Shown piece after piece: positions 1 to 64,000 of a stretch of 64,000 nt of DNA (position 1 is its first letter; each line of letters begins with the position of its first letter). Source of the DNA: Pseudorhodobacter ferrugineus DSM 5888. Its GTDB lineage: Bacteria > Pseudomonadota > Alphaproteobacteria > Rhodobacterales > Rhodobacteraceae. Position numbers and translations under genes: made by a program. The stretch spans positions 124,001 to 188,000 of the forward strand of contig NZ_ATVN01000004.1 of assembly GCF_000420745.1 (NCBI RefSeq), given 5' to 3'. The notes beneath the pieces are model-generated. The model saw only the letters and a program-made list of their open reading frames with translations. It did not search any database and was not told the origin of the DNA.

Positions 1-1
1 C

Positions 2-160
2 AAGGTTCCCACCGTCTCTGTCGGCGAAGCGGTCATGCAGCTGGAATTGGCTGGGCAACAGATGCTGGTGTTCCGCAACTCAAAGCATGGCGGGGTAAAC
101 GTCGTCTACCGTCGCGATGACGGAAACGTCGGTTGGATTGACCCGCGACATATAACGTAG
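2..160 (+). CDS. hpf: Ribosome hibernation promoting factor, C-terminal part (cut by window start)
   Basis: The last 52 codons of a gene that begins outside the window. The reading frame ends in the FRNSKHGGVNVVYRR and GNVGWIDP segments typical of the C-terminal dimerisation domain of the long form of HPF/RaiA, which pairs inactive 70S ribosomes into 100S dimers in stationary phase. The next gene, ptsN, follows after 33 nt; hpf followed by ptsN is a common proteobacterial arrangement and supports the call. The N-terminal ribosome-binding domain is not visible. Confidence 0.88.
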   Translation, partial: KVPTVSVGEAVMQLELAGQQMLVFRNSKHGGVNVVYRRDDGNVGWIDPRHIT

Positions 161-193
161 AGCGCCTAATGCGGCGTAGGATAAAAGCGGACC

Positions 194-661
194 ATGGAAC
201 TAACCAATATCTTGGCACCCGGTGCCGTACGTATCGTTAGCCATTTGACCAGTAAAAAACGCCTGTTTCAAGAGATTGGAGAGGTTGTAGCCTCTGTTCA
301 CGGTCTGAATGCGTCCATCGCAGTTGACGGCTTGCAAGAGCGCGAAAGCCTTGGCCCCACAGGTGTGGGCCACGGCATCGCCCTGCCGCATGCGCGATTG
401 CAGGAATTGGATAAAATTGTCGGCGTGTTCATGCGGCTGGAAAAGCCGTTGGATTATGATTCGGTAGATCGCCAACCAGCTGACCTGATCTTTGCGCTGT
501 TTGCGCCCAAGGATTCGGGCGTGGACCACTTGAAAGCGCTGGCGCTGGTGTCACGCACCATGCGCGATGCAGGTGTGCTGGCAAAACTGCGGGCCAATAA
601 TGACCCGGCCAAGCTGTACGCGATACTGACCGAGGCACGCGCGCCACAAGCCGCCGCCTGA
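194..661 (+). CDS. ptsN: PTS IIA-like nitrogen regulatory protein PtsN
   Basis: A 155-residue single-domain EIIA protein, the usual family length. It is the terminal phosphoacceptor of the nitrogen PTS (EINtr-NPr-EIIANtr), a cytoplasmic regulatory relay that controls potassium transport and stress responses rather than sugar uptake. The phosphorylatable histidine is about residue 66 in GIALPHARL, preceded by [11 protein letters not shown], which fits the family pattern. It follows hpf directly and is probably co-transcribed with it. queG starts 8 nt downstream. Confidence 0.93.
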
Positions 662-669
662 CCGGAACA

Positions 670-1692
670 GTGGACAGTTTCCGCGAAACCCTGCATGCCC
701 GCGCCCTGGCCGAGGGATTTTCGGCGATGGGCATTTGTGCGCCGGATGCGACACCTGATACCGCCGAACGGCTTGATCAATTTGTAGCGCTTGGCCGACA
801 TGGCCAAATGAGTTGGATGGCTGAACGCATGGGCTGGCGCGGGTCTGCTGCTGCTCTGTGGCCGCAAGCACGGTCTGTGATCATGCTGGCCGAGGTGTAT
901 ACGCCGGATGGCAACCCCTTGGATGTGTTGTCCCAGCGCGATCGTGCGGCTGTGTCGGTCTATGCCCAAGGGCGGGACTACCATGATTTGGTGAAAAAGC
1001 GCCTGAAACGGTTGGGGCGCTGGATGGTGGAAACCACAGGGGCCGAAATCAAGGTGTTCGTCGATACCGCCCCTGTGATGGAAAAGCCCTTGGCACAGGC
1101 GGCGGGTCTGGGCTGGCAAGGCAAGCATACCAACCTGTTGTCGCGTGATCTGGGCAGTTGGTTTTTCCTTGGGTCTATATTCACCACGCTGGACCTGCCG
1201 TTTGATACCCCCGAGGCCAGCCATTGCGGCAATTGCACCGCTTGTCTTGATATCTGCCCGACAAACGCTTTCCCCGCGCCATATCAGTTGGATGCGCGCC
1301 GTTGCATTTCATACCTGACGATTGAACATAAGGGCGAGATTGACCCAGACCTGCGCCCCCTTTTGGGCAACCGCATCTACGGCTGCGATGATTGCCTTGC
1401 CGTCTGCCCGTGGAACAAGTTTGCCGTTGCCGCGTCCGAGGTCGGCTATGCCCATCGCGTGGGTGCGCCACCTTTGGCCGAGTTGGCAGGGCTGGATGAT
1501 GCCGCGTTTCGGGTACGGTTTTCCGGCAGTCCGGTAAAGCGGATCGGGCGTGACAGATTTTTGCGTAATGTGTTGTACGCCATAGGAAATTCCGGTGATT
1601 CCGCGTTAATTTCGGCCGCGATGCCGCATCTTTCAGACCCCGACAGTGCCGTGGCAGATGCCGCCGCTTGGGCCATTGGCAGTCTGTCATAA
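670..1692 (+). CDS. queG: Epoxyqueuosine reductase QueG
   Basis: Last step of queuosine biosynthesis: cobalamin-dependent reduction of epoxyqueuosine to queuosine in tRNA. The 340-residue protein carries the two-cluster ferredoxin-like pattern of Que[12 protein letters not shown] at about residues 186-196 and [12 protein letters not shown] at about 239-250, with an extra cysteine near 212. The N-terminal half holds the cobalamin-binding region, including the DTAPVMEK segment near 132. A GTG start at 670 gives the family N-terminus and leaves 8 nt after ptsN. The C-terminal HEAT-like tail is short. Confidence 0.95.
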
Positions 1693-1783
1693 TCGGCAAA
1701 CTTAGGCCAACTTCACAACTTGCAGGCGACCTGTGCCACATTTCATGCTAAAGTCCGACTCGTTAAACCTCTGGGAGGACAAG

Positions 1784-1978
1784 ATGACCAAGCACCTTAC
1801 AGACCATCGCAACGCGCCCGAAACTGGGCGGAAAAGGCATTTTTGGGCGATTGAACGGCAGGGAGAAATGGACACGCCACATCCGGCAATCCGCGCCCTA
1901 AACCAGCGCCCCCAAACCCGCAACGACGGCCCGCGCATGCAGCACTTTCTGCGCATTGATCGCGGAGTCACCGCCTAG
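1784..1978 (+). CDS. Small hypothetical protein (64 aa)
   Basis: A 64-codon frame starting MTKHLTDHRN with a good ribosome binding site (ctgggagga, 1771-1779). It is hydrophilic and rich in Arg, His and Pro, with no signal peptide or membrane segment. No family is recognised. It lies between queG and the convergent ilvE gene and ends just before the shared hairpin at 1985-2014. The start context and terminator make a real gene plausible. The in-frame ATG at 1742 would add 14 residues but lacks a ribosome site. Confidence 0.4.
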   Translation: MTKHLTDHRNAPETGRKRHFWAIERQGEMDTPHPAIRALNQRPQTRNDGPRMQHFLRIDRGVTA

Positions 1979-1984
1979 GCCAAT

Positions 1985-2014
1985 AAAAGGCCCGAACCGC
2001 AATGGCTCGGGCCT
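1985..2014 (-). terminator. Hairpin terminator of ilvE
   Basis: An 11-bp stem, AGGCCCGAACC (1988-1998) against GGCTCGGGCCT (2004-2014), with a G-U type mismatch and a 5-nt loop. On the minus strand it is followed by CCTTTTATTGG, a short T tract. It sits 7 nt after the ilvE stop and could also stop the small plus-strand gene. Confidence 0.75.
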
Positions 2015-2021
2015 CACTCAA

Positions 2022-2888
2022 TTAGCGACGCACCAGCGCCTCATATTCGGTGGAGATGTCGCGGGTCAGTTGCCCCACCTCAAAGTTATAATCACCGATC
2101 TGGCCAACAGGCGTAATTTCGGCTGCTGTGCCGGTCAGCCAGCATTGCTGCATGCCTTCCAGCTCATGCGCCTCAATCCGGCGTTCTTGCACCTCGATGC
2201 CCTTTTCCTTCAACATCCCGATCACGGTTTGGCGGGTGATGCCGTTCAAAATGCCATCGGCCAGCGGCGTATGCACTACGCCATCCTTTACGAAAAAGAT
2301 GTTCGCCCCGGTCGCTTCGGCCACATAGCCGCGATAGTCAAACATCATGGCGTCCGAACACCCCTTCGCCTCGGCCGCGTGTTTGGACATGGTGCAGATC
2401 ATATACAGCCCCGCCGCCTTGGCCGCATGGGGGATGGTTTCGGGGCTGGGGCGCTTCCATTTCGCGATGTCCAGCTTGGCGCCTTTCATCTTGGCGTCAC
2501 CGTAATAGTTGCCCCATTCCCACACCGCAATGGCAAGGTGGATCGGGTTGCGCTTGGATGCCACGCCCATATCCTCGCCCGCGCCACGCCATGCAATTGG
2601 GCGGACATAGGCGTTGGTCAGGCCATTGGCCGCCAAGGTGACGACCTTGGCGGCCTCAATCTGCTCAACCGTCCACGGCAATTCCATGTCCAACAACTCA
2701 CCCGATTTGCGCAGGCGGATTGAATGTTCCACCGATTTGAAAATCTTGCCGTTATAGCAACGTTCCCCTTCAAACACAGATGAGGCGTAGTGCATAGCAT
2801 GGCTTAGAATATGGACCTTGGCACTGCGCCAATCAACCAATTCGCCATCCATCCAAATCTTGCCATCCCGATCATCATAGCCAGCCAT
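2022..2888 (-). CDS. ilvE: Branched-chain amino acid aminotransferase
   Basis: A class IV PLP aminotransferase (288 aa) catalysing the last step of Leu, Ile and Val synthesis and the first step of their breakdown. The likely PLP lysine is near residue 157 in PHAAKAAGLY. The N-terminal KIWMDGELVDW and the AMHYASSVFEGERCY segment are typical of IlvE. It is one of three class IV aminotransferases in the window (also 35586-36452 and 61438-62301) and the most IlvE-like. It is divergent from petP. Start ATG at 2888. Confidence 0.92.
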   Translation of the reverse strand: MAGYDDRDGKIWMDGELVDWRSAKVHILSHAMHYASSVFEGERCYNGKIFKSVEHSIRLRKSGELLDMELPWTVEQIEAAKVVTLAANGLTNAYVRPIAWRGAGEDMGVASKRNPIHLAIAVWEWGNYYGDAKMKGAKLDIAKWKRPSPETIPHAAKAAGLYMICTMSKHAAEAKGCSDAMMFDYRGYVAEATGANIFFVKDGVVHTPLADGILNGITRQTVIGMLKEKGIEVQERRIEAHELEGMQQCWLTGTAAEITPVGQIGDYNFEVGQLTRDISTEYEALVRR

Positions 2889-3041
2889 GCCTGTGCCCCT
2901 TTACTATTATTTCATATATTGCGCAATATAGGTCCGATGCGGACATAAAGTTGCGCGAAATCGGGAAAATCGCTAACAGGGCGGGGTTGGAAAGTCAACA
3001 AGGCTGACATAAACTCAGCGAAACAGTGGGTGAGGTTGGCG

Positions 3042-3548
3042 ATGGAACATTCTGGCGGGGCAAGCCACAGCGAAAGCTTGCTGTTTCTGACCGATGATCA
3101 GTTGCGCAAGGGGATCGAGGCGATGTTCTTTGCCTATCGCGGCTTTACCGCCGATCCTGACCGGATTTTGGAGGGAATGGATTACGGCCGCGCCCATCAT
3201 CGCGCGCTGCATTTCATCCACCGCAGCCCGGGCACGACTGTGAACAATCTACTGGCTATTCTGGGTGTCACCAAACAATCGCTGAACCGTGTGTTGCGCG
3301 GGTTGATCGAGGATGGTTTGGTCGAAAGCCGGGTGGGGCGAGCCGACAAACGTGAACGTCATTTGCATCTGACCAAAAAAGGTGGGGATCTGGAACGCAG
3401 CCTGTCTGACGCCCAGCGCGCCCGCATGCGGGCAGCGTACCGCGCGGCAGGGCCGGGGGCGGTGCAAGGGTTTCGACAGGTGCTTGAGGCAATGATGGAC
3501 GACAGTACGCGGCGACAGTATCAAAGCCTGAAGGAGACAAGCCTATGA
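3042..3548 (+). CDS. petP: MarR-family regulator PetP
   Basis: A 168-residue winged-helix MarR protein: helix-turn-helix about residues 68-90 (TVNNLLAILGVTKQSLNRVL) and a wing with RVGRADKRERHLHLTKKG. It overlaps the following response regulator by ATGA, which matches the Rhodobacter petP-petR pair implicated in cytochrome bc1/c2 expression. The ATG at 3042 is preferred over the GTG at 3030 because gtgagg at 3030-3035 is a well-placed ribosome site. The petABC genes are not adjacent here. The gene name rests on family and neighbour; the regulatory target is inferred. Confidence 0.82.
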   Translation: MEHSGGASHSESLLFLTDDQLRKGIEAMFFAYRGFTADPDRILEGMDYGRAHHRALHFIHRSPGTTVNNLLAILGVTKQSLNRVLRGLIEDGLVESRVGRADKRERHLHLTKKGGDLERSLSDAQRARMRAAYRAAGPGAVQGFRQVLEAMMDDSTRRQYQSLKETSL

Positions 3549-4258
3549 TCCCTGAACCTCAGGCGCATTTGCTGGTTGTAGACGACGATGAACGCATTCG
3601 CGGTTTGTTGCAAAAATTCCTGATGCGCAACGGATTCTTGGTGACCATCGCCCGCGATGGTGCACAGGCCCGCCGTTTGCTGGACGGGCTGGAATTTGAC
3701 ATGATCATTCTGGATGTAATGATGCCCGGCATCGATGGCATCGCCCTGACGCGGGAGCTGCGCGAAACGCTAAGCGCGCCGATCATGTTGTTGACGGCGC
3801 GCGGTGAAACAACCAGCCGGATTGAAGGGCTAGAGGCGGGGGCCGATGATTACCTGTCCAAGCCGTTTGAGCCCAAGGAATTGCTGCTGCGGATCAATGC
3901 CATTCTGCGCCGTGTTCCCCAAGCGCAGGCCGAGGTGGGGCCAAAGATGCTGCACATGGGCCATGTCCGCTATGACGTGGATCGAGGAGAGCTGTGGCAT
4001 GGCGGCGACCCTGTGCGCCTGACCGCGACCGAGGCGCAATTGATGCGCCTGTTCGCCGCCCAACCCGGCCACCCGATCAGCCGAGAAGCCCTTGCAGGCG
4101 ATCTGGGCCGCGACAGCAGTGCCGAGGAAAAGACGGGGCAGGAACGCGCGGTTGACGTGCAGATCACCCGCCTGCGCCGCAAGATTGAAAACGACCCAAA
4201 GCAACCGCGATATCTGCAAACCGTCCGCGGTGCGGGCTATATGTTGGCGCCCGACTGA
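3545..4258 (+). CDS. petR: OmpR-family response regulator PetR
   Basis: A 237-residue two-domain regulator. The receiver has the acidic pocket DDD at 13-15, phosphoacceptor Asp57 in IILDVMMPG, and the conserved Lys near 107 in YLSKPFEP. The C-terminal winged-helix domain ends in ITRLRRKIENDP and VRGAGYML, typical of OmpR/PhoB DNA-binding domains. No histidine kinase is encoded nearby, as in the Rhodobacter petPR locus. It is translationally coupled to petP through a 4-nt overlap. Confidence 0.88.
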   Translation: MIPEPQAHLLVVDDDERIRGLLQKFLMRNGFLVTIARDGAQARRLLDGLEFDMIILDVMMPGIDGIALTRELRETLSAPIMLLTARGETTSRIEGLEAGADDYLSKPFEPKELLLRINAILRRVPQAQAEVGPKMLHMGHVRYDVDRGELWHGGDPVRLTATEAQLMRLFAAQPGHPISREALAGDLGRDSSAEEKTGQERAVDVQITRLRRKIENDPKQPRYLQTVRGAGYMLAPD

Positions 4259-4329
4259 CGCACCCACTGGTAAAGTATCAGCGGTTGACTATGCTGGGTT
4301 TTCACACCCTTTAACTTTGGAATGTCCCC

Positions 4330-4821
4330 ATGCTTATACGCCTGCTTCTTTCCGCTGTTGCCCTTACTGCGCTTACCTTGCCTGCCGCCGCACAGGACCT
4401 TATTAAATGGGGTGAGGCAGGCGGCTGGGATGTTCTTGTCGACCCGACCGTCGGCAATGGCTGCCTGATTTCCAGCGAATTCGAGGACGGTTCGGTTGTT
4501 CGCGTTGGGATAGATGCGGAAAAGGGCGAAGGCTATGTGATGGCCTTTAACGCCGCCTGGGGCGAAATTGTGGAAGGTGATACCTATCCGATCACTTTCG
4601 ACCTTGATGGCGAAAAATATGAGGGACAGGCAACAGGCATTTGGCTTGATGATGCCCCCGGCATTGATATCGCCTTTGACAGCGAAGAGTTCGTTATGGA
4701 TTTGGCGCAGAAACAAACCATGACCCTATCACATGATGGCGAAGATGTGATGTCGATTGACCTCTCCGGCTCTTACGAAGGGTTGGTACAGGCCCTTGCC
4801 TGCCAAGACGCACAGGGCTAA
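4330..4821 (+). CDS. Secreted hypothetical protein (163 aa)
   Basis: An N-terminal Sec signal peptide is clear: MLIRLLLSAVALTALTLPAAAQ, with probable cleavage after AAA or AAAQ near residue 21. The mature part (about 140 aa) is acidic, with two cysteines (near 46 and 159) that could pair, and no family I recognise. The composition (GKYEGQATGIWLDDAPG, MTLSHDGEDVMSI) suggests a small beta-rich periplasmic protein. It is a single gene ended by the strong hairpin at 4834-4864. Confidence 0.72.
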   Translation: MLIRLLLSAVALTALTLPAAAQDLIKWGEAGGWDVLVDPTVGNGCLISSEFEDGSVVRVGIDAEKGEGYVMAFNAAWGEIVEGDTYPITFDLDGEKYEGQATGIWLDDAPGIDIAFDSEEFVMDLAQKQTMTLSHDGEDVMSIDLSGSYEGLVQALACQDAQG

Positions 4822-4833
4822 CCGCCCCGTTCT

Positions 4834-4864
4834 AACAGCGCCCATCTTTCGGGCGCTGTTTTTT
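4834..4864 (+). terminator. Rho-independent terminator
   Basis: A perfect 10-bp stem AACAGCGCCC (4834-4843) / GGGCGCTGTT (4851-4860) with a 7-nt loop, continued by a run of six T (4859-4864). It ends the secreted-protein gene at 4821. Confidence 0.9.
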
Positions 4865-4878
4865 CAAAAGGTTTGCCA

Positions 4879-5811
4879 ATGACGACTGCGCTTTTCACCC
4901 ACCCCGACTGCGATTTGCACAAGGAACCTGCGGGCCACCCCGAACAATCCGCACGGCTGGCGGCTGTAACTTACGCATTGGCCGATATGGACCTGCTGCG
5001 GTTTGACGCGCCATTGGGCACCGAGGCGGCCATTTTGCGATGCCACCCCACCGCCTATATTGCCCGCATCCGTGCCGCCATACCCGCGCAAGGCTGGGCG
5101 CAGGTTGATGGCGATACCTATCTTGCCCCCGGCAGCTTTCAGGCCGCTTTGCGCGGTATCGGCGGGGTTTGTGCAGCGGTGGATCTGGTTCTATCCGGCG
5201 GTGCAGCAAATGCCTTTGTCCCCACACGCCCACCCGGTCACCATGCGGAAACCGACACGGCGATGGGGTTTTGTGTATTTGGCAACGTTGCCATCGCAGC
5301 CAAACATGCGCTGGACCATCACGGCCTAACCCGTGTGGCGATTGTGGATTTCGATGTGCATCACGGCAACGGCACCCAAGACCTTTTGTGGAATGAACCC
5401 CGCGTGCTGTTTGCCTCTTCGCACCAAATGCCGCTGTACCCCAGCACCGGCGCTGCGCATGAGGTGGGGGCGCATCACCAGATGATCAATGTGCCTTTGC
5501 GCGCGGGCGGCACAGGAGCCGATATGCGCGCGGCCTATACCGCACATATCTTGCCGCAAATTGATGCCTTTGCGCCCGAATTGATCCTGATCTCCGCAGG
5601 GTTTGATGCCCACCGCGATGACCCGCTGGCCAATCTGAACTGGTCTGCCGCTGATTTCACATGGCTGACGCAGCAGATTTGTGACCTCGCCGACCGCCAT
5701 TGCGCGGGGCGGGTGGTATCGGCGTTAGAGGGCGGTTATGATCTGGATGCACTCGCGGCCTGTGCCGCCGCCCATGTGACAGTATTAAAGGAACGCGGAC
5801 ATGACAGATAA
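4879..5811 (+). CDS. Histone deacetylase family protein (zinc amidohydrolase)
   Basis: A 310-residue arginase/deacetylase-fold protein. The tandem active-site segment RPPGHHAE near 115-122 and the zinc site FDVHHGNGTQD near 155-165, with a further Asp in SAGFDAHRDDP, are those of bacterial class II HDAC-like, acetylpolyamine or acetoin-utilisation amidohydrolases. The substrate cannot be read from sequence. The ATG at 4879 follows aaaagg (4866-4871); an in-frame TTG at 4873 is less likely. The 3' end overlaps xseB by 11 nt, an order common in Rhodobacterales. Confidence 0.88.
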   Translation: MTTALFTHPDCDLHKEPAGHPEQSARLAAVTYALADMDLLRFDAPLGTEAAILRCHPTAYIARIRAAIPAQGWAQVDGDTYLAPGSFQAALRGIGGVCAAVDLVLSGGAANAFVPTRPPGHHAETDTAMGFCVFGNVAIAAKHALDHHGLTRVAIVDFDVHHGNGTQDLLWNEPRVLFASSHQMPLYPSTGAAHEVGAHHQMINVPLRAGGTGADMRAAYTAHILPQIDAFAPELILISAGFDAHRDDPLANLNWSAADFTWLTQQICDLADRHCAGRVVSALEGGYDLDALAACAAAHVTVLKERGHDR

Positions 5812-6049
5812 GACCGAAACGCCCGTCAGCGCGATGAGCTTTGAAGAAGCGATGAGCGCGCTGGAGCAAGTCGTCACCTCGCTGGAACGGGGCGAAGTGC
5901 CGCTTGAGGCGTCGATTGCGCTGTATGAACGCGGTGCAGCCCTAAGGGCGCATTGCGCAACCAAGCTGAGGCAAGCCGAAGACAAGGTTGAAATGATCCG
6001 CGCAAAGGATGGCGCAGCCATCGGCACCACCCCGGCGGAGGGGATGTGA
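5801..6049 (+). CDS. xseB: Exodeoxyribonuclease VII small subunit
   Basis: An 82-residue helical protein with the XseB signature SFEEAMSALEQVVTSLERG and the PLEASIALYERGAAL segment. It forms a complex with XseA that degrades single-stranded DNA. It overlaps both neighbours (11 nt with the deacetylase gene, 4 nt with ispA), so it is translated within one operon. xseA is not in the window. Confidence 0.93.
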   Translation: MTDKTETPVSAMSFEEAMSALEQVVTSLERGEVPLEASIALYERGAALRAHCATKLRQAEDKVEMIRAKDGAAIGTTPAEGM

Positions 6050-6909
6050 CCTTTCCCACCTTGCTGGCCACGCAGGCCCGCCGGGTGCAGGCCCGGCTTG
6101 ATACGGCTTTATCCGAACTTGATGACGAACCCGTCATCCATGCCATGCGCTATGCCTTGCAAGGCGGCAAAGGATTGCGCGGGTTTTTTGTGCTGGAGTC
6201 GGCGGCGCTGCATGGCATTGCACCCGAAAGTGCCGTGGCCGCAGCGGCTGCAATAGAGGCGATGCACGCCTATTCGCTGGTACATGATGATTTGCCGTGC
6301 ATGGACAATGACGATCTTCGCCGTGGCCTTCCCACTGTTCACCGCAAATGGGATGAAGGGGTGGCGGTTCTGGCTGGCGATGCCTTGCAAACCCTGTCGT
6401 TTGAGCTGCTGACCGATGCCACACTTGGCCCCAACCGTCTAGCGCTGATTTCGAGCATGGCGCGGGCTGCCGGTGCGCGCGGGATGGTCTTGGGTCAGGC
6501 CCGAGATATCGCCGCCGAAACCGCTGCTACGCCGCTGACCCTGCCCCAAATCACGCGTTTGCAGGCAGGCAAAACCGGCGCTTTATTTGAATGGTCGGCC
6601 ACAGCGGGGCCCGTGCTGGCGGGGGCAGATACCGGGCCCTTGGGGCGATTTGCCGCCGCAATAGGTCTTGCCTTTCAAATCGCCGATGACATCTTGGACG
6701 TAACGGGTGACGCCACCAAGGCGGGCAAGCGGCTGGGCAAGGATGCCGATGCCCACAAGGCCACTTTCGTGTCGCTTCTGGGGCTGAAAGGCGCACAAAC
6801 CCGTGCCGCAGCACTGGTTGATGAGGCAACAACCGCCCTTGCACCTTACGGCGCACGGGCAGACAATTTGATTGCAGCGGCACGTTTTGTGATCGCGCGC
6901 GAGCTTTAG
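6046..6909 (+). CDS. ispA: Farnesyl diphosphate synthase (geranyltranstransferase)
   Basis: Condenses IPP with DMAPP and GPP to farnesyl diphosphate. The 287-residue trans-prenyltransferase has the first aspartate-rich motif HDDLPCMDNDD near 83-93 and the second, FQIADDILDVTGD, near 208-220. A GTG start at 6046 overlaps the xseB stop. It is directly followed by dxs, so the MEP-pathway entry enzyme and the C15 synthase share an operon. Confidence 0.94.
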   Translation: MTFPTLLATQARRVQARLDTALSELDDEPVIHAMRYALQGGKGLRGFFVLESAALHGIAPESAVAAAAAIEAMHAYSLVHDDLPCMDNDDLRRGLPTVHRKWDEGVAVLAGDALQTLSFELLTDATLGPNRLALISSMARAAGARGMVLGQARDIAAETAATPLTLPQITRLQAGKTGALFEWSATAGPVLAGADTGPLGRFAAAIGLAFQIADDILDVTGDATKAGKRLGKDADAHKATFVSLLGLKGAQTRAAALVDEATTALAPYGARADNLIAAARFVIAREL

Positions 6910-6924
6910 GCCCAAGGGGGCAGT

Positions 6925-8850
6925 ATGACCGACCAGAACCTTAACAGGCCCAAAACTCCGATGCTTGACCGCGTGACACTTCCGTCCGACCTGAAAGGCT
7001 TGAGTGATCGCGAGCTTCGGCAAGTCGCCGATGAATTGCGGGCCGAGACGATTTCGGCAGTATCGGTGACGGGCGGTCATTTGGGGGCGGGTCTGGGCGT
7101 GGTGGAGTTGACCGTGGCCCTGCATGCCGTGTTTGATGCCCCGCGCGACAAAATTATCTGGGATGTGGGCCACCAATGTTACCCCCATAAAATCCTGACG
7201 GGGCGGCGCGACCGTATCCGCACCTTGCGGGCAGAAGGCGGGTTGTCAGGGTTCACCAAGCGGTCCGAATCCCCCTATGATCCCTTCGGCGCGGCCCACA
7301 GTTCAACCTCGATTTCCGCCGCCTTGGGCTTTGCGTGCGCCGCCGGTCTGGGCGGTGATCCGGGCGATGCGGTGGCAGTGATCGGTGACGGGTCGATGAG
7401 CGCCGGCATGGCGTTTGAGGCGATGAACAATGCAGGCCACCTGAAAAAACGGCTGTTCGTGATATTGAACGACAATGAGATGTCGATTGCCCCGCCGGTT
7501 GGGGCGATGTCATCCTATTTGTCGCGCCTCTATGCCGGCGCGCCGTTTCAGGATTTGAAAGCCGTGGCCAAAGGGGCCGTCAGCTTCCTCCCCGAACCGT
7601 TCCAAGAAGGCGCGCGGCGGGCCAAGGAAATGCTGAAAGGCATGACCGTCGGCGGGACGTTGTTTGAGGAGCTCGGCTTCAGCTATATCGGCCCGATTGA
7701 CGGGCATGACCTTGACCAGATGTTGCCCGTTTTGCGCACGGTTCATGACCGCGCCAAGGGGCCGATGTTGATCCATGTGATCACCAAAAAGGGCAAAGGC
7801 TACGCCCCCGCCGAACGTGCCCGCGACAAGGGACACGCGACCGCCAAATTTGACGTGTTGACGGGTGAGCAGAAGAAATCACCCTCCAACGCGCCCAGCT
7901 ATACCAAGGTTTTCGCGCAGGCCTTGATGGATGAGGCGGCGCGGGATGATAAAATCGTGGCCGTGACGGCGGCGATGCCGGATGGGACGGGCTTGAACCT
8001 GTTTGCCGAGCGGTTCCCGAGGCGTTGTTTTGATGTGGGCATCGCGGAGCAGCACGCAGTGACATTTTCGGCAGGGATGGCGGCGGGTGGGTTGAAACCG
8101 TTCTGCGCGCTTTATTCCACGTTTTTGCAACGCGGCTACGATCAGGTGGTCCATGATGTCGCGATCCAGCGCCTGCCGGTCCGGTTTGCGATTGATCGGG
8201 CGGGGCTGGTTGGGGCCGATGGGGCCACGCATGCGGGGGCGTTTGATGTGGCTTTCCTTGCCAACTTGCCCGGTTTTGTCGTGATGGCGGCCGCGGATGA
8301 GGCGGAGCTGGTTCATATGGTTGCCACGGCGGCGGCGCATGAAGACGGGCCGATTGCGTTTCGATTTCCGCGCGGGGATGGTGTGGGAGTAGAGATGCCC
8401 GAACGGGGCATTCCGCTGGAAATTGGCAAGGGGCGGGTTATTCAATCGGGCAAACGGGTCGCGATTTTATCGTTCGGGACGCGGCTGGCCGAGGTGATGA
8501 AAGCGGCCGAAAGTCTGGCCGCAAAAGGGATCTCGCCCACGGTTGCGGATGCCCGTTTTGCCAAGCCTTTGGACCGCGATTTGATCCTTGAACTGGCGGC
8601 AAACCATGAGGTTTTGATCACGGTTGAAGAGGGCGCTATTGGGGGGTTCGGGTCCCATGTCGCCCAGCTTTTGGCCGAGGAAGGCGTGTTTGATGCGGGC
8701 CTGAAATACCGGTCAATGGTGCTGCCGGATATCTTTATTGATCAGGCCAGCCCTGAAAGAATGTATGAGGTCGCGGGGATGGATGCGGCCCAGATTGAGG
8801 GCAAGGTTTTAGAGGTTCTGGGGGTCGCCGCCTTGGGGAAACGGGCATGA
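6925..8850 (+). CDS. dxs: 1-deoxy-D-xylulose-5-phosphate synthase
   Basis: Thiamine-diphosphate transketolase-type enzyme that makes DXP from pyruvate and glyceraldehyde 3-phosphate, the first step of the MEP isoprenoid pathway. Full length at 641 residues. Visible signatures are the N-terminal [16 protein letters not shown], the ThDP motif [18 protein letters not shown] and the central [17 protein letters not shown]. It starts 15 nt after ispA with gggggcag as ribosome site. Ten nt after its stop lies the composite element at 8861-8932. Confidence 0.97.
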
Positions 8851-8860
8851 TGACCGCATG

Positions 8861-8932
8861 TGTTCGCGCGCGGACATTTTTGTAAAGTGTTGATGTAGAA
8901 TGGTTTTCGGTTTTTTGTTAACCGAATTTTAA
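8861..8932 (-). promoter_or_regulatory. Composite element copy 1: CtrA-type box plus CGCGCGCG palindrome
   Basis: Palindrome TGTTCGCGCGCGGACA at 8861-8876, a 41-nt AT-rich spacer, then TTAACCGAATTTTAA (TTAA-N7-TTAA, the CtrA consensus) at 8918-8932. The same two parts recur with the same 41-nt gap at 42863-42934 and 61349-61420. Read from box to palindrome (minus strand) there is a possible -10 (CTACAT) 18 nt after GTTAAC. It lies between the dxs stop and the HsdR-like gene. Function unknown. Confidence 0.7.
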
Positions 8933-9064
8933 TGCGTACGCGGGGTTTTGGCACCGTTGAGAGCGGTGGCTAGTCGAAAAGCCATACGTCGTACAGCACA
9001 ACTTTTGCTTGCCTTAATTTAAGTAACCGCATTTTATAGAAGAAATTGTAAATGTGAGGGTGAA

Positions 9065-10129
9065 ATGGAATTTGACGAGCGCGTAAAAGACCTTGCGAAA
9101 CGATCGAAGCACGCCTCAAAACATGCCCTGACAGAAGAAGCGACAAAGACCTCTGTTGTTTTACCGCTGATACAGACCCTCGGGTTTGATGTATTCAACC
9201 TTGAAGAAGTTGTCCCCGAGTTCATCGCAGATGTAGGGATGAAAAAGGGTGAAAAAGTAGATTTTGCCCTTAAAATCGGCGGGAAGGTGTCTGTATTGAT
9301 TGAGGTCAAGCCGATCTCAATGTCACTTGGAAACACGCAGTACAATCAGCTCTACCGATATTTTGCCGTGACAGACGCGCGTTTGGCGATTTTGACGAAT
9401 GGGCGGGAAATTTGGTTTTTTTCAGACGTTGATGAACCCAACAAAATGGACAAAAAACCGTTTTTTACGTTCGATTTGCAATCACATGATGAAGCGCAGG
9501 CGCTTGAATTTACACGCTTTCAAAAGGACGGCTTCCAAATAGAGTCCATCTTAGAAGCTGCGTCGAACTTGAAGTACACGACTGCGGCTGCGAACTTTTT
9601 GAAAAAGCAAATTGCAAAGCCCGACGAGGAGTTTGTTAGACTCGTAGGCAAGCAGATCTATGATGGAATGCTTACAAAAGCAGTCATTGAAATGCTCCGG
9701 CCCGCGATACAAGCCTCGTTGGATGAGGTTATCCGCGACCGTATTCAAGATAAGCTTAATGTTGCATTTCGACCTGACCCTGTTGCGTCAGAGAGTTCAC
9801 ACAACAAAACGCCCGATGGTGCCGAACCAGTTTCTGATATTGTGACGACAGATGAAGAAATCCAGGCCTTTATGATCGTGCGTGCGATATCGGCCAAGGT
9901 TATTGATTTGGAACGCGTTACCATGCGTGATGCGAAAAGTTATTGCTCGGTTTTCGTTGACGATAATAACCGCAAGCCGATTTGTCGCTTTTATTTCAAT
10001 GCCAAGAACAGCAAGAGTTTGGGCATTTTTGACGCGAGTAAGGTTGAGACGCGGCATGTAATTGGCAGTTTGAAAGAGATATATCAGTTTAGTGCTGCAA
10101 TTGAGGATGCCGTTAAGGCACATTTATAA
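9065..10129 (+). CDS. HsdR-N-like restriction endonuclease domain protein, solitary
   Basis: A 354-residue protein with an N-terminal domain resembling the nuclease domain of type I restriction subunits: VDFALKIGGKVSVLIEVKP near 65-83 supplies the PD-(D/E)XK residues Asp66, Glu80 and Lys82, preceded by VVLPLIQTLGFDVFN. No helicase part and no hsdM or hsdS neighbours exist, so it is not a classical type I system. The C-terminal third (about 235-354) is unassigned. Codon use is AT-richer than dxs, suggesting transfer. Start ATG with gagggtga upstream. A defence role is inference. Confidence 0.75.
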   Translation: MEFDERVKDLAKRSKHASKHALTEEATKTSVVLPLIQTLGFDVFNLEEVVPEFIADVGMKKGEKVDFALKIGGKVSVLIEVKPISMSLGNTQYNQLYRYFAVTDARLAILTNGREIWFFSDVDEPNKMDKKPFFTFDLQSHDEAQALEFTRFQKDGFQIESILEAASNLKYTTAAANFLKKQIAKPDEEFVRLVGKQIYDGMLTKAVIEMLRPAIQASLDEVIRDRIQDKLNVAFRPDPVASESSHNKTPDGAEPVSDIVTTDEEIQAFMIVRAISAKVIDLERVTMRDAKSYCSVFVDDNNRKPICRFYFNAKNSKSLGIFDASKVETRHVIGSLKEIYQFSAAIEDAVKAHL

Positions 10130-10155
10130 ATACATGTTCATTTGGTTTGATCCGA

Positions 10156-10227
10156 GTCGGGGTGAACCCCGACCTACGGGGATTGATTTGGGGGGCGAGC
10201 TGGGTGGTGGGTTGCACCCACCCTACG
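10156..10227. repeat. Two short palindromes ending in CTACG (REP-like)
   Basis: GTCGGGGTGAACCCCGAC followed by CTACG at 10156-10178, and GGTGGGTTGCACCCACC followed by CTACG at 10206-10227. The second is a variant of the palindrome found at 34272-34324 and 44645-44666. Both are self-complementary with a shared CCTACG tail, and they fill the gap between the HsdR-like gene and the convergent transglutaminase operon. Confidence 0.7.
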
Positions 10228-10263
10228 CGTGGGGCAAAGGCCTGTTTCGCCTAGCCTACGTGT

Positions 10264-11145
10264 CTATTCGCCGACCTGTGCCACGTCGACCATTTGTTTG
10301 GACACAGGCGCGCCAGAGAGCCGCAGGTGGCCCAAGATCGGGCTGACATCGGCGTAATCGCGGCCATAGCCTACGACGATGTGATCGGTGCCAACCAAGG
10401 TGCCGTTGGTGGGGTCGTATTCTATCCAGCCCATTTCAGCGCCGCACCATGCGCGGACCCATGCGTGCATGGCATCGACGCCTTCAAGCCGTGGTTGGCC
10501 GGGCGGCGGCAATGTGCGCAGGTAGCCGCTGACATAGCCCGCCGGAATGCCCAGCGATTGCAAAGCGATGATCATGATATGGGTGAAATCCTGACACACG
10601 CCGCGCCGCTGGGCAAAGGCCTGTGCGGCGGGGGTGTCGACTGTGGTTGCGGTTGCATCAAAGGTCATTGCGTCATCAAGGGCTTTGCCCAGACGGATGG
10701 TGGTTTCGGCCACGGTTTCGCCTTGGCGGGTGGCATCACGGGCAAAGGCGGCGATTGCATTGTCTGGGGCGAGGCGATGGGACGGGCCAAGGAAATGCGC
10801 GGGCGACGAGGGGGCTAGGTCACGGCTGGCGGTGACTTGATCCAAAAGCTGGGGCACACGCGGCGAGGTATCGTGCCATGTTTGCGGCGGGGACAGGGCC
10901 ACGCGGCAGGCCATCTGAATGGTCATTTCAAGATGCGGGTCGGCATGGGTGACGGTGGTTAAGGCGGTGCCAAAGAAATCGGAGCGGTCGGTTCGGTGAT
11001 CGGGCAAGGGAGTCACGTCGATCAGATGGGACGAGAGCTGTTGGCGGCCCGCGATGTTTTGCGGCAAGACGCGCAGGAGGTGGCGGCTGTTGGCAGCGGG
11101 CTGCGTGTAGCGGTGGGTCAGGGTGAGGCGGATGTCATAGAGCAT
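10264..11145 (-). CDS. Transglutaminase-like cysteine protease family protein
   Basis: A 293-residue protein with an N-terminal beta-rich bacterial transglutaminase domain (YDIRLTLTHRYTQPA) and a papain-like core with the triad Cys184 (RRGVCQDF), His in DAMHAWV and Asp in EYDPTNG. It is the last gene of a three-gene minus-strand operon, 3 nt after the ATP-grasp/alpha-E gene. Such operons are proposed to build and cleave a peptide or amide product; the substrate is unknown. The Anbu peptidase gene often found next is not here. Confidence 0.88.
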   Translation of the reverse strand: MLYDIRLTLTHRYTQPAANSRHLLRVLPQNIAGRQQLSSHLIDVTPLPDHRTDRSDFFGTALTTVTHADPHLEMTIQMACRVALSPPQTWHDTSPRVPQLLDQVTASRDLAPSSPAHFLGPSHRLAPDNAIAAFARDATRQGETVAETTIRLGKALDDAMTFDATATTVDTPAAQAFAQRRGVCQDFTHIMIIALQSLGIPAGYVSGYLRTLPPPGQPRLEGVDAMHAWVRAWCGAEMGWIEYDPTNGTLVGTDHIVVGYGRDYADVSPILGHLRLSGAPVSKQMVDVAQVGE

Positions 11146-11148
11146 GGG

Positions 11149-13497
11149 TTAGACCAGATGCGCGGCGGTGAGGGATTCGGCCAGCGCCCAGATATCCCTT
11201 TCGATTTCGAGGAGGGCATCAGGGGTCAAGTCGGTCACGCTGGCCGTGGCAAGGCGGGTTTCAAGCGTCAGGACCTGACGCGCCACGGCAGTCAGGCGGT
11301 GGGTGTTTTGATCGCCCGGCAGTTGGGCGATGTGGCGGCGGGCGCGGGTGATGTGATAGCGCAGGGCGCGGGGGTTTTGATCATCGAGCGCCAGCAGATC
11401 CAGCACCGAGGCGGGATCGGCAAAGATGGAAAAGCGGTTGCGGTGGGTGATGACGCTGTCGCCCAATTCCAGTGCCAGATCCAGCGCGCCATCGGGGGCG
11501 GTTGGCGTGGTCAGGTAGGCAAGTGTGCTGGCCATCGAGCTGGCGCGTTCCAGTGACATGCCAAGGCTGAGAAAGCGCCAGCCATCGGAATTATACATGT
11601 TTTCATGGACTAGCCCTGCAAAGCCAGCAATTTGGCGCAGCAAGGTGCTGATTTCGCGCGGGAGGTCTTCGGGCGACAGGGTGCGGGTGTGAAAGCTGTT
11701 GGACAGGCTGACCAGATCGCGCAGGGCCATCATACCATCGGGGGAAAAGCGGTCGCCGATTTTGGCAGCGGCACGGTGGGCGTGGGTTAAGGGCGCGCTG
11801 AACCCTTTGGCCATATCGGCGGGTATTGCATCGTTCATCATGCTGCGCAGCAGGCGGGGCAGCGGGGCATCCGGGGCATCCGGGGCGGTGCCATCGTTGA
11901 TGCGCGCGACATAGGCGCGGTAGAGGCGCATGTTGCGTTCGGCGCGTTCGACATAGCGGCCAAGCCAGAACAGGTTATCGGCGGCACGGCTGGGCAAGGC
12001 GCGGGTGGTCGCCTCGCGTTGGGTGGTGGTGCCGATAAGGCTGGATTTTGGCACGGGTTGGCCGCTTACGACCCAGACATCGGCCACTTTGCCGCCGCGC
12101 TGCATGGCAAAGGCCTTGGCGTCATGGCCGGCGCTGACACGGGCATAGCCGCCCGGCATGACCTGCCAGCCATCGCGGGTGCGGGCCATAAAGATGCGCA
12201 GGCTGAGCGGGCGGGGAACGAGGCTGCCGTTTTCATAGGTGGGGGTGGTGGACAGCGTCACCGACTCTTGCCCCACAAGCTGCGCGCCGGAGTGTTCAAG
12301 CTGGGCCGCATCAATGGGGACGTTTGTGCTGGCCATGAGGGGAAGGGTGGAAAAGGCCGAGCCGATCATCATGCGGGGGCTGTTTGCCATGACATAGTCG
12401 CGGGCGCTGGGTTGGCCGCACCACCATGTCGCGATGTTGGGCATAATCAGCGGCTCGCCCAGCAGTTTACGCGCGATTTTGGGCAGGAACGCCATGAGCG
12501 CGCGGGTTTCCAGCACACCACTGCCCAGCGCGTTGACCATTTTCACCGATTGCGCGCGCAGGGCATCCAGCAGACCGGGGGTGCCCAGCAGGGATGCTGG
12601 GTCAAGTTCAAGCGGATCACACAGCGCACCTGGCAGGCGGTTCCATAGCAGGGTCACAGGTTTGGGACCTGCGACAGTGCGCACAAGGGCACGGCCGTTT
12701 TGGACAATCAGATCCTCGCCCTCGACCAGCAGCAGGCCCAGATACCGTGCGATATAGGCATGTTCGGCATGGTTTTGGTGCATTTGGCCGGGCGAGAGGA
12801 TAGCGATTTCGCCGCCCGCCTTGCCGCGCATTTCGAACAGGGTTTTTTGAAAGGACTGAAAAAAGCCTGCCAGGCGGTGGATATCGGCACCCGCAAAATG
12901 GTTGGGGAAAACGCGGGTCATGGCGACACGGTTTTCAAGGGCGAAACCGGCGGTTGACGGGGCCTCGACCAAGTCCGAAATCACCCACCATTTGTTATCG
13001 GGGCCACGCCCGATTTCAAAGGACAGCAGGTTCAGGTAATTTTTGGCCGCCGGTTTCACCCCGACCAAAGGCCGCAGCCATGCGGGGTTTTGCGCGAGCA
13101 GGGTGGCGGGAAGCTGACCTGAGGCGACAAGTTTGTTTTCGCCGTAAAGGTCACGCAGCACAAGTTCCAACAGATCGGCGCGTTGGGTCAGGCCCGCCGC
13201 GATTTCAGCCCATTCCTGTTCTTGCAAGATGACCGGAATATGGCTGAGCGGCCATTCGCGTTCTGTTGATACCGTGTCATCATATTGGCGATACAAAACC
13301 CCCGCATCGCGCAGATATTGGTCGCCGCGCGCGAAGCGTTTGGTCACATCATCCGGCGACAGACCGCAGAAATGCGCGATGAACGGTGCCCAGACGGGTT
13401 TGACGTTGCCCTGCGCATCCAGCATTTCATCGCGCCCGCCTGCGCGCTGGGCGTAGGCGGCGATGGGGTCTGCTGGGGCGAGGGGCTTGGTTTGCAT
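11149..13497 (-). CDS. Circularly permuted ATP-grasp / alpha-E domain fusion protein
   Basis: A 782-residue fusion. Residues up to about 470 match the circularly permuted type 2 ATP-grasp (DUF404/DUF407) family, e.g. GPDNKWWVISDLVEAPSTAG and ENRVAMTRVFPNHF. Residues from about 480 onward match the alpha-E (DUF403) helical domain, beginning LPSRAADNLFWLGRYVERAE. In many bacteria these are separate adjacent genes. ATP-grasp enzymes form acyl-phosphate-activated amide bonds, so a peptide ligase role is likely, but the substrates are unknown. Three nt separate it from both neighbours. Confidence 0.9.
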   Translation of the reverse strand: MQTKPLAPADPIAAYAQRAGGRDEMLDAQGNVKPVWAPFIAHFCGLSPDDVTKRFARGDQYLRDAGVLYRQYDDTVSTEREWPLSHIPVILQEQEWAEIAAGLTQRADLLELVLRDLYGENKLVASGQLPATLLAQNPAWLRPLVGVKPAAKNYLNLLSFEIGRGPDNKWWVISDLVEAPSTAGFALENRVAMTRVFPNHFAGADIHRLAGFFQSFQKTLFEMRGKAGGEIAILSPGQMHQNHAEHAYIARYLGLLLVEGEDLIVQNGRALVRTVAGPKPVTLLWNRLPGALCDPLELDPASLLGTPGLLDALRAQSVKMVNALGSGVLETRALMAFLPKIARKLLGEPLIMPNIATWWCGQPSARDYVMANSPRMMIGSAFSTLPLMASTNVPIDAAQLEHSGAQLVGQESVTLSTTPTYENGSLVPRPLSLRIFMARTRDGWQVMPGGYARVSAGHDAKAFAMQRGGKVADVWVVSGQPVPKSSLIGTTTQREATTRALPSRAADNLFWLGRYVERAERNMRLYRAYVARINDGTAPDAPDAPLPRLLRSMMNDAIPADMAKGFSAPLTHAHRAAAKIGDRFSPDGMMALRDLVSLSNSFHTRTLSPEDLPREISTLLRQIAGFAGLVHENMYNSDGWRFLSLGMSLERASSMASTLAYLTTPTAPDGALDLALELGDSVITHRNRFSIFADPASVLDLLALDDQNPRALRYHITRARRHIAQLPGDQNTHRLTAVARQVLTLETRLATASVTDLTPDALLEIERDIWALAESLTAAHLV

Positions 13498-13500
13498 GGG

Positions 13501-16500
13501 TTACAGACCGGGCCTGCGCCGCAAATCGAGCGTCATCGGAAACTCGGGGTGCGGCTGTTCAGATGGCGGTTCAAACGCGCCTGTGCTGTGGCCCATCGGT
13601 TCAAAGCGTGACAAACGCCGCGCCTCGGCCTCATTTCCATTGACGGGGAAGGTATCAAAATTGCGCCCCCCCGGATGGGCGACATGATAGCGGCAACCGC
13701 CCAAGGAACGGCCTGTCCATGTATCGTAAATGTCAAAGGTCAGCGGTGCGTCTACCTCTAACACCGGATGCATCGACAGCGCCGGTTTCCATGCCTTATA
13801 GCGCACAGCCCCCACACGTTCGCCGGTTTTGCCCGTGATGTTCAACGGGACCAGCCGTTTGTTGGCGGTGACGCGGTAGCGTTCGGGGTTGGCGCCCGAC
13901 AGTTTGACCTGCAACCGTTCGACCGAGCTGTCGGTATAGCGCACGGTGCCTCCGATGGCGCCCGTTTCGCCCATCACATGCCACGGTTCCAACGCTTGGC
14001 GCAGTTCCAAGGTGACGCCTTCGTAGGTGACTTCACCACAGAACGGGAACCTGAATTCGGCTTGGGCCGCGAACCACGCAGGGTCCAGCACCATGTCGTG
14101 ACCGCGCAAGTCGGCGATCACATCGAGGAAGTCATCCCAGATAAAGGCGGGCAGCATGAAACGGTCATGCAGCGTGGTGCCCCAGCGGGTCAGATTGCCG
14201 CTGATCGGGTTTTCCCAACACCGCGCGATAATGGCGCGCAGCAGGACTTGTTGCGCAAGGCTCATGCGGGGGTTTGGTGGCATTTCAAACCCGCGAAATT
14301 CGACAAGGCCAAGGCGGCCTGTGGGGCCATCGGGGGAATAGAGTTTGTCGATGCAGATTTCCGTGCGGTGGGTGTTGCCGGTCACGTCAATCAGGCTGTT
14401 GCGCAAAAGGCGGTCGGTCAGCCACGGCGGTGGCGGCGTGCCATCGGTCGGTGGCCAGATCTGGTCGAGCGCGATTTCAAGCTCGTAGAGCACATCATGG
14501 CGCGCCTCATCTATACGCGGTGCTTGGGATGTGGGGCCGACAAAGGTGCCTGCGAACAGGTAGGACAGGCTGGGGTGGCGCTGCCAGAACAAAATCAGGC
14601 TTTTGAGCAGGTCAGGGCGGCGCAGGAACGGGCTGTCAATGGGGGTGGCCCCGCCGACAACTACATGGTTGCCGCCGCCGGTGCCAGTGTGGCGACCATC
14701 GAGCATGAATTTATCGGTGCCAAGGCGGCATTGGCGGGCCTCTTCATACACCGTTTCGGTCGTGCGTACGCAATCGGCCCACGTGGCGGCGGGGTGGATG
14801 TTTACCTCGATGACGCCCGGATCGGGGGCGATGCGCATGACTTCGATGCGGGGGTCGCTGGGGGGGCTGTAGCCTTCGATCAGCACCTTGCGGCCGATGG
14901 TTTGGGCGGCGAATTCGGTGGCGGCGATCAGTTCCAAGTAATCCTCCAGTGTTTCCACGGGGGGGAGGAAAACGCACAGCTTGCCATCGCGGGGTTCGAC
15001 GGAAATGGCGGTGCGCACACGGCCATCGAGTGAGCCGAGGGTTTGTTCGACCTGTTCTTGGCCCGCCGTGGCATCGGTGCGGCTGGAAATAGCCTGTTCG
15101 CGGGGTTCGGGTTTTACCGGATCGGCAAGCGGTTCGCGCGGGATTGTGGGGTCTTGGGGGTTGATAAAGGGATAGGCGGATTCGGGGATATGCGGCAGGG
15201 TGCCCAGCGGCAGGCGGTAGCCGACTGGACTGTCACCCGGCACAAGGAACACCTTGCCACGGCGCATATTCCACACCTCGGACAGCCAGCCTTTGCGCGC
15301 CGCCGCCTGCCAGCGTTGAACGGGCAGCACATAACCTGCCGCCGTGGTTAGGCCACGTTCAAACACGCGGGCAATGCGGGCGCGTTCCTCGGGGTCTTTC
15401 AGCTTGGAATTTTCGGGGGTGACGTTTTCGGGCAAATTGCCCTCTTTGATGATCCAGTCGGCGGGGTCTTCGAACGCCGGCAGGACGTTTTCAGTTGGTA
15501 CGGCAAGGTTGCGGGCGATGGCGGCCAGCAGGGCGTGGGCATCATCGGGGCCGACGTTTTCATTGGTATCTTCGCGGGCCAAAAGGTCAGGATTGTTCCA
15601 GATCGGTTTGCCATCCTTGCGCCAATAAAGCGAGAAGGTCCAACGCGGCAGGGTTTCGCCGGGATACCATTTGCCTTGGCCGTAATGCAGCAGGCCACCG
15701 GTCGCGAATTTATCCTGCAAGCGGCGGATCAGGGTATCGGCCAGTTTGCGTTTGGTCGGGCCAACGGCGGCGGAATTCCATTCGTCGCCTTCAAAATCAT
15801 CAATCGACACAAAGGTCGGTTCGCCCCCCATCGTCAGGCGCACATCGCCTGCGGTCAGGCGTTTGTCGATTTGGTGGCCAAGGGTGTTGAGCGCATCCCA
15901 CGCCGCATCAGAGAACGGTTTGGTGATGCGTGGATGTTCGGCGGTGCGTTTGATCTGCATGTCAAAGGCGAATTCCACCTGCGCGAAGCTGGCGACGCCG
16001 GAAATGGGGGCGGCGGATTGGTAATGGGGCGTGGCGGCCAAGGGCACGTGGCTTTCGCCCGTCAGCAGGCCAGATGTCGGGTCAAGGCCAACCCAACCCG
16101 CGCCGGGAAGGTAGACTTCGACCCACGCATGCAGATCGGTGAAGTCGTGGTCGGTGCCTGCGGGGCCGTCGATGGCAATAAGGTCGGGTTTCAGCTGGAT
16201 CAGGTAGCCCGACACAAACCGCGCAGCAAGGCCGAGGTGGCGGAGGGTTTGGACCAACAGCCAGCTGCTGTCACGGCAAGACCCTGCGGCGCGGCCAAGG
16301 GTGGTTTCAGACGTTTGCACACCCGGTTCCATGCGGATTTCGTAGGTAATCGCGTTGGCCAAGCGGCTGTTCAGCATCACCAAGAAATCGACCGTTACCA
16401 TCGGGTCACGGGGGGTGGACTGCAACAAATCGGCGAGCAAGGGGCCTGCGGGTTCGGTTTGCATGTAGATCGACAGATCGGGTGCCAGATCATCGGCATA

Positions 16501-16815
16501 GCTGAAAGGGTATTTCATCGCCGAGTCTTCGACGAAGAAATCAAAGGGGTTGTAGACCGACATATCGGCGACGAGATCCACCTCGATCTTGAACTCGCGC
16601 ACCGGTTCGGGGAACACGATGCGGGCCAGCCAGTTGCCATAGGGGTCTTGCTGATGGTTCACGAAATGCGGGGTCGGTGACACCTTGAGCGAGTGCGAAA
16701 TGACCCGCGTGCGTGAATGGGGCGCGGGGCGCAGGCGGATGACCTGCGGGCCGAGTGTGACGGGGCGGTCGTATTTGTAATGGGTCAGGTGATAGATGCT
16801 GGCGGTGATGGACAT
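13501..16815 (-). CDS. Transglutaminase family protein with DUF2126 domain
   Basis: A 1104-residue protein, usual for this family. The N-terminal bacterial transglutaminase region ([17 protein letters not shown]) leads into a papain-like core with Cys180 in [10 protein letters not shown], His in [12 protein letters not shown] and Asp in GLDPTSG. The remainder (about 300-1104) is DUF2126, with motifs such as [14 protein letters not shown] and [17 protein letters not shown]. It heads the operon with the ATP-grasp/alpha-E and small transglutaminase genes. The family is linked to amide-bond chemistry; product unknown. Confidence 0.9.
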
Positions 16816-16995
16816 GGTTTTGGGTACCCCTCTGCCAGACTATGGCGGGGGCAATGGGGGGCGGCAACCGATATCAGGGGCAAAGCAGCGATGGGCCGGA
16901 AATTTGCAGCGCAAAGCGCAGACATTGCCCAGCCTTTGTGCATAAGTGGCCGTGTGGGATGACGGGGCGATCCGCCGTGAAGAACGAAAGAGCCG

Positions 16996-17631
16996 ATGAT
17001 GATTGACGCTGCTATGTTTGGAAACCTGCTGTCTTTTGCTATGACCTGCATGGTGATCGAGCTGACACCCGGCCCTAACATGGGATATCTGGCGGTGCTG
17101 AGTGCAACGAAAGGTCGGCGCGCGGGGTTTGCGGCGGTGGCGGGCGTGGCCTTGGGGTTGGCTGTTGTGGGGATTGCGGCCGCGCTGGGGTTGGCGGCGG
17201 CGATTTCGGCATCGCCCTTGCTATATGAGGCGCTGCGCTGGGGTGGGATTTTGTACCTGCTGTATCTGGCATGGGATGGCTGGCGGGAAAGCGGCGCAGC
17301 GTTGGATACATCGCCCAGCCTGCACGGAACCGATGCCAAGTATTTTACCCGCGGGTTGGGCACAAACCTGCTGAACCCCAAGGCGGCGCTGTTTTATGTG
17401 GCGATTTTGCCGGGGTTTGTCGATGCCGCCCAGCCTGTGGTGCTGCAAACCGTTGTGCTGTCGCTGGTGTTTGTGGCGATTGCGACAGGCATTCATGCAA
17501 GCGTCGTGACACTGGCCGGAACCGCCGACAGATTTATGCAAAACGACCGAAACCGCCGGATTGTAGGGCGCGCGCTGTCGCTGGTACTGGCCGCGATTGC
17601 GGTTTGGTTTGCGTGGTCAACGCGGGGGTAA
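16996..17631 (+). CDS. LysE/RhtB family amino acid exporter
   Basis: A 211-residue integral membrane protein with about six hydrophobic segments. The N-terminal ELTPGPNMGYLAVLSATKGRRAG is the LysE family signature, and GLGTNLLNPKAALFYVAILPGF near 118-139 is the second conserved block. It exports an amino acid or similar compound; the substrate cannot be told. Divergent from the transglutaminase operon. Two ATG codons in tandem at 16996/16999. Confidence 0.9.
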   Translation: MMIDAAMFGNLLSFAMTCMVIELTPGPNMGYLAVLSATKGRRAGFAAVAGVALGLAVVGIAAALGLAAAISASPLLYEALRWGGILYLLYLAWDGWRESGAALDTSPSLHGTDAKYFTRGLGTNLLNPKAALFYVAILPGFVDAAQPVVLQTVVLSLVFVAIATGIHASVVTLAGTADRFMQNDRNRRIVGRALSLVLAAIAVWFAWSTRG

Positions 17632-17742
17632 TCTGGCCTGCCATGCCGACGCAGAAAAACGCGATGCAGCGCGCGGCAGATCGGCCACGGTCAGATGGGT
17701 TTCATAGACGCCCGTGATTTGTGAGGCAAAGGTTTCACCCAT
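17617..17742 (-). pseudogene. Truncated glyoxalase/VOC family fragment
   Basis: A 41-residue frame whose first half, QITGVYETHLTVADLPRA, reads like the first beta strand and helix of a VOC (glyoxalase/dioxygenase) domain. The match stops at ASRFSASAWQ and the frame closes inside the 3' end of the LysE gene. No remainder of a VOC domain follows, so this is probably the 5' stub of a gene removed by deletion. No good ribosome site. Confidence 0.5.
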
Positions 17743-17835
17743 ATTTGCAGCGTGGCTGAGGAGGCCGCGCTATCCAAGGGCTTGCCAACTGTGCGATGAG
17801 GTTGGCAAAGTGGGCTGGGGCATAAGGATTTACCA

Positions 17836-18846
17836 GTGATTGCGCGTATTTTGGCAGGGATCAAGCGGCGGTGGCACAGCTTTGCAGCGGCGCGGGCGGT
17901 GCGGCGGGGCAATGTGGTTTTGTACGGGCCTGCGCGGGTTGACCTTGCGCCGGATGGTGTTGCGGTAGTTTGCCTTGTGAAAGACGCCGCGTATTTTGTT
18001 CGCGGCTTTATCGAGCATCACCAAGCGCTTGGCCTGCGCCATATTGTGATTGTCGACAACGGGTCCAGCGATGACACCGTGGCGATTGCGGCGGGGTATG
18101 ACGATGTGACGGTGATCGCCAACACCCTGCCCGCAAAACGCTATGAGGTATTGTTGCGCGATATCGCCGCGCGGCAAGTCTTGCGCGGCGGTTGGGTGCT
18201 GTTTGCCGATGCGGATGAGATGTTCGAGGTGCCAATGGGCGCGCCTTTGGGGCGGCTGGTGGGGTATTTGAACGCGCACGGGTTCACGGCGATGGTAACG
18301 CAGATGTTGGATCTGTTCTCGCCGCTGCCGTATGGCGTGGGCAAGGGCTGGAGCTATGCGGAGGTGGTGGCGCAGGCGGACAGCTATAGTTTGAGCAGCG
18401 TCGCCTCGGTGCCCTATCACGACCGTGCGCAGGTCGGGTTCAGCTGGTTTTTGGACAGCAACCAAGGCGATGTTGCGCTGAAAATCGGTGGGGTGCGGCG
18501 TGAGGTGTTTGGCGAGGCGTGTTTTCTGTCAAAACATTCGCTGGTGCGCAATGCAGGCGGGGTTTTGATGACCCATCCACATTGTGCAAGTGGCGTGCGT
18601 GTGGCCGATGTGACGGGGGTTTTGCGGCATTATAAACTGGCAGGCGATTATCTGGCCCGTGACCGTGCATCCGTGGAGGCGGGCACATGGGACCACTCCG
18701 AAGATGCGAAACGGTTGGCGGCGGCAAAAGGCGGGGATAATTTCGTCATAAAACCTGCCGAGGCGCAGGGCTATGCAGGACCGGAACGGTTGGTTGACCA
18801 AGGGTTCCTAGAGGCTTCAGCCGCCTACCGCGCCTTTATCACTTAA
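17836..18846 (+). CDS. Family 2-type glycosyltransferase
   Basis: A 336-residue cytoplasmic protein with a GT-A-like start: VAVVCLVKDAAYFVRGFIEHH near 42-62, IVDNGSSDDTVAI near 71-83 and the metal-binding ADADEMFEVP near 121-130. The pattern fits the Glyco_tranf_2_4 group often involved in surface polysaccharide decoration; acceptor and donor are unknown. GTG start at 17836 after aagg. It converges on the next gene with an 8-nt overlap of the two stop regions. Confidence 0.8.
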   Translation: MIARILAGIKRRWHSFAAARAVRRGNVVLYGPARVDLAPDGVAVVCLVKDAAYFVRGFIEHHQALGLRHIVIVDNGSSDDTVAIAAGYDDVTVIANTLPAKRYEVLLRDIAARQVLRGGWVLFADADEMFEVPMGAPLGRLVGYLNAHGFTAMVTQMLDLFSPLPYGVGKGWSYAEVVAQADSYSLSSVASVPYHDRAQVGFSWFLDSNQGDVALKIGGVRREVFGEACFLSKHSLVRNAGGVLMTHPHCASGVRVADVTGVLRHYKLAGDYLARDRASVEAGTWDHSEDAKRLAAAKGGDNFVIKPAEAQGYAGPERLVDQGFLEASAAYRAFIT

Positions 18847-19189
18847 GCCGCAGGTCCGCCGAATCGCCTTTGCCTGCATCCGAGGTAAAGCGCAGCGTGC
18901 TGCCTTTGCGTTCTACCAACTGGCAATTGACAGGGATTTCCGTGCTGCCATAGGCCATATCGCGGCAGAACAACCCGTTTTTCCAGTTCCAATTGCCGGT
19001 CACTGTGGCGCCGAACGCTTTGCCCTTGATCGCGCCCTTGGGCGACACATTCAACGAAATACCAAAGCGGGTTAGCGCCTTGCCGTTGATAAGCCCGACA
19101 AATTCGGCCTTTTCACGCACGGGCGAAAACCCTTCGGCAAGGGCGGGAAGCGGTGCGAAAAGCAAAGCGAAGAGAGCGAGAGTTTTCAT
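18839..19189 (-). CDS. Secreted small hypothetical protein
   Basis: 116 residues with a signal peptide MKTLALFALLFAPLPALAEG (cleavage after ALA). The mature part, about 95 residues, has two cysteines (CRDMAYG and NCQLVE) and a beta-rich look; no family recognised. An excellent ribosome site (aaggagga at about 19196-19203) sits before tandem ATG codons at 19192 and 19189; spacing favours 19189. It ends inside the last codons of the convergent glycosyltransferase gene. Confidence 0.68.
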   Translation of the reverse strand: MKTLALFALLFAPLPALAEGFSPVREKAEFVGLINGKALTRFGISLNVSPKGAIKGKAFGATVTGNWNWKNGLFCRDMAYGSTEIPVNCQLVERKGSTLRFTSDAGKGDSADLRLK

Positions 19190-19256
19190 CATACATCCTC
19201 CTTTATCAAAGCCTACGCTTGTGCGCGACGATTGGATCACTTTGCGCGGGGAAAGG

Positions 19257-20066
19257 TTAAAGACCCAATACATCCATCATATCATATTCCCCCGGCTTTT
19301 GACCAATGCCCCACAGGGCCGCGCGCAGGGCGCCACGGGCAAAAATGGTGCGGTCGGTGGCAAGGTGGCGCAGCACGATGCGTTCGCCATCGGCGGCAAA
19401 GATCACGTCATGTTCGCCCACAATATCCCCGCCGCGAATGGCGGCAAAGCCGATGTCACCCCGCGTCCGCGCGCCTGTGATGCCGTCACGGCCACTGTCG
19501 CGCACATCGTCCAGTGACACGCCACGGCCCAACGCTGCCGCCTCACCCAGCATTAGGGCGGTGCCGGAGGGAGCATCGACCTTCATGCGGTGATGGGCCT
19601 CGACGATTTCGATATCCCAATCGGCATCAAGGGCTTCGGCGACTTTTTGGGTAAGACGGGTCAAAAGGTTCACGCCCAGCGACATGTTACCGGCCCGCAC
19701 GATCACGGCATGGCGGGCGGCGGGGGCCAGTTTGGCGATATGCGCGGGTTCCATCCCCGTGGTGCCGATGACATGGACCAGACGGGCTTGGGCGGCGAGG
19801 GCGGCAAATTCGACTGTGGCGGCAGGGGCGGTGAAGTCAATCACCGCCTGCGCAACAGCAAAGGCCGCAAGCGGGTCATCTGTTACGGTTACGCCCAAGG
19901 CAACACCGCCCATGCATTCCCCGATATCGCGGCCTACCCAAGCATGGCCCGCGCGTTCCACACAGCCCACCAGCCGCGCCTTATCTGACGCGGTGATCGT
20001 GCGCACCAGCATTTGCCCCATGCGGCCCGATGCGCCCGTAACAACGATTCCCGGTAGGTCTGTCAT
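19257..20066 (-). CDS. dapB: 4-hydroxy-tetrahydrodipicolinate reductase
   Basis: Diaminopimelate/lysine pathway NAD(P)H-dependent reductase, 269 residues. The N-terminal dinucleotide site [14 protein letters not shown], the VIGTTGM segment, and the catalytic [19 protein letters not shown] block near 158-176 are diagnostic. Single gene on the minus strand, divergent from the hydroxylase gene. Confidence 0.96.
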
Positions 20067-20146
20067 ATCCTGTGATCCCCAAACTGCTTTGCACCTGTTT
20101 AGCTTGAACGTAGGATAGGTGCAAAGGGGGGCTATGGCGCAACGTC

Positions 20147-20923
20147 ATGAGCGACAGGGCGCAAGGGATCGGGCAAGCTGGTGCAAAACGGGGGGGAGTG
20201 ATGGAACGGCTGCGGATTATGTACCGGCATTGGTCTGTGCGCGGGATGAGCGCGGTTTTGGTTTTGGCCGCCTTGTGGTTGGCTGTGAACGGGCCGCTTT
20301 GGGCATGGAGTTTTGTGGTGTTCGGCATTCCGGCGCAGATGCTGAACGAATATTCGCTGCACCGCTATATTTTTCATTTGAACCCGCCGCGCCAGCAATG
20401 GGCGTTTAACCTGCTCTATCAGGCGCATTACGGGCACCATGATTTTCCCACCAATCAGCGACTGTTTTTTGTGCCGGTCTGGGTGGCCGTTCCGGTGCTG
20501 TGCAGCAGTTTTGCGGTGGTTTGGGGGGTGTTGGCGCTGGTTACGCCCTATGCGTTGCCCTTGGCTGTGGCGATTGTGCCTGTGGGCGGGATTGCGACGT
20601 TTCTGGGCTATGAGTGGTTTCACATGACCGCGCATTTGACCGTTCCCAAAACGCGGGTCGAGCGCCATGTCACCACCTTGCACAACCAGCACCATTTCCG
20701 CGACTTTTCGCGCTGGTTTCATGTAAGCCCGGGCGGAGAGGTGATTGACCGTATCATGGGTACCGCTATTGACGTTGATGCCCTGAAATCGCAGCAGCGG
20801 ATCGAGTTTATTCGCACGCTTGGCATGCGCCCCGATGATGCGCGCTTGGTCACAGCAAGGGCGCATTTTGCGGGCCGTTACGGCCTGAGCGCGGATGAGA
20901 TTACGCGGGCGGCAGCAGTTTAA
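20147..20923 (+). CDS. Fatty acid hydroxylase / sterol desaturase family protein
   Basis: A 258-residue membrane protein with several hydrophobic segments and three histidine clusters typical of di-iron membrane hydroxylases: HRYIFH near 68-73, HYGHHD near 90-95 and HNQHHF near 182-187. Substrate unknown; relatives act on lipids, carotenoids or sterols. Start uncertain: ATG 20147 as given, or ATG 20201 (MERLRIMYRH) directly after ggggggag. Confidence 0.82.
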   Translation: MSDRAQGIGQAGAKRGGVMERLRIMYRHWSVRGMSAVLVLAALWLAVNGPLWAWSFVVFGIPAQMLNEYSLHRYIFHLNPPRQQWAFNLLYQAHYGHHDFPTNQRLFFVPVWVAVPVLCSSFAVVWGVLALVTPYALPLAVAIVPVGGIATFLGYEWFHMTAHLTVPKTRVERHVTTLHNQHHFRDFSRWFHVSPGGEVIDRIMGTAIDVDALKSQQRIEFIRTLGMRPDDARLVTARAHFAGRYGLSADEITRAAAV

Positions 20924-21014
20924 CGGGGGTTTAGCGGCGTTTTCGGCGGAATGGCGCGCGAATGTGACTGCGCGGACCGTTGCGGGTGCCGCGATTCCGC
21001 CCTATGTGAGGGGC

Positions 21015-21434
21015 ATGGCACATAAAAACCTTACCTCGGCCAAGGGGCCTTCGCAGCGCCAACTTCGTGTTGGTGAATTGATCCGCCGGATTTTATCCGA
21101 GGTGCTGTCGCGTGGCGATGTGCATGATCCGGAGCTGAACAAGTTCTATATCACCGTGGGCGAGGTGCAGATGTCTGCCGATTTGCGTGTGGCGACGGTG
21201 CATGTGATGCCTTTGGGCGGCAAGGATGTGGAGCAGGCGATTACCCTGCTGGCCCGCCATCAGGGCGAATTGCGCCACCATGTCAGCAAAGGCATGATTA
21301 TCAAGCATGTGCCCGAACTGCGGTTTCGCCGCGATATAACCTTTGACCAGCTGGATGAAACCCGCCGTTTGCTGGATGACGAACGGGTGCGCCGCGATGT
21401 CGAGGCCGCACCGCGTGACGGTGATGACGCTTAG
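21015..21434 (+). CDS. rbfA: 30S ribosome-binding factor A
   Basis: A 139-residue KH-like protein needed for late 30S assembly and 16S 5' end processing. Signatures: RQLRVGELIRRILSEVL, FYITVGEVQMSADLRVATV and VPELRFRRDITFDQLDE. The start MAHKNL at 21015 has gaggggc just upstream; the longer in-frame extension does not look protein-like. It overlaps the next gene by 11 nt and leads into truB, a conserved translation cluster. Confidence 0.95.
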   Translation: MAHKNLTSAKGPSQRQLRVGELIRRILSEVLSRGDVHDPELNKFYITVGEVQMSADLRVATVHVMPLGGKDVEQAITLLARHQGELRHHVSKGMIIKHVPELRFRRDITFDQLDETRRLLDDERVRRDVEAAPRDGDDA

Positions 21435-22152
21435 GGCGTTTATCCTGCTTTGCGCGTTGGTGATGCCTGCGGCGGCATCGGCGGCCTGCCGCGATATGGA
21501 CTTTGAAAACCAACCCTATACCGTCTGCGAAGTTACGGCAGATCAGGACCTGAGGCTGTTTCATACTGGCGCCGATGGTGCCGTTTTGGGCAGCTTTGGC
21601 CGCGTTGACGAAGCGCTGGGCGCGACGGGCGAAAAGCTGCTGTTTGCCATGAATGCCGGCATGTACCACGCCGACCGTGCGCCTGTGGGCTTGCTGGTGA
21701 CAGACGGAGTGGAACGCGCGCGGATTATCACCAGTGACGGACCCGGCAATTTCGGCCTGCTGCCGAACGGGGTGTTTTGCATTGGTGCGCAGTTTTCGGT
21801 GGTGGAATCGCGGGCCTTTGCCGCCAAACCCCCTGCCTGCCGCTTTGCCACGCAATCGGGGCCGATGCTGGCGATTGATGGCGCCTTGCATCCGCGATTC
21901 TTGCGGGATGGTGATAGCCGCTATATCCGCAACGGGGTTGGCGTGTCGCGCGATGGCAAGACCGCCTTTTTCGTAATCTCGGGCCGCGCGGTGAATTTTT
22001 ATGACTTTGGGCGGCTGTTTCGCGATGTGCTGAAAACCCCCAATGCGCTGTATTTTGATGGCAAGATCAGCCGTCTTTATGCGCCAGAAATCCGCCGGAA
22101 CGATTTCGGCTTTCAGATGGGGCCAATCGTGGGGCTGGTCGGCGCAAAATAG
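21424..22152 (+). CDS. Phosphodiester glycosidase (NAGPA) domain protein, secreted
   Basis: 242 residues with a signal peptide MTLRAFILLCALVMPAAASA. The core has the NAGPA-type (PF09992) layout: FAMNAGMYHADRAPVGLLV, the GNFGLLPNGVFC block, and FVISGRAVNFYDFGRLFRDVL near the end. Relatives remove GlcNAc from phosphodiesters; the bacterial substrate is unknown. It is inserted between rbfA and truB with an 11-nt overlap to rbfA, so it is co-transcribed with translation genes. GTG at 21421 is an alternative start. Confidence 0.82.
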   Translation: MTLRAFILLCALVMPAAASAACRDMDFENQPYTVCEVTADQDLRLFHTGADGAVLGSFGRVDEALGATGEKLLFAMNAGMYHADRAPVGLLVTDGVERARIITSDGPGNFGLLPNGVFCIGAQFSVVESRAFAAKPPACRFATQSGPMLAIDGALHPRFLRDGDSRYIRNGVGVSRDGKTAFFVISGRAVNFYDFGRLFRDVLKTPNALYFDGKISRLYAPEIRRNDFGFQMGPIVGLVGAK

Positions 22153-22215
22153 CAGCGGCTTGACGCGCCACGGCCTGCGGGCTAGCCACGCATTTTTACC
22201 TAAAGGGGCATCATC

Positions 22216-23121
22216 ATGGCACGCAAACGCAAGGGCCGCGCGATTTCGGGTTGGTTGGTGGTAGATAAGCCTGCGGGCATCGGATCGACTACGGTTGTGA
22301 ACAAGGTGAAATGGGCGTTTGACGCGCAAAAGGCGGGCCACGCAGGCACGCTTGACCCCGATGCGACAGGGGTGTTGGCCATTGCGTTGGGCGAGGCGAC
22401 GAAAACCGTGCCTTACATCACAGATGCGCTGAAGTGTTACCGATTTGTTGTGCGGTTGGGGGTTTCTACCCGTACGGATGATGCCGAGGGCGAGGTGATC
22501 GAAACCAACGATACCCGCCCCACGGATGCCGAGATTGCTGCCGGTTTGGCCGCGTTTCGGGGCGACATCATGCAAGTGCCGCCGCAGTTTTCTGCCGTAA
22601 AGGTAGACGGCGAGCGTGCCTATGACATCGCGCGCGATGGTGGTGAGATGGATCTGGTCGCCCGCCCCTTGTGGGTGGAAAGCCTTGAGGTGATCGCCCG
22701 CCCTGATGCCGACCATGTGGAACTGGAAATGGTCTGCGGCAAAGGCGGCTATGTGCGGTCTATCGCGCGGGATTTGGGGGCGGCGCTGGGCTGTCTGGGC
22801 CATGTGCAATGGCTGCGGCGCACCTGGTCGGGGCCGTTTGATGCGGCGCAAGGGGTGTCGCTGGACACCATCGACCAGCTTGCCAAAACGCCCGCGCTGG
22901 ATGCGCTGTTGTTGCCGCTGGAACTCGGGCTTGGTGATTTGCCGGAATTACCCACGACAGCCGAAGGCGCCATGCGGCTGCGGAACGGCAATCCGGGGAT
23001 GGTTCTGGCATCGAACGCCGAATTTGGCGACGAGGCCTGGGCCAGCTATCTGGGCCGTGCGGTGGCCGTTGGTGTGTACAAGGCAGGGGAATTGCACCCG
23101 TCGCGGGTGTTCAACGACTAA
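22216..23121 (+). CDS. truB: tRNA pseudouridine-55 synthase
   Basis: Makes pseudouridine 55 in the T-loop of tRNA. The 301-residue protein has [21 protein letters not shown], the catalytic Asp in [13 protein letters not shown] near 43-55, and [16 protein letters not shown] near 176-191, all typical of TruB. The usual downstream partner rpsO is not next; it lies on the opposite strand at 29265-29534. Confidence 0.96.
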
Positions 23122-23267
23122 ACTTCGCGCCCAAATCGTATCTTTGCCTTAACCAAGGTTGCACAAACCAACCCAGTCACGCCGCGATTCGCTGGCGCGA
23201 GGCCCGTTTTTGTGCCATGATCTTTGAATAAACCTTATGTATAACAAGTGGTTAACTGAAATTATGG

Positions 23268-23282
23268 TTAACAAATTGTTAA
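23268..23282. promoter_or_regulatory. CtrA-type box upstream of RTX gene 1
   Basis: TTAACAAATTGTTAA, a perfect TTAA-N7-TTAA and also a symmetric 7-bp inverted repeat around one base. It ends 33 nt before the ATG at 23316 in an AT-rich gap of about 190 nt. It matches the CtrA consensus; binding is inferred. Confidence 0.6.
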
Positions 23283-23315
23283 TACTGGTTTGGTAATCGG
23301 ACAGGGATTGTCACC

Positions 23316-24380
23316 ATGTTGGGACTATTAGGGTTATTCGGGGCGCTTTTCGCGGGTTTTGCCGCCGATGGGGTCATATCTGCAAAGATGAAGGCGCATT
23401 CGGATGATGCCACTGATGGTGAAGATGATTCTGCTACGGATGGGTCTAATGCCGACCATGCACCCACCACAGACCTATTAGAATTTGCAGCCACGACAGA
23501 ATCGTCGCCCGATGGCGACAACGAAGGCACCGAATCAACAGACACGCCAGCGCCCGCACCTGAGAACCAGTTAATAATTGGTGAAGATGACGATGATATT
23601 TTGACGGGTGATGCCGGGGCAGATACGGTTAACGGCGGGAACGGTGGTGACCTGCTGGGTGGGCGTGATGGTGACGACGTGATTGATGGCGGTGAGGGTG
23701 ATGACCACATCGACGGCGGCAAGGGCGCGGACACCGTGTTCGGCGGCGCTGGCAATGATGTCGCACAGGGCAATGACGGCGACGACCTGATAGCAGGCGG
23801 CGACGGCGATGATGCGCTGGCGGGCCATATGGACAATGACAGGTTGCAAGGCGGGGCGGGCGCGGATTCGCTGCTGGGCGGGTCAGGTGACGATACGCTG
23901 GATGGCGGCGACGGCGATGACTGGCTGGCTGGTGGTTATGGCGATGACGCGCTGTACGGTGGCGCTGGCAGTGATACACTGGATGGCAACGCAGGAAATG
24001 ACACGCTGTGGGGGTTCGACCCCAACGACCCAGCCGACAGTGAAGGCGTCGATTTTCTGAACGGTGGCACGGGCGACGATACCCTGATCATCGGCGCGGG
24101 CGACTATGCCCACGGCGGCGAAGGTGCGGATGATTTCACTATCGGCGACTGGCTTGGTGGCGGCAACCTTGCCCATATTTCCGACTATGACCCTGATGAA
24201 GATGACATCGTGGTGTTGTACGATGCCACAGCGCATCCTGACCCCTATGTCGAACTGATCATCGAAGACGGGTCGGATGATGCGACCGTTTTGCTGGATG
24301 GCATCCCGCTGGCCGTTATTGCAAATGGCGCGGGGCTGACTGTGAATGCGCTAACACTGATGCCGTCAAACAGTTTTTAA
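23316..24380 (+). CDS. RTX calcium-binding protein 1
   Basis: 354 residues. A short hydrophobic N-terminus ([19 protein letters not shown]), an acidic low-complexity linker to about residue 85, then about a dozen nonapeptide RTX repeats of the GGxGxDxLx type (about 92-250), which fold into a calcium beta-roll. The C-terminal 90 residues lack repeats. Such proteins usually leave the cell through a type I secretion system, but none is encoded nearby and the N-terminal segment is unusual for that. The stop overlaps the convergent hydrolase gene by 3-4 nt. Confidence 0.85.
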
Positions 24381-25270
24381 GGGGCGCTGAAAAACGGAAC
24401 AAACGCGGCCAACACCGCGTCGGGGTTCTCCTCGATCACAAAATGCCCGCTGTCGCAGGCCCCTGCGGTGACCTGATGGGCCCAATTGCACCACAGCCCC
24501 GCCGGATCACCCGTGCGCGCCGGAAACCCGTGGTGGCCATAGAGGAAATGCAAAGGCGCCGTGATCCGGTGACCAGCAGCCCTGTCCTCTTCATCATGGC
24601 GCCGATCCGTGGTGGCCCCCGCGCGATAATCGGCGCACATGGCATGAATGCGGGCGGGGTCACAGGCCTGCGCGCGATAGCTGTCCAGCGCTGCGGCGGG
24701 AAAATCCGCCAGCGATTTGGATAGGGTCCAGGATGCCAGCGTCCAATCGATATACCCAATAGGGTCGGCATTTATCATCCGTTCGGGCAAGGGCGCAGGC
24801 TGGGCCAGAAAGGTCCAGTGATAGGCCGCCATCGCCATCTCGGCCCCCCATGCCGCCCAATAATCGGCCGTCGGTGCAATCTCGATAATCCCCAACCGCG
24901 TGACGCGCGCAGGATGGTCCAGCGCCAGACGGTACGCCACCCGCGCCCCACGGTCATGGCCCAACACCATCGCAGTTTCCAACCCCAAGGCATCCATCAG
25001 ACCCACAATGTCCAAGGCCATGCGCCGCTTGGAATAGGCCTCATGCCCCGCGTCATCCGCAGGCGCATCGCTTTGCCCATAGCCGCGCAGATCGGGAATA
25101 ATAACCCGAAACTGCTGCGCCAACACGGGTGCAACCTGCGCCCAACACATCCCGTTCTGCGGATAGCCGTGCAAACAAATCAGCGCAGGCCCCCGCCCAG
25201 CCGTTTGTACCGATAGCACCACTTCACCGCAATCAACCCGATCCCGCGTAAACCCTGCAATCTCTGGCAT
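24377..25270 (-). CDS. Alpha/beta hydrolase, haloacetate-dehalogenase-like
   Basis: 297 residues. The oxyanion segment [11 protein letters not shown], the nucleophile elbow [11 protein letters not shown] (Asp nucleophile) and [10 protein letters not shown] resemble fluoroacetate/haloacetate dehalogenases, as does [11 protein letters not shown] near 210. Catalytic His is probably in [12 protein letters not shown] near 277. The Asp nucleophile excludes an ordinary serine esterase; epoxide hydrolase is the alternative. It follows the DUF1643 gene after 3 nt. Confidence 0.85.
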
Positions 25271-25273
25271 ACC

Positions 25274-25780
25274 CTACTCCCAAATCTCTGGCTGGCGATC
25301 GTACCCGATATAAAGTGGATGTTTCGGCTGCCCCGCCTTGGTCAATCCCAGTTGATACAAGGGCCGCCCAGTCCCGCGCAAAACGGCCTCTACCGCCGCC
25401 CCACGGTCCAAATGGCCCCCATGGCTGCCCCAAGCACATACCACACGGTCCGCCCAACCCGCCGCCGCCAGTATCACCGCATCATTGGCAGGCCCCACAG
25501 GGTCGCCCTGCGCTCGCATCACGCGCGGATCGGTGGCGCGATAGGCAAAGATATTCACCACCCGAAACGCCCCAAACCCCAAGGCCCGCGCGCGCCGCTC
25601 ACACCGCTCCACCGTCGGGTCATTCTGAACCTCGGTCGCAGTGGATGGGTTCAGCATCACAAAGGCCACCTTACCACCCGCCGCATCCCAAACCCGCGTC
25701 AAAGCATAGCGATACGCCTCACAGCCCGAATACTCGGCCACACTTTCCGCATCGCCCTTGGTGAATCGCTTGGTGATCAT
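25274..25780 (-). CDS. DUF1643 family protein
   Basis: 168 residues from MITKRFTKGD. The VAFVMLNPSTATEVQNDPTVERC block and the RVVNIFAYRATDP and VCAWGSHG segments are those of the DUF1643 family, whose function is not established. Start ATG 25780 follows gggggtgg; an in-frame ATG at 25798, inside the repeated motif at 25794-25814, is a possible alternative. Operon with the alpha/beta hydrolase. Confidence 0.8.
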   Translation of the reverse strand: MITKRFTKGDAESVAEYSGCEAYRYALTRVWDAAGGKVAFVMLNPSTATEVQNDPTVERCERRARALGFGAFRVVNIFAYRATDPRVMRAQGDPVGPANDAVILAAAGWADRVVCAWGSHGGHLDRGAAVEAVLRGTGRPLYQLGLTKAGQPKHPLYIGYDRQPEIWE

Positions 25781-25793
25781 CGCCACCCCCCAT

Positions 25794-25814
25794 TTCATCT
25801 TTGCAAAAATACTC
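25794..25814 (-). repeat. Dispersed ~20-nt motif, copy A1
   Basis: On the minus strand AGTATTTTTGCAAAGATGAA, immediately upstream of the DUF1643 gene. The same sequence is at 49152-49172 and near-copies at 32092-32112 and 32134-32154; related B copies are at 37011-37033 and 45173-45196. Confidence 0.75.
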
Positions 25815-25929
25815 ACGCTTCTTTGCCACAGCCGCCCGCCCCAAAACAACCGACCAACCGCCAGCCCCGCATCCCAACGGCCCGAAGGGCAAAAAGGCTC
25901 ATGCCGCAGGCATTCCGCATAATACGCAA

Positions 25930-25957
25930 AAGGCCCCGGCGTTTCCACCGGGGCCTT
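25930..25957 (-). terminator. Terminator of pnp
   Basis: A perfect 10-bp stem AAGGCCCCGG (25930-25939) / CCGGGGCCTT (25948-25957) with an 8-nt loop. On the minus strand it is followed by TTTTGCG. It lies 20 nt past the pnp stop. Confidence 0.82.
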
Positions 25958-25977
25958 GTCGTTCAATCCGTCAAGGA

Positions 25978-28110
25978 TCAGCCTTCAGCAGGTGTCTCGG
26001 CAACTTCTTCGCCCGTCACCTGGTCAACCATCTTCATGCCCAACCGCACCTTGCCGCGATCGTCAAAGCCCAGCAGTTTTACCTTAACTTCCTGGCCTTC
26101 TTTCAGCGCCTCATTCGGGTGCTGCAAGCGCTTGTTGGCGATCTGGGACACATGAACCAAACCGTCACGCTTGCCAAAGAAGTTTACGAACGCACCGAAA
26201 TCGACCAGTTTCACAACCTTACCGGTGTAAACCTTGCCTTCTTCCGGCTCGGCCACGATCGACCAGATCATGTCATAGGCTTTCTTGATTGCTTCAGCGT
26301 TGTTGGACGCAATCTTGATCACGCCATCATCGTTGATATCAACCTTGGCACCCGACACTTCCACGATTTCGCGGATAACCTTGCCGCCCGAACCGATCAC
26401 TTCACGGATCTTATCGGTTGGGACTGTCATCGTCTCAATCTTGGGGGCATAAGCCGAAAACGCCTGTGCAGACGTCAACGCCTTGGCCATTTCGCCCAAG
26501 ATGTGCATCCGGCCGTCTTTGGCCTGAGCCAGCGCTTTTTCCATGATCGCGGGTGTGATGCCTGCGATTTTGATGTCCATCTGCAGGCTGGTGATACCGT
26601 TTTCAGTACCCGCTACCTTAAAGTCCATGTCGCCAAGGTGATCTTCGTCACCAAGGATGTCAGACAGGATCGCATACTTGCCATCATCGTTCAGGATCAA
26701 ACCCATCGCCACACCAGCAACAGCCGATTTCAACGGAACACCAGCATCCATCATCGACAGGCTGCCGCCGCAAACCGACGCCATCGAGGACGAGCCGTTC
26801 GACTCGGTAATCTCGGACACCAAGCGGATAGTGTAAGGGAAGTCGGTTGCCGCAGGCAAAACCGCCTGAAGCGCGCGCCATGCCAGCTTGCCGTGACCGA
26901 TTTCACGACGACCGGGAGGGCCAAAACGACCCACTTCGCCAACCGAATAGGGAGGGAAGTTGTAGTGCAAAAGGAAGTTCGATTTCGACGTGCCGGTCAG
27001 CGCGTCGATGAACTGCTCATCCTCGCCCGTGCCCAGCGTGGTCACAACCAAACCTTGGGTTTCACCACGGGTGAACAAGGCCGAACCGTGGGTCCGTGGC
27101 AGGATGCCGGTTTCCGAAACGATCGGGCGGATGGTCGTGGTGTCACGGCCATCAATCCGTGCAGCGCCACCGATGATATCGCCGCGCAACACGCTTGCTT
27201 CCAACTTTTTGATCGCCGAGCCAAGGTTGTCATTGGCTTTGTCTTCGTCCGACAGGGTTGCTTTGATCGCGTCAACGGCGGCCGAGATTGCCGTCGTGCG
27301 CTCTTGCTTGTCGCGGATTGCAAACGCGGCACGCATTTGGGTTTCGCCTGCCTTTTTCACCGTTTCAAACAGCGTCGAATAGTCTGGCGGGGTGAACTCA
27401 AACGGTTCTTTGGCGCAATCATCGGCAAAATCACAGATCAGGTCGATCACTGGCTGAATGCTGTCATGCGCGAATTTCACCGCGCCCAGCATTTCGGCTT
27501 CGGACAGCTCGTATGCTTCCGATTCTACCATCATCACGGCGTCTTTGGTGCCGGCTACAACAAGGTCCAAACGCTGTTCAGGATTGTCGCGCAGCTTCAT
27601 CATGTCGTCGCAAGATGGGTTCAGAACGTATTCACCGTTCACAAAACCAACGCGGGCGCCAGCGATTGGGCCCATGAATGGTGCGCCCGAAATGGTCAGC
27701 GCAGCCGATGCGGCGATCATCGCCAGAACATCAGGCTCATTTTCCAAGTCGTGCGACAGAACGGTACAAATGACCAGAACTTCGTTTTTGAAACCATCCA
27801 CGAACAGCGGGCGGATCGGACGGTCGATCAGGCGCGATGTCAGGGTTTCTTTTTCCGATGGCCGCGCTTCGCGCTTGAAAAAGCCACCCGGAACTTTACC
27901 AGCAGCGTAATACCGCTCTTGGTAGTGAACTGTCAGAGGGAAGAAGTCCTGGCCCGGCTTTTGCGCTTTGGCAAAGGTCACGTTGGCCATGACAGAGGTT
28001 TCGCCCAGAGTGGCGATGACAGACCCATCGGCCTGACGGGCAACCTTGCCCGTTTCCAAAGTAAGCGTTTCACCGCCCCATTCGATCGATTTTTTCGTTA
28101 CGTTAAACAT
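25978..28110 (-). CDS. pnp: Polyribonucleotide nucleotidyltransferase (PNPase)
   Basis: Phosphorolytic 3'-5' exoribonuclease of the RNA degradosome, 710 residues. Two RNase PH domains (first about 1-220 with [20 protein letters not shown]; second about 310-540 with [14 protein letters not shown]), then a KH domain ([19 protein letters not shown], about 563-581) and an S1 domain ([21 protein letters not shown], about 625-645). Ribosome site agga just before the ATG at 28110. In most alphaproteobacteria rpsO precedes it directly; here a fasciclin gene intervenes. Confidence 0.97.
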
Positions 28111-28425
28111 TCATCGTTTCCTATATGGGGGCATCCCGGCGTTCCGGGCCCCCCGTTGCATAGCGGCCCCATTGCCGCCGCCCCCTATCCTTTGCATGTG
28201 GCCGGGGGCAGGCCTCACGTCACAGATGTGCGCCGCATACAGGAAAATAAGGGGTTTGGGAAGGGGCGGGGGGTGTCTGCCTTTCGGCGCTGAACGATTG
28301 CGCGCGATTTCTGGGCATAAGTCTATCCAAAGACAGATCAAACACGGGCCGTGCCTGACTTCGTCCACACTCACAAAATAGAAAGGCCCCGAAAGGTTCG
28401 GGGCCCATTCGATTTTGCAGTTGGA
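28111..28425 (-). other. Leader region of pnp, no gene seen
   Basis: 315 nt between the pnp start and the fasciclin stop. It holds the fasciclin terminator (28385-28405) and a GC-rich stretch with a CCCGGAACGCCGGG stem in the pnp leader (minus strand), close to the start codon. PNPase autoregulates through leader structure in other bacteria; whether this one does is not shown. No credible coding frame. Confidence 0.4.
28385..28405 (-). terminator. Terminator of the fasciclin gene
   Basis: A perfect 9-bp stem GGCCCCGAA (28385-28393) / TTCGGGGCC (28397-28405) with a 3-nt loop, followed on the minus strand by TTTCTATTTT. Confidence 0.85.
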
Positions 28426-28941
28426 TCAGTGACAGGCAGGGCGGGTGCCGGGCAGCAAGACCTTGTCGATTACGTGAATAACACCGTTGTCTGCCTGAAT
28501 GTTGGCAATGATCACATTGGCGCTGGTTCCGGTGCCATCAGCGATGGAAACGCCCGAGGCCCCTTTGGTGATGCACACGCGCTGCGATACTAGCAGCGGC
28601 TTGAAATAGTTCGAGCCGTTTGGGATCATTTCGGCGGTCAGCTTGCGATCATCGACATGATAAAGCAGGGTATCTGTCAATTGGCCTTTGTTTTCCGGCC
28701 TCAGCAGCGTTTCCACTGTGCCTGCGGGCAAGGCAGCAAAGGCGTCATTCACTGGCGCGAAAACCGTGAAAGGGCCGGGACCTTGAAGAGTTTCGGCCAA
28801 GCCTGCAGCGCTGACTGCGGCCACTAGGGTTGAAAAACGCTCATCGCCCGAAGCGATTTCGACGATATTGGCTGCATTGGCAGCGGTGCCAAGTGTCAGG
28901 GCGGTCACGGCAACGGCGGCAAATCTACGAAGTGATGTCAT
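28426..28941 (-). CDS. Fasciclin (FAS1) domain secreted protein
   Basis: 171 residues: signal peptide MTSLRRFAAVAVTALTLGTAANA and one FAS1 domain with its H1 box (FTVFAPVNDAFAALP) and H2 box (VIHVIDKVLLP). FAS1 proteins are exported and associated with adhesion. Two cysteines (VCITKG and the terminal RPACH). It has its own terminator and lies between rpsO and pnp, genes that are normally adjacent. Confidence 0.93.
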   Translation of the reverse strand: MTSLRRFAAVAVTALTLGTAANAANIVEIASGDERFSTLVAAVSAAGLAETLQGPGPFTVFAPVNDAFAALPAGTVETLLRPENKGQLTDTLLYHVDDRKLTAEMIPNGSNYFKPLLVSQRVCITKGASGVSIADGTGTSANVIIANIQADNGVIHVIDKVLLPGTRPACH

Positions 28942-29264
28942 GGCGATGTCTTCCCTTGTTGTATTTCCATGCCAATCTGCATGTAAAAAGGGATACGTGG
29001 CTAGTTCCGGCTTTGGATCTGCACATAACGGTTGTGTGAGAGCTTGTTATCGAAAACCTGTCAAAAACGCCAAAAAAGTCAGTTTTTGCAATATTTAGAA
29101 TAACAAATGTTTCATAATTTCCCCTCGACATAGAGGCAACCATGCCCAAGCGCGTCACTTCAAAGATATTGGAGGCAAACTAAATCGATCCTTCTAACCC
29201 ACCAAAAAACCAAAACGCCCGCAGCTTTCGCTACGGGCGTCTGGTATTCTAAACGCAGCTAGAC
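28942..29264. other. AT-rich intergenic region upstream of the fasciclin gene
   Basis: About 320 nt with no coding frame of note. It contains the fasciclin promoter region (minus strand) and, at its right end, the rpsO terminator at 29215-29240. AT-rich runs (for example around 29060-29110) contrast with the surrounding high-GC DNA. I see no recognised operator. Confidence 0.5.
29215..29240 (-). terminator. Terminator of rpsO
   Basis: An 11-bp stem ACGCCCGCAGC (29215-29225) / GCTACGGGCGT (29230-29240) with one mismatch and a TTTC loop, followed on the minus strand by TTTTGGTTTTTTGG. Confidence 0.85.
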
Positions 29265-29534
29265 TTAGCGGCGGATGCCCAAGCGGGTGATCAGCGACTG
29301 GTAACGCTCTTCGCTTTTGGATTTGGTGTAATCCAACAGCTTGCGGCGCAGGGCCACCATCATCAACAAACCACGACGGGAGTGGTTGTCTTTTTTGTGG
29401 CCTTTGAAGTGCTCGGTCAACGTCGCGATGCGCGAGGTCAGGATAGCAACCTGAACTTCGGGCGAACCGGTGTCACCTTCTTTGGTTGCGTATTCTTTGA
29501 TCAATTGGGCTTTCAGTTCTGGCGTAATCGACAT
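29265..29534 (-). CDS. rpsO: 30S ribosomal protein S15
   Basis: 89 residues starting [10 protein letters not shown], the standard length. [18 protein letters not shown] and [19 protein letters not shown] are the S15 signature regions that contact 16S rRNA. The ATG at 29534 follows ggagaaccc; a frame starting four codons earlier is less likely. It has its own terminator, so pnp is not simply co-transcribed. Confidence 0.97.
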
Positions 29535-29663
29535 CGGGTTCTCCATAGTTGAATGTGACGGCGCGTGCCGGGATGTCGTCCAGCAAGGCCCTTAAGGTTT
29601 CCGCTGCACGCAACGGATGGGCGCGTATAGGCGGATTCGGTGGCAAAGGAAAGCAAAGTTTGC

Positions 29664-29690
29664 GCGGCCCCTTGGCGGGCAAGGGGCCGC
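29664..29690 (-). terminator. Hairpin after the peroxiredoxin gene
   Basis: A perfect 10-bp stem GCGGCCCCTT (29664-29673) / AAGGGGCCGC (29681-29690), loop of 7. The T tract beyond it is weak (GCAAACTTTGC), so it may act as an mRNA 3' end stabiliser. Confidence 0.65.
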
Positions 29691-29697
29691 ACTATGC

Positions 29698-30354
29698 TTA
29701 TTTCGGTGCCTTGGCATACCGCAGGTAGGGCAGCTTGATATCCAGCGTGCCAAACTTCGCCTCGGCGGCAGCATCGTCCAGCGACAGGGCCACGATCACA
29801 TCTTCGCCCGGCATCCAGTTGGCAGGGGTCGCAATCGCCACGCCGTCGGTGGCTTGCACCGCATCCAGCGCGCGCAGGATTTCGGCAAAGTTGCGGCCAA
29901 CCGACATGGGGTAGGTCATGGTCAGGCGGATCTTTTTGTCGGGGCCAATGATGTAGACGGCACGCACCGTCGCCGTGTTGGCGGGGGTGCGATCTGCGCC
30001 GGGCAGATAGTAATCGGCGGGCAGCATATCAAACGCTTTGGACACGGTCAGCGAGGTGTCGTCGATGATCGGAAAATCAGCAGGCGCACCGGCAACGGCG
30101 GCGATATCCTTTTTCCACTTCACATGCTCTTCAACCGAATCGACCGAAACGCCCATCACCTTGGTTTTGCGCTTGGCAAATTCAGGGGCAAGCTGGGCAA
30201 CCGCCCCGAATTCCGTTGTGCAAACAGGCGTAAAATCGCGCGGGTGGCTAAAGATGATGGCATAGCTGTCACCGATCCAGTCGTGAAATTTGATCTGGCC
30301 TGCGGTGCTGTCGGCGGTGAAATCGGGGGCGATATCGTTGATACGAACGGACAT
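29698..30354 (-). CDS. Peroxiredoxin, Prx6 (1-Cys) type
   Basis: 218 residues starting MSVRINDIAP. The peroxidatic Cys is in SHPRDFTPVCTTEFG near residue 47, the Prx6 pattern PVCTTE. The C-terminal half has GPDKKIRLTMTYPMSVGRNF and ANWMPGEDVIV, typical of 1-Cys peroxiredoxins that reduce peroxides in the cytoplasm. ATG 30354 follows aggagaca. Divergent from the aldehyde dehydrogenase gene. Confidence 0.93.
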   Translation of the reverse strand: MSVRINDIAPDFTADSTAGQIKFHDWIGDSYAIIFSHPRDFTPVCTTEFGAVAQLAPEFAKRKTKVMGVSVDSVEEHVKWKKDIAAVAGAPADFPIIDDTSLTVSKAFDMLPADYYLPGADRTPANTATVRAVYIIGPDKKIRLTMTYPMSVGRNFAEILRALDAVQATDGVAIATPANWMPGEDVIVALSLDDAAAEAKFGTLDIKLPYLRYAKAPK

Positions 30355-30554
30355 GGCTGTCTCCTGTTTGGTTGGCTTGCCCATGACATATGCGAGGTTT
30401 GGCATATTTGCACCCCCCCTGCGACAGAATGGTCGCAGATAAAAACTACCTTCCGCTGGGTTGGCCTATGGCAAACCCGCTTCCCAAAAGTGCGGGCCTT
30501 GCAGGTCTGTCGTTCCGATGCCACCTTAGGCCAAAGCAAACACCGGAGGCTCTC

Positions 30555-32000
30555 ATGCTCGACAAACGCCAATTTTATATCAACGGCCAATGGGTCGCCC
30601 CCGCCACCCCCCGCGACTGCGAGGTGATTGACCCGTCGACCGAAGAGGTTTGCGCTGTTATCTCGCTTGGGTCCAAGGCCGATACGGATGCCGCCGTGGC
30701 CGCTGCGAAAGCTGCGTTTGAAACATGGTCGGTTACACCGCCAGCTGAACGCCGCCGCATCGTTGCAGGTATTTTGGCGCAGTATAATGCGCGGGCCGAA
30801 GAAATGGCCCAAGCGATCAGTATTGAAATGGGTGCGCCGATTTCAATGTCGCGCGATGATCAGGCGCCCTGTTTGCCGTGGCATTTGGAAAACTTCCTGA
30901 CCGCGTTTGACGAAATGGAATGGATCCGCCCGCTGGGCCCCCACGCCCCAAATGACCGGATCGCGATGGAACCGATTGGCGTCGTCGGGCTGATCACCCC
31001 ATGGAACTGGCCGATGAACCAAGTCACGCTCAAGGCCATTCCCGCACTTTTGGCGGGCTGTACCTGCGTGCTGAAACCGTCCGAGGAAAGCCCTTTATCC
31101 TCGATGCTATTCGCCGAGTTTTGCCATGATGCAGGCGTACCTGCGGGCGTGTTCAACTTGGTGAACGGCGATGGTATGGGCGTGGGATCGCAGCTGTCGT
31201 CGCATCCGGATGTCGAGATGATTTCGTTCACCGGATCGACCCGTGCAGGCCGTGCGATTTCTGTGGCGGCGGCTGAAACGCTGAAACGCGTAACGCTGGA
31301 ACTGGGTGGTAAGGGGGCAAACCTGATCTTTGCGGATGCCGATGAAAAGGCCGTAAAACGCGGTGTTTTGCATATGATGAACAACTCGGGTCAATCCTGC
31401 AACGCGCCCAGCCGGATGCTGGTAGAACGGTCGATCTATGACAAAGCCGTCGAAATCGCGGCTGAAGTCGCAAGCAGCATCAAGGTTGGCCCCGCGTCCG
31501 AAGAAGGCCGCCATATCGGCCCCGTAGTGAACCGCCGCCAATGGGACCAGATCCAAGGCTATATCCAAAAAGGCATTGATGAAGGCGCGCGGCTGGTTGC
31601 TGGCGGCCCGGGCCTGCCGGATGGCATGAACAAGGGCTTTTACGTGCGCCCGACAGTGTTCGCCGACGTGAAACCCGGCATGACGATTGAACGCGAGGAA
31701 ATATTTGGTCCCGTGCTGTCGATCATCCCGTTTGATACCGAAGAAGAGGCCGTGCGCATCGCCAATGACACGCCTTACGGGTTGACCAATTATGTCCAAT
31801 CCACCGACGGCGCCCGTCGCAACCGCCTGTCGCGCCGCCTTCGGTCCGGCATGGTGGAAATGAATGGCCAAAGCCGCGGGGCAGGTGCGCCATTTGGTGG
31901 CGTCAAAGCTTCGGGCCGTGCGCGTGAAGGCGGGCATTGGGGACTCGAAGAGTTCTTGGAAGCAAAGGCTATCTCGGGCTGGGATTCAGACGCTAGCTAA
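30555..32000 (+). CDS. Aldehyde dehydrogenase family protein
   Basis: 481-residue NAD(P)-dependent ALDH. Catalytic Glu in TLELGGKGANL near 250 and catalytic Cys in NNSGQSCNAPSRML near 288; GLITPWNWPMNQ is the cofactor-binding segment. Substrate unknown; the family member resembles broad-range aldehyde dehydrogenases. ATG at 30555 follows ggaggc (30545-30550). A long hairpin follows the stop (32009-32043). Confidence 0.93.
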   Translation: MLDKRQFYINGQWVAPATPRDCEVIDPSTEEVCAVISLGSKADTDAAVAAAKAAFETWSVTPPAERRRIVAGILAQYNARAEEMAQAISIEMGAPISMSRDDQAPCLPWHLENFLTAFDEMEWIRPLGPHAPNDRIAMEPIGVVGLITPWNWPMNQVTLKAIPALLAGCTCVLKPSEESPLSSMLFAEFCHDAGVPAGVFNLVNGDGMGVGSQLSSHPDVEMISFTGSTRAGRAISVAAAETLKRVTLELGGKGANLIFADADEKAVKRGVLHMMNNSGQSCNAPSRMLVERSIYDKAVEIAAEVASSIKVGPASEEGRHIGPVVNRRQWDQIQGYIQKGIDEGARLVAGGPGLPDGMNKGFYVRPTVFADVKPGMTIEREEIFGPVLSIIPFDTEEEAVRIANDTPYGLTNYVQSTDGARRNRLSRRLRSGMVEMNGQSRGAGAPFGGVKASGRAREGGHWGLEEFLEAKAISGWDSDAS

Positions 32001-32340
32001 GGCGAGATGCCGTTGAAGGGGGCATCGAACCCCCTTCAACGGCGCTAATGCGTCCCAATGGAAGGGATAATCTCGGGAATCAGGGCGAAATGAGTATTTT
32101 TACAAAGATGAAGCCTAGACCGTAGTTTTCGACTTCATCTTTGCACCAATACTCCATCCAAATCCGTCACACCGCACCACATCACAAGCACAATATGGGA
32201 CTGCTTGGCAATCCGTGACAACGCCGCCAGGGTGGGTTCGATGCCCACCCTGGCGGCACCCCCTCGCATGTGACGCGATTGGACATCTAGCTGTTGCGGG
32301 TCCGCCTCACGCTTGCCGTCCCGACCCGCTTAGGCTGTCT
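32001..32340. other. Intergenic region with three hairpins
   Basis: 340 nt without a gene. It holds a 14-bp perfect stem after the aldehyde dehydrogenase gene (32009-32022 / 32030-32043, no T tract), a pair of facing copies of the dispersed motif (32092-32112 and 32134-32154), and a 14-bp perfect stem GCCGCCAGGGTGGG (32223-32236) pairing with 32244-32257. Confidence 0.7.
32092..32154. repeat. Dispersed motif copies A2 and A3 as an inverted pair
   Basis: AGTATTTTTACAAAGATGAA (from 32093) and, on the other strand, AGTATTGGTGCAAAGATGAA (32134-32153) face each other around a 21-nt centre. They can form a stem of about 22 bp with three mismatches. Other copies: 25794-25814 and 49152-49172. Confidence 0.7.
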
Positions 32341-32357
32341 GTGAACCGGAGGCAGCA

Positions 32358-34265
32358 ATTACCCAACACCCCAAGCTTTTACCCCCCCCTGCACTTGCAA
32401 GGCCATACTTTGCGCAATCGCATTGTATTTGGCGCGCACACCGCCAACATGGCCAAGGATGGTTTGCCGGATGCCCAGTTTGGCGCTTATCTTTTGGAAC
32501 GCGCCAAAGGGGGGGCGGCGATGATTGTCGCTGAACCGATGCCCGTTCACCGTACTGGCGTGCTGACGCGCGGCAACTTTCGCCATTCCAGCGACGATGT
32601 GATCCCCCATTTCCGTGCCATCACCGAACCTGTGCGCGATGCGGGGGCGGTGATCCTCCAACAGCTTTACCACATCGGCGCGCATGGCGATTCTGATCTG
32701 TCTTTTGCGCCGCATTGGTCGCCGTCTGGCCACCCCAGCTATCACGATTCCGATGGCTCTCATGCCGTGACCGAGGCCGAGATTGAAGAGCTGATTGCCA
32801 CCCATATTGCCGCGGCAATCCGGTGCCAAAAAGCGGGGTTTCAAGGGGTCGAGGTGTGGGCCGCCTATCATTCGCTGCTTGATCAGTTCTGGACCCCTTG
32901 GTCCAACACCCGCACGGACCAATGGGGCGGCAGCGTAGAAAACCGCACCCGCCTATCGCGGCGTATCATCCAAGGCATCCGCAAACCTGTGGCGATGACT
33001 TCATCATTGGCCTCGCTGTATCTACCTCTGACAGCTATGACGTCACCCTTTTAACTAAGTCCTTATGCGAAATTGTGGCCCTGCATGATGCCACGGGCGA
33101 TGTCGATTATATCACCTGCGGGCATGGTGGATACCTCGACTTTGAACGCCTGATGCCGACGTTCCTGTTCCCCGAAAAGCTGACAGCCCCCGTGACGGAA
33201 CATCTGAAAGCCGCTGTCACCCAAGCGAAGATCACGTCCGAAGCGCATGTCCGCACACCTGAAAATGCGGAAAGCATAATCGCATCCGGACAGGCTGATC
33301 TGGTATCCATTGTGCGCGGCTGTATTTCTTGCAACCAGATGTGCTGGGGGCGGCGGTCGCGCGACTATTGGAGTTCGTGTCTGATAAACCCTAGTGCAGG
33401 GCGCGAATGGGAATGGGGGTCCGAACCTTTTGCGGCCACCAAAACCCCCAAGGATGTACTGGTCATAGGCGCTGGCCCTGCAGGGCTAGAGGCCGCACGT
33501 GTCGCTGCAGAACGCGGCCACCGCGTCCATATCCATGAGGCGAGCGGCCAAATCGGTGGCCAGTTCCGCCTTGCAGGGATGCAGCCACGGCGGGCGCAAA
33601 TTTTGGACCTGATGGCATGGTATGAACGCCAGTTTGAAAAACTGGGTGTCAGCCTGCACCTCAATTCCTATCTGGACGCGGGCGATTTGCCCCCGGCAGA
33701 CCATACAATCATCGCCACAGGGTCGCAGCCCGACCCGTCTGGCCGCCAACGCTGGAACCCCGCCCATCCCACCCTGCTGGGTTTGGAAAACGGCAATGTC
33801 TGGTCACCTGAAGACGTGCTGCGCCGCGAGGCAAAGCTGGGCGATACCGTGGTGGTCTATGACGAAGGCGGCAATTGGCGTGGCGTGGGGACAAGCTGGC
33901 ATTTGGCCGAAATGGGCAAAGCCGTGATCCACGTCACCCCCGATGCCTTTGCCGGCAAGGAAATCGCCCGCACCTCGGCCGATATGCCCGCGCGGCAACG
34001 GCTGGCACGGGCAGGGGCGCGGCTGATAACCGAACACTGCATTGCGCGCTGGCACGGCAACGGCATCACCTTGCGCAGTTTTCTGACCGGGGCCGAGGAA
34101 ACGATCCCCGTCTTGGCGTTGGTAATGGCCACGACGAACCAAGCCTTTGACCCGTTCCCCGAAACATTGGCGGGCCATGCCTTGCACCGGATTGGTGATT
34201 GTACCGCGCCTCGCACCGCACCCTACGCGTTCCACGAAGGGCGGAAGTTGGGTTTGGTGTTGTGA
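32358..34265 (+). pseudogene. NADH:flavin oxidoreductase with FMN and NAD(P)/FAD domains, frameshifted
   Basis: A 2,4-dienoyl-CoA-reductase-like enzyme split over two frames. The first part (frame open to 33054) has the FMN barrel (NRIVFGAHTANM, EVWAAYHSLLDQFW); the rest (from about 32986) has the 4Fe-4S motif CISCNQMC and the nucleotide site VLVIGAGPAGLEAARVA. One base is missing near 32985-32987 (RIIQGIRK / CGDDFIIGL). The 5' end also looks damaged: a frame starting ATT at 32358 after ggaggc reads TQHPKLL and joins the barrel only if one C of the 8-C run at 32382-32389 is removed. Substrate unknown. Sequencing error is the alternative. Confidence 0.75.
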
Positions 34266-34271
34266 CAGGGA

Positions 34272-34324
34272 TGGTGGGTTTCACCCACCCTACGGCTAAC
34301 GGGTAGGGTGGGTGAAACCCACCA
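34272..34324. repeat. Large perfect inverted repeat of the GGTGGGTTTCACCCACC family
   Basis: Two copies of the palindromic unit in opposite orientation: 34272-34293 and 34303-34324, a 22-bp perfect stem with a 9-nt loop. Each arm is itself self-complementary and carries the CTAC tail inward. It lies between the broken oxidoreductase and the convergent Usp gene. Single units occur at 10206-10227 and 44645-44666. Confidence 0.8.
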
Positions 34325-34338
34325 CCCCTGCACCCAGA

Positions 34339-34794
34339 TCAGGTAATCTTTTCCAACCGTTCCTTGGACATATCGCCAGGCACAATCGTAATCGGCACCG
34401 GCAAACCGCCCGAATTGCGGCTCAGTTGTGTCACCAACGGACCGGGGCCGGATTTATCATCGCCTGCGCCCAACACCAAAATCCCGATTTCCGGATCATC
34501 GCGCACCTGCGCCAAAATCTCGGTCACAGGGTCGCCTTCACGGATCACCAGCTCGGGGTTCACCCCTTGCTTATCGCGCATCCACTTGGCGAACACTTCA
34601 AAATGCGCCTCGATCCGTTCACGTGCCTCGGCCCGCATCAGGTCGGCGACGCCCATCCAATGCTGAAACTCCTCGGGCGGGATGACCGACAAAATCTGCA
34701 CCCCTGCGCCCGTATGCGCCGCCCGTAACGCGGCAAAGCGCATCGCGTTCAGACATTCGCGGCTGTCATCCAGCACCACCATAAACTTGCGCAT
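34339..34794 (-). CDS. Universal stress protein (UspA family)
   Basis: 151 residues starting MRKFMVVLDDSRE, an alpha/beta Usp fold. The C-terminal ATP-binding pattern is recognisable: LVLGAGDDKSGPGPLVTQLSR resembles the G-2x-G-9x-G(S/T) loop, followed by VPITIVPG. Such proteins are induced by stress and bind nucleotides; a specific role cannot be given. ATG 34794 after gggggat. Confidence 0.85.
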   Translation of the reverse strand: MRKFMVVLDDSRECLNAMRFAALRAAHTGAGVQILSVIPPEEFQHWMGVADLMRAEARERIEAHFEVFAKWMRDKQGVNPELVIREGDPVTEILAQVRDDPEIGILVLGAGDDKSGPGPLVTQLSRNSGGLPVPITIVPGDMSKERLEKIT

Positions 34795-34877
34795 TCTATC
34801 CCCCGCGTTTGCGAGGCGATCATGGCTTATCTGCCCCCCCGCTGGCAAGCCTTACTGGTGCCCTACGCTTGGGGGCA

Positions 34878-35570
34878 TCACGCCACCCGTTCGCCCCGCA
34901 TCATCGCCAAATGCTGCTTGAACGATGGAAAAAAGAATAAAATCCACCCCGTCGTGATGAACAAATACAACAGTGCTGGCCACCACAGCACCGAAAACAC
35001 AACGCCCACAGCCCCCGCAATCCGCATCGCAGCCATCGGCGGCATCAAACGGCGCAGCAGAATGTGAAACAACTTGCCCCCATCCAAAGGATGCACCGGC
35101 ACCATATTAAAGAAAAACAGCGCAAGGTTCAGAAAGCCGAACATATGCGTCCAATAGGCCAGTTCCAGCTGCCACGCCGCCGCCGTATCATCCAGAACCG
35201 AGAACCCCCAATTCGCCAGCATCGACGCCAAAGCCCACAGCGCAAGGTTCACAATCGGCCCCATCGCCACGATCAATTCGTCCTGCCGGTAGGTGCTGGG
35301 CCGATGTTCACAAAACCCGCCGCCGCCAAAGATCACCACGCGGCGCACTTTGATGCCTTGAACCCAGCTGCCCCAGGCATGCCCCATTTCATGCAGGAAA
35401 ATCGCCGTAATGAGCAGCGCGACCATGAGCAGCGCGTCAATCGCACCCTGCACCGACCGCGCCGAAAACAGCAGGTAGAACATCGCCAACATAACGATGG
35501 ATTGCCGTATCTCGACCGGAAAGCCGAAGCGCGTGTGAAACCTGAAAACCGCCCGGTCGTTTTGAAACAT
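34878..35570 (-). CDS. Site-2 protease family (M50) membrane metalloprotease
   Basis: 230 residues with about five membrane segments. The zinc motif HEMGH is at residues 60-64 within a transmembrane helix, and the third ligand is in VPVHPLDGGK near 160-168. The cytosolic CBS domains of some relatives are absent. It probably cleaves a membrane-embedded regulator; target unknown. It is downstream of the aminotransferase gene with a 15-nt gap. Confidence 0.88.
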   Translation of the reverse strand: MFQNDRAVFRFHTRFGFPVEIRQSIVMLAMFYLLFSARSVQGAIDALLMVALLITAIFLHEMGHAWGSWVQGIKVRRVVIFGGGGFCEHRPSTYRQDELIVAMGPIVNLALWALASMLANWGFSVLDDTAAAWQLELAYWTHMFGFLNLALFFFNMVPVHPLDGGKLFHILLRRLMPPMAAMRIAGAVGVVFSVLWWPALLYLFITTGWILFFFPSFKQHLAMMRGERVA

Positions 35571-35585
35571 TTTTTGCTCTAGCCT

Positions 35586-36452
35586 TCACGCGCCCGCGCT
35601 ATGTGCCCAATCCCAATACATCTGCCGCACCCTGCGTGTCACGGGGCCAATTTGGTATTGCGTATCGTCAAACGCCTTAACCGGCGTCACCTTGGCAAAG
35701 TTGCCCGACAAAAACACCTCATCTGCCGCATGGAAATCGTCAAAGGTCAGCACGCTTTCCACCACCTCAATCCCGTCAGCCCGCATATTGGCGATATGGC
35801 GCGCGCGGGTGATGCCAGACAGGAACGTCCCGTTGGCAATGGGGGTAAAGGCCACGCCGTCACGCACCATAAACACATTGGCTGTCGCGGTTTCGGCCAC
35901 ATTGCCCATCGCATCCGCCACCAGCGCGTTGCCAAACCCCTTGGATTTCGCCTCAACCAGCATCCGCGCGTTATTCGGATACAAACACCCCGCCTTGGCA
36001 TTACACACGTTGTCCTCCAACACCGGCCGGCGAAACCGCGTGCGTGTCAGGGTGGTCGCCGCCTCTGGGTCGGGCATCGCCACCTCCTCCAACGCCATGG
36101 CAAATCCGGTTGATCCCATTTTGGGGGCAACCCCAATGTCAGACCCGTCCAGTGCCCAATACATCGGCCGCACATAGACCGCTTGCCCCGCGCCATAGGC
36201 CCGCAACCCCTCGCGGGCGATCGCCACCATCTCATCCGCCACAATCGTGGGCGTAATCATCAACGCCTCGGCAGATGCATTGGCCCGCGCGCAATGCTTC
36301 GCCAAATCCGGCGCCACCCCGTCAAACTGCCGCGCCCCGTCAAAGATTGATGATCCCTGCCAGATCCCATGATCCGACGCGCGCATCACAGGCACATCGC
36401 CCTCATGCCACTTACCTTCAAAATACGTGCGGATATTGGTGCCAAATGCCAT
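35586..36452 (-). CDS. Class IV aminotransferase (branched-chain type, paralogue)
   Basis: 288 residues from MAFGTNIRTYF. ASDHGIWQGSSIFDGAR, the PLP lysine region NVCNAKAGCLYPNNARML near 150-167 and NVAETATANVFMVRDGVAF identify a BCAT-like fold-type IV enzyme. It differs markedly from ilvE at 2022-2888, so its substrate may not be a branched-chain amino acid. ATG 36452 after aaaggcaagagc. Confidence 0.88.
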   Translation of the reverse strand: MAFGTNIRTYFEGKWHEGDVPVMRASDHGIWQGSSIFDGARQFDGVAPDLAKHCARANASAEALMITPTIVADEMVAIAREGLRAYGAGQAVYVRPMYWALDGSDIGVAPKMGSTGFAMALEEVAMPDPEAATTLTRTRFRRPVLEDNVCNAKAGCLYPNNARMLVEAKSKGFGNALVADAMGNVAETATANVFMVRDGVAFTPIANGTFLSGITRARHIANMRADGIEVVESVLTFDDFHAADEVFLSGNFAKVTPVKAFDDTQYQIGPVTRRVRQMYWDWAHSAGA

Positions 36453-36650
36453 GCTCTTGCCTTTCAAATCAGTTTCCGAACCTTAAACACCCCGCCCGCC
36501 CGTGGTCCAGCCCCCACAACAGCCCCCCAAACGCACCATAATTACCACCAAACGGCAGATACCTTCAAAAATGCGCATATTTACCAAAGTTTCCCCTTTG
36601 CTGCACTGCAGCATGGTGTAGGATGCCCTTAACTTTTAGGGGAATGCGCC

Positions 36651-36965
36651 ATGACCAAACTGCCAAATCTTGCGAATTACTGGGAAAACGCTGTCGAGAT
36701 GAGCATGATGATGGTCGAGGCGCACAGCGTCATCAACATGCGCGTCATGGGCATGGCGGGCCTGTGGTCGGTCGGCCCCGGCGAAAACAACCGCATGGTC
36801 AGCGAAAAGCTGGAAGCGATGGTCAAGGCCACCACCGATGCGGGCAATGTCACACTGCGCGGCGGCTCGCCCGATGAAATTGCCGCCGCCGCAATTGCGC
36901 CGATGCGCAACGCCACCCGCTCCAATTCCAAACGCCTTACCAAACGCGGCATGAAAAAGGGTTAA
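36651..36965 (+). CDS. Small helical protein, Rhodobacterales-restricted family
   Basis: 104 residues, mostly amphipathic helix: WENAVEMSMMMVEAHSVINMRVMGMAGLW, then VGPGENNRMVSEKLEAM and a basic tail (NSKRLTKRGMKKG). Relatives in Rhodobacterales are sometimes labelled 'antifreeze protein', a name with no visible support here; the pattern is rather phasin-like. Good ribosome site (ttagggg) at about 36636. Function unknown. Confidence 0.65.
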   Translation: MTKLPNLANYWENAVEMSMMMVEAHSVINMRVMGMAGLWSVGPGENNRMVSEKLEAMVKATTDAGNVTLRGGSPDEIAAAAIAPMRNATRSNSKRLTKRGMKKG

Positions 36966-37010
36966 GGCGGTTTAGACGCACCCTGCCGCGCGTCCCTCCA
37001 ATACGAGCCC

Positions 37011-37033
37011 TTTTTCTGTTTACAAATATCCTC
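37011..37033 (-). repeat. Dispersed motif, copy B1
   Basis: On the minus strand GAGGATATTTGTAAACAGAA followed by AAAG. It is close to B2 at 45173-45196 and related to the A copies (same order of TATTT, G, AA and AGA blocks). It lies between two convergent genes. Confidence 0.6.
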
Positions 37034-37049
37034 GCCGAAGGCTCCGGTC

Positions 37050-38306
37050 TCAGCCAAACCGCCGCGCCGCATCCAGTGCAAGCCCGGTGCCAACGCTGCC
37101 CAGCAAATCGCCCGCAGCCATCCGCACAGCCGGCAAACAGGCCCGCACCGCCGCTTGAACCACGGGCAGGCTGGATGACCCGCCTGTCATGAACACGGTG
37201 CCAATCTGGTCCGCATTCACCCCCGCCTGTGCCAATACCACGCCAATCGCCTCGGCAATCCGCGCCACAGGTTTTTGCACCACCACCTCAAACATCCCGC
37301 GCGTGGCCCCCGTGTCCAGCCCGATAAACTCGGTCAGCCAGATCGGCGTGGCCAACGTTTCGGACAGCTCGATCTTGGCCACCTCAACCGCCATCGCGAT
37401 GGAATGGCCCGACCGTTCCTCCAACACGCGGATCAGACGGTCCAACACCTCTGGCGCGTCCGCGTCAAACCGGATCTGCTTTACATCCCCCAGCGCGCGC
37501 CCCGCATAGAGCGTGTTAATCCGGTGCCAAGTCGCAAGGTCATGGTAGTAATGCAAGGGCATCGGGTTCTTGCCCTTGTTGATCAACGATCCCAACCCCA
37601 GCGCGGGCATCACTTGGGCCAATGACAACAGGCGGTCAAAATCGGTGCCGCCCACGCGAATACCGTGGCTTGCCAGAATATCCCCGTCACGGTTGCGCGC
37701 CACCCGCCCCGCAGGTGACACGCGCAAAATGGAAAAGTCGGACGTACCGCCGCCAATATCGACGATCAGCACCAACTCCTCGGCCTCGACGCTCGATTCA
37801 TAGTGAAGCGCTGCGGCGATCGGTTCAAACTGAAAGGCGACATGCTCAAACCCGTTGTCGCGCGCAATCGCGTGCAGCACGTCTTGGGCAGCATCATCAC
37901 CTTCCGCGTCATCATCGACAAAATGCACGGGCCGCCCCAAAACCGCATGGCGAATGCCCGGTTGCACCGCATCCAGCCTGTCACGCAGATGGCCGAAAAA
38001 GGCGCTGACAATATCAGTAAACGCCAAGGTGCGGCTGCCCACACGGGTTTTCTCATGGATCAGGCTTGACCCAAGCGTCGATTTCAGCCCCCGCATCAAC
38101 CGCCCGTCCCAGCCTTCGGTATAGGCGGCAATCGCGGCACGGCCAAATTCGGGGGGCGCGCCATCACTGTCCCAAAACACCGCCGACGGAATGGTCGGCG
38201 CAGACCCTTCCAACGGGATCAACCGCGAGGCGCCATTTTCCAGAACCGAGACGGTTGAGTTCGATGTGCCAAAGTCGATGCCACACACTTGCACGGTCTG
38301 CGCCAT
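37050..38306 (-). CDS. Hsp70-family ATPase, YegD-like
   Basis: 418 residues, an Hsp70 nucleotide-binding domain without the substrate-binding domain. Phosphate-1 motif CGIDFGTSNSTV near 8-19, phosphate-2 motif LIVDIGGGTSDFSIL near 185-199 and the adenosine motif VFMTGGSSSLPVVQAAV near 373-389. Length and layout match YegD rather than DnaK. Role unknown. It converges on the small helical gene. Confidence 0.9.
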   Translation of the reverse strand: MAQTVQVCGIDFGTSNSTVSVLENGASRLIPLEGSAPTIPSAVFWDSDGAPPEFGRAAIAAYTEGWDGRLMRGLKSTLGSSLIHEKTRVGSRTLAFTDIVSAFFGHLRDRLDAVQPGIRHAVLGRPVHFVDDDAEGDDAAQDVLHAIARDNGFEHVAFQFEPIAAALHYESSVEAEELVLIVDIGGGTSDFSILRVSPAGRVARNRDGDILASHGIRVGGTDFDRLLSLAQVMPALGLGSLINKGKNPMPLHYYHDLATWHRINTLYAGRALGDVKQIRFDADAPEVLDRLIRVLEERSGHSIAMAVEVAKIELSETLATPIWLTEFIGLDTGATRGMFEVVVQKPVARIAEAIGVVLAQAGVNADQIGTVFMTGGSSSLPVVQAAVRACLPAVRMAAGDLLGSVGTGLALDAARRFG

Positions 38307-38372
38307 CCTCGGCCCCCTGTCACTACGAAAGTTGATGGCTCTAGGCCCGTTTTCACCCCATGTAAAGCCGCG

Positions 38373-38849
38373 CTACGCCTCGGCCAACAGCGCCGCCAGA
38401 TCCAACCGCGCATTGCCCATCCGCAAGGCCCCCGCCGCATCGCGTGGCCAGTCGGCACGCGGACGGTCGCGGTACAGTTCTACGCCATTGCCATCAGGGT
38501 CGCGCAGATACACCGCTTCGGACACGCCATGATCGGCCGCACCTTCCAGCACAACCCCCGCCGCCAACACCCGCTTTACCGCAGCGGCAAGGCTGGCACG
38601 GTCCGGCAACAAAATCGCCGTATGGTACAGCCCCGTATGCCCGCCGGGCGCAGGCGTACCGCCAAGGCTTTCCCAAGTGTTCAGCGCGATATGATGATGA
38701 TAGCCGCCAGCCCCAAGAAAAACCGCTTGGTCGCCGTATCGCTGCTGCACCTCGAACCCCAGCACATCGCGGTAAAACGTCAATGCGCGGTCAAGGTCGG
38801 CCACCTTTAGATGCACATGGCCAATGGTCGTCGTGGCGGGCAGGGTCAT
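38373..38849 (-). CDS. VOC family (glyoxalase/extradiol dioxygenase-like) protein
   Basis: 158 residues. The paired beta-alpha-beta module starts IGHVHLKVADLDRALTFYRDVLGFEV (metal His in GHVHLKV) and continues with YHHHIALNTWE and YLRDPDGNGVELYRDRP (metal Glu). This resembles catechol-2,3-dioxygenase-like VOC proteins of unknown substrate. ATG 38849 follows aggag; the GTG two codons earlier is less likely. Confidence 0.88.
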   Translation of the reverse strand: MTLPATTTIGHVHLKVADLDRALTFYRDVLGFEVQQRYGDQAVFLGAGGYHHHIALNTWESLGGTPAPGGHTGLYHTAILLPDRASLAAAVKRVLAAGVVLEGAADHGVSEAVYLRDPDGNGVELYRDRPRADWPRDAAGALRMGNARLDLAALLAEA

Positions 38850-38933
38850 GGTCACACTCCTGAACTTCGGTGCGCCAAACCTATGCTATGTCGCCAAATC
38901 CCCAAACCCCCACGCCCGCACAGCACCAGTGCG

Positions 38934-38972
38934 AAAAAAAACGCCCTTTCCCGGGAACAGGGGGAAAGGGCG
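38934..38972 (-). terminator. Strong minus-strand terminator
   Basis: An 11-bp stem CGCCCTTTCCC (38942-38952) / GGGAAAGGGCG (38962-38972), followed on the minus strand by eight T. No gene ends directly before it. Confidence 0.85.
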
Positions 38973-39143
38973 CTCATCGGGCCGATCAAACCGGCTGGAT
39001 AGGCCGGGTTTTTGGGGACAATAAATTTGATCGCGCCCAACATTCCAACAGTCGCCACACCAATCAGGAAACCAGACCAACCAAAGGAATGCCGTACAAA
39101 TCCAGACATCCCGCCCAACACATCGGGCACAGCAATTCTGAAT

Positions 39144-39177
39144 TAAAAACCTCCGGACCCAAGGACAGATCCGGAGG
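39144..39177 (-). terminator. Terminator downstream of trpS
   Basis: An 8-bp stem CCTCCGGA (39150-39157) / TCCGGAGG (39170-39177), followed on the minus strand by TTTTTAATT. It is about 150 nt past the trpS stop. Confidence 0.75.
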
Positions 39178-39329
39178 CGTGATTACTGCCGGTTTGACCT
39201 GCTTACCGCAGGGGGGACCAAACCGACACGACCCATAATTTGCCGCACCCCCGTTATGACAAGCGGCAGGCAGAGTCGCTGTTCCCTTGGTAACAGGCCC
39301 CCCAAAAGCGTACCGGTTTTTTTAACGGA

Positions 39330-40367
39330 TCAGCGTGACCGGATCATTCCCACGATGTCATAAACATCATTCACAATCGGGCGGGCAATTGCATCGGCAC
39401 GCTCGGCCCCTGCGCCCAAAATCCGGTCAATCTCGGTCACATCCTGCATCAAGCGGTTCATTTCCGTGGTGATCGGCGACATAACCGACACGGCCAAATC
39501 GGCCAGCGCGGGTTTAAAGCTGCCGAACTGTGATCCGGCGTGTTCCCGTACCACCTCGGCTGGCGTCATCCCTGCCAGCGCCGCATAGATGTTCACCAAA
39601 TTGCGTGCTTCGGGCCGGTCCGCCAACCCGTCCAACTCGCTTGGCAATGGCTCGGCATCGGTCTTGGCCTTTTTGATCTTTTTCGCAATCATATCGGCGT
39701 CATCGGTCAAATTGATGCGGCTTTGGTCCGACGGGTCCGATTTCGACATCTTTTTCGTCCCATCCCGCAGGCTCATCACCCGCGTGCCCGCACCCTCAAT
39801 CACCGGCTCGGTAATGGGAAAGAAATTCACCCCAAAGTCATTGTTGAACTTGGCCGCAATATCGCGGCACAACTCCAGATGCTGCTTTTGATCCTCGCCC
39901 ACCGGCACATGCGTGGCCTTATAGGCCAAAATATCCGCCGCCATCAGCGCAGGATAGGCAAACAGCCCCAACGATACATTTTCTGAATTCTTGCCCGCCT
40001 TGTCCTTGAACTGCGTCATCCGGCTCATCCAGCCCATCCGCGCCACGCAGTTGAAAATCCACGCCAATTCGGCATGGGCATGGACCTGAGACTGGTTGAA
40101 CAGGATCGACCGCGCAGGATCAATCCCCGCCGCAATAAACCCCGCCGCCGCCTCTCGGGTCTGCTGGCGCAGGCGCACGGGGTCTTGCCACACCGTGATC
40201 GCGTGCATATCGACCAAACAGTAAACCGTCTCGATCCCCTCATCCTGCTTTTCCACAAAGCGTTTCAGCGCGCCAAGGTAATTGCCCAGCGTCAACCCGC
40301 CCGAGGGCTGAATGCCTGAAAAGATGCGTGTCGGAAAGGCATGAGGCGTTTGGACCGGCTCGGCCAT
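39330..40367 (-). CDS. trpS: Tryptophanyl-tRNA synthetase
   Basis: Class I aminoacyl-tRNA synthetase charging tRNA-Trp, 345 residues. The HIGH-like motif is [17 protein letters not shown] near 14-30 and the KMSKS loop is [11 protein letters not shown] near 203-213. The start [10 protein letters not shown] at 40367 follows ggag; a longer in-frame extension is not credible. Divergent from the rhomboid-like gene. Confidence 0.96.
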
Positions 40368-40453
40368 AGGGAATACTCCATCTGGAAACTGCGTTCCATC
40401 TCGCTTACCCTTGGCGCAAAGGGGCGTCAATCATTGCCCCCGTGAAAGGCCCT

Positions 40454-41140
40454 ATGCAAACAGATCACAACGCCGCCCCGCTCAACCCGCTGCCGCCTGT
40501 CATTTGGCCGCTGGCCCTGCCGATCATCGCAATGGAACTGATCGTCAATCTTGCCGCGACTGGGGTGATTGGCGGGGCCACAGGCATTGGCTGGCGTGCC
40601 GATGCGGTGCAGCGTTTCGCCTTTTCGCCCGACCTGATGCGCGACCTTATCGCACGTGGCACCTACCCCGCCGAACATATGCTGCGCCTTGTCAGCTATC
40701 CCCTGATCCACCTCAACTTTACCCACGCCTTGTTTGTCGTGGTGTTCCTGCTCGCCCTTGGCAAAATGGTGGGCGAGGTGTTTCGCGCATGGGCCGTATT
40801 GGTGGTGTTTTTCGGCGCGGCCCTTGCCGGTGCCTTGGCCTATACCGCCCTGCCGTTCATCCATACCCCCCTGATCGGCGGATACGCCCCCGTTTACGGG
40901 TTAATCGGCGCGTTCACCTTCCTGCTTTGGACCAACCTGACCGGCACCGGCAGCAGCCAATACCGTGCCTTTTCCCTAATCGGCATGCTGATGGGCATCC
41001 AACTGCTGTTCGGCCTACTCTTCGGCGGCGGCTGGGATTGGGTGGCCGAACTTTCGGGCTTTTTCAGCGGGTTCTTTTTGTCCTTCGTGGTCAGTCCGGG
41101 GGGCTGGGCGCGGGTGCGCCAAAAGATACGCGAACGGTAA
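40454..41140 (+). CDS. Rhomboid-like membrane protein lacking catalytic residues
   Basis: 228 residues with about six membrane helices in the rhomboid layout. The expected serine motif GxSG is replaced (GGYAPVYGLIGAF), the TM6 histidine is replaced (AELSGFFSGF), and HxxxxHxxxN in TM2 keeps the histidines (HLNFTHALFV) but not the asparagine. It is therefore probably a pseudo-protease. ATG 40454 follows aaagg; GTG 40442 is possible. Confidence 0.78.
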   Translation: MQTDHNAAPLNPLPPVIWPLALPIIAMELIVNLAATGVIGGATGIGWRADAVQRFAFSPDLMRDLIARGTYPAEHMLRLVSYPLIHLNFTHALFVVVFLLALGKMVGEVFRAWAVLVVFFGAALAGALAYTALPFIHTPLIGGYAPVYGLIGAFTFLLWTNLTGTGSSQYRAFSLIGMLMGIQLLFGLLFGGGWDWVAELSGFFSGFFLSFVVSPGGWARVRQKIRER

Positions 41141-41259
41141 GGCCACCCCAGCGGCCCATTGCCGAACCCAAATTGCCATAATTCCAACCTAGACACAGCG
41201 TCAGGCGCGCGGGCCATCCGGCCTTTGCCCTGCTCTGTCTCTAACTGGCTGGAAGTGTC

Positions 41260-41727
41260 ATGATCAAAAAATCCCTAACCCTCATCCTGTTTGGAACCCT
41301 GTTCCTTGTGATCGGCCATTTCTTTGCCACTGCCGACAAACGCTTTATCGCCAATTCAGACCCCGCCACCCTGATCGTGCTGCGAGTCGAGGCACAGGCT
41401 ATAGATCACGGAAAAACCGCCTACCGCCCCGTCTATGCCTTGCAAACCAAATCCAAACCCCGCCCCGAATATGGCCCCGAATACGGCGGAGGCCCCTATT
41501 CCTCGCCCATGCCACACAAGGCGGGCGACATCGTCTCTGGCCGCTACAATCCCAAAACCGGCGAAATGCGCAGTGACACGATGACCCAACAAGGCAACCG
41601 CATGTGGTTCTGGGCCCAAATCCTCGGCGCGCTGTGCATCCTGCAAGCAATAGCACTCTGGTTCGGGTTCCCGTCGATCATAACGGTCACATCAAGCGAC
41701 CGGCGGCGCGGGTGGTTGCAGGGGTAA
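41260..41727 (+). CDS. DUF3592-type membrane protein
   Basis: 155 residues with a helix near the N-terminus (SLTLILFGTLFLVIGHFF) and another near 115-135 (FWAQILGALCILQAIALWFGF). The extracytoplasmic middle has YRPVYAL and GDIVSGRYNPKTGE, the pattern of DUF3592. Function unknown. Single gene upstream of the toxin-like island. Confidence 0.7.
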   Translation: MIKKSLTLILFGTLFLVIGHFFATADKRFIANSDPATLIVLRVEAQAIDHGKTAYRPVYALQTKSKPRPEYGPEYGGGPYSSPMPHKAGDIVSGRYNPKTGEMRSDTMTQQGNRMWFWAQILGALCILQAIALWFGFPSIITVTSSDRRRGWLQG

Positions 41728-41781
41728 GGGGGGGATGGTCGGCTTGGCATATGCGCACCGCGCAAGGCGTGTATATGTCAG

Positions 41782-41943
41782 ATGACCGCTATGCGGACCT
41801 TTCGGACGCTCGCTTCCAAATTCCTGTTGACCGCTCGCTACCTGAAGGAGACATTGGCGAGTATTCAGTGCAAGCCGATTGAAATAATACCTTCTCGTTG
41901 GCGCAATGAACGCAAATGGTATTTGTACTCAGAAATTGAATGA
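41782..41943 (+). CDS. Short gene upstream of the toxin-like gene (possible antitoxin or frameshifted frame)
   Basis: 53 codons from MTAMRTFRTL to IPSRWRNERKWYLYSEIE. The stop overlaps the next start as ATGA, so translation would be coupled. The product is basic (many Arg and Lys). An overlapping frame from 41775 (MSDDRYADLSDARFQIP, ending 41882) is equally protein-like, so the true gene may be a single frame broken by a 1-nt shift near 41870. No family recognised. Also the AT-richer base use starts about here. Confidence 0.4.
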   Translation: MTAMRTFRTLASKFLLTARYLKETLASIQCKPIEIIPSRWRNERKWYLYSEIE

Positions 41944-42710
41944 AGGATCCTCGCGGAATGCTTGATACATCGGATCCAAGGACATTCGACGATGAACTGT
42001 TGGTCGCACTTCGAGACAACCACACATTGATCCGAGATTACCTGAACCGAGATCGCGAGATATTTCAAACCTACGATAACTATAACGGTCCAGGCCGACC
42101 ACTTTTCCGACCAGACAATCCCCACTGGAATCCTTTCCAAGCATTCCGGGAGCGCCTTGATCCTTTAATGGAGAGCAGAGTTATCAGAGGCTTTCACTAC
42201 ACTAGGATGACTGACGCTGAATTAGAAATCATGCGTACAGGGGGTATTCGCCTATCTACTCCATCGTTTCTTGAAGCGCGTCTCGCCGCTCTTGTGTCAG
42301 CGGACTTGCTGACGATTGATGAAGTCGGAACCATCTTGGATCAAAGCGCCTTCAAAACTCAACTGGGCATCAGGCCGAATATGTTTTGGATGGTGTCCTC
42401 TCGCCTACCCATGGACGACACTGGCGTTAAACCGCTTCTTGCTGCATGGGGTGGCGAGGTCGCCTCGATGCATCTCACCGATCATGATCTTTTGACAAAA
42501 CTTCAATCAATTGGTCGTCCGCGGATGATTGAAGTCGCCGCACCTCTTTCGGCTACCAACCAAATACATACTGCGACATGTGCAGTGGTCGCGGCTTATG
42601 CCTTGCAAAATGGATGGCCGAGCGAGGAAGGCTTGTTCGATTTTTATGTCAAGAACGACCTTCCCTCCGACGCGCTCTTGCATGTCGTTACACAAGACAA
42701 TGCTGGATAG
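41940..42710 (+). CDS. Unrecognised protein, toxin-like (possible ADP-ribosyltransferase-like fold)
   Basis: 256 residues. A block near 85-112, GFHYTRMTDAELEIMRTGGI then RLSTPSF, recalls the HYT...GI.LS start of several ADP-ribosyltransferase-like and DarT-like bacterial proteins, followed by RPNMFWMVSS and LAAWGGEVAS. The resemblance is by eye only. It has no signal peptide or membrane segment, no ribosome site of its own (coupled by ATGA to the frame before it), and AT-richer codon use than its neighbours. Function not assigned. Confidence 0.6.
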   Translation: MKDPRGMLDTSDPRTFDDELLVALRDNHTLIRDYLNRDREIFQTYDNYNGPGRPLFRPDNPHWNPFQAFRERLDPLMESRVIRGFHYTRMTDAELEIMRTGGIRLSTPSFLEARLAALVSADLLTIDEVGTILDQSAFKTQLGIRPNMFWMVSSRLPMDDTGVKPLLAAWGGEVASMHLTDHDLLTKLQSIGRPRMIEVAAPLSATNQIHTATCAVVAAYALQNGWPSEEGLFDFYVKNDLPSDALLHVVTQDNAG

Positions 42711-42862
42711 TAGGGTAAAGAGGTCTTCCAGCGGTTTATGTAACTACGTGACTGAATTCTGCGCATAGCAGCCTTTCGGCCATAGCGCAGCATCGGTAAT
42801 TTTGGGCTCAGACTTGCCGTTCGTCTGCTAAACCCAACTCGACATCTGTTGCGTACAAAATC

Positions 42863-42934
42863 TTAACATCACGTAAACAAAAATTCCAAAACCCTTCTAA
42901 ATCAAACTCTTACAAAAACGTTCGCGCGCGAACA
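42863..42934 (+). promoter_or_regulatory. Composite element copy 2
   Basis: TTAACATCACGTAAA (one mismatch from TTAA-N7-TTAA) at 42863-42877, 41-nt spacer, then the palindrome CGTTCGCGCGCGAACA at 42919-42934, whose inner GTTCGCGCGCGAAC is perfect. TGCGTACAA occurs on both sides (42850-42858 and 42938-42946). The spacer shares CTTCTAAATCAA and TTACAAAAA with copy 1. The element ends 18 nt from the stop of the RluA-family gene. Confidence 0.7.
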
Positions 42935-42952
42935 CACTGCGTACAACCCCCC

Positions 42953-43603
42953 TTAAAACGGGCAAGGGGCCGCAAAATTCATCGCGACCCCACTCTCGGG
43001 GTGCCGGATTTTCAAACTATCCGCATGCAGCATAAGACGCGGAAAATCGACCGCCGCCCCGCTGGCATATAAAGGGTCGCCCAAAATCACATGCCCAATC
43101 TCCAGCATATGAACCCGTAATTGATGGCTGCGGCCCGTGAGCGGGGTCAGCTTCATCCGCGTCTCGCCGCCGCCCCGCTTTAAAACCCGCCAATCGGTGA
43201 CAGACGGCTTTCCGGTTTCAAAATTCACATGCTGGCGCGGGCGGTTTGGCCAATCGACGATCAAAGGCAGGTCCACGCGCCCACTATCCTCCAACACCTC
43301 ACCCCACACCCGTGCCAGATAGATTTTCTTGGTCAGCCGCTGTTCAAACTGCTGCCCCAAAAACGCCTGTGCCGGTTTGGTGCGGCCAAAGATCATCACG
43401 CCGGATGTGTCCAGATCCAGCCGATGCACCAGCAAAATATCGGGATAAACCTGACGCAGGCGGTTGATCAGGCAATCGCTGCGGTCCTCGCCCCGCCCCG
43501 GCACCGACAGCAGGCCAGAGGGTTTATCCGCGACCACAATTTGATCGTCGGCATAAATCACCGACAGGGGGGTCGTGGGGGGGATATAGACGAAATCGCT
43601 CAT
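42953..43603 (-). CDS. RluA family pseudouridine synthase
   Basis: 216 residues. VIYADDQIVVADKPSGLLSVPG starts the domain and the catalytic Asp is in LLVHRLDLDTSGVMIFG near 60-76; the C-terminal GRSHQLRVHMLEIGHVILGDPLY is also typical. It has no S4 domain, as in RluA or the short RluF-like members, so rRNA or tRNA target is open. ATG 43603 follows gtgggg. The 3' end abuts composite element copy 2. Confidence 0.9.
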   Translation of the reverse strand: MSDFVYIPPTTPLSVIYADDQIVVADKPSGLLSVPGRGEDRSDCLINRLRQVYPDILLVHRLDLDTSGVMIFGRTKPAQAFLGQQFEQRLTKKIYLARVWGEVLEDSGRVDLPLIVDWPNRPRQHVNFETGKPSVTDWRVLKRGGGETRMKLTPLTGRSHQLRVHMLEIGHVILGDPLYASGAAVDFPRLMLHADSLKIRHPESGVAMNFAAPCPF

Positions 43604-43819
43604 CCCCACCCCATAGCCCAAGCCGGTGCGTCAGACAATCGTGTGCCCTGCCACGCGCAAGGCACCTGCCCGTGCGGCAATATGGGGAACCTGGGCTATC
43701 TCGCTTTCCTTATCCTCAGTTTTGGCCAGACAGTCAGTGTCTTGCTATCACAGATCAAAAGTTGTGGTTTGACTCAGCCATTGCGCCCGCCACGCGTAGC
43801 AAGAAAATAGGAGACGTAG

Positions 43820-44335
43820 ATGGACTACGAAACCACCCCCGCCGCAACATTTGGTCATTCGTTAACGGGGGTGTCGATCAATCTTTTGGTGCGCGCTGTT
43901 GCGGTCGAGGTGGCGTTCTTGGTCGCCGTGTTCGGGATGCGGGCACGCCGCCAATCCAGAGATTTTGCGATCGCCCTGTATCAGGGCCAAGCGATCCAGA
44001 TCCATTCTGATGGGACATTTGCCAACCATCCACTGCAAAGTTTGCTGCCCGAATCGGGCGTGCGCGGTGCAGGAATTGAGATTCGCTCGCAAGAAATCGA
44101 CCCGGATTCTGCTTGTGCGCTGGCCGAGGCCGTTGGGGGCATGGTTCTAGCAAAACCTAACGACAAAACCGCCCACGAATTGCGTGAAGCGGTGATTTTG
44201 TCGCCGCGGGGCTATGCCTTCGTGCCGAGCAGACGGATATGGCGGGCGGCGGGTTCAGCCACCCGACATGAGTTCCAAGAGCTCTATCCGGTTGCCAAAA
44301 GGGTCATGGATATAAATGCGGCGGATGCTGGGTAA
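43820..44335 (+). CDS. VOC family protein with a run-on C-terminus
   Basis: 171 residues. LTGVSINLLVRAVAVEVAFLVAVFGM, ADGTF-like IHSDGTFANHPL, GAGIEIRSQEIDPDSACALA and LREAVILSPRGYAFVPSRR read as one VOC domain. Relatives, as I recall them, stop shortly after VPSR; here the frame continues some 28 residues and overlaps the convergent VOC gene by 81 nt. Loss of the original stop is likely. Ribosome site aggaga before ATG 43820. Confidence 0.7.
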   Translation: MDYETTPAATFGHSLTGVSINLLVRAVAVEVAFLVAVFGMRARRQSRDFAIALYQGQAIQIHSDGTFANHPLQSLLPESGVRGAGIEIRSQEIDPDSACALAEAVGGMVLAKPNDKTAHELREAVILSPRGYAFVPSRRIWRAAGSATRHEFQELYPVAKRVMDINAADAG

Positions 44336-44623
44336 GTCCTGATCCGTTTTGGTCTCCAGCCCTGCGGATTTCAGCTGCTCTGTCACTGCATCAAGGTTTT
44401 TCACCTGAAAGGCAGGATGCGCTTTTCGCGCGGCAGTGAAGGGGGTTTCGACGCCCAGATGCAGGCGGATAGACCCTGCTTCAAACCACACGCCGCCGCG
44501 CCCCGCCAAGGCTTGGGGTTTTTGCACCTGCGTCATGCCAAGGACATCTGTATAAAAGGCAATTGCCTGCGCCTCGGCACCTGCGGGCATGGCGAGCTGG
44601 ACGTGATGCAGAGCGATTAACAT
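44255..44623 (-). CDS. VOC family protein (glyoxalase-like)
   Basis: 122 residues from MLIALHHVQLAMPAG. The LHHVQLAMP start, AIAFYTDVLGMTQVQ, GSIRLHLGVE and IYIHDPFGNRIELLELM form a single VOC module with metal ligands His and Glu. Likely acts as a dimer; substrate unknown. Start ATG 44623. Its 3' end overlaps the convergent VOC gene. Confidence 0.85.
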   Translation of the reverse strand: MLIALHHVQLAMPAGAEAQAIAFYTDVLGMTQVQKPQALAGRGGVWFEAGSIRLHLGVETPFTAARKAHPAFQVKNLDAVTEQLKSAGLETKTDQDLPSIRRIYIHDPFGNRIELLELMSGG

Positions 44624-44644
44624 TTGGTCTCCGGGTTTAGGGGT

Positions 44645-44666
44645 GGTGGGTTTCACCCACCCTACG
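44645..44666. repeat. Single GGTGGGTTTCACCCACC-CTACG unit
   Basis: The same self-complementary 17-mer plus CTACG tail as at 34272-34324; it ends directly before the stop codon of the msrC-like gene at 44667. Confidence 0.75.
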
Positions 44667-45122
44667 CTAGGCGGCATCAAGGAACAAATCGCCTAACAGG
44701 CGGGTCAGTTCGGAAACATCCGTTTCGGTAAAGGCGTCGGGCGTGTTGCTGTCCAGATCCAGCACGCCCAAGAGTTTACCCGCGCCGTTCCAGACAGGCA
44801 GCACCAGTTCCGACCGCGTGGACGACGCGCAGGCGATATGGTCTGGAAAGGCATCTACATCAGGAACCAATTGCGCCTGCCCCGTGCGTGCCGCAGCCCC
44901 GCAAACCCCGCGCGAAAAGGGTATGACGAGGCAGCCGTGCCCGCCTTGATAGGGGCCAATTTTCAAAAGTTCTGGCGCTGTGACACGATAAAATCCGGTC
45001 CAATCTGACAGTTCATGCGCATGGTGCAGCTCACAAGCGATGGTGGCCATAAGGGCGACGGCGTCGTTTTCACCGTGGCACAGCGCGTGGAGGGATTGGG
45101 TAAGGGTGGCGTAATCGGGCAT
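44667..45122 (-). CDS. msrC: Free methionine-(R)-sulfoxide reductase-like GAF protein
   Basis: 151 residues, a stand-alone GAF domain. It has the fRMsr pattern: IGPYQGGHGCLVIPFSRGVCGAAARTG and FPDHIACASSTRSELVLPV, with three cysteines (in HGCL, GVCG and IACA) corresponding to those used for catalysis and resolution. It reduces free methionine R-sulfoxide in the cytoplasm. ATG 45122. Confidence 0.82.
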   Translation of the reverse strand: MPDYATLTQSLHALCHGENDAVALMATIACELHHAHELSDWTGFYRVTAPELLKIGPYQGGHGCLVIPFSRGVCGAAARTGQAQLVPDVDAFPDHIACASSTRSELVLPVWNGAGKLLGVLDLDSNTPDAFTETDVSELTRLLGDLFLDAA

Positions 45123-45172
45123 GGTTTGTCTTTCTGGCAGACGCCGGGGGTTTCACACCCCCAGACCCCCGT

Positions 45173-45196
45173 GGGATATTTGTGAACAGAAAAAGG
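45173..45196 (+). repeat. Dispersed motif, copy B2
   Basis: GGGATATTTGTGAACAGAAA followed by AAGG, close to B1 at 37011-37033. It lies between the msrC-like gene and the thiolase gene. Confidence 0.6.
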
Positions 45197-45205
45197 AGGG
45201 TCAGG

Positions 45206-46378
45206 TTAAGGGCGTTCGATGGCGATTGCCGTGCCTTCGCCGCCGCCGATGCAGATGGCCGCAATGCCGCGTTTAAGGTTGCGGGATTCGAGGGCATGGA
45301 GAAGGGTCACGATGATACGCGCGCCGGATGCGCCGATGGGGTGGCCCAAGGCGCAGGCCCCGCCGTTCACGTTCACCTTATCATGCGGGATGTCGAGTTC
45401 GCGCATGAAGGCCATGGGCACCACGGCAAAGGCTTCGTTCACCTCCCACAGGTCCACGTCGTCTTTGGTCCAGCCCAGCCGGTCCAGCAATTTGCGGGCG
45501 GCGGGGACAGGGGCTGTGGGGAAATCGGCAGGCGCATGGGCATGGCTGGTGTGACCCATGACATAGGCGCGGATTGGCAAGGCATGGCTGCGGGCGGCAG
45601 TTTCAGACGCCATCACCAAAGCCGCAGCGCCATCGGAAATGGACGAGGAATTGGCCGCCGTCACTGTACCGTCCTTGCGAAAGGCGGGTTTAAGGGTAGG
45701 GATCTTTTCTGGCCGCGCCTGGGCTGGTTGCTCATCGGCGCTGACGGTCACATCGCCTTTGCGGTTTGTCACGGTTACAGACGCAATTTCTGCGACCATT
45801 GCACCTGCGCTTTGGGCATCCAGCGCGCGGGTCAACGAGGCCAGCGCATAGGCATCCTGATCGGCGCGGGTGAATTGAAACGCCTGCGCGCAATCCTCGG
45901 CAAAGGTGCCCATCAGGCGGCCCTTTTCATAGGCATCCTCTAGCCCGTCCAGAAACATATGGTCCACCACCGCGGCGTGGCCCAACCGCGCCCCACCGCG
46001 CATTTTAGGCAACAGGTACGGCGCTTCGGTCATGCTTTCCATGCCACCTGCGACCATCACATCGGTCTGGCCAAGGGCGATTTGGTCATGCGCAATCATC
46101 GCCGCTTTCATTCCCGACCCGCACATTTTGTTCAACGTCGTTGCAGACACGTTTTCGGAAAGCCCCGCAGCAAAGCCAGCCTGACGGGCGGGGGCCTGAC
46201 CCTGGCCCGCAGGCAAAACGCAACCCATCAACAGCTCTTCGACCAGCGCTGGGTCAATCGCCCCCAAGGCTGCGCGAATCGCTGTGCCGCCCAAGCTCGC
46301 TGCTGGAACACCTGTAAATACGCCTTGAAACGCGCCCATCGCCGTGCGCGCCGCCCCGACAATAACAACTTTTTGCAT
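45206..46378 (-). CDS. Acetyl-CoA acetyltransferase (thiolase)
   Basis: 390 residues from MQKVVIVGAARTAMG. Nucleophile Cys in LNKMCGSGMKA near residue 86, and GGACALGHPIGASGARI near 345-361 carries the second Cys and His. Thiolases of this type condense or cleave acetoacetyl-CoA (PHB synthesis or beta-oxidation). The start is chosen after aaagggg; the longer frame is not credible. No phaB neighbour. Divergent from the STAS gene. Confidence 0.93.
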   Translation of the reverse strand: MQKVVIVGAARTAMGAFQGVFTGVPAASLGGTAIRAALGAIDPALVEELLMGCVLPAGQGQAPARQAGFAAGLSENVSATTLNKMCGSGMKAAMIAHDQIALGQTDVMVAGGMESMTEAPYLLPKMRGGARLGHAAVVDHMFLDGLEDAYEKGRLMGTFAEDCAQAFQFTRADQDAYALASLTRALDAQSAGAMVAEIASVTVTNRKGDVTVSADEQPAQARPEKIPTLKPAFRKDGTVTAANSSSISDGAAALVMASETAARSHALPIRAYVMGHTSHAHAPADFPTAPVPAARKLLDRLGWTKDDVDLWEVNEAFAVVPMAFMRELDIPHDKVNVNGGACALGHPIGASGARIIVTLLHALESRNLKRGIAAICIGGGEGTAIAIERP

Positions 46379-46475
46379 TTTAGCCCCTTTGCCACGCGTT
46401 TGGTTACCGAATGCTAACCACTGGGTCATAGCCTGCAAGCCCTGAATGTGCCGGAATTTGAAGGAGTTTTCGAAG

Positions 46476-46811
46476 ATGGACCTAACTGCCACGGCGCATG
46501 GCGCCCTACTTGTTATCAGCATATGCGAAAATCGGATCGATGCCGCCAGTGCAATTCAGTTCAAGGAGCGGATGCGCGAGGTAACGCAAACCCCGTCAGA
46601 CCGTGTATTGCTTGACCTGTCGCAAGTGCAGTTTCTGGACAGTTCGGGTTTGGGCGCGGTGGTGGGTGTGATGAAACTGCTGGGCGCAGACCGCAAGCTG
46701 GAACTGTCGGGCCTAACGCCAACGGTGGCCAAGGTTTTCCGACTGACGCGGATGGATTCGGTTTTTACCATCCATCCCACCCTGCCCGATGGCCTGCGCA
46801 AAGCAAGTTGA
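46476..46811 (+). CDS. STAS domain anti-sigma factor antagonist
   Basis: 111 residues, SpoIIAA/RsbV-type. VLLDLSQVQFLDSSGLGAVVGVMKL near 46-70 carries the phosphorylatable serine in DSSG. It is expected to bind the anti-sigma kinase encoded next and release its target when dephosphorylated. ATG 46476 follows aaggag. No PP2C phosphatase or sigma gene is adjacent. Confidence 0.88.
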   Translation: MDLTATAHGALLVISICENRIDAASAIQFKERMREVTQTPSDRVLLDLSQVQFLDSSGLGAVVGVMKLLGADRKLELSGLTPTVAKVFRLTRMDSVFTIHPTLPDGLRKAS

Positions 46812-46845
46812 TATGGGCCCACCTGAAGGCGGCGAAGGACAGACC

Positions 46846-47274
46846 ATGCATCTGACCATTGCAAGCGACCCTGTCGCTGTCCGCAGCGCGCTGGATACAG
46901 TGCTGGCAAGCACCGCGATGCTTGGCCTGGGTGACTGCGCACGCGGCACAGCAGAAATTGTGTTGGCCGAGGTGCTGAATAATATTGTCGAACATGCCTA
47001 TGCCAGAACGACAGGCGAAATACAGCTACGCCTTGTGCCAAAATCGGACGGGGTATTCGTAGCCGTCTGTGATCAGGGACGGGCCTTTCCACATGAACAA
47101 TTGCCACAAGGTATCTTGCCCGTGATCGATGTGGATGCCGGCCTCCCAGAAGGCGGCTTTGGGTGGTTTCTTATTCGAACCTTGGTTCAAGACCTTCGAT
47201 ATCAACGAACAGACACCACAAATCACCTGAGCTTTACTCTTCTTACCGATGCAGAACCTGACAGTGTTCATTAA
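46846..47274 (+). CDS. Serine-kinase anti-sigma factor, HATPase (RsbW type)
   Basis: 142 residues from MHLTIASDPVAVR. The GHKL ATP site shows as LAEVLNNIVEHAY (N box), VAVCDQGRAF (G1-like) and GGFGWFLIRTLV (G2-like). It should phosphorylate the STAS protein encoded just before it. Start 46846 follows aagga; ATG codons at 46789 and 46813 are in frame but less well placed. Confidence 0.85.
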   Translation: MHLTIASDPVAVRSALDTVLASTAMLGLGDCARGTAEIVLAEVLNNIVEHAYARTTGEIQLRLVPKSDGVFVAVCDQGRAFPHEQLPQGILPVIDVDAGLPEGGFGWFLIRTLVQDLRYQRTDTTNHLSFTLLTDAEPDSVH

Positions 47275-47565
47275 TTGGTGACAATCCACGCCAAACGGGC
47301 CCATTTCGCGGAGTCTAATCAGATATGACACCAAATGGTCACTCTTTCCCCCTAAACTCGCCACCTATTATCCCGCATATGGTACTTGTAGCTGCATAAA
47401 AGCTTCCCTCGGTGTCACGCTAATTGCCCCCACCCAGTACGTGACATCGAGGCGTCTACCCCCCTATTGCCCGCGCGCAGACAGAACGAAAATCTGTGCA
47501 AAATAACGGATTACGCTTTGCAAAATTTGCCTTTAGGGTCGGGCAAAACAATTGTGGAGACCCCA

Positions 47566-49143
47566 ATGCGCGATTTTCAAATGCCGGGCCGTTCGGCCGT
47601 TTATGCCGCCAATGGCATGTGTGCCACCTCCCACCCTTTGGCCGCTGCGGTCGCGATTGATACCCTCAAGGCAGGCGGCAACGCGGTCGATGCCGCCATT
47701 GCGGGCGCGGTGCTGCTCGGGTTTTGCGAACCGCAGATGACTGGTCTTGGTGGCGATTGTTTTGTTCTGTTCAAACCTGCCGGGGCGCAAGATATCCACG
47801 GCCTCAACGGTTCCGGCCGCGCCCCCCGTGGCCTTGATGCCGCAGCCTTGCGTGCCCGTGGCCTGACCGCCATGCCGCTTTATGCGCCCGAGGCGGTAAC
47901 AATGCCCGGCGCTGTCGATGCGTTTTGCCAGCTTTCGGCCGATTGGGGCCGCATGGGCCTTGCCGAAACCCTCGCCCCGGCGATCCATTACGCAGAAGAA
48001 GGCGTGCCCGTTGCCCCCCGCGTTGCCAAGGATTGGGCCGAGGCCGAACACCTGCTGCAAGGCCGCGCCCGCGAAACCCTTCTACTTGATGGCAAATCGC
48101 TCACCCTTGGCCAGCGCTTCCGCGCGCCCGGGCAGGCCGAGGTGCTGCGCCGCATCGCATCCCAAGGTCGCGCAGGGTTTTATGAAGGCGAGGTTGCGCA
48201 AGACATGGTCGCCTCCCTTAACGCCCTTGGCGGCACCCACACGCTTGATGATTTCGCCGCCACAAAATGCGATTACGTTAGCCCCGTGTCCGGTCCCTAC
48301 AAAGGCGTCGACCTGTATGAGCATCCGCCGAATGGGCAGGGTGCCACCGCCATTCTGCTGCTAAAAATCCTTGCCCATTTTGACATAAAGTCAATGGACC
48401 CCTTCGGCGCCGACCGCGCGCATATAGAGGCCGAGGCGACAAAACTCGCCTATGACGCCCGCAACCGTTTTATCGCCGATCCGGACCAAACCAAACGGCT
48501 CGACCATATGCTGTCCGATGCCACGGCGGCAAAACTCGCGGCCTTGATCAACCCCAAACGCGCGATGGCAGCCGCCGCCCCACTCACCGAATCGGTCCAC
48601 AAAGACACAATCTACATAACCGTGGTCGACAAAGACCGCATGGCCGTCTCCCTCATCTACTCGGTCTATCACAGCTTTGGCGCCTGCCTCGCGTCTGATA
48701 AATTCGGCATCAACTTCCAAAACCGCGGCGCGGGCTTCACACTGGACCAAGGCCACCCGAACGAGGCTGCTGGCGGTAAACGCCCCATGCACACCATCAT
48801 CCCCGGCATGATTGCCGAAAAGGGCCGCGTCACAATGCCTTTCGGCGTGATGGGCGGGTCGTACCAACCCACAGGTCACGCGCGTTTTGTCTCGAACATC
48901 CAGGATTTCGGCATGGACCCGCAATCCGCAATGGACGCCCCGCGCTGCTTTTCAGGCGCCGAAGGGATGGAGGTTGAACGCGGCTATTCCGACACCATCC
49001 GCGCCGATCTTGCCGCGCGCGGCCATGACGTCAAAATCCCCGTGGTCCCGCTCGGTGGCTCCCAAGCCATCAAACTCCACGCAGACGGCCTTCTCGAAGG
49101 TGCCTCCGACCCTCGCAAAGACGGCTGCGCATTGGGCTATTAA
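47566..49143 (+). CDS. Gamma-glutamyltransferase family protein
   Basis: 525 residues. N-terminal MCATSHPLAAAVAIDTLKAGGNAVDAAIA and GGDCFVLF are typical of GGT/cephalosporin acylase-like proteins. The autocleavage nucleophile should be the Thr of KDTIYITVVDKDRMAV near 348, although the usual second Thr is Ile. There is no clear signal peptide, so it may act in the cytoplasm. ATG 47566 follows ggaga. Cleavage and substrate cannot be told. Confidence 0.85.
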   Translation: MRDFQMPGRSAVYAANGMCATSHPLAAAVAIDTLKAGGNAVDAAIAGAVLLGFCEPQMTGLGGDCFVLFKPAGAQDIHGLNGSGRAPRGLDAAALRARGLTAMPLYAPEAVTMPGAVDAFCQLSADWGRMGLAETLAPAIHYAEEGVPVAPRVAKDWAEAEHLLQGRARETLLLDGKSLTLGQRFRAPGQAEVLRRIASQGRAGFYEGEVAQDMVASLNALGGTHTLDDFAATKCDYVSPVSGPYKGVDLYEHPPNGQGATAILLLKILAHFDIKSMDPFGADRAHIEAEATKLAYDARNRFIADPDQTKRLDHMLSDATAAKLAALINPKRAMAAAAPLTESVHKDTIYITVVDKDRMAVSLIYSVYHSFGACLASDKFGINFQNRGAGFTLDQGHPNEAAGGKRPMHTIIPGMIAEKGRVTMPFGVMGGSYQPTGHARFVSNIQDFGMDPQSAMDAPRCFSGAEGMEVERGYSDTIRADLAARGHDVKIPVVPLGGSQAIKLHADGLLEGASDPRKDGCALGY

Positions 49144-49151
49144 CCCCCAAT

Positions 49152-49172
49152 TTCATCTTTGCAAAAATACTC
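49152..49172 (-). repeat. Dispersed motif, copy A4
   Basis: Minus strand AGTATTTTTGCAAAGATGAA, identical over 21 nt to A1 at 25794-25814. It lies just after the stop of the gamma-glutamyltransferase gene and 30 nt from the end of the convergent transporter gene. Confidence 0.75.
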
Positions 49173-49200
49173 AAAACGGGTCGCTCAGCAGAGCGGCCTG

Positions 49201-50142
49201 TCACATCAACAGCACCAAAACCAAACTCAAGCTGAAAAAGCTCATCGCCGTTGCCCCCAGCATAGCAAGCGACGCCAAGCCCTCCAGCCCCACCTCCTGC
49301 GCAAAAATCGGGTAAACCCCCAGCATCGGCACCGCACAGGCAATCACAAAACACGCCTGCAAATCGGCACCCAACACAGGCCCGCCCAGCGCCGCTGCCA
49401 TGGCCAGAACCGCAACACCCAAAGCTGGATGCAGCACCAGCTTGCCAAATCCGATCTGCCCCGCCAGCGCCATATTCCCGCGCAGCGCAATTCCTGCCAG
49501 CGACCCGCCAACCACAAACAACGCAAGCGCCACCGCAGCCGTCGAAATCATCGTCAGCCCACGGTCCATCGCCTCGGGGATCGGCAGCTTCAACACCGAC
49601 CACGCAAGCCCCGCAATCATCGCCAATATCAACGGACGGCGGATCAGGTTGCGTGCAATATCCCAAATCATCACGCCCATCCCAGCACCGCTGCGCCCCA
49701 TCGCAATCAGCGTCAGCGCCACGGGAATCATCAACAAATTTTCCACCATCAGGCTCATCGCCAACACTTTGGGCGCCAAATCCGGATAGGCCAGCAGCAA
49801 AATGGGAAAGGCCATATAGCCGGAATTGGAACAGGCCGACCCCATGATGCAAATACCCGCGCGCTCCATCGGCAGCCCTTGGATACGGTGAAACCAAACA
49901 TAGCCCACAGCCATCACCAGCAATGACGCCAGCGCATAAAGCCCCATAAATGCAGGGTCAAACACCTCGGCCACATCGCGTTTGGAAAGCGCATTGAACA
50001 GCAGCGCAGGCAACGCAATCGTAATCACAAAACGCCCAAAAATCCGCATATCGGGGGCCGAAAACAGCCCCGCGCGCGTCACCGCAAACCCCAGCCCCAC
50101 CACCAGAAAAATCGGCAAGGTGATGGCGATGACCGTTTCCAT
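49201..50142 (-). CDS. AEC (auxin efflux carrier) family transporter
   Basis: 313 residues, about ten membrane segments in two repeats. ALPALLFNALSKRD in the first half and GSACSNSGYMAFPILLLAYP in the middle match bacterial AEC/malonate-type carriers. Substrate unknown. It immediately follows aroC (gap of zero nt), so it is probably co-transcribed with pheS-aroC. Confidence 0.87.
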   Translation of the reverse strand: METVIAITLPIFLVVGLGFAVTRAGLFSAPDMRIFGRFVITIALPALLFNALSKRDVAEVFDPAFMGLYALASLLVMAVGYVWFHRIQGLPMERAGICIMGSACSNSGYMAFPILLLAYPDLAPKVLAMSLMVENLLMIPVALTLIAMGRSGAGMGVMIWDIARNLIRRPLILAMIAGLAWSVLKLPIPEAMDRGLTMISTAAVALALFVVGGSLAGIALRGNMALAGQIGFGKLVLHPALGVAVLAMAAALGGPVLGADLQACFVIACAVPMLGVYPIFAQEVGLEGLASLAMLGATAMSFFSLSLVLVLLM

Positions 50143-51243
50143 TTACCCGATTTGCCCGCGCACGCCGCCGGTTTGGCCGCGGTCCATCAGTACATGGTCC
50201 AGCAAAACACAGGCCATCATCGCCTCACCCACTGGCACGGCGCGGATGCCAACGCAGGGGTCATGGCGGCCTTTGGTGATCAAATCCACCTCATCGCCCG
50301 CGACCGTCACCGTTTGGCGCGGTGTCAGGATCGAAGACGTCGGTTTAACCGAAAACCGCACCACAACATCTTGGCCCGTGGAAATCCCCCCCAAAATGCC
50401 ACCGGCATGGTTGGTCAAAAACGCGGGGCCAGTCGCACCCATCCGAATCTCATCCGCATTTTCCACGCCCGTCAACATCGCGGCCGCCATGCCTTCGCCA
50501 ATCTCCACGCCTTTGACGGCATTGATCGACATCATCGCTGCGGCCAAATCCGTGTCTAACTTGGCATAAATCGGTGCGCCAAGGCCGGGCACCATGCCTC
50601 GCGCCACAACTTCAATCACCGCACCGACCGAGTTATGATCTTTGCGCAAAGCGTCCAGATAAACTGCCCAATCGCTTGCCGCCTGTGCATCAGGCACCCA
50701 GAACGGATTCTGATCAATCTGATCCCAGTCAAACCGCGCGCGGTCAATCCCGTGCGGCCCCATCTGCACCATATAACCCGTTACCGACAGCCCCGGCACC
50801 AGCTGCGCCAGCGCTGCGCGGGCCACACTGCCCGCCGCGACCCGCGATGCCGTCTCGCGCGCCGATGACCGGCCCCCGCCGCGCGGATCGCGCAGCCCGT
50901 ATTTCTGGTGGTAGGTAATATCCGCATGGCCGGGCCGAAAACTCTGCACGATATCACCGTAATCCTTGGACCGCTGATCGGTGTTTTCAATCATCAGCTG
51001 GATCGGCGTGCCCGTTGTACGCCCCTCATAGACACCCGACAGAATGCGCACCTGATCGGCCTCTTGCCGCTGCGTGGTGAACTTGTTCTGCCCCGGTTTG
51101 CGCTTGTCCAACCAAGGCTGAATATCGGCCTCTGTCAGCGCCACACCGGGCGGGCAGCCATCCACCGTCGCCCCAATCGCGATCCCATGACTTTCGCCCC
51201 AGGTCGTTACCCGAAACATATGGCCAAAGGTGTTATAGCTCAT
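50143..51243 (-). CDS. aroC: Chorismate synthase
   Basis: Last step of the shikimate pathway, FMNH2-dependent. 366 residues with the signatures [20 protein letters not shown] near 15-34, [17 protein letters not shown] near 124-140 and [20 protein letters not shown]. It overlaps pheS by ATGA and is directly followed by the AEC transporter. Confidence 0.97.
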
Positions 51244-52316
51244 GCTACGCCACCCGCCAATTCAGGCATGTTCAGCGCCGAAAACCCATAGTGTCGCAAC
51301 CAGCGCAGATCAGATTCGAAAAACGCGCGCAAATCGGGGATGCCGTATTTCAGCATCGCCATCCGGTCGATCCCCATACCAAAGGCAAAACCTTGCCATT
51401 CGTTCGGGTCCACCCCTGCCGCTGTCAGCACCTTGGGGTGCACCATGCCGGACCCCAAAACCTCCATCCAGCCATCGCCTTCACCAATGCGCAACTGCCC
51501 GTCAATCCACGAACACTGAATATCGACCTCGGCTGAAGGCTCGGTGAACGGGAAATGGCTGGCGCGGAACCGCGTTTTCACGGGCTTGCCGAAAAACGCA
51601 GAAAAGAACTCTTCCAGCACCCATTTCAGATTGGCCATTGAGATGTCTTTACCAATCACCAATCCTTCAACCTGATGGAACATCGGCGAATGGGTTTGGT
51701 CCATGTCCATCCGGTACACACGGCCGGGGCAAATGATGCGAATGGGCGCGCCTTGCTCCATCATAGCGCGGATCTGCACGGGGCTGGTATGGGTGCGCAG
51801 CACATGCGGCGGGCGGTCATCGCCGATCGCACGGTTCATGAAAAACGTGTCATGCTCCTGCCGCGCAGGGTGTTCGGGCGGAATGTTCAGCGCGTCAAAG
51901 TTATACCAATCAGATTCCACCTGCGGCCCCTCGGCCACGGCAAATCCCATATCGGCAAAAATCGCGGTCAATTCCTCGGTCACTTGGGAAACGGGATGAA
52001 TGGTCCCCGCCGCCCGTGGCCGCGCGGGCAGCGTCACATCCAGCCATTCCGACTGCAAGCGCGCATCCAGCGCCGCATCGGCCATCGCGGCTTTTTTCGC
52101 GCGCAAGGCCGCGTCAATCTCATCCTTCAGCGCGTTCAGGGCGGCACCGAATGTGCTCCGCTCCTCCGCGCTCATTTTGCCCAATTCGCGCATTTTCAGG
52201 CTGATCTCGCCTTTTTTGCCCAGGGCCGCCAAACGTACCTCTTCCAGCGCGGCCTCATCACCGGCACTCGCAACGGCGGTCAGGTATTTGCCCTTCAGGT
52301 CATCAAGCTCGGTCAT
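51240..52316 (-). CDS. pheS: Phenylalanyl-tRNA synthetase alpha subunit
   Basis: 358 residues from [12 protein letters not shown]. An N-terminal coiled-coil region (1-90) precedes the class II core with motif 2 ([19 protein letters not shown]) and motif 3 ([17 protein letters not shown]). It works as a heterotetramer with PheT; pheT is not in the window, which is unusual because pheS and pheT are often adjacent. ATG 52316 follows ggagacag. Confidence 0.96.
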
Positions 52317-52529
52317 GGTCTGTCTCCGGGAATTGGTCGATTTCGTGCTAGCGGGCAGGGTGCTGAAATGCAAGCGGCCAGTCAGACGGAATGGACAAGT
52401 CGTTAATCCATCTGGCGCTAAACTGGCCCAAAGATGCAAATGCCTTGCCAAAGCACCAGTCTCGCCTTGTTTCTGCGCCGATTGGTGTAGCTTGCTGTTC
52501 ACATTCATTTAACCACTTCGGATTCCTTT

Positions 52530-53207
52530 ATGTTCAACCGTATTTGCGTCGTTGCTTCTTTCTCTGTGCTGCTGGCCTGCGGCGAAACCGTCACCCCCGA
52601 TACGCGGGCGCGGGTTTTGCTGTTGGGGGATTCGATGATGGCTTCCAATTCCATCCAAAACCAAACCGTCGCCGATGGGATAGAGTCGATTTTGCGCGAA
52701 GAGGTGATTGACCGTTCAGTCCCCGCCGCGCGCTATTTCTACATTTTACCGATTTCAGGCGCGGCAGGCTTGCGGCTTGATGCGCAATACCGCCCCGGCC
52801 CTTGGAAATGGGTCGTGCTGAATGGCGGCGGCAATGATCTGCTGTTTGGCGGCGGTTGCGGCACGTCAACCACCCAACTTGACCGGCTTGTTTCCCACGA
52901 TGGCAAACGCGGCGCGATCCCTGATTTTGTCGCTAAGCTACGCGCGTCGGGCGCGCGGGTGCTTTATGTCGGCTATCTGCGCAATCCTGGTTTTACCAGC
53001 CCAATCAAGGCCTGTGGCCCCGCTGGGAATGAAATGGACAAGCGGTTGGCGACAATGGCGGCACTGGATAAGGGCGTGGATTTCATGGCCCTATCCGACC
53101 TCGTGCCGCACGGTGACACATCTTACCATCAGTTTGACCGCATCCACCCCTCACCCAAGGGCAGCCGCGCAATTGCGGCGCGGATCGCCCAACATATTAA
53201 ACGCTGA
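52530..53207 (+). CDS. SGNH/GDSL hydrolase, lipoprotein
   Basis: 225 residues. The N-terminus is a lipobox: SVLLACGE with Cys17. The nucleophile block is LLLGDSMMAS (Ser35), the Gly/Asn blocks are in the usual places (VVLNGGGNDLLFG near 91-103), and the catalytic Asp/His pair is FDRIHPSPKG near 202-211. Substrate unknown; a cell-surface esterase or lipase-like activity is likely. Terminator at 53218-53239. Confidence 0.85.
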   Translation: MFNRICVVASFSVLLACGETVTPDTRARVLLLGDSMMASNSIQNQTVADGIESILREEVIDRSVPAARYFYILPISGAAGLRLDAQYRPGPWKWVVLNGGGNDLLFGGGCGTSTTQLDRLVSHDGKRGAIPDFVAKLRASGARVLYVGYLRNPGFTSPIKACGPAGNEMDKRLATMAALDKGVDFMALSDLVPHGDTSYHQFDRIHPSPKGSRAIAARIAQHIKR

Positions 53208-53217
53208 AACGCAAAAA

Positions 53218-53239
53218 GCCCCGCAAACTGCGGGGCCTT
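53218..53239. terminator. Bidirectional terminator
   Basis: An 8-bp perfect stem GCCCCGCA (53218-53225) / TGCGGGGC (53229-53236) with A tract on the left and T tract on the right. It serves the SGNH gene and the convergent rplT gene. Confidence 0.85.
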
Positions 53240-53257
53240 TCACAAACCTCGATCAAA

Positions 53258-53647
53258 TCAGGCTGCTGCTTTTGCAGCTTCCGACTTGTCAAATGCGGCT
53301 TTCGCGGATGCTGCGATGGCGTTGAACGCCTCCGGCTCATGCACGGCCAGATCGGCCAGCACTTTGCGGTCCACTTCAATACCTGACAGCATCAAACCAT
53401 TGATGAAACGGGAATAGGTGAAGGCAGCATCAAACAAACGCACAGCCGCGTTGATCCGCTGGATCCACAGCGCGCGGAAGTTGCGCTTGCGGGTCTTACG
53501 GTCGCGTGTGGCGTATTGGTTGGCTTTATCAACCGCCTGCGTAGCAGTGCGGAAGTTGGTGCTGCGCGCGGCATAATAGCCCTTGGCAGCTTTAATTACC
53601 TTGCGGTGACGGGCGTGGGTAACGACGCCAGATTTTACGCGGGACAT
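53258..53647 (-). CDS. rplT: 50S ribosomal protein L20
   Basis: 129 residues from [28 protein letters not shown], a standard L20 with the [16 protein letters not shown] block, [13 protein letters not shown] and [18 protein letters not shown]. The C-terminal tail is Ala-rich ([20 protein letters not shown]), longer than in some species. It follows rpmI in the usual order; infC is not in the window. Confidence 0.96.
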
Positions 53648-53659
53648 CTTTGGCTCTCC

Positions 53660-53860
53660 TTACCGGTTATAGGGCATGTATTTTTTGACGATTTTCGCAT
53701 CCGCATCACACAGGATCATTGTCCCTGCTGTGTCGCGGATAAATTTCGTCGAACGCTTAATCATGCCGTGGCGCTTGCCGGCGGGGCCAGCCTTTACCTT
53801 ACCGGATGCGGTGAAGCTGAAGCGCTTCTTGGCCGCAGATTTGGTCTTCATCTTGGGCAT
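53660..53860 (-). CDS. rpmI: 50S ribosomal protein L35
   Basis: 66 residues, [17 protein letters not shown] to KKYMPYNR, the usual L35. ATG 53860 follows gaggag. Operon with rplT, 12 nt apart. Confidence 0.96.
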
Positions 53861-54010
53861 TTCCATCTCCTCGTTCGAGTGGTTTTCGCGCGACTCGGCA
53901 TGCCACTTTGGCCGGTCGTGCGGTTCATAGAGCGCGTCGTGTAGGATGGGTAGGCCGCAAAGGCAAGCCAAAAACGGGGCCGCAGCCTGCTATCTGGCCG
54001 AAAATCCGCT

Positions 54011-54235
54011 TTAATGGATATAGCGGCCAATAACGCTGTAAAACGCATGCGGAATATCGGCAATCCGGTAGCCACCACCCTTGGTTTGCAGCGCCACAAC
54101 CACCAAAACCCCAGCAATCAGCACCACAATCGATGCGGCACGCGGGGCGCGACCATCAGAAAGGGCGGATAGAATCGATGGAATTGCAAGCACACCCAGA
54201 ATTAGGCCGATAACCAGCAGCAGATCGGGGTCCAT
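54011..54235 (-). CDS. Small membrane protein, function unknown
   Basis: 74 residues with two hydrophobic stretches (LLLVIGLILGVLAIPSILSAL and ASIVVLIAGVLVVVALQ). This short protein type is seen in Rhodobacterales but no function is known to me. It lies between rpmI and pyk on the same strand. Confidence 0.6.
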   Translation of the reverse strand: MDPDLLLVIGLILGVLAIPSILSALSDGRAPRAASIVVLIAGVLVVVALQTKGGGYRIADIPHAFYSVIGRYIH

Positions 54236-54245
54236 TCAACACTCC

Positions 54246-54314
54246 AAATACCTAAAGCGTTTCGGCTTTAACAGCGTGTCAAAGCCGAAACACGTTAAAA
54301 CACTATAGGTATTT
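54246..54314 (-). terminator. Nested inverted repeat after pyk
   Basis: An inner 11-bp stem GTTTCGGCTTT (54259-54269) / AAAGCCGAAAC (54281-54291) inside an outer 9-bp stem AAATACCTA (54246-54254) / TAGGTATTT (54306-54314) that covers the pyk stop region. There is no T tract. It may act as a terminator or as a structured 3' end. Confidence 0.55.
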
Positions 54315-55761
54315 ATTCAGCTTCAGAGCTGTAAATCAACCGCTCATCACAAGGGGCCACGCGCAAGATGTTGGTCGTGCCTGGCACGTTGAATGGCACG
54401 CCGGCTGTCACAACAATCTGCTCGGCTTCCTTGGCGAATCCGTCAGCGCGCGCCGCACGAACAGCGGCCAGTACAGCGCCCTTAAACCGGCCCTGCGGTT
54501 CGGTGATTACGCAATGAGCACCCCAAGTCATTGTCAGGCGGCGGGCCGTGCGCACCAATGGCGTCAGCGCAATGATCGGTGTGCGCGGACGCTCACGCGC
54601 CACAAGGCTGGCCGTTGTCCCCGATTGGGTAAAGCAGCAAATCGCCTTGATATCCGTGGTTTCCGCAATTTCACGCGCCGCAGATACAATCGCATCGGCC
54701 ACGGTGTTTTTCGCGCCACGGCGGCTTGCTTCAATCACCTCACGGTAAATCTTGTCGCTTTCCACCGAAATCGCCACGTTGTTCATCGTGGTCACAGCCT
54801 CAACAGGATAATTACCTGCCGCCGATTCCGCCGACAGCATCACAGCATCCGCACCTTCATAAATCGCCGTTGCCACGTCCGACACTTCGGCCCGTGTCGG
54901 CACCGGCGATTCGATCATCGATTCCAGCATCTGGGTTGCCACGATCACCGGCTTGGCCGCAGCCCGCGCCGCACGGATCAGGCGTTTCTGGATCGGTGGC
55001 ACGGCATGCACCGGCAGTTCCACGCCCAAATCACCGCGCGCAACCATGATCCCATCCGACACGGCCAAAATCGAATCAAACGATTTTACCGCCGCAGGCT
55101 TTTCAATCTTGGACAAAATCGCCGCGCGCCCACGCGTCAATTCCCGCGCTTCCAGCACATCTTCGGCCCGCTGCACGAATGACAACGCCAGCCAATCCGC
55201 GCCCATCTCGCAGGCAAATTCCAAATCGGCACGGTCCTTGACCGACAGCGCGGCCAGCGGCAACAGCACATCGGGTACATTAACGCCCTTGCGGTTGGAA
55301 ATCACACCACCCACCATCACGGTGCAATCGGCAAAATCATTGCCGCACGCCTCTACCTTCAGCCGGATTTTCCCGTCATTGACCAGCAGGGATGACCCCA
55401 CCTCCAGTGCGGCAAAAATCTCGGGGTGAGGCAGGTTTACGCGGGTCGCATCACCGGGGGTCGCATCCAGATCCATCCGGAACTTTGCCCCTTCAACCAA
55501 CTCTTCGCCACCATCGCGGGCAAACACGCCCACGCGCAGTTTTGGCCCTTGCAGGTCGGCCAGCACACAAATCGGACGGCCTGTATCGGCCTCGATTTTG
55601 CGAATAATGTCATAGCGGGCGCGCTGTTCGTCATGCGTCCCGTGGCTCATGTTCAGGCGGAACACATCGGCCCCTGCCTCAAACAACGCGCGAATGGTTT
55701 CATAGGTCGACGAGGCTGGGCCCAGCGTGGCCACGATCTTTACATTGCGAAGGCGTCTCAT
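54313..55761 (-). CDS. pyk: Pyruvate kinase
   Basis: 482 residues. KIVATLGPASSTYETIRALFEAGADVFRLNMSHG at the start, the substrate and cation site ILSKIEKPAAVKSFDSILAVSDGIMVARGDLG in the middle and KPVIVATQMLESMIESPVPTRAEVSDVATAIYEG near 275-310 identify it. The C-terminal regulatory domain is present (KAICCFTQSGTTASLVARERPRTPI). It converts PEP and ADP to pyruvate and ATP. Divergent from the N-formylglutamate amidohydrolase gene. Confidence 0.97.
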   Translation of the reverse strand: MRRLRNVKIVATLGPASSTYETIRALFEAGADVFRLNMSHGTHDEQRARYDIIRKIEADTGRPICVLADLQGPKLRVGVFARDGGEELVEGAKFRMDLDATPGDATRVNLPHPEIFAALEVGSSLLVNDGKIRLKVEACGNDFADCTVMVGGVISNRKGVNVPDVLLPLAALSVKDRADLEFACEMGADWLALSFVQRAEDVLEARELTRGRAAILSKIEKPAAVKSFDSILAVSDGIMVARGDLGVELPVHAVPPIQKRLIRAARAAAKPVIVATQMLESMIESPVPTRAEVSDVATAIYEGADAVMLSAESAAGNYPVEAVTTMNNVAISVESDKIYREVIEASRRGAKNTVADAIVSAAREIAETTDIKAICCFTQSGTTASLVARERPRTPIIALTPLVRTARRLTMTWGAHCVITEPQGRFKGAVLAAVRAARADGFAKEAEQIVVTAGVPFNVPGTTNILRVAPCDERLIYSSEAE

Positions 55762-55942
55762 ATCTGCCGCTGTCCTCTATCCTATGAATTGGTAGCGCCC
55801 TTATGGCGGAATTTCCGGCACGGGGCAACGCGTTTATGATAGCGCAATCATGGCCGAATTGCTGGGCAAAATCGAAAGGTTTCTTTGTGGCATGCTTTGC
55901 CGTAAACAAATCCCATCCTTATTGGTACATGGTAAAGGAATT

Positions 55943-56683
55943 ATGACCAAGCCTTATGAAATCATCGGTGCCAACCGCCCTTCGCGGTTCTTGATCACAT
56001 GCGACCACGCCACAAACCGCGTGCCCGATGACATAAACGACGGCACCCTTGGCCTGCCCGATGCCGATATGGCCCGCCACATCGCCTATGATCCGGGGGC
56101 CGCAGGGGTAACGCGCGCGCTGGCCGATGTGCTGGATGCACCCGCCATCCTGTCCAATTTCAGCCGCTTGGTGATTGACCCCAATCGCGGCGATGATGAC
56201 CCGACCTTGGTGATGAAACTCTATGATGGCACCCTGATCCCCGCCAACCGCCACATCACAGAAACCGAAATCGCCCAGCGCCGTGCCGCGCTGTATGACC
56301 CCTATCATACCGCCTACGCCAAACTCGCCGCGCGCCGCCCCGATACGGTCATCATCGCGATCCATTCCTTTACCCCTTGCCTGCAAGGCAGAACGCCGCG
56401 CCCGTGGCACATCGGCATCCTGCACGCCCCCGCCGACGGGCGCCTCAGCCGCACGCTGCTGGCCCGCCTGCACGCCGAACCAGATCTGTGCGTTGGTGAT
56501 AATGAACCCTACCTTGGCCACCTGCCCGGCGATGCGATTGATCGTCACGCCTTGCAAACGGGGCGCCTGAACACCTTGATCGAACTGCGCAATGACCTGA
56601 TAGTGAATGCAGCCGCTCAAACCTCTTGGGCCCAACGTCTTGCCCCCCTGCTGGTCGCAGCATTGGTCGATATTAAAGGATAG
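55943..56683 (+). CDS. N-formylglutamate amidohydrolase family protein
   Basis: 246 residues from MTKPYEIIGANRPSRF. FLITCDHATNRVPDDIN, YDPGAAGVTRALADVL, DPNRGDDDP and VIIAIHSFTPCLQG match the HutG/N-formylglutamate deformylase fold with metal-binding residues. The true substrate may be another N-formyl or N-acyl amino acid; no hut genes are adjacent. ATG 55943 follows aaagga. Operon with the DUF1244 gene, 3 nt apart. Confidence 0.87.
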   Translation: MTKPYEIIGANRPSRFLITCDHATNRVPDDINDGTLGLPDADMARHIAYDPGAAGVTRALADVLDAPAILSNFSRLVIDPNRGDDDPTLVMKLYDGTLIPANRHITETEIAQRRAALYDPYHTAYAKLAARRPDTVIIAIHSFTPCLQGRTPRPWHIGILHAPADGRLSRTLLARLHAEPDLCVGDNEPYLGHLPGDAIDRHALQTGRLNTLIELRNDLIVNAAAQTSWAQRLAPLLVAALVDIKG

Positions 56684-56686
56684 CAA

Positions 56687-56992
56687 ATGGACAACGCCAC
56701 CCAAACCGAACTTGAAGCCGCTGCTTTTCGCCGTTTGATGGACCACCTGCTGGACAAACGCCCCGAGGTGCAGAACATCGACATGATGAACCTTGCAGGC
56801 TTTTGCCGGAACTGTCTGTCGCGTTGGTATCAAGAGGCAGCGGTTGAGCGTGGCATCGAAATGGACAAAGACACCGCGCGCGAAATCGTCTACCGCATGC
56901 CGTACGAGGATTGGCGCGCCGCCAACCAAACCCCCGCCGATGCCGAAAAGCAGGTCGCTTTTGCCAAGGCGTTCAAGGATAACGTCGGCTAA
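56687..56992 (+). CDS. DUF1244 family protein
   Basis: 101 residues of the DUF1244 family: FRRLMDHLLDKRPEVQNIDMMNLAGFCRNCLSRWY, and DTAREIVYRMPYEDWRA. A conserved CRNC pair near 45-48 may bind a metal; function unknown. It follows the N-formylglutamate amidohydrolase gene directly. Confidence 0.88.
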   Translation: MDNATQTELEAAAFRRLMDHLLDKRPEVQNIDMMNLAGFCRNCLSRWYQEAAVERGIEMDKDTAREIVYRMPYEDWRAANQTPADAEKQVAFAKAFKDNVG

Positions 56993-57058
56993 GCCGCCAA
57001 ACAGATCCTGCGAAAATCCTAACCGAAGCCGGCCTATTGTTTCCCAAACCGGCGCAAA

Positions 57059-57073
57059 TTAACGCCTTATTAA
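57059..57073. promoter_or_regulatory. CtrA-type box upstream of RTX gene 2
   Basis: TTAACGCCTTATTAA, a perfect TTAA-N7-TTAA, 125 nt before the ATG at 57199. The flanking bases GCAAA...TCT are shared with the box at 58347. Confidence 0.6.
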
Positions 57074-57198
57074 TCTATTCCTTGACTCTCCCCCTCTGGG
57101 TTTCCCACCCTAGTCGCGGGTGTGTGACATGGCCCCGCGCTGAAACCTTTGCTGCCGCAAGCTGTTTCTCTCGGGCAATCAGGATTGGGAGATTGAGG

Positions 57199-58212
57199 AT
57201 GGAAATTGTATTATTGTTGGCTTTGCCGTTTTTGGCGTTTCTTGGCCTGTCTAACGACGACAATGACGATAGTGGCACAACAGATGGCGGCGAAACCGGT
57301 GGTGGTGGTGGCGAAGAGCAGGAAGAGGGCCAAACCTATTTCGGCACCACAGGCGATGACAGCATTGCGGGCACCGATGCGGATGATCTGTTTGATGTCG
57401 GTTCCGGCGACGATACCATTTTCGGCGGCCTTGGCGATGACACCATCATTGGCGGCTTGGGTGATGACGAACTTGAAGGCTTTGACGGGGATGATTCCAT
57501 TGATGGCGGCGACGGCGATGATCTGCTTTGGGGCCGCGACGGCAACGACATTCTGAATGGCGGCAATGGCGCAGATAGGGGCGTCGGCGGCCTTGGAGAT
57601 GACATAATCTATGGTGGCCGTGACGATGACACCCTTGCAGGCAGCCAAGGCAGCGACGAGATTTACGGTGGCGATGGTGACGACATCGTCTTTGTCGGCA
57701 TAGATGAAGGTTCGGACGAGATTTATCTGGGCGATGGCAACGATGAACTTGACGCCCTAACCGCAACGTCCGCGCAGCTCGCCTATGGAAACGCTGGCAA
57801 TGACACGATGATGGGCGGCGACGGCTTTGATACCTTGTTCGGCGAGGATGGGGACGATGCCCTTTACGGCGGTGCAGGCGGTGGCGCGCTTGATGGTGGC
57901 ATCGGTGATGACACCCTGACCAGCATCGGCGACGCTGATCTGATCGGCGGTGACGGCAGCGATGCCTTTACCATCGCAACCGATACGACCGGCGTGCTTC
58001 AGGTTCTCGACTTTATCGTTGATGTCGACCGGATCGAGGTTCAAGTCGATGATCCGACCACCCCACCCGTTGTCACAACAGCCCTTGCTGCAAACGGTCT
58101 GGATAGCGAAGTATTGCTCGACGGGGATTTGCATATGGTCCTGCAGGGAATCACCCCCGATCAGCTGACCGCCGCTTCGGTTGTGTTGGTTAACGCACCA
58201 ATCGCGGCTTGA
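57199..58212 (+). CDS. RTX calcium-binding protein 2
   Basis: 337 residues. A hydrophobic start MEIVLLLALPFLAFLGLSN, an Asp/Gly/Glu-rich linker, then RTX nonapeptides (GGLGDDTIIGGLGDDELEGF and others, about 55-250), and a non-repeat tail ending LVNAPIAA. Start ATG 57199 follows attgagg; an in-frame region upstream is not credible. The N-terminus has no positive charge and no clear cleavage site. First of three tandem RTX genes. Confidence 0.85.
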   Translation: MEIVLLLALPFLAFLGLSNDDNDDSGTTDGGETGGGGGEEQEEGQTYFGTTGDDSIAGTDADDLFDVGSGDDTIFGGLGDDTIIGGLGDDELEGFDGDDSIDGGDGDDLLWGRDGNDILNGGNGADRGVGGLGDDIIYGGRDDDTLAGSQGSDEIYGGDGDDIVFVGIDEGSDEIYLGDGNDELDALTATSAQLAYGNAGNDTMMGGDGFDTLFGEDGDDALYGGAGGGALDGGIGDDTLTSIGDADLIGGDGSDAFTIATDTTGVLQVLDFIVDVDRIEVQVDDPTTPPVVTTALAANGLDSEVLLDGDLHMVLQGITPDQLTAASVVLVNAPIAA

Positions 58213-58346
58213 ATTAATGCTGCATCAAGCACAATAACAGCGGCGCGCACCCATTGTTTCCGGTAAATCTGTACAATGGGGGCCGCCAAGATAAATCAGA
58301 TTGACGACACCGCAAATGCGGCGTTTTAGTATCTAGCTGCTGCAAA

Positions 58347-58361
58347 TTAACACAATATTAA
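58347..58361. promoter_or_regulatory. CtrA-type box upstream of RTX gene 3
   Basis: TTAACACAATATTAA, a perfect TTAA-N7-TTAA, 129 nt before the ATG at 58491 and with the same GCAAA...TCT flanks as the box at 57059. Confidence 0.6.
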
Positions 58362-58490
58362 TCTTTGGACTCGGCACGCCCCAAGCAAAGCAAAGGGGCG
58401 CGCCATAACGCGGAAGATGTGGTCACGTTCACGGTTTGCCTTTGACCTGGGGGGGTCATGTCAAACCTCTGTCTTGTTAGGGGTTATCCT

Positions 58491-60023
58491 ATGGAATTTT
58501 TACTTTTGCTTCTTGTCCCTCTCGCTCTTGGTGCTTTGTTCTCGGGGGGCGGCAGTGACGATACCGACACCCCACCAGAAGAGCCAAATCCAGAAAACGC
58601 CGTTGAGGGCACAACCGGCCCCGATACGCTGCTTGGTACAAGCGCCGCCAATACGATGATCGGCAATGACGGCGACGACACCCTCAGCGGTGCAGGCGGC
58701 GCTGACGACATGTTTGGCGGCAACGGCGATGATGTGCTGAACGGCGATGCAGGCGATGATACCTTGCAAGGCGCCGAAGGCGACGATGTCCTTAACGGCG
58801 GCGAAGGCAACGACTCGTTGCTGGGCGGCGGCGGGAACGACTCGCTTGCAGGGGGTATCGGCAACGACACCCTTATCGGCGATGGCGGCGCAGATACGCT
58901 GAACGGCGGGCTGGGCGATGACCTCCTTCACGGCGGCAACGGCAGCGACTCGCTGAACGGCGGCGCGGGCAATGACGCGGTCTATGGCGGCAACAATGCC
59001 GACACCTTGATCGGCGGCACCGGCGCAGATTCGCTTTACGGCGGCAATGGCAATGACATCCTGACCGCCCGCCCCCAGAACGCGGCAGATGACCGCGACC
59101 CGCAAGGCGATCTGCTGGACGGTGGCGCAGGCGATGACACCCTGCGCGGCGAATCCGCCTTTGTTCTGGGTGGGGCCGATACCTTGACAGGTGGCGCGGG
59201 GGCAGATGAATTCCGCATCAACGCGCTTGGCGGTGCCGTGGGTCAGGCTGTGGTCGACCCGGCTGTTATCACCGACTTTTCCCGCGACGATACGCTTGAA
59301 ATCCGCGTTGACCGCTTGTCGGCCAATCCCGACCTTGCCCTGACCCCAACCGCAGATGGCACTGGAACGCTGGTCCAGATTGGTGGCGTGACCCATGTTA
59401 TCTTGCAAGGCGTCACAAACGCGACCGTGAGCCAGATCAGCCTGCTGTCTGACACCCCGTTGGGCGAACGCATCCTTGGCACGTCTGGCAATGACCAGCT
59501 GTTTTCGACAGGCCGCGCAGATTATCTGGCTGGCTATGGTGGTGATGACCAGCTGTTTGCCAATGTTCTGTCAACAGCTGGCGTCACGATGGAAGGCGGC
59601 GCGGGCAATGACACGCTCGACGGTGGCCTTTACGGCGACCTGATGTATGGCGGCGCGGGCAATGACGAACTTACAGGGTCCGGCGTTGATGATGAACTCG
59701 CAGCTGATACCATGTTCGGCGGCTTTGGTGATGATACCCTGATCGGTGCCGATCGCGACATCATGACCGGCGGCGCGGGCAACGACACGTTTGACCTTGA
59801 TGCCTTTTACGGTGCCGTCACCATCACCGACTTTACCCCAGGCAGTGACGTGATTTCGGTCAGCGACTTTGGCGCAGGTGGCGCCGATGCCGCGCAAACC
59901 CTGTCCTTGCGTGCGGTAACGGGGGGGTCGGAACTGCTTTATGGCACCAGTGTCGTGGCCCTGCTCCAAGGTGTTCAACCCGCCAGCATCGACCTTGCCC
60001 GCGATGTGCGACTAGAACTTTAA
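58491..60023 (+). CDS. RTX calcium-binding protein 3, with two repeat modules
   Basis: 510 residues. N-terminus [20 protein letters not shown] then an acidic linker, RTX repeats (about 55-200), a non-repeat stretch with [15 protein letters not shown] and [10 protein letters not shown], then a second short RTX array (about 330-430) and a second tail with [15 protein letters not shown] and VVALLQGVQ. The two repeat-plus-tail units suggest an internal duplication. Start ATG 58491 follows agggg. Confidence 0.85.
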
Positions 60024-60273
60024 ACCAACGCCGCGCCCTTGGCCCCTGCGGTAAACCGCTGGCCAAGGGCGCGAATCACGCGCCAGACCCCTGGGCGCTC
60101 ATGTTTCAAATTTAGCGAAAATCAAACACATCCCGCGCCATTGTTTCGGCATTGTCGCGCCACAGCCCTCGGGTTGAAAAATACATTGACCCTTCGCGTT
60201 TTTGGGGCGTTATAGTTGAAATTGTAACCCACTTTCAGGGGCTTATCATTCTTGAACGCGCAAAGGTGTCCCC

Positions 60274-61257
60274 ATGGAATTTCTACTTTTACTTCTTGTC
60301 CCTGTTGCCCTTGGCGCGCTCTTTTCTGGCGATGGTGATGATAGCACAGATACCCCTCCAAATCCCGAAACCGATGACAACGACGTCGTGCGCGGTGTCG
60401 CCGCAGATGATACGCTGGACGGCGGCGATGGCAGTGACCTTTTATTCGGCTATCGCGGCGATGATACCCTTAGCGGCGGCGCGGGTGACGACCTGTTGGA
60501 TGGCGGTCTGGGCGATGACCAGATTTTTGGCGGTGCGGGCGAAGATGTGCTTGTCGGCGCTGCCGGTGATGACAGCCTGCAAGGTGGCCGCGGCGATGAC
60601 GCTTTGGCGGGCGGCGCGGGCGATGACACGCTCGACGGCGGCGATGGTGACGACGTCTTGAATGGGTCCACCGGATCCGATGTTATGTATGGCGGTGCAG
60701 GCGATGACGTTATCGATGGTGTTTCGCCTACTGCAAGCCGCAGCTTGGAAGACGCTTTTGACGATGTCCGCGATGAATTCAGCGCTTCCATGCGCAGCAC
60801 GTTTGGCACTGATGTGACCGATGCTGATATTGGCCGTTTCCTGAATGACTTTGCGTCCGAAGAGGGCACCCACGGCGCAGACGCGTTGTTTGGCGGGGCA
60901 GGTAATGATCAGCTGATCGGAAATGACGGCGACACCCTGACAGGCGGCGCGGGCAACGACAGTTTCGGCGTCAATTGGGTGACGGGCAATGATCCGGTCG
61001 CAATCACCGATTACGACACCACCATCCAATCCGGCGTCACCACACCCGAAGCGCTGCGGATTTTTGTGGATGATCCCACCATCGTAAATCCGGTTCTGGG
61101 TCTGCGCGACGCCGCCGATGGCTCTGGGGTAGAGGTTCTGGTCGGGCTGAACGTGGTCGCAAACCTGCAAAACGTGGATGTCGCCGATATCAATCTCGGC
61201 TCCATCACGATGGGCGTTACAGGTACGACCGTCATAACACAGGCAATCCGGCTCTAA
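60274..61257 (+). CDS. RTX calcium-binding protein 4
   Basis: 327 residues. The N-terminus [23 protein letters not shown] is almost identical to that of RTX protein 3; acidic linker, RTX repeats about 47-150, a helical-looking insert (ASRSLEDAFDDVRDEFSASM, about 155-195), one more repeat block and a tail with VAITDYDTT. Start ATG 60274 follows aaagg. There is no TTAA-N7-TTAA box upstream, unlike the other three RTX genes. Confidence 0.85.
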   Translation: MEFLLLLLVPVALGALFSGDGDDSTDTPPNPETDDNDVVRGVAADDTLDGGDGSDLLFGYRGDDTLSGGAGDDLLDGGLGDDQIFGGAGEDVLVGAAGDDSLQGGRGDDALAGGAGDDTLDGGDGDDVLNGSTGSDVMYGGAGDDVIDGVSPTASRSLEDAFDDVRDEFSASMRSTFGTDVTDADIGRFLNDFASEEGTHGADALFGGAGNDQLIGNDGDTLTGGAGNDSFGVNWVTGNDPVAITDYDTTIQSGVTTPEALRIFVDDPTIVNPVLGLRDAADGSGVEVLVGLNVVANLQNVDVADINLGSITMGVTGTTVITQAIRL

Positions 61258-61348
61258 GGGCGCATTGCGCCAAATCAGGCGGTCCTGATTTTTGGCCCAA
61301 GACGGTGTTAGGCCGGAACGGGTCGCTGCAAACACACTGAGGCACAGG

Positions 61349-61420
61349 TTAATTTTAGGTTAACGAAAAAAGGGAAGTCGTTTTTTATCAACGACTTCCC
61401 TAAATGTCCGCGCGCGGTCA
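61349..61420 (+). promoter_or_regulatory. Composite element copy 3
   Basis: TTAATTTTAGGTTAA (TTAA-N7-TTAA) at 61349-61363, a 41-nt spacer, and the palindrome TGTCCGCGCGCGGTCA at 61405-61420. Within the spacer lies the dat terminator (61371-61401), yet the gap is the same length as in the other two copies. It ends 17 nt from the dat stop and faces the RTX genes. Confidence 0.7.
61371..61401 (-). terminator. Terminator of dat
   Basis: A perfect 12-bp stem AGGGAAGTCGTT (61371-61382) / AACGACTTCCCT (61390-61401), 7-nt loop, followed on the minus strand by TTTTTCG. It lies inside the spacer of composite element copy 3. Confidence 0.85.
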
Positions 61421-61437
61421 TTGTGCGTACAGGCTCT

Positions 61438-62301
61438 TCAAATCGCGGTCTTGCGGCTCTCTTCCAAATAGATTTCCCGCAGCCTTTTTGCCACCGGCCC
61501 CGGGGTTCCATTTCCAAGGCTGGCCCCGTCAATTTCCACCACAGGCATCACAAAAGCCGACGCCGAGGTGAAAAACGCCTCATCCGCCTGCTTTGCCTCT
61601 TCAATCGTAAAGGGCCGCTCTTCAACCACCATTTGCGCCTCTTTCGCGAACCTCAAAACCGCCGCCCGCGTGATTCCGTGCAAAATATCGTTGGAAAGCT
61701 GGCGGGTAATAATCCGCCCCCCTTTCACAATATAGGCGTTATTCGAGGTCCCTTCGGTGACGTGCCCATCCTCAACCATCCAGGCATCATCCGCGCCCGC
61801 TTTCTTGGCCATCATCTTGCCCATTGACGGGTACAAAAGCTGGACCGTCTTAATATCCCGCCGCCCCCAGCGAATGTCTTCAATCGAGATCACCTTGATC
61901 CCCGTTTTCGCAACCGGACTGTCCGCCATGCCCGGCTTTGATTGGGTAAACAAAACCAGCGTCGGCTTGATCGTGGCAGGGTCCGGAAAGGCGAAATCCC
62001 GGTCCCCCGGATTGCCGCGCGTGACCTGCAAATAAATCATCCCGTCCGTCAGATCATTCCGCGCCACCAATTCGCGGTGAATTTCCAGCAGCTCGTCATC
62101 CGAACAGGGCGCCTCAATATCCAGCTCTTTCAAACTGCGTGCCAGCCGCACCTGATGGCCCGCAAAATCCAGCAGCTTGCCACCCAAAACGCTGGTGACC
62201 TCATAGACCCCGTCGGCCATCAGAAAACCGCGATCAAAGATCGAAACCGTGGCCTCGGCTTCGGGTAAATACTGGCCATTTACATAAACGATGCGCGACA
62301 T
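61438..62301 (-). CDS. dat: D-amino acid aminotransferase (D-alanine transaminase type)
   Basis: 287 residues, fold-type IV PLP enzyme. SIFDRGFLMADGVYEV near the start, the PLP lysine in RRDIKTVQLLYPSM near 147-160 and VTEGTSNNAYIVKGGRI near 185-201 are those of Dat rather than IlvE. It interconverts D-amino acids and 2-oxo acids. It follows the enolase-superfamily gene after 3 nt, so the two form an operon in D-amino acid or cell-wall peptide metabolism. Confidence 0.88.
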   Translation of the reverse strand: MSRIVYVNGQYLPEAEATVSIFDRGFLMADGVYEVTSVLGGKLLDFAGHQVRLARSLKELDIEAPCSDDELLEIHRELVARNDLTDGMIYLQVTRGNPGDRDFAFPDPATIKPTLVLFTQSKPGMADSPVAKTGIKVISIEDIRWGRRDIKTVQLLYPSMGKMMAKKAGADDAWMVEDGHVTEGTSNNAYIVKGGRIITRQLSNDILHGITRAAVLRFAKEAQMVVEERPFTIEEAKQADEAFFTSASAFVMPVVEIDGASLGNGTPGPVAKRLREIYLEESRKTAI

Positions 62302-62304
62302 GAT

Positions 62305-63267
62305 CTATCCCCAGAATTTGGCGCTGGGCGGATGGACGCCTTGCGCGTCAAAAACCAGCGGGTCCTCTCGGTCTTCGGCCAAAAGCAGCGGCCCGTCAAG
62401 ATCGGTAAAGGCCACACCCTGCGCCAACAGGGTCGCGGGGGCCATCGCCAGCGACGATCCAACCATGCAGCCCACCATCAAACCATACCCCTCGGCCAGC
62501 GCCGCCTGCTTCAACGCCAATCCCTCGGTCAGCCCGCCGGTTTTATCCAGCTTGATGTTCACCACATCATACTTGCCCTTCAAATTCGGCAAACTCGCAC
62601 AATCATGCGCCGCCTCATCGGCACAAACCGGCAAAGGCCGCGCCATTTCAGCCAGCATATCATCCGCCCCCGCAGGCAAGGGCTGCTCCACCAAGGCCAC
62701 CCCCATCGCGACCAAATGGGGTGCAAGTTCGGCATAAACCTCGGCCGTCCATCCCTCATTCGCGTCAATGATGATCCGGGTTTTTGGCGCGCCTTCCCGC
62801 ACCGCCTCCAGCCGTGGCATATCATCCGGCGTACCCAGTTTGATCTTTAACAAGGGCCTGAATGCATTCTTCGCCGCCGCCGCCCGCATATTCTCCGGCG
62901 TATCCAGCGACAAAGTATAGGCCGTAATCTCCGGCCCAGGTGCTGCCAGCCCTGCAACTTCCCAGACCCGTTTTCCCGCCATCTTGGCCTCCAGATCCCA
63001 CAAAGCACAATCGACAGCATTCCGCGCCGCGCCCGCAGGCAGGGCCTGTTGCAAGGCGAGACGGTCAATCCCAACGTCCAATCCCTCAATCTGAGCCGTC
63101 ACCGATTCCAACGTCTCGCCATAACGGGCATAGGGCACACATTCCCCCCATCCTGTCACGCCGCCGCGCGAAACCCGCACCGTCAGCACCCGCGCCTCGG
63201 TACGGGAACCGCGCGAAATGGTGAAGACTTGGGCAAGACGAAAGATATCAGGGGTGACAGTGATCAT
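62305..63267 (-). CDS. Enolase-superfamily dipeptide epimerase or N-acetyl-D-Glu racemase-like
   Basis: 320 residues from MITVTPDIFRLAQ. The mandelate racemase/enolase fold is shown by LKIKLGTPDD (catalytic Lys), IIIDANEGWT (metal Asp), ALVEQPLPAG (metal Glu), VCADEAAHD (metal Asp/Glu) and NIKLDKTGGLTEG (second catalytic Lys). Relatives include L-Ala-D/L-Glu epimerase and the DgcA racemase of D-glutamate catabolism; the sequence alone does not decide. No dgcN-like gene is next to it. Operon with dat. Confidence 0.82.
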   Translation of the reverse strand: MITVTPDIFRLAQVFTISRGSRTEARVLTVRVSRGGVTGWGECVPYARYGETLESVTAQIEGLDVGIDRLALQQALPAGAARNAVDCALWDLEAKMAGKRVWEVAGLAAPGPEITAYTLSLDTPENMRAAAAKNAFRPLLKIKLGTPDDMPRLEAVREGAPKTRIIIDANEGWTAEVYAELAPHLVAMGVALVEQPLPAGADDMLAEMARPLPVCADEAAHDCASLPNLKGKYDVVNIKLDKTGGLTEGLALKQAALAEGYGLMVGCMVGSSLAMAPATLLAQGVAFTDLDGPLLLAEDREDPLVFDAQGVHPPSAKFWG

Positions 63268-63578
63268 GGTTTGGCCTGTTGTTGCAGTTGTCTGTTTAAT
63301 CCGGCTGGGCGGGCAATGCCCATCGAGGCGGCGCGCGTTACTGTTGCAAAGACCTGTTTGGCCGTTAAGCGTTGGGTTGAAGTTTGGGCTGGGTTCGACG
63401 GTCGCGCGCGGGTCATTTGACACCTGAGAATTACTTTATCAAAGGTCGCGCGATTTAAGGGGGCATTCAAGGCTTGAATAAATGCTGCAGGTGCAAAGGT
63501 CGTCTTGCACTTGGTGGCGCCACAATCTAACCATGTAAGCTGAAAACCCGACATAAAATTACGCCAAGGATATCTGAT
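63268..63578. other. Divergent promoter region between the epimerase and the malyl-CoA lyase
   Basis: 311 nt without a gene. It contains an inverted repeat GTGCAA (63491-63496) / TTGCAC (63505-63510) with an 8-nt centre, a plausible operator for the lyase gene, and three occurrences of a CAAAG(G/A) stretch nearby. No coding frame of note. Confidence 0.45.
63491..63510. promoter_or_regulatory. Inverted repeat upstream of the malyl-CoA lyase gene
   Basis: GTGCAA-N8-TTGCAC, centred 79 nt before the lyase start. The sequence shows a symmetric site; the binding protein is unknown. Confidence 0.35.
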
Positions 63579-64000
63579 ATGAGCTTTCGCATCCAGCCCA
63601 CCCCCACAGCCCGCCCCAACCGTTGCCAATTGTTTGGCCCCGGCTCACGCCCGGCGATCTTTGAAAAAATGGCGGCCTCGGCGGCGGATGTAATTAACCT
63701 CGACCTAGAGGATTCGGTCGCACCAAGTGACAAAGACAGTGCGCGGGCGAATGTGATCGCGGCGATTTCAGCTGTGGATTGGGGCAGCAAAACCCTGTCG
63801 GTGCGGATCAACGGGTTGGACAGCCCCTATTGGTACCGTGATGTCGTGGATTTGCTGGAACAGGCAGGCGACCGGCTGGATCAGATCATGATCCCCAAGG
63901 TAGGTTGCGCCGCCGATGTTTATGCCGTGGATGCGCTGGTCACGGCGATTGAACGCGCCAAAGGCCGCAAAAAGCCGATCAGCTTTGAAGTGATTATCGA
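63579..64000 (+). CDS. mcl1: L-malyl-CoA/beta-methylmalyl-CoA lyase, N-terminal part (cut by window end)
   Basis: The first 140 residues of an HpcH/HpaI/CitE-family lyase. RCQLFGPGSRPAIFEKMAASAADVINLDLEDSV, with the metal-site Glu in DLEDSV, and SVRINGLDSPYWYRD match Mcl1 of the ethylmalonyl-CoA pathway. It cleaves beta-methylmalyl-CoA to glyoxylate and propionyl-CoA, which supports C2 assimilation in Rhodobacter-type organisms. ATG 63579 follows aagga. The rest lies beyond the window. Confidence 0.88.
   Translation, partial: MSFRIQPTPTARPNRCQLFGPGSRPAIFEKMAASAADVINLDLEDSVAPSDKDSARANVIAAISAVDWGSKTLSVRINGLDSPYWYRDVVDLLEQAGDRLDQIMIPKVGCAADVYAVDALVTAIERAKGRKKPISFEVII

Follow-up and report, generated by a model that had tools for sequence, protein, structure and literature searches.

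The locus at 8861-8932 raises the question of why a short palindrome and a box resembling a CtrA site should stand at one exact distance from each other in several gaps between genes, and what such an arrangement could be for. The first-pass annotation of the 64,000-nt stretch of DNA analysed here (the window) had pointed out three copies with a constant gap of 41 nt between palindrome and box, and its six coordinates, together with the palindromes and boxes, were all confirmed, as was the gap itself in 3 of 3 copies. In element orientation, that is, palindrome first, copy 1 runs along the plus strand and the other two along the minus strand. Copy 1 starts 10 nt past the stop codon of dxs with a 16-bp palindrome, TGTTCGCGCGCGGACA, around a CGCGCGCG core (8861..8876, plus strand), and continues with a predicted IHF-consensus site placed by sequence and family offset (WATCAANNNNTTR on the minus strand with 1 mismatch, 8883..8895), a T/A tract leading from that site to the box (8911..8917; T51-T55 are conserved in the family alignment) and a CtrA-type box assigned by sequence match, TTAACC-N5-TTAA (8918..8932, plus strand). 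Copy 2 carries its palindrome, CGTTCGCGCGCGAACA (42919..42934, minus strand), behind a pseudouridine synthase gene (42953-43621, minus strand) whose stop is 18 nt away, a predicted IHF-consensus site, AATCAAACTCTTA, with no mismatch to the consensus of PMC8942017 (42900..42912, plus strand), and a box with one mismatch to TTAA-N7-TTAA (42863..42877, minus strand). In copy 3, the palindrome TGTCCGCGCGCGGTCA (61405..61420, minus strand) follows a class IV aminotransferase gene (61438-62301, minus strand) at 17 nt from its stop, the predicted IHF site TATCAACGACTTC has 1 mismatch (61386..61398, plus strand), the box is found at 61349..61363 (minus strand), and sequence and folding reveal a strong hairpin with a T-run in the spacer, an addition resembling an intrinsic terminator (61372..61400, minus strand). 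Copies 1 and 2 had also been said to share two stretches of spacer; TTCTA-N-ATCAA and TTACAAAAA are indeed common to both, and the leading C of the supposed CTTCTA is absent from copy 1. The CGCGCGCG core by itself is common in the window (15 sites versus 9.7 expected). As for the neighbourhood, the product of the gene downstream of copy 1 (9065-10129) has 354 aa and, instead of a full type I enzyme, comprises only the HsdR N-terminal domain, and the gene convergent to copy 3 (60274-61257) encodes an RTX calcium-binding repeat protein.

The observation is correct, and the family is larger than the annotation described. A profile, that is, a sequence-only model built from 24 ungapped copies (26 rows minus those at window 6890 and 63399, which are chance CGCGCGCG sites), retrieved 70 full-length copies from the 3.43-Mb window genome (G000), all of them ungapped and scoring at least 29.7 bits; the remaining rows, at 24.3 bits or below, match only a short stretch at the palindrome end and are mostly other-strand reads of those 70 palindromes. 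One of the copies lies 3.4 kb ahead of the window (G000:C4:120473-120561). In 70/70 copies the box is offset by 57 nt from the palindrome start, which is the 41-nt gap. Allowing up to 1 mismatch, the palindrome TGTNCGCGCGCGNACA occurs at 63 places in the 3.43 Mb versus 3 for the reversed pattern, and a pattern free of species-specific letters, consisting of the palindrome core and the box at its spacing, gives 63 matches, the reversed pattern giving 0. The genome-wide search for the fixed gap thus places the spacing above chance, and a chance origin or an artefact of shuffled spacing is ruled out by the reversed-pattern controls. Read from the stop codon, the order of parts is the 16-bp palindrome, the IHF consensus, a T/A tract at offsets 51-55 and TTWACC-N5-TTAA.

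Homologous copies were also found in relatives, against the possibility, raised in the same annotation, that there might be none. Matches occur in 5 of 9 Pseudorhodobacter genomes, namely the window genome, Pseudorhodobacter sp. E13 (G001), P. wandonensis (G006), P. antarcticus (G008) and G005, and are weak in one relative; they number 53 in P. antarcticus, 51 in P. wandonensis, 24 in E13 and 16 in G005. The relatives' copies analysed are a fetched subset (31 from P. antarcticus, 28 from P. wandonensis, 14 from E13 and 4 from G005), with G005 excluded from the covariation, folding, identity, half-site, register and motif counts. Across 84,980 species genomes, a scan yielded at least 78 stretches, all from Pseudorhodobacter among the matches listed, and a pattern built on CGCGCGCG with 1 mismatch allowed, which a variant core would escape, was found in none of the 294 genomes sampled from other genera in the family. 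Another genus (G020) gave two weak matches with no palindrome visible, and the exact pattern had no match in viral contigs. The gap after dxs holds the element in G000, G001, G006 and G008 and, by eye, a decayed-looking one in G005; none was seen there in G002, G004, G007 or five other genera, and G003 gave no dxs match. G007 had no copy in 2.0 Mb. In a dxs tree, the element-bearing species were neither grouped nor separated as a clade.

Between palindrome and box, the spacer is variable except for offsets ~22-34, whose letters give WATCARNNNNTTR in reverse complement. For IHF, PMC8942017 gives WATCAANNNNTTR as the consensus, and PMC1914354 quotes WATCAN5WTR as an alternative form. With up to 1 mismatch, WATCAANNNNTTR lies at offset 22 in 54/70 copies of the window genome, 22/28 of P. 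wandonensis, 28/31 of P. antarcticus and 11/14 of E13, and with its sixth base relaxed to R in 55/70, 24/28, 29/31 and 13/14, respectively, the conservation of core, IHF letters and box in the relatives being partly by construction because the fetching pattern mainly demanded those letters. At other offsets the relaxed form is found in a median of 0 copies. Among 10 copies chosen by palindrome alone, the mismatches to the relaxed form are 0, 2, 0, 0, 0, 0, 1, 0, 1 and 0 (at most 2 in 10/10), and columns 22 (Y) and 34 (W), each with two letters, match degenerate IHF positions; columns 32-33, however, vary although the IHF consensus is fixed there, which counts against the assignment. The relaxed consensus is missed by more than 2 letters in 8/70 copies of the window genome, and by eye there is none in two RAYT-B copies and in the P. 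wandonensis copy beside RAYT-B (discussed below). As for the box, the full CtrA site is TTAA-N7-TTAA in PMC6180460, and the copies of the window genome match it with 0 mismatches in 50/70 and with 1 in 20/70. IHF and CtrA are thus predicted as binders by consensus. By the geometry of IHF binding, the IHF dyad would fall about midway between palindrome and box. The earlier proposal of two cooperating protein sites at fixed spacing fits this picture, extended by a third predicted site, the IHF consensus, between the two.

The position of the copies relative to genes, which were called with a simple hexamer script rather than a standard gene finder, is strongly biased. In the window genome, a gene ends toward the palindrome side in 57/70 copies (median distance 17 nt), and 51/70 start within 50 nt of that end and in the same direction; 13/70 are without a preceding gene end. 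Across five genomes, both neighbours were called for 139 copies. Of these, 62 lie in convergent gaps, 57 in tandem gaps with the palindrome at the stop, 10 in tandem gaps in reversed orientation and 10 in divergent gaps, so that the palindrome faces a gene end in 119. Element-free gaps of at least 100 nt in the same loci (n = 270) comprise 103 divergent, 136 tandem and 31 convergent ones. Convergent gaps are thus enriched and divergent gaps depleted among the copies, and the 57:10 orientation in tandem gaps has a p of 4e-9. Because the copies follow gene ends, are enriched in convergent gaps and are rare in divergent ones, a promoter role is unlikely, and the annotation's other proposal, a promoter with an operator, goes unsupported. 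Spelled out, that explanation holds that CtrA activates a promoter with a palindromic operator, which fires either in the direction of the palindrome, and so antisense to the upstream gene, or in that of the next gene. It would suit the fit of the box to the full CtrA site (as given in PMC6180460) and the location of some copies 30-150 nt ahead of a downstream gene, yet it is hard to reconcile with the 62 copies between convergent genes, with the lack, by eye, of a conserved -10-like hexamer, and with the fit to IHF of the spacer letters that vary least, so that we consider it very improbable. A regulon theme was also rejected, as nothing unites the upstream genes (dxs, ubiG, priA, tig, ychF, gltX, recR, argG, mnmA and others); their annotation covered 20 of the 57 genes of the window genome, mostly at sites shared between species, and 3 of the 20 had no match.

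Another explanation for a place just past gene ends is that the copies form a family of intrinsic transcription terminators that act through RNA hairpins. It could account for the 51 copies that start close behind a gene and for the 58/70 copies of the window genome in which four or more of the 6 nt past the palindrome are T; strong spacer hairpins in three copies point the same way, and the palindrome folds better than column-shuffled arms in P. antarcticus (z = -3.6), in E13 (z = -6.5) and in the pooled set (z = -6.1). However, it folds worse than shuffled arms in the window genome (z = 2.2) and in P. wandonensis (z = 5.7), and the T-run is found in 12/28 copies of P. wandonensis, 2/31 of P. 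antarcticus and 0/14 of E13. Moreover, the spacers are without clear base-pair covariation and are no better folded than column-shuffled ones in 3 of 4 species (the exception is P. wandonensis, z = -3.4), and the IHF letters and the box are left unexplained. With folding mixed between species, no hairpin with a U-tract conserved across species was found, and we regard a terminator family as improbable. An RNA element of a more general kind was rejected as well, since the covariation scan, column-shuffled folding and Rfam together brought out none, although folding differs by species; of 4227 Rfam models, none exceeded its gathering score in the window and none reached E <= 1 in seven element loci.

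The comparison between species separates what has been inherited at each site from what has changed. A flank matching that of a copy in the window genome was found for 59 of the 77 fetched copies of relatives (upstream flank 57, downstream flank 29). In the 56 shared pairs (without G005), low-information spacer letters agree at 0.43 versus 0.369 when permuted (0/2000 as high; by species, 15 in 2000 for P. wandonensis, 1 for E13 and 37 for P. antarcticus), and the outer arms of the palindrome agree at 0.371 versus 0.397 permuted, i.e., they are not shared. Within a genome, the mean arm identity is 0.80 in the window genome, 0.82 in P. wandonensis, 0.80 in P. antarcticus and 0.68 in E13. One outer arm per genome is near-uniform or dominant, and the arms differ across genomes: in the window genome the right arm is GACA in 47/70 copies and the left arm TGTT in 31, TGAC in 20 and TGTC in 16; in P. 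wandonensis the left arm is TGAC in 20/28 and the right arm GACA or GACG in 26/28; in P. antarcticus the right arm is ATGC in 29/31 and the left arm GCAT in 12 and AAAT in 10; in E13 the left arm is GAAT in 14/14 and the right arm is variable. The arm dialects of the window genome and P. wandonensis are thus similar, and those of E13 and P. antarcticus are strongly different from both. At the end of the aminotransferase gene (window copy 3), for example, the GGGAAGTCGTTG hairpin is retained in E13 beneath GAAT arms. From the shared flanks and spacer letters together with the unshared arms, it follows that copies were inherited while the arms changed species-wide. The simplest reading of these sequence patterns suggests that the arms co-evolved with a diverging DNA-binding protein; a homogenising process, e.g., gene conversion, is a possible alternative cause of the change.

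The arms have further traits. Symmetric outer arms occur in 3/70 copies of the window genome versus 17.7 expected from the halves (0/5000 permutations as low), and TGTCCGCGCGCGGACA is absent from all 70 palindromes although each half is common. This avoidance is absent in P. antarcticus (12 versus 11.3); in P. wandonensis 0 symmetric arms were found against a small expectation of 1.7, and in E13 the invariant left arm leaves little contrast. Arm-like half-sites also occur outside the palindrome, in a scan that skipped copies too near a locus end: GNAC at +75 in 31/70 and at +77 in 11/70 copies of the window genome, and in P. antarcticus (30 of 31 copies used, one being near a locus end) ATCGC at +79 in 11 and at +89 in 7 and GCGAT at -14 in 8; they are scarce or weak in P. 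wandonensis and E13. Arm k-mers show no strong excess outside the elements, and an abundant motif of the HIP1 or DUS kind was rejected on that ground; CGATGCG is mildly enriched outside the elements in P. antarcticus (19 versus 7).

It would be tempting to see the family as an old mobile repeat, MITE- or REP-like, which spread in an ancestor and was inherited thereafter; palindrome, flank half-sites and IHF site would be features of a transposon end, and the arms would follow the transposase. The copies are interspersed, clade-limited and intergenic, and none was seen in the orthologous dxs gap of G002, G004 and G007; IHF sites are present in known mobile repeats such as Correia (PMC2229807); and three genomes have a copy in the local dialect ahead of a broken RAYT gene. 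This gene, RAYT-B, stands beside gatC on contig C26 of the window genome and, by eye, also in P. antarcticus and P. wandonensis, with a second copy on C34 of the window genome (L218, L219, L226, L227); some of the broken copies are interrupted by REP-like sequence, and the element is found just upstream of each. This element may be another copy at a long-occupied site or a remnant of the family's origin. However, low-information spacer letters agree at 0.36-0.39 within a genome, about the 0.369 seen between unrelated copies of different genomes, and this within-genome unlikeness, together with the flanks that most fetched copies share across species, disfavours a recent spread. An intact gene, RAYT-A (G000:C11:29985-30506; L217/L221), is adjoined by GTAG REPs and by no element; the GTAG-tagged REPs that go with it are separate from the element, and none of the four genomes viewed has an element upstream of this gene. 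RAYT-A has matches in 4 of 9 genomes (G000, G001, G006 and G008), the genomes with well-kept elements (G003 is 87% and G005 84% complete). Its identity is 71% between the window genome and P. antarcticus and 57% between the window genome and P. wandonensis, opposite to the arm dialects. Half-sites are present in two species, and, by eye, no pair of filled and empty sites was clean enough to read a target duplication. On balance, we hold a mobile repeat to be rather unlikely. GTAG-tagged REP-like repeats, e.g., GTAGGGTGGGTGNAACCCACC, lie at window 10177, 10226, 34293, 34303 and 44665, and no intergenic 7-mer in the loci of the window genome is more over-represented than GTAGGGT (21 versus 2.7 expected), which derives from the REPs; the element does not match a canonical REP.

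The element is real and functional-looking, and its combination of parts is new. Architecture, register, location, sites shared between species and species-specific arms are its sequence-level basis, from which we infer the identity of the binding proteins, DNA bending and a boundary role. With moderate confidence, we suggest that it is a DNA-level nucleoprotein site of ~75-100 bp, usually right after a gene end, with a directional boundary role. The palindrome would be bound by a putative, probably dimeric DNA-binding protein, the region near the middle of the element by IHF, and the direct-repeat box by a protein of the CtrA/OmpR-family type. IHF might fold the DNA into a U-turn that brings palindrome and box side by side, and such a fold, we propose, would explain why the 57-nt register is fixed while the spacer letters vary. 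The copies would be kept in place by descent, their arms shifting together as the specificity of the protein shifts. At the ends of transcription units, the complex could form a directional boundary, that is, a protein roadblock or insulator combined with a nucleoid node, and cell-cycle tuning through CtrA is possible. Judging from position and orientation, a boundary is the most likely role. A site for chromosome organisation of the parS, Noc or SlmA kind, which serves segregation or division control, would agree with an average of one copy per 49 kb of the window genome, with 0/70 copies called inside genes and with none on the two contigs that carry RepC plasmid replication genes (C25 and C33). 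Yet the palindrome is not parS and the parS-like sequences of G007 differ, no clear ori/ter bias was seen on a G007 contig, where only 21 of 57 orthologues of element-flanking genes could be mapped, and the orientation at gene ends would be unexpected, which makes it unlikely in our view.

A more far-reaching form of the proposed boundary site, which we put forward only tentatively, is that ~50-70 IHF-folded, CtrA-gated complexes mark the ends of transcription units and that a fast-evolving protein with species-shifted specificity drags along the inherited arms and some of the flank half-sites. If true, this would be a genome-wide switch of a recognition code with several stages visible within one genus, and an element class without a described counterpart in the literature searched; among the titles and opening lines of abstracts covered, with subscription papers mostly outside the scope, nothing describes such an element. 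The family may also be regarded as a natural experiment, in which many sites are common to several species and mainly the recognition letters of one protein have been swapped. The contrast between dialects should make the palindrome protein findable, and a role at gene ends could be tested by deletion or by a dialect swap.

Among known systems, the element most closely resembles IHF-binding repeats of gene ends. The RIB/RIP elements (BIME-1) of enterobacteria number about 70 and consist of REP/PU palindromes that bear a GTAG or CGTC tag. In 1993, they were reportedly described by Boccard and Prentki as IHF-binding repeats at the 3' ends of transcription units (cited in PMC3733652). To our knowledge, no function has been agreed on for IHF-binding repeats at gene ends. 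The likeness comprises an interspersed repeat, an IHF site, palindromic DNA, a post-gene location and a similar copy number, and two of the RIB/RIP features, an IHF consensus at a fixed place (54/70) and the location at 3' gene ends (57/70), are present in the window genome. In contrast to RIB, which was compared by description rather than by sequence, the element also contains a CtrA-type box, always in one register, and has species-specific arms. Neither a GTAG nor a CGTC tag occurs in the element consensus, the GTAG REPs of the genome being separate. Because the REP-unit feature is lacking, we regard the element by analogy as akin to the IHF-binding interspersed gene-end repeats; it probably works like RIB/RIP rather than being a member. 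It would be a family of IHF repeats from a different bacterial class, more strictly designed and with a predicted cell-cycle partner.

Other comparisons are more distant. The CtrA-IHF clusters of alphaproteobacterial origins likewise have adjacent CtrA and IHF sites, but they include DnaA boxes and belong to one origin region (PMC1914354), whereas the element occurs as ~70 dispersed copies with a palindrome. Correia/NEMIS repeats of Neisseria are small and contain an internal IHF site, the IHF form being almost only intergenic, and they end in inverted repeats of 24 bp and duplicate their target (PMC2229807); no such ends were seen in the element, most of whose fetched copies have flanks in common across species. 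In Caulobacter and Brucella, CIR repeats are ~110-bp intergenic alphaproteobacterial repeats with a link to cell-cycle regulation, and they have a conserved GANTC and two RNA arms (PMC2229807). The element differs in that GANTC is found in 2/70 copies of the window genome, 0/28 of P. wandonensis and 4/31 of P. antarcticus, and in 14/14 of E13 via the arms only. These E13 palindrome arms (e.g., L123 and L159) form GANTC, the CcrM target, in every copy, versus 0/129 palindromes in the other three species. A gene for a CcrM-like adenine methyltransferase, identified by an NCBIfam match under the curated cut-off, precedes one copy of the window genome (L166:1836-2912).
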